Source: a virus. Taken from it: DNA of 20,573 bases. The notes under the pieces are model-generated. The model was not told the DNA's origin. It ran no database searches and saw only the letters and a list, made by a program, of their open reading frames with translations. Positions 1 through 20,573 of this stretch are shown piece by piece. The first letter of the stretch is position 1; each line of letters opens with the position of its first letter. The translations under genes and the position numbers were made by a program. Location: the IMG/VR virus record IMGVR_UViG_3300023245_000129, positions 1 to 20,573 of that record. One strand, given 5' to 3'.

Positions 1-142
1 ATTCCCAGTTATCATCTGGATAAACAGGGTTATTCATCATTTTAGAATCTTTTTCATACATACTTTTTTGTATGGTTCTCTCATACCGACAATTGAAACA
101 CCCTTTTTTGATAGGTTCACGTAACTTATTCCAAAATACCAT
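1..142 (-). CDS. Small Cys-pair protein (partial, runs off left edge)
   Basis: The reading frame from the ATG at 142 runs off the window with at least 47 residues. It has an FWNKLR segment near residue 3 and a GCFNC pair (about residues 14-18). The same layout, FW-x-SLR then NCLNC, is in the complete 76-residue protein at 3851-4081, so I take both as members of one small probably metal-binding family. Like that paralogue it lies just downstream of a MORN_2-like repeat gene, which it overlaps by 17 bp. The final visible residues (NPVYPDDNWE) resemble the tail of the repeat gene at 126-262 (YPYDNWEW), so this stretch also contains a short DNA repeat (1-23 versus about 162-185). Function unknown; the start is uncertain because no strong ribosome site is visible. 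Confidence 0.5.
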   Translation of the reverse strand, partial: MVFWNKLREPIKKGCFNCRYERTIQKSMYEKDSKMMNNPVYPDDNWE

Positions 143-262
143 GTTCTTTGTCAGTCATTTTATTCCATTCCCAGTTATCATATGGATAAGCGGCTGGACC
201 ATCTTCTCTATGAAGTTGACCATTTTCTTTCCGCCAAGTTTTGTATCAGTTTCGTGTGACAT
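126..262 (-). pseudogene. MORN_2-like repeat protein, frameshifted
   Basis: The ATG at 262 overlaps the end of the lysin gene and starts MSHETDTK. The recognisable repeat, WRKENGQLHREDGPA, then continues in a different frame, so one base seems lost from an A run near 238. The repeat frame ends at 126 after NWEWNKMTDKEHGILE. It holds only one HREDGPA unit, against two to seven in the paralogues further right. A frameshifted product of 35 residues ending at 155 is the alternative reading. It could be a decayed gene or a sequencing error in the A run. Function of the family is unknown. Confidence 0.5.
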
Positions 263-848
263 AGAAGATATGATCCCCAATGATAGTAGAAACATTGAAA
301 CGTTTATTCCATCGTGGATTAACTGCTTTGGTATGATACCATAGTGCACCTTCTGTAAAGTCTGTATATTTATTGGCTAATATATCCCCTGCGATTTCCC
401 AAGCTGTTCGCCACGCTTGTTGTTCATATACCCTATCGTGTTTACCATCTAGTGCCCAAGAGAACTGTGCCACTTTACGTTTTGTTTTAGCTGAACGTCT
501 GATATCCCATACCACTTCTTCATATGTATTGGGGTATTTCTTTGAAAGGACACGATTACGTGTTACTAATGCCACTGCTACTTGTCCACGTAGGCTTTCG
601 GAACGTGCTTCATGGTATATGTTACAAGCCAATGCGATACGTTCGCTACGTTCTTTACTACAGTCTAGTAGTGTTCCGTTTGCATCTTCCCATGGATATA
701 GTTCGGGGAGGATTTCTACGTATACGGGTGATATGGGTGCGGGCACGAGGACCATTGGTTTTTCGGGGTATATGTGCAATAGTGTGCTACCTACGGCATA
801 TGCTGTTAGTAATGCTATTACACTGATTGTGTGTTTTTTCATCATCAT
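246..848 (-). CDS. SleB-like cell wall hydrolase (probable endolysin)
   Basis: A 200-residue protein. Residues 6-25 are a hydrophobic segment after two lysines, fitting a signal or signal-anchor. The C-terminal part from about 68 matches the Hydrolase_2/SleB family: NIYHEARSES around residues 76-84, with Glu80 as the expected catalytic acid, GQVAVALVTRNRV next, and a WYH motif near 170-172. Family members cleave peptidoglycan glycan strands, so I infer a lysin or a wall-remodelling enzyme exported through the inner membrane. It starts with three ATG codons in a row; I chose the first because a promoter -10 box ends 6 nt upstream of it, which makes the mRNA leaderless. Its end overlaps the frameshifted repeat gene by 17 bp. 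Confidence 0.8.
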   Translation of the reverse strand: MMMKKHTISVIALLTAYAVGSTLLHIYPEKPMVLVPAPISPVYVEILPELYPWEDANGTLLDCSKERSERIALACNIYHEARSESLRGQVAVALVTRNRVLSKKYPNTYEEVVWDIRRSAKTKRKVAQFSWALDGKHDRVYEQQAWRTAWEIAGDILANKYTDFTEGALWYHTKAVNPRWNKRFNVSTIIGDHIFYVTRN

Positions 849-853
849 GATTT

Positions 854-881
854 AATATATCATATAATGTAGTAATGTCAA
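854..881 (-). promoter_or_regulatory. Sigma70-type promoter for the lysin, leaderless
   Basis: TTGACA (876-881), 16-bp spacer, TATATT (854-859). Only 5 nt separate the -10 box from the first ATG at 848, so the expected start of transcription falls at or next to the A of the ATG. The TGA stop of the upstream repeat gene (878-880) lies inside the TTGACA box. Confidence 0.7.
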
Positions 882-1141
882 GATATTAGTTTCCACCAGA
901 ACTGTTCTTTTGGATCGGTGATTACGTCTTCCATAGTAACACGTTCGCCATACAACCGCCATTCGGTGTCATTTGCACGTACAACAGCTGGTCCATCTGT
1001 TCTATGTAGTTTATCATTCAAGTACCAACGTTTGGTGCCATTTGCATATTCGACGGCAGGGCCATCTGTTCTATGTAGTTTATCATTCAAATACCAAGAT
1101 TTGGTGCCATCTTCATAAGTATGACATATCGGTTCAGTCAT
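878..1141 (-). CDS. MORN_2/YwqK-like repeat protein D (2 units)
   Basis: An 87-residue protein, the last of four tandem paralogues on the minus strand. It starts MTEPICHTYEDG, carries two HRTDGPA units of the pattern NGxKxWYLN-x3-HRxDGPA, and ends with the family tail VTMEDVITDPKEQFWW. The 23-residue repeat resembles MORN_2 repeats as found in YwqK-type proteins; those form beta-hairpin stacks, and their role in phages is not known. The ATG at 1141 overlaps the stop of gene C as ATGA, so translation is probably coupled. The longer frame reaching 1222 only reads gene C's tail in another frame and I rejected it. Its stop codon is embedded in the next gene's -35 box. Confidence 0.7.
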   Translation of the reverse strand: MTEPICHTYEDGTKSWYLNDKLHRTDGPAVEYANGTKRWYLNDKLHRTDGPAVVRANDTEWRLYGERVTMEDVITDPKEQFWWKLIS

Positions 1142-1473
1142 GTTTTCATCTTCCACCAGAACAGTTCTTTTGGATCGGTGATTACGTCTTCCATAGTAAC
1201 ACGTTCGCCATTCAAATACCAATACTTGTTGCCATTAGCAAACTCAATGGCAGGTCCATCTGTTCTATGACGTTTGCCATTCTTGAACCATTGTTTGTCG
1301 CCATTTGTAAATTCAATAGCAGGGCCATCTGTTCGATGATATTCACCATTCAAGTACCAAGCTTTGGTGCCATTTGATTCTTCAATAGCAGGTCCATCTG
1401 TTCTATGAAGTTTATCATTAAAGTACCAAGCTTTGGTGCCATTTGCATCGGTATGCATTCCATTTTTATTCAT
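1138..1473 (-). CDS. MORN_2/YwqK-like repeat protein C (3 units)
   Basis: A 111-residue protein starting MNKNGMHTDANG, with three HRTDGPA units and the shared tail VTMEDVITDPKELFWWKMKT. Start chosen at 1473 because it forms an ATGA overlap with the stop of gene B and lies 9-10 nt after the TGGTGGAAG sequence. That sequence encodes the Trp-Trp-Lys of the preceding gene and can serve as its ribosome site. The N terminus differs from the MTEPICHTY start of A, B and D, while the DNA for the tail is nearly identical in all four, which suggests duplication or gene conversion of the 3' part. No enzymatic motif is visible. Confidence 0.7.
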   Translation of the reverse strand: MNKNGMHTDANGTKAWYFNDKLHRTDGPAIEESNGTKAWYLNGEYHRTDGPAIEFTNGDKQWFKNGKRHRTDGPAIEFANGNKYWYLNGERVTMEDVITDPKELFWWKMKT

Positions 1474-1868
1474 GATCTTAACTTCCACCAGAACAGTTCT
1501 TTTGGATCGGTGATTACGTCTTCCATAGTAACACGTTCGCCATTCAACCGCCATTCGGTGTTGTACGTGCAAATGACAGCAGGTCCATCTGTTCTATGAC
1601 GTTTGCCATATTGATACCAATACATGTTGCCATTTACATTTTCGACAGCAGGTCCATCTTCTCTATGACGTTTGCCATGTAGATACCAATACATGTTGCC
1701 ATATGATTCGATTGCTGGTCCATCTGTTCTATGACGTAAGCCATGTAGATACCAAGATTTGCTACCATTTGCATATTCAACAGCAGGTCCATCTTCTCTG
1801 TGAAGTTTATCATTCGTATACCAACGTTTGGTGCCATCTTCATAAGTATGACATATCGGTTCAGTCAT
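1470..1868 (-). CDS. MORN_2/YwqK-like repeat protein B (4 units)
   Basis: A 132-residue protein starting MTEPICHTYEDG. Four repeat units carry HREDGPA or HRTDGPA with WYLHG/WYQYG in the preceding strand, followed by a divergent last unit (NTEWRLNGERVTMEDV) and the FWWK tail. The ATG at 1868 overlaps gene A's TGA by 4 bp; the frame extension to 1949 is only the out-of-frame tail of A. Repeat number (2, 3, 4 and 4 in D, C, B, A) is the main difference between the paralogues, so copies probably arise by unequal recombination between the 69-bp repeats. Possible roles such as host-factor binding or countering host proteins are guesses. Confidence 0.7.
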   Translation of the reverse strand: MTEPICHTYEDGTKRWYTNDKLHREDGPAVEYANGSKSWYLHGLRHRTDGPAIESYGNMYWYLHGKRHREDGPAVENVNGNMYWYQYGKRHRTDGPAVICTYNTEWRLNGERVTMEDVITDPKELFWWKLRS

Positions 1869-2266
1869 GTTTTCATCTTCCACCAGAACAGTTCTTTTGG
1901 ATCGGTGATTACGTCTTCCATAGTAACACGTTCGCCATTCAACCGCCATTCGGTGTCATTTGCACGTACAACGGCAGGTCCATCTGTTCTATGTAGTTTA
2001 TCATTCAAATACCATTCTTTGGTGCCATTTGTATATTCAATGGCGGGTCCGTCATCCCTATGAACTTCGCCATTCTTAAACCACCACTTGCTACCATTTG
2101 ATTCTTCAATGGCTGGTCCGTCTTCCCTATGCGATTCACCATTGAATAACCAATACTTGTCGCCATTTGCATATTCAACAGCTGGTCCATCTGTTCTATG
2201 TAGTTTGCCATGTAGATACCAATACTTGTCGCCATTTGCATAAGTATGACATATCGGTTCAGTCAT
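1865..2266 (-). CDS. MORN_2/YwqK-like repeat protein A (4 units)
   Basis: First gene of the four-gene operon, 133 residues, starting MTEPICHTYANGDKYW. Four units carry HRTDGPA, HREDGPA, HRDDGPA and HRTDGPA, then the family tail ending FWWKMKT. Start at 2266 is favoured because the ATG forms ATGA with a seven-codon open frame upstream (2263-2286) that reproduces the FWWKMKT tail of the family, keeping the same ribosome site. A promoter with TTGACA, 17 bp and CATAAT lies at 2313-2341, and several more minus-strand promoters lie upstream to 2791. Function unknown. Confidence 0.7.
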   Translation of the reverse strand: MTEPICHTYANGDKYWYLHGKLHRTDGPAVEYANGDKYWLFNGESHREDGPAIEESNGSKWWFKNGEVHRDDGPAIEYTNGTKEWYLNDKLHRTDGPAVVRANDTEWRLNGERVTMEDVITDPKELFWWKMKT

Positions 2267-2286
2267 GTTTTCATCTTCCACCACAT
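2263..2286 (-). CDS. Possible seven-codon leader peptide before repeat gene A
   Basis: ATG TGG TGG AAG ATG AAA ACA TGA reads MWWKMKT, the same as the C-terminal end of the repeat proteins. It overlaps the start of gene A as ATGA. It is either a remnant of a deleted upstream paralogue or a leader that keeps the TGGTGGAAG ribosome site and coupling. No independent proof that it is translated. Confidence 0.3.
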   Translation of the reverse strand: MWWKMKT

Positions 2287-2312
2287 TTTACACTCAATGT
2301 TATTGTACGTTC

Positions 2313-2341
2313 ATTATGCTATATGGTATACATTGTGTCAA
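2313..2341 (-). promoter_or_regulatory. Sigma70-type promoter for the repeat-gene operon
   Basis: TTGACA (2336-2341), 17 bp, CATAAT (2313-2318), leaving a leader of about 40 nt before gene A. Confidence 0.55.
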
Positions 2342-2354
2342 GCAATCTTTTTAC

Positions 2355-2456
2355 TTGACTATGGATGAAAACGTGTTATACTGGTAGTGATACGTTTGAT
2401 TTGAAAACGATTCTGTAGGCATCAGTCCATTCTAACACATATATGTTTTATGTCAA
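2355..2456. promoter_or_regulatory. Convergent promoter module 1
   Basis: Plus strand: TTGACT (2355-2360), 16 bp, TATACT (2377-2382). Minus strand: TTGACA (2451-2456), 16 bp, TAGAAT (2429-2434). The two -10 boxes face each other across 46 bp, so the expected transcripts collide. The plus promoter is followed by GGTAGTGATAC and the minus promoter by GGACTGATGCCT, both of which recur in other modules. No gene lies between 2287 and 2787; the stretch consists of these modules. Confidence 0.6.
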
Positions 2457-2469
2457 GGTAAAAGATTGC

Positions 2470-2572
2470 TTGACAGTATATGAAAACGTGTTATACTGGT
2501 AGTGATACGCCGTTTTTTTATTATTACTACGCAGGCATCAGTCCATTGTAACACACATAGAAACTTTGTCAA
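2470..2572. promoter_or_regulatory. Convergent promoter module 2
   Basis: Plus: TTGACA (2470-2475), 16 bp, TATACT (2492-2497). Minus: TTGACA (2567-2572), 16 bp, TACAAT (2545-2550). Forty-seven bp separate the facing -10 boxes. From the spacer onward the plus half matches module 1 through GAAAACGTGTTATACTGG. Confidence 0.6.
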
Positions 2573-2644
2573 GCGTTTATTTCACGGTGATAGAATGATT
2601 ATACGTCAGGCATCAAGCCCATTGTATCACATATATGGCAAGGG

Positions 2645-2791
2645 TTGACAGCATTGAGTATATGTGTTATAATACCACTGTTTTTATTATTGGTGGGTCG
2701 GGTATCACCACCATTATAACATGTTTTTATGCGTTATTATTACTATTAATCCATACGAAAGTCATTGTAACACATATACGCTTTATGTCAA
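2645..2791. promoter_or_regulatory. Convergent promoter module 3 (longer spacing)
   Basis: Plus: TTGACA (2645-2650), 17 bp, TATAAT (2668-2673), a full consensus promoter. Minus: TTGACA (2786-2791), 16 bp, TACAAT (2764-2769). The gap between -10 boxes is 90 bp and contains a GGTGG/CCACC hairpin. The uvsE TGA stop (2788-2790) lies inside the minus -35 box. A degenerate fourth minus copy, with only a clear TACAAT, is at 2621-2626. Confidence 0.6.
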
Positions 2792-3813
2792 GTGTTAATC
2801 AATGCGCTAGACGCAAGATTTTTATGTTTGGCTTCGATCATGATGTCAGCATATGGCAAGAATGATTCAGCCCATTGATTACACGCTGTATTCCACATCA
2901 TATCACTGTGTGCACGTAGTTTATGTTTCTTGTATCCATCCTCAAGCAACGTAGGCATATCGGGCATAACATCGGTAGGATGGTCAATAAGGATATCCTC
3001 ACGTGATAAGCTATAGTGGATGGTAGGACGCACACCACGCCAACTGTCAATGACACGTTTGAATCGGTCGTCGGTAGGCTGTATGTATTCGCCTTCACGG
3101 CACCAGTGATGATGTATGTCAAGGACAAGTGCTAGGTCATTAGCAAGGTCAAGTGAACTGTCAATACCCCACGCATTCTCATCATTCTCGATAGTGATAC
3201 AGTTACGTGCTTCTGTAGACAAGCGTGGTAGAATGGCATCGATGCCATCGGGACCGTTGCGACCAGAGATATGCACGTTAATTTTGAAGTCCATGAAGTT
3301 TTCGCCATAACCCATCATACGTGCAATGTCAGCATGATATTCAAACTCACGAATAGAGTTTTCTACAATATCGGGGTTGTCACTGGCAAGCACGGTAAAC
3401 TGACCGGGATGCATTGATAGTCGCACATCATTATCACGTGCAAGGTCGCCAGCCTGTTTGAGTCGTGATGAAACGTGATGTTTTACATCATTATTATAGA
3501 AGTATTTCCAATCAGGATGGGTATACATTGGTAGAACGTCACTGCCGATGCGCAACATACGCTGATTAGGCGGCAAGCTGGCTACATATTTGATAAGATT
3601 GATAACTGATTCACAGTTAAACTTGGCAAGTTCATATAATCGCTGTTCGGCTATATCAATGCATGATTGTGAAGCAAGCCAACGAGCAGTAGTGGTCTTG
3701 CCATTGAACGGTCGCTGAACGTCTTCCAGCAACTTCTTGGTGAGCGATTGGTCGGGATGCATATACTTACATGCAAAGCCGACACGCTGTATTGATTGGT
3801 CAAAATAATTCAT
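2788..3813 (-). CDS. uvsE: UV damage endonuclease UvdE/UvsE
   Basis: A 341-residue TIM-barrel nuclease that nicks DNA 5' of UV photoproducts to start alternative excision repair. Family motifs are in order: RVGFACKY (10-17), SMHPGQFTVLAS (133-144), NVHISGR (179-185), TIENDE (207-212), LDIHHH (231-236), IHYS (265-268), RAHSDMMW (300-307) and MIEAKHK (325-331). By spacing to Thermus UVDE, His135, His181, Glu209, Asp232, His235, His266, His302 and Glu327 would bind the metals. The position of the modified metal-binding lysine seems to hold Thr264 instead. A consensus promoter ends 6 nt before the ATG, so the mRNA is probably leaderless. Likely protects a virulent phage from sunlight damage. Confidence 0.88.
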   Translation of the reverse strand: MNYFDQSIQRVGFACKYMHPDQSLTKKLLEDVQRPFNGKTTTARWLASQSCIDIAEQRLYELAKFNCESVINLIKYVASLPPNQRMLRIGSDVLPMYTHPDWKYFYNNDVKHHVSSRLKQAGDLARDNDVRLSMHPGQFTVLASDNPDIVENSIREFEYHADIARMMGYGENFMDFKINVHISGRNGPDGIDAILPRLSTEARNCITIENDENAWGIDSSLDLANDLALVLDIHHHWCREGEYIQPTDDRFKRVIDSWRGVRPTIHYSLSREDILIDHPTDVMPDMPTLLEDGYKKHKLRAHSDMMWNTACNQWAESFLPYADIMIEAKHKNLASSALINT

Positions 3814-3819
3814 AATAAG

Positions 3820-3847
3820 ATTATACGCAAAACAACAATATTGTCAA
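3820..3847 (-). promoter_or_regulatory. Sigma70-type promoter of uvsE, leaderless
   Basis: TTGACA (3842-3847), 16 bp, TATAAT (3820-3825). Six nt separate the -10 box from the ATG (3811-3813), placing +1 on the A of the start codon; no Shine-Dalgarno site could be in the transcript. Confidence 0.75.
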
Positions 3848-3850
3848 GTG

Positions 3851-4081
3851 TTATTCTACGAATCGTTTATATCTCCAAAGGCGTTTTTCATCACTGTCTG
3901 CTGCCCAGCACCGCCGTTTCTTTCGAACTCCTGCTGTCGGGTGGTTACAGTTATCCCTAGCATTTGTATAGCGTATATTGGGATTATTATGAAATGCGAA
4001 ATGCTTACAGTTAAGACAGTTTTTTCTTATGTCGGGTGGCATACGTAAACTATCCCAAAACGATTGTTTATCGTCATTCAT
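3851..4081 (-). CDS. Small Cys/His-rich protein
   Basis: A 76-residue protein with Cys22-x2-Cys25, Cys45-x-His47 and Cys58, a spacing that suggests one bound zinc ion; the C-terminal third is basic (VRKKRRC, KRLWRYKRF). It shares the FWxSLR and CxNC layout with the partial gene at the left edge. Its ATG overlaps the end of the repeat gene at 4074 by 8 bp (ATGAATGA), so it is the last gene of a repeat-protein operon, and the uvsE promoter follows directly. The recurring pairing of a repeat protein followed by this Cys-rich protein at two places suggests a linked job. Function unknown. Confidence 0.65.
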   Translation of the reverse strand: MNDDKQSFWDSLRMPPDIRKNCLNCKHFAFHNNPNIRYTNARDNCNHPTAGVRKKRRCWAADSDEKRLWRYKRFVE

Positions 4082-4325
4082 GTTTCATTCTCCACCAAAA
4101 TGCTTCCTGTTCAGTCAATACGTCTTCCATAGTAACTTGTATGCCATTCAAACACCAGCCATTGGTGCCATCTACACGTACAACGGCAGGTCCATCTGTT
4201 CTATGTAGTTTGCCATTAATATACCAATGTTTGCTACCAGTTGGATATTCGATTGCTGGTCCATCTGTTCTATGACGTTTGCCATTAATATACCAAAACT
4301 TGGCACCAGTTGGATATTCAGTCAT
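4074..4325 (-). CDS. MORN_2/YwqK-like repeat protein (2 units)
   Basis: An 83-residue paralogue starting MTEYPTGAKFWYING, with two HRTDGPA units and a divergent tail VTMEDVLTEQEAFWWRMKHE. The ATG overlaps the stop of the seven-unit paralogue by 8 bp (ATGACTGA) and follows its TGGTGGACATTG sequence. It is more divergent from the first cluster than those genes are from one another, with PTG in place of ANG in the repeat turns. Role unknown. Confidence 0.7.
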   Translation of the reverse strand: MTEYPTGAKFWYINGKRHRTDGPAIEYPTGSKHWYINGKLHRTDGPAVVRVDGTNGWCLNGIQVTMEDVLTEQEAFWWRMKHE

Positions 4326-4923
4326 GTTTCAATGTCCACCAGAACTGTTCTTTTGGATCAGTGATTACGTCTTCCATATGAACGGAGAAACCATTCAAAT
4401 ACCAATACTTGTCGCCATTTGCCGCTTCGACGGCAGGTCCGTCTGTTCTATGACGTTCACCATTCAAATACCAATACATGTTGCCATATTCTTCAATGGC
4501 TGGTCCATCTTCTCTATGTCGTTCGTCATTCAAATACCAAGCTTTGGTGCCATTTGCATCTTCAACAGCAGGACCATCTACTCGATGTCGTTCGCCATTC
4601 AAGTACCAATATTTGTCGCCATGTGCAAATTCAATGGCAGGTCCATCTTCTCTATGTAGTTTACCATTAAAGTACCAAAACTTGTCGCCATTTGAATTTA
4701 CAATGGCAGGGCCATCAGTTCTATGACGTAAGCCATTAATATACCAATACTTGTCGCCATTTGCATATTCAATAGCTGGTCCGTCTGTTCTATGACGTTC
4801 ACCATTCAAATACCAATACTTGTCGCCATTTGCATATTCAATAGCTGGTCCGTCTGTTCTATGACGTTCACCATTCAAATACCAATATTTGCTACCATTT
4901 GCATCAAATCTTGGTTCAGTCAT
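4318..4923 (-). CDS. MORN_2/YwqK-like repeat protein (7 units)
   Basis: A 201-residue protein, the largest member of the family. After MTEPRFDANG it has seven HRxDGPA units (Thr, Thr, Thr, Glu, Val, Glu, Thr at x) in a 23-residue period, and then the tail MEDVITDPKEQFWWTLKHD. Two neighbouring units are almost identical at DNA level (about 4780-4880), a sign of recent repeat expansion. Its ATG overlaps the stop of a short degraded copy at 4916-5023. Regular Trp/Tyr, Asn-Gly turns and His-Arg pairs predict a stacked beta-hairpin sheet, with no catalytic motif. Probably a binding protein; the target is unknown. Confidence 0.75.
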   Translation of the reverse strand: MTEPRFDANGSKYWYLNGERHRTDGPAIEYANGDKYWYLNGERHRTDGPAIEYANGDKYWYINGLRHRTDGPAIVNSNGDKFWYFNGKLHREDGPAIEFAHGDKYWYLNGERHRVDGPAVEDANGTKAWYLNDERHREDGPAIEEYGNMYWYLNGERHRTDGPAVEAANGDKYWYLNGFSVHMEDVITDPKEQFWWTLKHD

Positions 4924-5023
4924 GTTTCAATGTCCACCAAAATGCTTCCATCGGTTCTATGCAGTTTACCGTCCATAGTCCAACGTGCCGTGCCCAATCA
5001 TTAATTTCCATTTCGCATGTCAT
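4916..5023 (-). pseudogene. Degraded repeat-protein gene, 35-codon remnant
   Basis: The frame from ATG 5023 reads MTCEMEINDWARHVGL and ends EAFWWTLKHD, the family tail. In a second frame the middle reads RWTMDGKLHRTDG, a repeat unit. An internal deletion plus frameshift has thus reduced a repeat gene to its first residues and tail. The stop still overlaps the ATG of the seven-unit gene, so translating this remnant may serve to couple that gene. It has its own promoter 6 nt upstream. Confidence 0.5.
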
Positions 5024-5029
5024 ATAGTT

Positions 5030-5058
5030 ACTCTACACCATAATGCATCGTATGTCAA
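5030..5058 (-). promoter_or_regulatory. Promoter before the remnant ORF, leaderless spacing
   Basis: TTGACA (5053-5058), 17 bp, TAGAGT (5030-5035), then 6 nt to the ATG at 5023. Same geometry as the uvsE promoter. Confidence 0.5.
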
Positions 5059-5088
5059 TAGGCTACTATATCACACACTATTACGTCA

Positions 5089-5273
5089 GGCATCAAGCCC
5101 ATTGTATCATATATATGGAATCTGTCAAGGGGTTATTATTACTATTAATCGATACGAAAGGCATCAGGCCCATTGTATCATATATATGGAATCTGTCAAG
5201 GGGTTATTATTACTATTAATCGATACGAAAGGCATCAGGCCCATTGTATCATATATATGGACGCTGTCAAGGA
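5089..5273 (-). repeat. Three tandem 71-bp repeats, each a minus-strand promoter
   Basis: Units begin at 5089, 5160 and 5231 (the third is partial) with exact 71-bp spacing. Each contains TTGACA, 16 bp, TACAAT on the minus strand: -10 at 5101-5106, 5172-5177 and 5243-5248; -35 at 5123-5128, 5194-5199 and 5265-5270. Each -10 is followed by GGGC(C/T)TGATGCC. Units 1 and 2 are nearly identical. Parts of the same unit are at 2600-2638 and 2733-2791. They aim at the repeat-protein operon to the left. Confidence 0.75.
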
Positions 5274-5382
5274 ATATTACTATTAAATGATTAATAAATG
5301 GTGGGAGGGGTGTGTGTGGTAGCAACCATATGAGATGGCTACTCCACGGCGCTTAAAATCCATTCTAGACTATATTTAATGC

Positions 5383-5462
5383 TTGACATATGGTGTGTAT
5401 ATGATATACTGGTATGATGCTTGAATTATGGATTTCAGAAGTTGGGTATCACTACCAGTATA
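5383..5462. promoter_or_regulatory. Convergent promoter module 4, minus half interrupted
   Basis: Plus: TTGACA (5383-5388), 16 bp, TATACT (5405-5410). The facing minus -10 TATACT is at 5457-5462, 46 bp away, followed by GGTAGTGATACC as in modules 1 and 2. Its spacer begins ACACGTTTTCA in plus orientation, but then runs into foreign sequence. The matching -35 box (TTGACT, 7637-7642) is 2.1 kb away beyond the mosaic block. The stretch 5281-5382 holds no gene that I can support. Confidence 0.55.
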
Positions 5463-5473
5463 ACACGTTTTCA
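5463..5473 (+). repeat. Left 11-bp direct repeat of the mosaic block
   Basis: ACACGTTTTCA, identical to 7621-7631. Both belong to the spacer of one repeated promoter. Taking out 5474-7631 would restore TTGACT, 16 bp, TATACT on the minus strand. Confidence 0.6.
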
Positions 5474-5682
5474 AGTACCCGAATGCCGTGTCTGCTGGGA
5501 TAAAGAACAGCATGGCATAGAAAGTCTTAGACACATCTACAACCAACAATTTCTTAATGATAAAATAATTCCGGATAGATTGGTTAAGAAGGCTGCTGTA
5601 ATGAATAAGATTGTTCATGCTGATATTAAAATTGGCAATACATGCAAAGTTGCATGTGCAATGTGCCATCCATGGCCACCAC
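5474..5682 (+). pseudogene. Internal fragment of a twitch-type radical SAM gene
   Basis: Plus-strand translation from PECRVCWDKEQHGIESLR to HADIKIGNTCKVACAMCHP lines up with residues 67-133 of the intact radical SAM protein at 17569-18792 (SECNNCWKKEEAG to CNFSCAMCNP). Both the auxiliary Cys pair and the CX3CX2C site are kept. Sequence before it is promoter repeat and after it the antisense of a helicase gene, so both ends of the gene are missing. The divergence from the intact copy shows it is not a recent local duplication but derives from a homologue. It cannot make an enzyme. Confidence 0.7.
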
Positions 5683-5683
5683 T

Positions 5684-6133
5684 GTTATAGTAATCATCAA
5701 TACGAGTCTTGGGATCATGGAAGTAATCTGTTCCCATGTCTCTGGTTAAACTAATTTGGACTGCGTCTTTAATTAGTTTCTCAACTGGATCATACTCGCC
5801 TTTCTCTAACATGTCTGCACTCTTAAGGATTGCACGTTCTAGTTCTTGTCGTTTTGTAAACCCTTCAAACTCTGCCATAAACCAATCGTTATGTCCATCC
5901 AGCATATCGGGGATAGGCTTTAACTCAACTCCAACGCTTGCCTTAACCATTTCATATGTAGGCAGTGTAGCATGCTTTGTGCTATGCTCTGCGATAAATG
6001 TTGCTGTGTCTTTAAGACTTCTATCAAAGTTTTCTGGATTAAAGATGTTTTGCACTCTGACATAGTTCTGTGCATCCTGCATCATCATTTCTAAGAATAG
6101 TTTTTGTAAATCCGGGGTGTATTCTTTACTCAT
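5684..6133 (-). pseudogene. Replicative DNA helicase (T4 gp41/DnaB-like), N-terminal domain only
   Basis: About 149 residues from MSKEYTPDLQKLFLEMM to TRIDDYYNSGG match the N-terminal helical domain of T4 gp41-type helicases. The frame then leaves the helicase where it should reach the Walker A region, and the last 20 residues of the open frame are antisense of the radical SAM fragment. Without the ATPase core it cannot unwind DNA. The ATG at 6133 overlaps the stop of the upstream ORF by 8 bp, showing that the two were natural neighbours before truncation. A full helicase gene presumably lies elsewhere in the genome. Confidence 0.65.
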
Positions 6134-6884
6134 AATATTCCTTTAACTCTTTACTGTTGGGAAAAGTGTTTAAAGCATAGCATTTAAGTTCAATTCCTTT
6201 TTGACTCAAGTGCCATTGTATCATCGCTTCATGTACTACGTCTTCACTTTCAATAATAGAAAATTTGCCTTCTCTATAGTTTATATAATTTTTCCAATCT
6301 TTCCAAATTTTATTTTGTCCCTGATGCCAAACATCGCACATTTTGTTAAACTTAATAATATCTGTAATATCACACTGTACACTTTTTATTACTAATAACA
6401 TTACTTCTTTTAAGTTTTTAAAAATATCCATGGTGTCAATACAGACAAATCCCAGTTGCTCTGCTCGATCCCACTGCTCTTTCATTTGTGGAATCCACCA
6501 CTCAAGCAATTGTAAACTAATGGCTTCTCGTTTTTCCCATTTTTCAAGTGCATCTATATTATTGTTCCAAGCAGCTAAGTCCAACCCCTCTATTGCTCGG
6601 GTAGAATATTTTGGAATTTTTTGCTGAGTAATCTTTGCAAACTCAGCTGAGTCATCAGTCTTGGGACCTAAATAAAATTTTATACCATGTTCTTTATTAA
6701 TATATTCAATTACCTCTATGCCTTTCATGTCCGGCATTGGAACAATAGGAGTAAAAATATTATCATCTGATTCAATATATTTCTTTTTAATTAACGCTTC
6801 CTTAGTTACTGGATGCCATTGTTTCTTAAAACCATGTGATGTAACTATGTCGTTGCCGGGTACAAAACTTAACCAAATATTCAT
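6126..6884 (-). CDS. Unknown 252-residue protein in the mosaic block
   Basis: I do not recognise this protein. It starts MNIWLSFVPGND (ATG at 6884, ATGA overlap with the stop of the radical SAM fragment; the longer frame to 6899 uses TTG and is less likely). It is rich in Trp, Lys and Ile, soluble-looking, with a central helical part (AAWNNNIDALEKWEKREA, LLEWWIPQMKEQWDRAE) and no membrane segment. It is the only intact gene in the block and is more AT-rich than its surroundings by eye. Its place, overlapping a radical SAM gene upstream and a helicase downstream, suggests an original operon; it may be a partner or substrate-related protein of the radical SAM enzyme. Confidence 0.55.
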   Translation of the reverse strand: MNIWLSFVPGNDIVTSHGFKKQWHPVTKEALIKKKYIESDDNIFTPIVPMPDMKGIEVIEYINKEHGIKFYLGPKTDDSAEFAKITQQKIPKYSTRAIEGLDLAAWNNNIDALEKWEKREAISLQLLEWWIPQMKEQWDRAEQLGFVCIDTMDIFKNLKEVMLLVIKSVQCDITDIIKFNKMCDVWHQGQNKIWKDWKNYINYREGKFSIIESEDVVHEAMIQWHLSQKGIELKCYALNTFPNSKELKEYYE

Positions 6885-7190
6885 TGACATTTCCCACAAT
6901 TAAATAAGCAATAGTCTGGTTTACTAGTCTGTATTGTAGCATAAAAATTATTAAAATAAGATATCTGATTACTTAGTTTACTAGTTTTAATATTATGGTC
7001 CTCTTTATTTTTACGCCATTGACTCTTATAATGAAAGTTATAGTGTTTGCTATAACAGCATGGTGAATAGTAGCCGTCACTGCTAATAAAATGCATCATG
7101 TCATCTTTACATTTAGGATCGATCTATAACAAAATCTCTATTAGGAGTAGTTTCAAATTTTCTTTGTACAATATCCCTTGGGTGTCATTG
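6881..7190 (-). pseudogene. C-terminal (SPASM-like) fragment of a radical SAM gene
   Basis: The C-terminal part reads CKDDMMHFISSDGYYSPCC followed later by YCLFNCGKC, the cysteine layout of a SPASM-type auxiliary cluster domain. Upstream, FETTPNRDFVID continues the gene in another frame; the break coincides with GATCGATC (minus strand, near 7119-7126), which looks like a 4-bp duplication. The radical SAM core with CX3CX2C is absent, replaced at about 7190 by primase sequence. Stop at 6881 overlaps the start of the unknown ORF. Non-functional. Confidence 0.6.
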
Positions 7191-7194
7191 CATC

Positions 7195-7620
7195 TATTGG
7201 TAAGTGTAGCAACACCACCAATAGTTAAGGCGTCAATAATACCCTCACATACTATACTAAACTTTCCTCCTTGGGATTTGCCTGTCTATTCCGTAAACGT
7301 AGTTGCTCTCGTAATTATTAAAGTATTTAGGCTTAGTCTCGTTATCTGCGGCTCTTGCTGTTGATCCTATAACACGGCCCTGCCAAGTACAGGGAATAAT
7401 AATACGCTTATACATTCTAGCAGGTTTAGTGTCGCTCCACAATAACTCATTTACTGGCATCTTACGCTGTTGTGCATATTCCAGTAACTCTGCTGGGCCT
7501 TGTGTTAATGGCACACAATCTTGAGGTAGTTCACGCTCTGGAAACTCAATAGTAAACTCAGGTTCATCTATCTCCTCTTCAAGCACCACAGTATCTTTAA
7601 TGCGCAGCGCTTCAACTACT
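7195..7620 (-). pseudogene. DNA primase fragment, frameshifted
   Basis: The frame from about 7620 reads VVVEALRIKDTVVLEEE and then typical phage primase sequence: RIIIPCTWQGRVIG, STARAADNETKPKY and NNYESNYVYGIDRQ. It ends early at 7257 by frameshift, but the next frame continues GGKFSIVCEGIIDALTIGGVATL, a TOPRIM-like acidic motif (EG-x2-D). Both the zinc-binding N terminus and the remainder of the TOPRIM domain are missing. It starts exactly where the promoter spacer ends (7620/7621). Such primases work with gp41-type helicases, so both fragments may come from one donor phage. Confidence 0.6.
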
Positions 7621-7642
7621 ACACGTTTTCATTTTAAGTCAA
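7621..7642. repeat. Right 11-bp direct repeat and orphan -35 box
   Basis: ACACGTTTTCA (7621-7631) is followed by TTTTA and AGTCAA (7637-7642), the minus-strand TTGACT box that belongs with the -10 at 5457-5462. With the block removed the spacer would be 16 bp, as in modules 1 and 2. Confidence 0.55.
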
Positions 7643-7705
7643 GCATAAACGATACGAAGAAGTTTCAAAGAAGGTATGTGACGACATCACGTGGGTTAAA
7701 ACGCT

Positions 7706-7987
7706 TTATATCCAATAATCGGGGCGCGCTGCACGGTTAATATCTTCGGGCGAAACCCATTGTAAACAAAATATACCGGCATCTTCTTCTTTTTCGAAAT
7801 AGAATGAAAACGCCGTACCGCTAGAGTGTTTAGCAATCACGTCGCCTTTACAGTTATGATGAATCCATAACCGAAGCTGGTGCGCTGACCGTCCTGACTC
7901 ATGTGTTATTCCACCGACCATAGTGTATCCATCGGTATTATAGAACATTTGAAATATAGTGTCATTTGAAATATAGTTGAATGTCAT
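7706..7987 (-). CDS. Unknown 93-residue protein
   Basis: Starts MTFNYISNDTIFQMFYN; ATG at 7987 overlaps the stop of the upstream gene as ATGA, so the two are probably translated together. It contains a compact pattern of alternating polar and aromatic residues (LRLWIHHNCKGDVIAK, TAFSFYFEKEEDAG) that suggests a small alpha/beta domain, and ends RAARPDYWI. No membrane segment, no known motif recognised. Followed by about 60 bp without features up to the promoter remnant at 7621-7642. Confidence 0.6.
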   Translation of the reverse strand: MTFNYISNDTIFQMFYNTDGYTMVGGITHESGRSAHQLRLWIHHNCKGDVIAKHSSGTAFSFYFEKEEDAGIFCLQWVSPEDINRAARPDYWI

Positions 7988-8283
7988 TTTATTACTCGAA
8001 CGATTTCCATATCGATGTTATAATCATCACTGGCAAAGTCCAAGTAGTCTTGGTATGATTTACCTACCCATGCAGGAAGTTCATCTTCCATCTTATGCCA
8101 GCGTGGACCTTTCCATTCATCGCATTTGTATGTGGTATCCCATCCGCCGTCTTGTGAATACATGGGTGATTCTTGCACGTCACGGACATAATCATCACTA
8201 TTCAAAATAACATCGGCTGTTAATACTAATAGTGTACAGCCGGTAAGGGTATAGTTTATACCATCTTTTGAATGCGGTGTCAT
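7984..8283 (-). CDS. Unknown 99-residue protein
   Basis: Starts MTPHSKDGINYTLTGCTLLV and is acidic, with several Trp and Tyr residues in the middle (GGWDTTYKCDEWKGPRWHKM). The hydrophobic stretch CTLLVLTADVIL is too short and mixed for a clear membrane helix. Two T4-late-type boxes lie about 200 bp upstream (8486-8530), so it and its partner at 7706 may be late genes. A weak AGG ribosome site lies about 8 nt before the ATG. Function unknown. Confidence 0.55.
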   Translation of the reverse strand: MTPHSKDGINYTLTGCTLLVLTADVILNSDDYVRDVQESPMYSQDGGWDTTYKCDEWKGPRWHKMEDELPAWVGKSYQDYLDFASDDYNIDMEIVRVIK

Positions 8284-8339
8284 TGTATTGCCTATTTGAA
8301 ATGCGTTAAAAACTGTGATTTTGGGGATTTGGTAGAATC

Positions 8340-8372
8340 AGGGGTGAACGATACTGTTACCGGGTCACCCCT
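8340..8372. terminator. Strong hairpin upstream of the 99-residue gene
   Basis: AGGGGTGA (8340-8347) pairs with TCACCCCT (8365-8372) around a 17-nt loop. No convincing U run follows on either strand, so it may be a processing or regulatory hairpin rather than a terminator. The rest of 8284-8485 shows no gene. Confidence 0.35.
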
Positions 8373-8485
8373 GTTTCTAAATTATTCGATTTTTATCTAC
8401 TATGTGAGTAGTTTATCTAGCCAGCACCTCTTTGAGTAGAACGCAATGTCTAAACTATTGACTGTAGGGATCAGCCACTATACTA

Positions 8486-8530
8486 TATTTATCATGTAAT
8501 ACTATACACGTTTATACTCTAGTATTTATA
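8486..8530 (-). promoter_or_regulatory. T4-late-type promoter boxes
   Basis: TATAAATA on the minus strand at 8523-8530, followed by CTAG, as in T4 late promoters; a second, one-base variant GATAAATA is at 8486-8493. Either would read into the genes at 7706-8283. Confidence 0.5.
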
Positions 8531-8539
8531 TCAAGTCTG

Positions 8540-9440
8540 AGATTACGACTTGTAGTAGGTGTCTTTGGGCCGTACCGAACGATATCCCTATCGTTGTTAA
8601 TCCTTTATCCACTAAGTGCCTTGCGGCTTACCTAGTATCACCTAATGCTGCCTTGATTAAAGTGGTGGCGTTTCCACTGTCGCATTACACTACTCGTCCA
8701 TCTATCTTCCGCCTGTCTTGCGAACAGTTCAACTTTGCTAAAAGTTTACGTCTTCTTTTCGAACAATCACTCGCAGCCTTGGGAGCTTTGAGCAAACTAC
8801 ATTCACTTACGTGTGTAGTATTAAGCACCTTTAGTGCAATACCGGGACAGACTTTCCATTTGACAATGTTGGAATTGAACCAACGTTCGTCTGCTATGAA
8901 GGCAGATGTCTAACCATTCGACATATTGTAAATCACCATGATGTGCTGTCCCTGTTGCGTCATAACCTTTTGGGTTACAATATACAACACACCACCTGTT
9001 TTTCGGCTTGCGACCTAATAAACGTTTCTTCTGGTTTATGTCCCTCTTCAAAGAACGAGGTCCATCCACCGTTGAAATACCAACCGCCCTTCTACGCTAA
9101 TAGTCGGACTACTTTGATTACCTGTTAGTCAATCTTCGCTGAATAGGTTTGCATGTTATGGCGATGTTGCTGCATCTTTTGTCCTCATCGTTGACCAAGA
9201 CCATTTTATCCTTTCGGACCATACCCCTATCTTACCGTGTAACCCCTACCTTTCGATAGAAGTCCCGTCGCCGGGAGACTCAGGCTTGTTTAGATGGACC
9301 ATTACTGGCGATGCTATGTGATATATACATCTTTGGGTACGTTACCGCACTTATCCTTAATGGACGCTAAACCGCCCATTAACTCTATTCTATTTTCAAT
9401 CAGCGTTGCTACACTGTCTGTAGCGGCTTACTTATTCAAT
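8540..9440 (-). ncRNA. Large structured RNA rich in GNRA tetraloops (GOLLD/ROOL-like candidate)
   Basis: About 900 nt without a supported protein gene, preceded by a consensus promoter. On the minus strand, stem-loops closed by GNRA tetraloops follow each other: GTAA (9337-9350), GCGA (9263-9276), GAAA (9246-9259), GAAA (9209-9218), GCAA (8713-8727), GCAA (8618-8627) and GGGA (8578-8595). A 7-bp stem TTAATGG/CCATTAA is at 9357-9382. The tetraloops make sense only on this strand. A tRNA-like gene lies in the middle (8860-8931). Size, phage context and tRNA association recall the large ornate phage RNAs GOLLD and ROOL, but I cannot match a consensus by eye. Ends are approximate; the 3' end is set near a small AAGTC/GACTT hairpin. 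Confidence 0.6.
8860..8931 (-). tRNA. tRNA-like gene, anticodon position UCA
   Basis: A full cloverleaf can be drawn: acceptor 8925-8931 with 8861-8867 (one mismatch at 2-71), D stem GTC/GAC with GG in the loop, anticodon stem TCTGC/GCAGA, 5-nt variable region, T stem GTTGG/CCAAC with loop TTCAATT, and A73. CCA is not encoded. The 7-nt anticodon loop is CTTCATA, which puts UCA at 34-36, the reader of UGA, with an unusual U at 37. Apart from the loop, the body resembles tRNA-Glu, so it may be a suppressor, a degenerate tRNA-Glu or a structural tRNA-like domain of the surrounding RNA. Confidence 0.6.
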
Positions 9441-9446
9441 ATAACC

Positions 9447-9475
9447 ATTATACTATAACTAAATGGCTTTGTCAA
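9447..9475 (-). promoter_or_regulatory. Consensus promoter of the large RNA
   Basis: TTGACA (9470-9475), 17 bp, TATAAT (9447-9452): a perfect sigma70 consensus with ideal spacing. Transcription would start near 9440 and read through the structured region. Confidence 0.8.
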
Positions 9476-9480
9476 TAACT

Positions 9481-9517
9481 ATTTTCAAAAAACTTATTAT
9501 ATAAGTGCTTTGAAAAT
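9481..9517 (-). terminator. Intrinsic terminator of the 200-nt RNA
   Basis: On the minus strand ACTTAT/ATAAGT (9492-9506) forms a hairpin followed by a run of U (9487-9491); an outer ATTTTCAAA/TTTGAAAAT stem (9481-9489 with 9509-9517) encloses it. Confidence 0.6.
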
Positions 9518-9687
9518 GGACCGATGGCTGCGCCTTACATACGCTATCGGTCCCTAGCACATGGGTCTTAAAGTAGACCACACCGTTGATTCTTATCGAC
9601 CCTCAACGAACCCGTCCAAAATTAAAGTATTTGAAAAACTGCATCAGCTTTGTTTTGCCTCGGAATATCAGGGGTTCTTTATTTGAT
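9487..9687 (-). ncRNA. Independent ~200-nt RNA of unknown type
   Basis: Bounded by a perfect promoter (9694-9722) and an intrinsic terminator (9481-9517). It contains no ORF with a start and ribosome site. Visible stems on the minus strand are GGACCGAT/ATCGGTCC (about 9517-9552), GGTCT/AGACC with a 6-nt loop (about 9565-9580) and CGTTGA/TCAACG (about 9585-9609). It is not a tRNA and not a recognised riboswitch. Tandem position directly upstream of the large RNA's promoter suggests both form one RNA-expressing unit. Confidence 0.6.
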
Positions 9688-9693
9688 TTAACC

Positions 9694-9722
9694 ATTATAC
9701 TATATTGTTATGGCATTGTCAA
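9694..9722 (-). promoter_or_regulatory. Consensus promoter of the 200-nt RNA
   Basis: TTGACA (9717-9722), 17 bp, TATAAT (9694-9699). Identical in boxes, spacing and in the flanking ATAG-TATAAT-GGTTA to the promoter at 9447-9475, so the two may be a duplicated unit. Confidence 0.8.
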
Positions 9723-9730
9723 TCTAAAAT

Positions 9731-9851
9731 TTTAAAGAATGTTTTAGGTGGAAAAAAACTGTGCTACTTCACAGGAAAGCGAGCTGGTCTAAAACTATGG
9801 AACAACTAAACATAGGAGAGACTTACGCTCGCGCCTAAAACATTCTTTAAA
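9731..9851. repeat. 121-bp structured inverted repeat (18-bp perfect stem)
   Basis: TTTAAAGAATGTTTTAGG (9731-9748) is the exact reverse complement of 9834-9851. Inside are a CTGTG/CACAG hairpin, a GCGAGC/GCTCGC stem, then GTCT/AGAC and CTATG/CATAG nested within it. This is a regular multi-branched RNA-like structure, not a simple terminator. Strand is undecided. It ends 8 bp from the promoter at 9694-9722. Confidence 0.65.
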
Positions 9852-9875
9852 CTTTCAGTCTGTCAACAACTATCA

Positions 9876-9956
9876 TCATTTGATTTCTTCCTTAAATACG
9901 CACAAAGCAACGACACTAGATTCATTTTCATTGCCAGAGCCGACTTCAATGCGCAT
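9876..9956 (-). CDS. Possible 26-residue peptide
   Basis: ATG at 9956 follows AAGGA by 1-2 nt and reads MRIEVGSGNENESSVVALC, ending CVFKEEIK. An upstream in-frame ATG at 9995 would add 13 residues but has no ribosome site. Nothing recognised; coding is uncertain. Confidence 0.3.
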   Translation of the reverse strand: MRIEVGSGNENESSVVALCVFKEEIK

Positions 9957-10074
9957 TTCCTTAATTGATTGCGAACATACTTCATAGCTGGGCATCGTCG
10001 CATGCGGATTCGAACCGCTTCAAGGGGTTAACCTCTTATCTCCACGCCCTTCCCGGAAAGGGTCAGTCAATTCT

Positions 10075-10170
10075 TTATCCAAAAAACATAAAAAAGAATG
10101 CAGCACCAACACCACTACAAACAGCAATCATCAGTACGACGGTCTTAATATCTTCTCGGTCAATTTTCAT
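10075..10170 (-). CDS. Tiny single-pass membrane protein (31 residues)
   Basis: ATG at 10170, preceded by GGAG at a good distance (8 nt). It reads MKIDREDIKTVVLMIAV, then a hydrophobic helix to the end (GVGAAFFFMFFG). A short charged N terminus and one membrane helix fit a small inner-membrane peptide, of the kind often found in phage early or lysis regions. It directly follows another tiny frame at 10171-10230. No family recognised. Confidence 0.5.
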   Translation of the reverse strand: MKIDREDIKTVVLMIAVCSGVGAAFFFMFFG

Positions 10171-10230
10171 CTAAGCTTCTCCAATACATTCACAGCTAAT
10201 GTCTTTTAGCCAATAATAATCAGCGTCCAT
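10171..10230 (-). CDS. Possible 19-residue peptide
   Basis: MDADYYWLKDISCECIGEA, ending directly before the ATG of the membrane peptide. The open frame extends upstream (EDEHDATNQA) without a standard start codon. The GGAG ribosome site for the next gene lies in its last codons, so coupling is possible. Weak support. Confidence 0.3.
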   Translation of the reverse strand: MDADYYWLKDISCECIGEA

Positions 10231-10267
10231 TGCCTGATTGGTTGCATCATGTTCATCTTCTGCGATG

Positions 10268-10576
10268 TTATGATTCGGATATTGCTTTGAACGCCATTTT
10301 TGTTAACTCGGTATACAGGTTTAGATTTTCTTTAATCATGTATTCCTGTGTTGGGGATTTGGCGTGTTGAAGTTGGTGTTCATATAGTTTGGCTTCATGG
10401 CGTAGGTATTTCCATAATGATACCATAGCATCCATTGACGGTTCTTTATTCATTGACTTAATGTATGCGTAGTATGTTGGATTACGATTAAGATAAGTCT
10501 TACTGAATTGCTTATCGGATAGTCCAATGTTTTCTATACGCAGACGATGTAATATTTCGTTAAGGATATCGATCAT
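10268..10576 (-). CDS. Unknown 102-residue protein, possible DUF6626-like
   Basis: Reads MIDILNEILHRLRIENIGLS, then DKQFSKTYLNRNPTYYAYIK and SMNKEPSMDAMVSLWKYLR, and a helical C-terminal half. The layout (short helix, FSxxYLxRxPxYYxxIK, then EPSxxAMxxL) reminds me of small helical alphaproteobacterial proteins filed as DUF6626, whose function is unknown; this is a weak recognition. A full consensus promoter ends 5 nt before the ATG, so it is probably leaderless and separately expressed. The short frames at 10075-10230 follow directly downstream. Confidence 0.6.
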   Translation of the reverse strand: MIDILNEILHRLRIENIGLSDKQFSKTYLNRNPTYYAYIKSMNKEPSMDAMVSLWKYLRHEAKLYEHQLQHAKSPTQEYMIKENLNLYTELTKMAFKAISES

Positions 10577-10581
10577 ATTGT

Positions 10582-10610
10582 ATTATACTATATGTGATAG
10601 GTTAAGTCAA
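10582..10610 (-). promoter_or_regulatory. Sigma70-type promoter, leaderless spacing
   Basis: TTGACT (10605-10610), 17 bp, TATAAT (10582-10587), then 5 nt to the ATG at 10576. Confidence 0.75.
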
Positions 10611-10746
10611 GATATTAATATGTTATTATCAACTATAAATTATTCGATAAAGTAACTTTGAAAGACTTTGTTACATAAGAGGTATACAAGAATATCAAAC
10701 GATAATCTACTAGATAATGGAAGATTTATTTAATACCTTTTAAAGT

Positions 10747-10778
10747 GCTAGGTGATTCTGTTTCCAAGTTCACCTAGC
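10747..10778 (-). terminator. Hairpin at the 3' end of the tmRNA precursor
   Basis: GCTAGGTGA (10747-10755) pairs with TCACCTAGC (10770-10778). It follows the tag-coding piece. Only a short U run follows on the minus strand, so it may be a tmRNA stem or a processing signal instead. Confidence 0.4.
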
Positions 10779-11040
10779 GAAACTCATTTCCTACGAAGCA
10801 GGGCGAAAACCGTTAGGTTCAGGCTGCTACCGCCATAGGAACAAAATTGTCGTTAGACGCTTTTGCAATTGTTGTGTCGTTACGTTAACCCAGTTTCCAC
10901 GGGACAATCTCGGTATCGTTTTTACTGCATCAGTCGAACCTGTTTCACTCCCATCATAAGGACACCATATAATATCCTTATGGTGGAAGTGGTGGGTACT
11001 GCCCCCACGTATCTGAACTGCCTATTATACTAGCCTCAAA
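10747..11040 (-). ncRNA. ssrA: Circularly permuted two-piece tmRNA
   Basis: Read on the minus strand: first an acceptor piece with T stem GTGGG/CCCAC (10992-11008), acceptor strand CACTTCC and CCA end (10981-10991); then a 28-nt intervening loop with an ATAAGGA/TCCTTAT stem; then the mature 5' end GGGAGTG (10946-10952), which pairs with CACTTCC; then GGTTCGACTG, a tmRNA hallmark; then the tag frame, ending SNDNFVPMAVAA and TGA (10819-10857). This order, 3' piece before 5' piece, is the permuted form known from alphaproteobacteria, whose tags also often start ANDN and end AVAA. It would rescue stalled ribosomes and tag proteins for proteolysis. The T loop, GGCAGTA, is unusual. Ends are approximate. 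Confidence 0.88.
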
Positions 11041-11085
11041 CGATTGTATTCTTATTTAGTGTGTCATCTTATTGTTACCATGTGT

Positions 11086-11114
11086 ATTATACCACTATAT
11101 AACAGGAAAGTCAA
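11086..11114 (-). promoter_or_regulatory. Promoter of the tmRNA gene
   Basis: TTGACT (11109-11114), 17 bp, TATAAT (11086-11091). Start near 11079, about 70 nt before the T arm of the acceptor piece. Confidence 0.7.
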
Positions 11115-11151
11115 TTGTTTTATAATAAATAAGTATCTATTGATAAATGCG

Positions 11152-11664
11152 TCAATAGTTATTATGGATTTCTTCTAATACTACAATATTGACGGCGATG
11201 GGTGGAACTTTCACAGTGATATCGGGCAGGATATAACGGTGGTAGCGCACTTCGGAAGTATACCAGCATGATCCTGATGGGACGTTATTCGGGATTTTAA
11301 CGAATAGGTCGGCGTGTTGTGCAACCCCTGCTGGCCACACGGTGTTTGGACTTGGGCGTGTCACTAGGTTAGAATATAAGTTTCCATCGCTACACATAAG
11401 GCTTTGGTCTATTACAGTAAGACGGGGTGTTGTATATGCGGTATAAGTGAAATCTAGTTTGGCATATTCACCGGGGCGTGTTGGTCCATCGATATGTGTT
11501 GCACTAACATCACGTATGGGTGCTTTAATATCCATCCAGAATAGTGTTCCCAAAATAGAACAGGATGTCAATACGAATAGCAAGAATCCTACTGCAAAAA
11601 TATGTGATGGGTCTTTGATATCTACGTCATTGCACTCATTTTTGATATGTGCCACTAAGTTCAT
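11152..11664 (-). CDS. Membrane-anchored protein of unknown role
   Basis: A 170-residue protein with one membrane segment at about residues 23-45 (IFAVGFLLFVLTSCSILGTL) and a larger, beta-rich C-terminal part outside it (TAYTTPRLTVIDQSLMCSDG, DLFVKIPNNVPSGSC). Two or three Cys in that part could pair in the periplasm. A good AAGGA ribosome site lies before the ATG. It follows the coiled-coil membrane protein at 11677, with which it probably forms an operon downstream of the structural genes. A role in lysis or in changing the host envelope is possible, but no family is recognised. Confidence 0.6.
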   Translation of the reverse strand: MNLVAHIKNECNDVDIKDPSHIFAVGFLLFVLTSCSILGTLFWMDIKAPIRDVSATHIDGPTRPGEYAKLDFTYTAYTTPRLTVIDQSLMCSDGNLYSNLVTRPSPNTVWPAGVAQHADLFVKIPNNVPSGSCWYTSEVRYHRYILPDITVKVPPIAVNIVVLEEIHNNY

Positions 11665-11676
11665 TGTATTTTCCTT

Positions 11677-11928
11677 TTATGATATATTTACGATAACTGA
11701 GGCTACGATGGCTGTTACTACGGATATGAGAATGATACCAGCAAATCCATACGCAAGGATTTTGACTGGTGTGTGTTCATGTTTAGTGATGAAGTCATGG
11801 CTCATACTTTTTTCGATGCTGGTTAAACGGCGTTCTAATTCAATAGTGCGTTCATCGATACGACCAAGCAACTCACGTATGTCGTTGTTTTCTCGTCTGT
11901 CAAAGCTCTGTCGTTCTTCTGTTTTCAT
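11677..11928 (-). CDS. XhlA-like coiled-coil membrane protein
   Basis: An 83-residue protein: residues 5-45 are charged and helical with heptad-like spacing (IRELLGRIDERTIELERRL), and residues 56-81 are one membrane helix (ILAYGFAGIILISVVTAIV) at the C terminus. This is the plan of XhlA-type phage proteins, which assist holins in lysis; the link rests on layout only. It lies between the 606-residue structural protein and the 170-residue membrane protein. Start at 11928 has only a weak ribosome site. Confidence 0.5.
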   Translation of the reverse strand: MKTEERQSFDRRENNDIRELLGRIDERTIELERRLTSIEKSMSHDFITKHEHTPVKILAYGFAGIILISVVTAIVASVIVNIS

Positions 11929-11993
11929 AATCTTTGCCCAATGCCTGTATACGTTTATTTACTATATATTAGTAAAGATTATGGATGTATATA

Positions 11994-13814
11994 TTATGTA
12001 AGAAAGTCTTCGTCGGTAAATCCAGCAACATTTTGTGTATCATTAAATTCGTTGATAGGTTCAAGATCATCATTTAGTTGACCTGCATAACCTATACCGT
12101 ATTCGGCGAACTGCGCAAGATTTTGTCCTTCACGCAAACCAAGTTTAAGGAAGTCGCCTGTTTGTGTAGGTGCGGCGGATTTTGCTAGGAATTCTGCACG
12201 GTTGCTACCATCTTGTCCATACGTTGGTAGTTGCCTTGCGAAGCTTAACATGGTTGCTTTATTGCCGGGTGACACCAGCGAGGTATCGATATCGGATATA
12301 GCAATGTTTTCTAGTTCGGTATTCAATTTATCTGCGGTGCCTATCCAGTTATTGCGTGAGGTGTCTATTAAATTTTGAACCGTTGGTGAACTATTGTTAC
12401 CTATGATTGTGAATTCGTCTGTGATTTGAGTTTGTTTGGCGCTTGCCCAATCGTCCAATGTAGCGAAGATACCGATCAGTGGATCATTGATTGTTCCTGC
12501 GGATACATCTGTATATGCTCCACCAAGACCTGCGCTTAGTTGACCATATAATGATTGAACGTCTGCGGTTACGCCAAGGTCTGATAGTTGGTCGATTGCC
12601 TGTTTATATGACGGTATGTAATCTTCGATGCCATATCCTGCGGCGATACCCATAACGTCACGCATTAACACTGATCCGTCTGGACCAGTGCCGTTACCAA
12701 AGACGCCTGAAATATTACTAAAGTATTCAGGTGATAGTAGGTCGGTTTGTCCGAGAATATTGGTTAAGTCGCTTCCGCCTGCCATGCCGCCCATCATATC
12801 CCCTAGATCACCAAGACTGGCCAATGAGCCTGTATCAATGCTACCTAGTTTTGTTCCGAGGTCAGCGAAGCTACTGAATGATTTACCAATATTGTTATCG
12901 AGAACTTTTGTTACATCGGTCAGCTGACCTAGATTATTAAGATTGATTCCTGATCCCATCACTTCTTGGATGTCGGCAAGGTCGGTGATATTAGTAATAC
13001 CGTTCATTACTTCTTGTATTTTTCCTTGGTATAGTGGGTTAGAAAGATCATCTAGTGGAATCCCCAACCCTTCAAGTTTGGTTGCTATGTTACCGATATC
13101 ACCCAGTCCTTCACTTAATAGTTGCGATGCGATTTGTCCGGGCTGCATTAGATTGGCGAAGTTCGATACGTCACCAAATTTACCGAGACTTGCGAAACCT
13201 GCACCAAGATCGGGGAAGGATGCTCCGAGTCCATCTGTAAGGCTACCGATACCATTTGTTAATAGTTCATCGAAGTTACCAATGGAATCTCCTAGAAACC
13301 CACCATCGGTAAAGTCTTTAGTAAGTCCTGTAATACCACCGAAGTCTGTGTTTAAGGCACGAGTAATTGTTGGCATAATATCTATACTTGATCCACTGAA
13401 TGATTGAACTTGATTAAAAATCTGAAGCCCAGCGCTAATATCCACTGGCATGAATTCGGATGCATGGGCGGTGATTGAAGTAATCAGACTTGAAGAATCG
13501 GTTACTTTGGATGCTAGATCACCCAGACCACTGGGTACGGCTGCGGTTAATGCTGCTGCGATACCAGACCCACCAGCTGCACTAGTTATGGCACCCAATG
13601 TTCCACTTGATATGGCTGTTAATGGGTCTAATCCTGTATCGCCTACTGCACCACTTGCGGCACTCATTGCCGCCTGTGCAACGATGGCGGTTGGTCCATT
13701 TGCTGCTACTGCCATAATAGTAGGGGCAACACTAGCAATACCGGGGATTCCCCCAAGCATTCCGCCGAACATACCAAATCCGCCAGATGTCATTCCTGCA
13801 ATTTTACATGCCAT
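11994..13814 (-). CDS. Gly/Ala/Leu-rich phage structural protein next to PAAR
   Basis: A 606-residue protein. The N terminus (MACKIAGMTSGGFGMFGGML) and residues up to about 100 are small and hydrophobic; the middle consists of degenerate LGDLG/SLGDLG-type segments; the C-terminal 150 residues are more mixed. It starts 4 bp after the PAAR gene with an AGGA site, so both are co-expressed under the late promoter at 14450. Proteins of this kind beside PAAR genes in large myoviruses are virion or baseplate-associated components; a tail-hub, ejected or tape-measure-like role is possible. I do not recognise a domain. The open frames on the opposite strand here are shadows of its biased composition. 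Confidence 0.6.
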   Translation of the reverse strand: MACKIAGMTSGGFGMFGGMLGGIPGIASVAPTIMAVAANGPTAIVAQAAMSAASGAVGDTGLDPLTAISSGTLGAITSAAGGSGIAAALTAAVPSGLGDLASKVTDSSSLITSITAHASEFMPVDISAGLQIFNQVQSFSGSSIDIMPTITRALNTDFGGITGLTKDFTDGGFLGDSIGNFDELLTNGIGSLTDGLGASFPDLGAGFASLGKFGDVSNFANLMQPGQIASQLLSEGLGDIGNIATKLEGLGIPLDDLSNPLYQGKIQEVMNGITNITDLADIQEVMGSGINLNNLGQLTDVTKVLDNNIGKSFSSFADLGTKLGSIDTGSLASLGDLGDMMGGMAGGSDLTNILGQTDLLSPEYFSNISGVFGNGTGPDGSVLMRDVMGIAAGYGIEDYIPSYKQAIDQLSDLGVTADVQSLYGQLSAGLGGAYTDVSAGTINDPLIGIFATLDDWASAKQTQITDEFTIIGNNSSPTVQNLIDTSRNNWIGTADKLNTELENIAISDIDTSLVSPGNKATMLSFARQLPTYGQDGSNRAEFLAKSAAPTQTGDFLKLGLREGQNLAQFAEYGIGYAGQLNDDLEPINEFNDTQNVAGFTDEDFLT

Positions 13815-13818
13815 AATC

Positions 13819-14100
13819 TTATCCTATAATAACGTTCGAACTACCAGTAGCTCTAGAATGACCACAGGTATCTACATCACCTACACGTATTACGGGAATA
13901 CCTTCAACTAACACTTTGGTACTACCTTTGCCTGTACGTGCACTACAATGAATAGGCACATCAGGACAAGGGGCGTGTGGGGATACCGGAACACCGGTAT
14001 AGCACAACGGGCGACCATTCACGGTCACCTTTGTTGAACCTTGCATTGTTGCTCCGCCGCCACCATTAATATCGCCTAGTCTAACTGCCTGTGATGCCAT
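13819..14100 (-). CDS. PAAR-domain tail spike tip protein
   Basis: A 93-residue protein with the PAAR pattern: AVRLGDINGGGG at the start, repeated short beta strands with GSTKVTVNG and GSTKVLVEG, and His/Cys residues (HAPCPDVPIHC, CGH) placed to bind a metal ion at the tip. PAAR proteins form a sharp cone on the central spike of contractile tails and pierce the outer membrane. The length is typical of stand-alone PAAR proteins. Start at 14100 overlaps the upstream gene by 20 bp. Its presence shows a contractile-tail phage and a Gram-negative host. Confidence 0.88.
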   Translation of the reverse strand: MASQAVRLGDINGGGGATMQGSTKVTVNGRPLCYTGVPVSPHAPCPDVPIHCSARTGKGSTKVLVEGIPVIRVGDVDTCGHSRATGSSNVIIG

Positions 14101-14416
14101 GTAGTTCGTTCACTCCTGCTACTTGAATACCGGATGTGCTTTTGATGTAACTATTCTTAATATCGTCACGTGGAGTAGTTAGCATAGCGACAGCGGTTTT
14201 CATAATCTCTACACTCTTATTTATGTCCATACAAAACACACTTGGTTGCATATCCAAGATAGGTTCGCCTTTATCATTTTGAACTAGACCGATTGTGGCT
14301 GGTTTTTTTACGACATATTTTGTATCGCCTTCTACTTCTAGTTTGCCGATAATTTCTTCGCCGTTAGTCATTCTAAAGACGAAGATATCGCCTTCTTTTT
14401 TACTTTGAACTAACAT
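14081..14416 (-). CDS. Small phage protein, possibly Sm-like fold
   Basis: A 111-residue protein. The first 45 residues (IFVFRMTNGEEIIGKLEVEG, KYVVKKPATIGLVQ) look like a five-strand small barrel of the Sm type: a strand, NGE-turn, G-K-L-E-V strand and a KKP segment. Sm-like proteins have been described from phage-derived metagenomic sequence. The rest is less structured. It is the first gene of the PAAR operon, with AAGGA before the ATG and a late promoter TATAAATA 33 bp upstream. A role in late gene expression or tail assembly is possible; I make no firm assignment. Confidence 0.55.
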   Translation of the reverse strand: MLVQSKKEGDIFVFRMTNGEEIIGKLEVEGDTKYVVKKPATIGLVQNDKGEPILDMQPSVFCMDINKSVEIMKTAVAMLTTPRDDIKNSYIKSTSGIQVAGVNELHGITGS

Positions 14417-14449
14417 TGATATATTCCTTTTTGATGATGTTTCTACTGT

Positions 14450-14457
14450 TATTTATA
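14450..14457 (-). promoter_or_regulatory. T4-late-type promoter of the structural operon
   Basis: TATAAATA on the minus strand, 33 bp before the ATG at 14416, with no -35 box. Fits late transcription of PAAR and the 606-residue protein. Confidence 0.65.
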
Positions 14458-14484
14458 GATAAATAAATATGATTAAATATTTTG

Positions 14485-14492
14485 GATAAATA
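14485..14492 (+). promoter_or_regulatory. T4-late-like promoter of the plus-strand radical SAM gene
   Basis: GATAAATACTA, one base from the late consensus, 7 nt before the ATG at 14500. Transcription would start within a few bases of the ATG, so this mRNA too may be leaderless or nearly so. Confidence 0.5.
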
Positions 14493-14499
14493 CTAAGGT

Positions 14500-15600
14500 A
14501 TGAGTACAATAAAAGATTTTGGGGATAAGCATGTTGCCGTTAGTTCTCTTGAGACAAAACTTCACGCAACAAGAAAAGACCCCCGTATAGTTTCAGTGAA
14601 CTGGTTTTTAGGCAAGAGATGCAACTACGATTGCTCTTACTGTGCATCGTTCTTTCACGACAACTATAGTCCGCATATTAAGTTAGAAGATGCCAAGTCT
14701 TTCATCGAAAGTCTGCGCGATGAAGTAAAAACCCAAAACAAAATGATAAAGTTTGCAATCACCGGAGGCGAACCATTCATTCATCCACACTTCTATGAAA
14801 TAGCAGAGTTCATAAAGTTACAGGGTAACTGTATACAACTTAGCGTCACTACAAACGGATCACTACCCTTAGAATATTACCTACGATGTATTGAACACAT
14901 TGACACCATCACCGTTAGTTTACATATGGAAAAATCAAACACTATTATAGATAACACAATAGCCAAAATCATAGCATTATCGAACAACGATATATTCCTC
15001 AATGTAAACCTTATGGCATTGCCGGGAAAGTTTGATAAAATAAAAGAAATCATTGATGTGTTTCATAAGCACAATATAAAGTTCGTGTTACGGAAAATAA
15101 TCCCACCATATGAAGACAAGGACGCCATCGTAACCAAGAAGACTCTGACCGTTCCTATAGCAGAGTTGGAAAAAGACTTTGATAAAGTGAAGTTCGACAA
15201 GAAGCAATATGCCATTGAAACGACCAGTGATAGATATCTTGAATATTACTCAAAGGATGAGTTGGCATTTCTAGATGCATTTGTTCATAACAGTTGGTGC
15301 AACATCAAGTTACATACCGAAGATGATACATTAGAATGCAATACAGATGACCTCATATTACAAGATGCAAACAACTGGCAAAACTGGAAGTGTTATATCG
15401 GGATTGACTCATTGTATATTCAACACAACGGGTCAGTTTTTAGAGGAACTTGTATGCAGGGTGGATCAATAGGAAAAATAGGTTCTCCTATTGATTGGCC
15501 AAGAGAACCTATTGTTTGTCCTATTTCAAAATGCGGATGCAATGCCGACATGGTAATCAGGAAAGTAAAAGACGACAGATATACTGGGTTGATTAACTAA
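14500..15600 (+). CDS. Radical SAM/SPASM-type enzyme
   Basis: A 366-residue protein, the only intact plus-strand gene. The radical SAM cluster motif CNYDCSYC (CX3CX2C) is at about residues 41-48 after a VNWFLGKR strand, and ITGGEPF at 87-93 binds SAM. A C-terminal cysteine set (about 297, 317, 339, 344, 346: WKCYIG, GTCMQG, CPISKCGC) fits a SPASM or twitch auxiliary iron-sulfur cluster. Such enzymes modify peptides, proteins or small molecules by radical chemistry; the substrate here is unknown and no precursor peptide is obvious next to it. AAGG lies just before the ATG. It faces the nrd operon and overlaps a small membrane gene by 8 bp at its end. Confidence 0.8.
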   Translation: MSTIKDFGDKHVAVSSLETKLHATRKDPRIVSVNWFLGKRCNYDCSYCASFFHDNYSPHIKLEDAKSFIESLRDEVKTQNKMIKFAITGGEPFIHPHFYEIAEFIKLQGNCIQLSVTTNGSLPLEYYLRCIEHIDTITVSLHMEKSNTIIDNTIAKIIALSNNDIFLNVNLMALPGKFDKIKEIIDVFHKHNIKFVLRKIIPPYEDKDAIVTKKTLTVPIAELEKDFDKVKFDKKQYAIETTSDRYLEYYSKDELAFLDAFVHNSWCNIKLHTEDDTLECNTDDLILQDANNWQNWKCYIGIDSLYIQHNGSVFRGTCMQGGSIGKIGSPIDWPREPIVCPISKCGCNADMVIRKVKDDRYTGLIN

Positions 15601-15721
15601 AGGTAACACCCAAAAAGATAATACCACATAGAATAACGAATATAGCCAAGGCAGACTTCCACCCACATGCATGAGCAAATACATGAATTCCTTCAATGAA
15701 TAATACTATCATCTCACCCAT
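15593..15721 (-). CDS. Small membrane protein (42 residues)
   Basis: Reads MGEMIVLFIEGIHVFAHACG, then a membrane helix (SALAIFVILCGIIFLGVTFS). The ATG overlaps the end of the glutaredoxin gene by 8 bp, so it is the last gene of the nrd operon by translational coupling. Its stop overlaps the stop of the convergent radical SAM gene by 8 bp. Unknown role; coupling and the clear helix make it credible. Confidence 0.55.
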   Translation of the reverse strand: MGEMIVLFIEGIHVFAHACGWKSALAIFVILCGIIFLGVTFS

Positions 15722-15953
15722 AGTCTTTTATTTCCTGTTCAGTCATTTTCTGTAGACCATTATTACCACCGTGTACAGCCTTGCCATTAATATAAATCTG
15801 CGGAACTGTGCGATGACCTTCTTCTTTTAGAAACTCGCGAGTTCCCGGCGTCATCTCAATGTCAATCTCCAAAAATGGCAGATTGATTTCCGTTAGTTTT
15901 TTCTTTGCCTGAATACAGTGCGGACAATCGTTTTTTGTATATAGTTTAATCAT
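15714..15953 (-). CDS. grx: Glutaredoxin (NrdH/GrxC-like)
   Basis: A 79-residue thioredoxin-fold protein: MIKLYTKNDCPHC with active-site CPHC at residues 10-13, the cis-proline loop TVPQIYING at about 49-57, and GG at 62-63 for glutathione or partner binding. It reduces the ribonucleotide reductase after each turnover. A near-perfect AGGAG lies before the ATG, 22 bp after nrdB. Position behind nrdB in the same operon supports this job. Length is typical for phage glutaredoxins. Confidence 0.88.
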   Translation of the reverse strand: MIKLYTKNDCPHCIQAKKKLTEINLPFLEIDIEMTPGTREFLKEEGHRTVPQIYINGKAVHGGNNGLQKMTEQEIKDYG

Positions 15954-15975
15954 TATGTTCTCCTGCTATGTAGAT

Positions 15976-17067
15976 TTATAAATCAAAGTCCTTGAATGTA
16001 TCGCCGTCTACGTCTTGAACAGTTCCGCCCAAAATATATGATGACACCTGTACTTCTTGAGGAGCCACTTGAACTTCGCTTCCGCTAATCCATTTTTGCG
16101 TCCAAGGTAATGGATTGGCTTGTGGAACTTTATACGGGCTTGGTAGTTTAATTGACTGCAATCGTTTATGTGCAACCCATTCTACGTATTGGTTTAGTAG
16201 TTCTTCGTTCAATCCAATCATTGAGCCATCCTTAAACAGATATTTGGCCCATGCTTTTTCCTGATCAACAACGTCAGTAAATAGGTTAAGACATTCTTCT
16301 TGTGTCTCTTCTGCAATCTTTGCGAAATCGGGGTCGTCGGTGGGTAGATATTTGATCAAGTTCTGCGTAGCTGCCAAATGAACATTCTCGTCGCGGCAAA
16401 TAAGTTTGATTATTTTAGCGTTGCCTTCCATCTTTTTTAGTTCAGCGAATGCCCATGCACATGCAAAACTCACATAGAAACGAACACCTTCCAATGCATT
16501 GACGCTATTGATAGCCATCCAAATATGCTTCTTTAGTTGATAGTCCGACATCGTACGTTTATCATTGCGCCATTTATGTGTAGCATCAATCAACTCGTCG
16601 TAATATTTTGCGATTGACTTGGCACATTCCATGACTTCGGTGTTGTCATTGACGGCATCGAATACTTTACTCGGGTTTGCATACACATTGCGGATGATAT
16701 AGGTATATGATCGTGAATGGATAGTTTCGTTGAATGACCATGTTTCAATGAATGCTTCCAACTCCGGTAAGGTAGCCAATGGCAAGAACGCAAGATTAGG
16801 TGATCGCCCCTGAACACTATCGAGGATGATTTGACGTTTCAGGTTGCTGGTGAAAATATGCTGTTCATATTCGCTCAACTCTTTGAAGTCTTTTGCATCG
16901 CGCATAATGTCAACTTCTTGTGGCGTCCAGAAGAATCCAATCATCTTCTCGGTAAGTTTTTCAAAGGCGGGATACTTTACTGTCTCGTATCTCTGCATCC
17001 CCATTGCCTCGTCTAAGAATAACTTCTTGTTTGTGTGGTCTGTGTGTTTCGTATTAAATACTGTCAT
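15976..17067 (-). CDS. nrdB: Class Ia ribonucleotide reductase, small subunit
   Basis: From the ATG at 17067 the protein has 363 residues. An upstream TTG frame (17079) was rejected because GGAG, the ribosome site, lies inside it. NrdB forms the diiron-tyrosyl radical that starts ribonucleotide reduction in NrdA. Iron ligands and radical tyrosine are in the places of the E. coli enzyme: Asp83 (LDSVQGRS), Glu114 and His117 and Tyr121 (ETIHSRSYTY), Glu193 (LEGVRFY), Glu227 and His230 (RDENVH). The C-terminal tail (SSYILGG, TFKDFDL) that docks on NrdA is complete. So it appears active and of the classic tyrosyl type. It lies downstream of the nuclease-like gene at 17099 and upstream of grx. Confidence 0.95.
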   Translation of the reverse strand: MTVFNTKHTDHTNKKLFLDEAMGMQRYETVKYPAFEKLTEKMIGFFWTPQEVDIMRDAKDFKELSEYEQHIFTSNLKRQIILDSVQGRSPNLAFLPLATLPELEAFIETWSFNETIHSRSYTYIIRNVYANPSKVFDAVNDNTEVMECAKSIAKYYDELIDATHKWRNDKRTMSDYQLKKHIWMAINSVNALEGVRFYVSFACAWAFAELKKMEGNAKIIKLICRDENVHLAATQNLIKYLPTDDPDFAKIAEETQEECLNLFTDVVDQEKAWAKYLFKDGSMIGLNEELLNQYVEWVAHKRLQSIKLPSPYKVPQANPLPWTQKWISGSEVQVAPQEVQVSSYILGGTVQDVDGDTFKDFDL

Positions 17068-17098
17068 TGTTTTCTCCAAATATCGATTTCGGGTTGCA

Positions 17099-17572
17099 TC
17101 ATAGGTCTAACTCATCAATGCGTAAATTATAGCAATCAGATTTTACAGTGAAGTTATTTGAGGGATCAACCTCTCCCCGCGTAAGCATCGTTGCTTCTTC
17201 AAAATATTTCATCTTATCTTTAAATCCAAGTATCCAAGCCGTTGACAAATCCTTACTGACACGAGTGAATGCATAAACGTCACATTTCTGCGTAGTATTT
17301 AACTTAGCCACACTACATTCATAATATGGTTTAGGTGCCACGGTTGTTCTTTTTGTCTTTACATCAATTGTAATATCCTCGAAAACAATATCATAATCAT
17401 AAGTATTACGTATCGCTGCCCCCTCGCCCAAAAAGTCAGCGACAATACGCTCACCAATGAATCCGGCAATGTTACCTGCGCCACCAGTTATACTGTTGTT
17501 GAGCCTTCCCATTTCTGCCGATTTTTCGGTAGCTTCGTGTACGATATCACTCGTCAGTTTAACCTCGATCAT
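17099..17572 (-). CDS. PD-(D/E)XK-like nuclease-fold protein
   Basis: A 157-residue protein in the nrd operon. The pattern IAGFIGERIVADFLG (Glu41), NTYDYDIVF (Asp61) and ITIDVKTKR (Asp70-Val-Lys72) follows the PD-(D/E)XK core: a helix Glu, a strand Asp and a D-x-K strand. This fold is used by restriction, repair and phage-recombination nucleases. The start at 17572 overlaps the stop of the radical SAM gene as ATGA. The rest (YYECSVAKL, CDVYAFTRVSKDLSTAWILG) completes a typical single-domain nuclease. The target is unknown; a link to DNA metabolism is likely from position. Confidence 0.6.
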   Translation of the reverse strand: MIEVKLTSDIVHEATEKSAEMGRLNNSITGGAGNIAGFIGERIVADFLGEGAAIRNTYDYDIVFEDITIDVKTKRTTVAPKPYYECSVAKLNTTQKCDVYAFTRVSKDLSTAWILGFKDKMKYFEEATMLTRGEVDPSNNFTVKSDCYNLRIDELDL

Positions 17573-18792
17573 TTCGTTACTTCCTCGTATAGTTTCGGCA
17601 TTACATCTTTCATCTTTAATGACGAATCTTGCTCATACCATTCTATGTATCTAGTGAACTTCGCTTTGAGTTCGGGTTTGTATTTATGCGTTAGGTATTC
17701 ATCAATTCGTTTATCAGATTCATTTTCGATATAGCCAGCTGAATTGTTAAAATCAAGTTCTTTTATATTATCTCGTATAGTATTGACATAATCGATACCA
17801 AGCGCATCTAGCGTTAAATATGACGGATGATCAGTTAATGAAAATCCAACTGTCAACTTGTTACTGTGTGTCCATTTGATAAACTTATCCATATGTTCCA
17901 ATGATAATGCCTGTATAGTATTGACAATGCCCACATGATGTTTTTCTATGTTATGCTGGCAGTAATCCCTGAACATCAATATATTATTTTCTACTTCTGG
18001 CCAGTGACTACCCTTTCTAATATAATCCTGCGCATCACCTATTCCTTCGAGGCTTACGCTAACACTTATATACTTGAACTTATCAAGCCGCTTCATTATG
18101 GGGATGAAATCAACACTCCCATTACTGACAAAATGTAATCGCACTTTAGATGCCTTGTCTGCCGGAACATTATCTAAAATAGTAAGTAACTTGGTATCAA
18201 TAAACGGTTCACCACCCAATAGTTTTATGCTTTTTATTTCTTTACTCAATGCATATAACAGAGTGCGATATTCATTGACCATAAATGTATTCTTAGTTCT
18301 TTCGAAGTAGTCAGGCTCATCAGCCAGCACCTCTTGAACAAATTCATTACTCTTATCTTTGGCCCATCGGTTATAAATCTGGGTGCTGTCGGCTGGGTTG
18401 CACATCGCACAACTGAAATTACAAAGATTATTGGTTTTTATATCGGCATGCATCAACACATTGTCGTGCTTTAATGCATTTTTGACCCACGAGTTATTGA
18501 TGTCATCCTCTTTGATAAATGTTTGATGATAGATATTTCGTAGGCTTAGTAACCCTGCTTCTTCTTTCTTCCAACAGTTATTACATTCAGATATTTTATT
18601 TCCTGCCTCAAGGTTGTCATTCATGTACTTGAAGTATTCGCTGTTTTGCCAATCTGCGATAGCATAATAATCTTTCTCGCCAGTGAAGTCAGATGCTTTC
18701 TTGTCGACATGACAACATGGCACAATATCATTTTGCATTCCTGAACGTATAGCAAATCGTGACGCAAAACAAAATGTCTTATTATTAGCCAT
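17569..18792 (-). CDS. Twitch-domain radical SAM protein in the nrd operon
   Basis: A 407-residue protein. An N-terminal cysteine module comes first: Cys8, Cys26-Cys27 (VPCCHVDK), Cys70-x2-Cys73 (ECNNCWKKEEAG). Then follows the radical SAM core: HADIKTNNLCNFSCAMCNP with CX3CX2C at 124-131 and LLGGEPF at 191-197. An auxiliary cluster domain placed before the core is typical of a group annotated as twitch-domain radical SAM proteins in phages and marine bacteria, with no known substrate. It begins 6 bp after nrdA and overlaps the next gene, so it is co-expressed with DNA precursor synthesis. A homologous fragment is in the mosaic block at 5474-5682. Confidence 0.8.
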   Translation of the reverse strand: MANNKTFCFASRFAIRSGMQNDIVPCCHVDKKASDFTGEKDYYAIADWQNSEYFKYMNDNLEAGNKISECNNCWKKEEAGLLSLRNIYHQTFIKEDDINNSWVKNALKHDNVLMHADIKTNNLCNFSCAMCNPADSTQIYNRWAKDKSNEFVQEVLADEPDYFERTKNTFMVNEYRTLLYALSKEIKSIKLLGGEPFIDTKLLTILDNVPADKASKVRLHFVSNGSVDFIPIMKRLDKFKYISVSVSLEGIGDAQDYIRKGSHWPEVENNILMFRDYCQHNIEKHHVGIVNTIQALSLEHMDKFIKWTHSNKLTVGFSLTDHPSYLTLDALGIDYVNTIRDNIKELDFNNSAGYIENESDKRIDEYLTHKYKPELKAKFTRYIEWYEQDSSLKMKDVMPKLYEEVTK

Positions 18793-18798
18793 TTTTGC

Positions 18799-19890
18799 TC
18801 ATAGCATACATGCATCGCAATCTTCTGGGTCTTCTAACTCAGATAATGTATCAACTTCATCTTTTTTATCAAATGCATTTTCATCATATTCGCCTTGGCC
18901 ATCATTGGTATTGAAGTAATAAAGCGTCTTAATTCCCCACTTGTATGCCATAAGCAAATGTTTCAATAACTCACTCATCGGAATCTTTTCATCTTCGTAG
19001 AAGGCTGGATTGTAACTCGTGTTCGTTGAAATAGATTGGTCAATGTATTTCTGTAGCACTGCCATAATCTTTAGATAGCCTTCTGGTGATTTTTGATCCC
19101 ATAATAGTTCATACTTATTCTTTAGGCGTGGATACCCCGGCACAACTTGTTTCAACACACCATCCTTAGATTGTTTGACTGATACATACGAGCGCGGCGG
19201 TTCAATGCCGTTTGTGCTGTTGCTGATTTGCGATGAAGTCTCCGATGGCATAAGGGCCATTAATGTGGCATTACGAATGCCAGTATCTTTTAGTTGCTCG
19301 CGAAGTGCTTGCCACGGCATACGTTCAACATGCGGGACCAACTCATCAACCGTCTTCTTGTATGTGTCAATGGGCAGGATACCATCACTGTATCGGGTGT
19401 TTGCATTTAGTTTACATGCACCTTTTTCGGCAGCAAGGTCTGCGCTTGCTTTGATAAGATAGTAACTCCACGCTTCGGCATACTCGTCAATCAACTCCAA
19501 GTTTGGTTCAGAATATGATGAGTCGTGCTTGGCAAGGAAGTATGCTAGGTTGATGATCCCTACACCTAATGGTCTATAACCTTTTGAATGTAGTTCAGCA
19601 GCAAGCACTGGATACTTCTGGTAATCAAGTAATGCGTCTAGTCCACGCACCGCAAGTTCACAAGGACGCTTGAAGTCTGATGGTTCTTTAACATTTCCCC
19701 AATTCATAGCCGACAATGTACATAAAGCAATCAATCCATCCTCGTCTTTTAAATCTATAAGTGGCTTAGTTGGTAGGGCAATCTCTTGACAGTTATGAAC
19801 CAACACATCGTTAGCAAAAAAGTTTTCTGTGTCTTTTACTGTTATGTCGTATACGGCTTCTCGTTTTGCTAATTTAGTTACTTTTGCCAT
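18799..19890 (-). CDS. nrdA: NrdA C-terminal part with N-terminal C-intein
   Basis: A 363-residue protein. Residues 1-33 are a C-intein: YDITVKDTENFFANDVLVHN ends in the His-Asn of block G. Cys34 is the +1 residue and, by alignment with E. coli NrdA (SNLC-x-EIALPTKP), is the thiyl-radical cysteine, Cys439. Cys57 corresponds to Cys462 with the same 23-residue spacing. MPSETSSQISNSTNGIEPPR and the radical-transfer pair Tyr324-Tyr325 (TLYYFNT) are present. The C-terminal redox pair is Cys358-x2-Cys361, not the C-x4-C of E. coli. ATG at 19890 overlaps the upstream half by 17 bp in another frame and has AAGGA before it. Needs trans-splicing to be active. Confidence 0.9.
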   Translation of the reverse strand: MAKVTKLAKREAVYDITVKDTENFFANDVLVHNCQEIALPTKPLIDLKDEDGLIALCTLSAMNWGNVKEPSDFKRPCELAVRGLDALLDYQKYPVLAAELHSKGYRPLGVGIINLAYFLAKHDSSYSEPNLELIDEYAEAWSYYLIKASADLAAEKGACKLNANTRYSDGILPIDTYKKTVDELVPHVERMPWQALREQLKDTGIRNATLMALMPSETSSQISNSTNGIEPPRSYVSVKQSKDGVLKQVVPGYPRLKNKYELLWDQKSPEGYLKIMAVLQKYIDQSISTNTSYNPAFYEDEKIPMSELLKHLLMAYKWGIKTLYYFNTNDGQGEYDENAFDKKDEVDTLSELEDPEDCDACML

Positions 19891-20344
19891 TTATCATTCT
19901 TCCTTGTTTCCATCCAGTTTCTAAATGTTTATTCAACTTATCTTTATGAATTCTCTTGTTCTCATCGTCTTTAGTAACCCACGTATATTGCTTATTAGTA
20001 TCCGAGGCATATTTATCCTTTATGTCTAGAAATGACAATAGAACATCAGTTTCCGTTAATTCCCTAGCAGCAACATACCCTCTGTTTTCTGTCCAAAACA
20101 AATGATCGCCCGTGCAGACAACTGACTGCATACCATCATCTGTTTCAACCTTATAAAGCTCCGCGTCTGGATTCGTCATACCAAACGCAGTTATAGATTG
20201 AAACTCAACGGTATTTGTCTTGGTATTATATGACTTAACCAAAACTGTTTCATATTTCTTAATGAATTTATCTACTTCGTGAATTTCGATTGAAAAGATT
20301 TCATTATCACATTTTACCGTTATCTTAGTATCTGCTACCAGACA
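19792..20344 (-). other. Split intein in NrdA at the catalytic cysteine
   Basis: N-intein 19874-20344 and C-intein 19792-19890, in different frames and overlapping by 17 bp. Splicing would join Asn-Leu to Cys-Gln-Glu and restore the active-site motif. Split inteins in phage nrdA and gp41 genes are known from marine metagenomes ('fractured genes'), often with an endonuclease gene between the halves; here only the tail motif is left. Confidence 0.85.
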
Positions 20345-20573
20345 AAGATTACTCATACGCACTGCGGCTACATCTGGTTTGAATGATGAATGGTCGTTGA
20401 CGTTATCTACATTCATAAGATATATACGACCAGTATTCTTTCGTTCTTCCATAAATGCAGAGAACAGTTCTGATGCTTTTACACGTTTCTTGCGAATGTA
20501 GTTATTCTTTTCAGCACGTTCGTATAGTTCTTTGAACTTATCTTGATCATTAAAGAAGGATTCGAACGTGCTG
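19874..20573 (-). CDS. nrdA: NrdA N-terminal part fused to N-intein (partial at right edge)
   Basis: The frame enters from the right edge as NrdA (ASELFSAFMEERKNTGRIYL, NVDNVNDH) up to RMSNL, then becomes an intein: CLVADTKITV (block A, nucleophile Cys1) and VVCTGDHLFWT (block B, T-x2-H), with NRGYVAARELTETD after it. About 105 residues form the splicing domain. A tail of about 50 residues follows, with a WVT..ENKR....GWKQGR motif like the DNA-binding ends of phage homing endonucleases. It stops at 19874, so the large subunit is made as two proteins. The reductase part reduces NDPs to dNDPs with NrdB. An ATG at 20452 is internal, not the start. Confidence 0.88.
   Translation of the reverse strand, partial: STFESFFNDQDKFKELYERAEKNNYIRKKRVKASELFSAFMEERKNTGRIYLMNVDNVNDHSSFKPDVAAVRMSNLCLVADTKITVKCDNEIFSIEIHEVDKFIKKYETVLVKSYNTKTNTVEFQSITAFGMTNPDAELYKVETDDGMQSVVCTGDHLFWTENRGYVAARELTETDVLLSFLDIKDKYASDTNKQYTWVTKDDENKRIHKDKLNKHLETGWKQGRMINGKSN

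What the first reader, a model, noticed from the sequence alone, without database searches (positions are those of the whole stretch)
8540..9440. Large ornate RNA with serial GNRA tetraloops around a tRNA-like gene
Seen: a perfect promoter followed by ~900 nt without a protein gene but with at least seven GNRA-capped hairpins on the same strand and a cloverleaf in the middle. Random sequence would not put stable stems under GNRA loops so often or on one strand only. Known: GOLLD and ROOL are very large structured RNAs found in phages, often beside tRNA genes, function unresolved. Inferred: this is a member or a relative of these classes, or a new class.
Basis: partly seen in the sequence, partly recalled or inferred. 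Interest (0 to 1): 0.85.

Follow-up and report, generated by a model that had tools for sequence, protein, structure and literature searches.

The report
Phage GOLLD RNA with tRNA-like insert
The region is a phage GOLLD RNA, a known giant RNA of which one member is known to build a hollow cage, and the tRNA-shaped piece inside it looks, here and in dozens of related phage sequences, like a tRNA that has lost the end that carries an amino acid.

Summary
Minus strand 8534-9440 is a GOLLD RNA: Rfam RF02032 scores 202.4 bits (cut-off 150) over the whole model, behind a perfect promoter at 9475-9447, with ten GNRA hairpins (stem >=3) against none on the other strand and 1.55 in shuffles. It is a member of a known class. 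The cloverleaf sits in the linker, which cryo-EM of another GOLLD places inside a 14-mer cage.
New here: of 84 distinct linkers of window-like GOLLDs, 67 hold a tRNA with D, anticodon and T arms (the arms were my filter). Only 1 of 67 keeps a full 7-bp acceptor stem and 3 of 67 encode CCA, against 602 and 653 of 691 free tRNAs on the same loci. Anticodons lean to Lys (CUU/UUU) and Arg (UCU): 34 of 67 against 38 of 691. Two more linkers hold a circularly permuted tRNA. The window's tRNA (anticodon UCA) is the only tRNA found on 100- and 121-kb contigs of the same phage. I read it as a caged, non-decoding tRNA mimic that probably binds an anticodon-reading host protein; cage and target are inference.

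The parts
9447..9475 (-). sigma-70-type promoter TTGACA-17-TATAAT of the GOLLD RNA
   Evidence: 12 of 12 consensus matches; by eye, promoter-like hexamers near the same place in relatives L473, L012 and L493 (alignment)
8534..9440 (-). GOLLD RNA, about 907 nt; 5' end inferred from the promoter, 3' end from the Rfam match
   Evidence: RF02032 202.4 bits; fold z -4.09
8996..9440 (-). 5' domain of GOLLD, outside the Rfam model (the cap in the cryo-EM structure of env-38)
   Evidence: blastn matches to the 5' part of related GOLLD loci, up to 79.6% over 103 nt (L106) in the part of the list shown; covarying GNRA hairpins at 9345, 9305 and 9215
8534..8995 (-). 3' domain of GOLLD, conserved half
   Evidence: RF02032 model positions 1-416
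8860..8931 (-). tRNA-like domain in the GOLLD linker; anticodon UCA at 8899-8897; acceptor TTACAAT/ATTGTCA with pair 2 broken; no encoded CCA
8946..8952 (-). GGGACAG, 5' strand of the 7-bp helix that encloses the linker (partner 8844-8850)
   Evidence: in the minimum-energy folds of the whole RNA and of the isolated 116-nt piece; by eye complementary in relatives such as L313 in the alignment
8844..8850 (-). CUGUCCC, 3' strand of the same helix
10747..11118 (-). neighbouring circularly permuted tmRNA, reading frame ending KASNDNFVPMAVAA-stop (context, not part of GOLLD)
   Evidence: RF04321 80.1 bits and RF01849 79.6 bits; frame read by eye from the third frame printed

Best explanation
A phage GOLLD RNA of about 907 nt, transcribed on the minus strand from its own strong promoter. 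By homology it should fold into a 5' cap domain and a 3' ring domain and assemble into a hollow oligomer with its linker inside. In this GOLLD lineage the linker is a tRNA-like domain: D, anticodon and T arms plus four inner acceptor pairs are kept, while the outer acceptor pairs and the CCA end are lost, so it should be neither charged nor used for decoding. Most likely the cage shows many copies of a tRNA mimic to a host protein that recognises tRNA through the anticodon arm (an anticodon nuclease is my first guess) and ties it up during infection. Shown: GOLLD identity, position of the domain, loss of the acceptor end, anticodon bias of the group. Inferred: cage formation by this RNA, the lack of charging, and the binding target.
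For: GOLLD. Same site in relatives: alignment of 16. Linker tRNAs 1 of 67 full acceptor and 3 of 67 CCA, free tRNAs 602 and 653 of 691. Control that used no acceptor information and one filter for both sets: free 267 of 331 full and 316 of 331 CCA; linker 1 of 29 and 2 of 29. In 64 distinct tRNA parts, both-side changes in D, anticodon, T and inner acceptor stems are 63, 128, 74 and 85, above all 500 shuffles (maxima 23, 56, 29, 30), while acceptor pairs 1-3 are 49% paired, shuffle mean 40%, maximum 49%. Holds at 24 clusters of 80% identity: Lys/Arg(UCU) 12.1, full acceptor 0.2, CCA 0.7. In ten linkers without a cloverleaf, a 5-bp stem with a 7-nt loop and U33 remains in 7, about 0.9 expected. 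UGA is the stop of NrdA, UvdE and other genes. Interior position of the linker in GOLLD env-38: PMC12286853, section 7.
Against: No binding, charging or expression data. The window's own anticodon (UCA) is outside the Lys/Arg majority. The isolated linker does not take the cloverleaf as its best fold: -24.9 kcal/mol with the extended stem against -30.8 for the minimum, and the 89-nt piece is no more stable than shuffles (z 0.15). The number of pair types in the stems did not exceed the shuffles, the shuffles do not remove relatedness, and covariation may partly be inherited from free tRNAs captured repeatedly; the contrast between arms and acceptor end is the stronger argument, but arms were a filter condition. 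Processing and CCA addition could still make a 3' end. Linker and free tRNAs share an anticodon on 20 of 45 contigs against 13.0 for swapped pairs, perhaps a lineage effect. A GOLLD of a Lactobacillus brevis prophage is reported as dispensable for phage production (stated in PMC7567579, passage), so any role may be conditional.
Confidence: 0.55

Rival explanations
1. Passenger: tRNAs insert into a tolerant loop of GOLLD and decay there without function.
For: 9 of 84 linkers are complete but have no cloverleaf, and 7 of 67 tRNAs have 8- or 6-nt anticodon loops; anticodons vary within clades.
Against: Decay should hit all arms; D, anticodon and T stems are 99% paired with compensatory changes while acceptor pairs 1-3 are close to shuffles (the arms were also a filter condition). 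No recent source in the contigs' own arrays: mean best identity 0.617 against 0.623 for other contigs' tRNAs, none of 50 above 0.75.
Confidence: 0.22
2. The tRNA-like domain is a processing signal: RNase P or RNase Z cuts there, so mature GOLLD is a two-piece RNA held by base pairing, as in permuted tmRNA.
For: T arm plus stacked acceptor pairs can be enough for RNase P (general knowledge); the two permuted linkers have perfect 7-bp acceptors and ACCA and would yield two-piece RNAs (read by eye); a permuted tmRNA lies next door.
Against: Most linkers have a disrupted cleavage end, and the 5' strand appears to pair on with the GOLLD flank (UUCGC/GCGAA; mean best complementarity 4.31 bp against 3.47 for swapped flanks).
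Confidence: 0.13
3. An ordinary tRNA gene nested in GOLLD, excised and used in translation.
For: ARAGORN and Rfam call a tRNA; L408 and L360 encode ACCA.
Against: 1 of 67 full acceptor stems, 3 of 67 CCA; same result with the acceptor-blind control.
Confidence: 0.07
4. A UGA-reading (selenocysteine or suppressor) tRNA that recodes UGA in this phage.
For: Anticodon UCA; ARAGORN labels it tRNA-SeC.
Against: UGA ends 10 of the 21 ORFs listed, among them NrdA, UvdE, Hydrolase_2 and glutaredoxin; 74 nt with a 5-nt variable region, unlike tRNA-Sec (general knowledge); U at position 37, no CCA.
Confidence: 0.03
5. ROOL or a new class of giant RNA.
For: Similar size and setting.
Against: RF02032 over the whole model at 202.4 bits; no ROOL match at gathering score.
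Confidence: 0.01

Closest known systems
GOLLD RNA (Rfam RF02032; Nature 2025 cryo-EM, PMC12286853)
   Same: Whole 3' model matched, phage-encoded, own promoter, variable 5' half, linker at the position reported as interior and disordered; that paper says phage tRNAs are sometimes present in the linker.
   Different: Here the linker tRNAs of one branch lack the acceptor end as a rule, carry biased anticodons, and in two cases are circularly permuted. I saw none of this in the passages and section 7 of that paper.
Pseudo-tRNA inside mycobacterial GOLLD (PMC6582537)
   Same: A predicted pseudo-tRNA inside GOLLD, no separate expression detected; the authors also cite the original GOLLD paper for a predicted tRNA gene in GOLLD (passages).
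   Different: A few mycobacteria there; here a comparative set of 67 linkers with controls.
Circularly permuted tmRNA (RF04321)
   Same: The same phage has one near GOLLD; the permuted linker tRNAs have the same order of halves.
   Different: I did not look for a tag reading frame in the permuted linkers, and the window's own linker tRNA is not permuted.
Bacterial Y RNA tRNA-like module (recalled; only a title was seen, in the reference list of PMC9569102)
   Same: A tRNA-shaped domain inside a non-coding RNA.
   Different: Different RNA and context; not tested here.
Phage tRNAs that counter anticodon nucleases (T5 tRNA-Lys against PARIS, PMC11455837, passages)
   Same: tRNA-Lys is the target there, and Lys anticodons lead here.
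   Different: Those are functional replacement tRNAs; here the acceptor end is missing, so only a decoy role would fit.

Membership tests
GOLLD RNA | Covariance-model match over the conserved 3' domain at or above the gathering score | tested here: met
   202.4 bits, cut-off 150, positions 1-416
GOLLD RNA | Large RNA (many over 800 nt) with a less conserved 5' domain | tested here: met
   promoter to 3' end about 907 nt; 5' part conserved in blocks and in three covarying GNRA hairpins; transcript ends not measured
GOLLD RNA | Encoded by phage or prophage | tested here: met
   IMG/VR virus record; PHROGs matches for ribonucleotide reductase small subunit and PAAR proteins
GOLLD RNA | Often near tRNA islands | tested here: not met
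   no other tRNA found in the 20.6-, 100- and 121-kb contigs of this phage, which may be fragments; a frequent, not a defining, feature
GOLLD RNA | Homo-14-mer nanocage | not testable with these tools
   shown for GOLLD env-38 (PMC12286853, section 7)
GOLLD RNA | Specific intermolecular contacts (kissing loop L20 with J13/15 and others) | not tested
   -
ROOL RNA | Rfam match | tested here: not met
   no ROOL match at gathering score in the window
functional tRNA | 7-bp acceptor stem and CCA end | tested here: not met
   pair 2 broken, no encoded CCA; post-transcriptional CCA addition not testable
tRNA-Sec | UCA anticodon with long acceptor and variable arms | tested here: not met
   UCA present, but 74 nt with a variable region of 5 nt; the arm lengths of tRNA-Sec are recalled

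The most novel reading that the evidence does not exclude
One branch of GOLLD RNAs is a family of caged tRNA mimics: repeatedly acquired tRNA bodies that have been domesticated by losing the amino-acid end, some turned inside out by circular permutation so that GOLLD replaces the variable arm, and kept because a host anticodon-reading enzyme binds the anticodon arm inside the cage. This would give a function to a giant phage RNA and would be an RNA-based decoy against tRNA-targeting defence.
Probability: 0.28. Interest if true: 0.88.

Novelty: new variant of a known kind. Interest (0 to 1): 0.6.

Why it matters
A GOLLD cage has a structure but no known function. If the linker is a non-decoding tRNA mimic with a biased anticodon, the cage's content has a testable identity, and the question 'what is the cage for?' becomes a pull-down or a nuclease assay. 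It also bears on annotation: tRNA finders report such domains as tRNAs, here as tRNA-SeC.

Tried and rejected
Recoding of UGA: rejected because UGA ends recognisable genes of the window. Kissing of the anticodon loop with the rest of the same GOLLD: no excess (6-mers: 22 of 51, swapped loops 22.1). Recent capture of the linker tRNA from the contig's own array: not supported. A permissive 3'-end pattern in genome contigs gave 117 stretches; none of those loci appears in the printed list of matches of my 3'-domain HMM, so bacterial chromosomes are in effect not sampled. The permissive viral pattern was diluted too: 16 of 40 and 21 of 39 records submitted held a GOLLD by Rfam, and 28 of 29. L002, L007 and L008 were scanned by Rfam. 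Unlisted loci and those not already known were not run through the Rfam model; my own HMM alone identified them.

Limits of the linker set: the HMM was built from 16 window-like GOLLDs (19 were chosen; L310, L286, L285 dropped out because the 3'-end pattern did not match), so other GOLLDs are hardly represented. Reading the table by eye, none of the loci with a 3' domain of 392-433 nt shows an ARAGORN tRNA inside that domain; 12 of 67 loci do in all, three of them the window phage. The 67 linkers were required to have D, anticodon and T arms. The 17 others: 2 permuted, 3 cut by contig ends (L514, L482, L021), 3 tRNA-like but failing the filter (L074, L617, L457), 9 without a cloverleaf. L707 was found later and is counted only in the ten, several of which are related; the ten were trimmed by hand. 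The tree was read without its support values. The pair-type counts do not exceed the shuffles. GNRA stems without support are listed in the observation check.

Not used: metagenome collection, structure prediction, the tool count of structure pairs (pair counts were made in scripts).

Correction: an earlier count gave the tmRNA tag with a wrong first residue; the frame printed ends KASNDNFVPMAVAA.

Full report
What it is. The minus strand of 8534-9440 carries a GOLLD RNA. The Rfam model RF02032, which covers the conserved 3' half, matches 8534-8995 over all 416 positions at 202.4 bits against a gathering score of 150. A consensus promoter lies at 9475-9447, which would set the RNA at about 907 nt. 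The 5' part, outside the Rfam model, is recognisable in relatives: blastn matches of 70-80% over about 100 nt to many of the 67 loci compared, in the part of the list shown. The whole RNA folds better than all 20 shuffles, z -4.09. GNRA-capped hairpins are ten (stem >=3) on this strand and none on the other; 300 shuffles average 1.55 and never reach ten. Four of the ten, with loops at 9345, 9305, 9215 and 8810, keep 93-98% of pairs in relatives, with 167, 38, 22 and 67 both-side changes against shuffle maxima of 72, 16, 12 and 28; two are partly supported, four are not supported or not alignable. The four ORFs tested in the region have no Pfam match and nothing better than E 0.025 in PHROGs.

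Where the tRNA is. The tRNA lies inside the 3' half, at 8860-8931. In the 16 related GOLLDs aligned, the tRNA, a permuted tRNA or a shorter stretch sits at the same site, between a conserved hairpin and a conserved AAAG segment. Cryo-EM of GOLLD env-38 shows a 14-mer cage; its unresolved linker (nucleotides 497-538) lies inside, and the authors note that phage tRNAs are sometimes present in the linker (PMC12286853; section 7 read, passages). That the window's linker is the same linker is inferred from its place in the 3' domain.

Not an ordinary tRNA. I searched 706 fetched loci with an HMM of the 3' domain downstream of the linker: 128 loci matched at E < 1e-6, giving 84 distinct linkers after requiring the start of the model and 60 bits. 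Of these, 67 hold a tRNA with D, anticodon and T arms. Acceptor pairs 1 to 7 are formed in 58, 24, 64, 94, 94, 93 and 96%. Free tRNAs found by ARAGORN on the same loci (691 analysed of 761) show 94-99%. Full 7-bp acceptors: 1 of 67 against 602 of 691. Encoded CCA: 3 of 67 against 653 of 691. Because ARAGORN prefers good acceptors, I repeated it with a filter that ignores the acceptor: free 267 of 331 full and 316 of 331 with CCA; linker 1 of 29 and 2 of 29. Grouping the linkers at 80% identity of the 3' domain leaves 24 clusters and the same picture: 0.2 full, 0.7 CCA.

What is kept. In 64 distinct tRNA parts, D, anticodon and T stems and acceptor pairs 4-7 have 63, 128, 74 and 85 cells with changes on both sides, each above the maximum of 500 shuffles; the number of pair types is not above the shuffles. 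Acceptor pairs 1-3 are 49% paired, shuffle mean 40%, maximum 49%. The shuffles do not remove relatedness. The 5' acceptor strand often continues as a helix with the GOLLD flank instead (UUCGC with GCGAA, in one case UUGCG with CGCAA): mean best complementarity 4.31 against 3.47 for swapped flanks, maximum 3.86 in 500 swaps. In the window AUUU/AAAU could continue ACAAU/AUUGU with one bulged C; the isolated piece prefers another fold, -30.8 against -24.9 kcal/mol, so this pairing is a suggestion.

Anticodons. CUU 16, UCU 11, UUU 7, UAG 5, UGA 5 and others, with six 8-nt loops and one 6-nt loop. Lys plus Arg(UCU) make 34 of 67 against 38 of 691 free tRNAs, Fisher p 7e-21 without correction for relatedness; 12.1 of 24 clusters. 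They recur on distant branches of the 3'-domain tree of 77 sequences (support not read). In ten linkers without a cloverleaf, seven keep a hairpin with a 5-bp stem and 7-nt loop with U33; the shuffle probabilities sum to about 0.9, and some of the ten are related. The window's anticodon is UCA. UGA ends NrdA, UvdE, Hydrolase_2, glutaredoxin and others, 10 of 21 ORFs listed, so I see no recoding of UGA.

Permuted linkers. Two linkers carry the halves of a tRNA in reversed order: T arm, 3' acceptor strand and ACCA first, then after 8-9 nt the 5' acceptor strand, D arm and anticodon arm, with AAGU/ACUU at the variable-arm position (by eye). One is L473; the other is L077, which recurs in a second IMG/VR contig from another sample number, L701. 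Their 7-bp acceptors are perfect and differ by changes on both sides (GGGGGAG/CTCCCCC and GGGGAGT/ACTCCCC). RNAfold gives the permuted cloverleaf for L473, and for L077 only the T arm, acceptor and D stem. They lie on different branches. A pattern for a T arm close to the left flank found L077, L701, L473, L106 and L707 in the viral collection; L106 and L707 keep, by eye, a T-arm-like and an anticodon-like hairpin but no acceptor. Paper searches for 'permuted tRNA' with 'phage', for GOLLD with ROOL, for 'GOLLD RNA', for GOLLD with tRNA and anticodon and for 'RNA nanocage' with phage and tRNA listed no report of this that I could recognise from titles and starts of abstracts, nor did the passages I read; the library lacks most subscription papers, and one GOLLD paper I asked for was not held.

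The phage. Three IMG/VR contigs match the window at 99.9-100% over 13-14 kb with the same GOLLD; on the 100-kb and 121-kb ones the linker tRNA is the only tRNA found. A permuted tmRNA lies upstream on the same strand. In 7 of the 67 loci, ARAGORN finds a tmRNA near GOLLD, among them DSS3_MAL1, MD18 and two copies in XacN1.

How it may work. The domain keeps what a protein reading the anticodon arm would need and loses what charging needs. A cage filled with such domains could be a trap. Lys anticodons fit known anticodon nucleases: AriB of PARIS cuts tRNA-Lys and T5 answers with a resistant tRNA-Lys (PMC11455837, passages); PrrC on tRNA-Lys is recalled. Ribosome binding is an alternative, since the 2025 paper cites pull-downs of ribosomes with GOLLD. 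A GOLLD of L. brevis accumulates in lytic growth but is dispensable for phage production (stated in PMC7567579, passage), which a conditional counter-defence would allow but does not prove.

Noticed in passing
window 9735-9860, minus strand: A strongly folding segment (z -4.57, 0 of 200 shuffles as good) with a 14-bp outer stem, between GOLLD and the tmRNA; no match in the phage collection for 9445-10000. Possibly another structured RNA.
   Followed up: partly
window 9470-9722, minus strand: A second perfect promoter (9722-9694) resembling the GOLLD promoter, followed by a stretch (9470-9710) that folds well (z -2.68, 1 of 200 shuffles as good) and ends near the GOLLD promoter.
   Followed up: partly
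window 10747-11118, minus strand: Circularly permuted tmRNA in a phage; ARAGORN as I ran it misses it, Rfam finds it. tmRNAs also lie near GOLLD in other loci (L276, L285/L289, L287, L288, L324, L330).
   Followed up: partly
window 5684-6389: About 706 bp present in the window and L009 but absent from the otherwise 99.9% identical L011 and L002 loci; nearby ORFs look like gene fragments (partial primase domain at 7257-7589; by eye a radical-SAM-like fragment at 5421-5690 on the other strand).
   Followed up: no
window 878-2284 and 4074-4923, minus strand: Several similar proteins made of repeats of the type WYLNGERHRTDGPA with a shared C-terminal segment (MEDVITDPKE); the one tested has only a sub-threshold DUF6745 match.
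   Followed up: no
window 18799-20452, minus strand: Ribonucleotide reductase large subunit interrupted by an intein-like splicing domain spread over two ORFs (intein matches below the curated cut-off).
   Followed up: no
L276, L324, L330 flanks: tmRNAs that ARAGORN reports as not permuted, next to GOLLDs, with long predicted tags of 23-24 residues.
   Followed up: no
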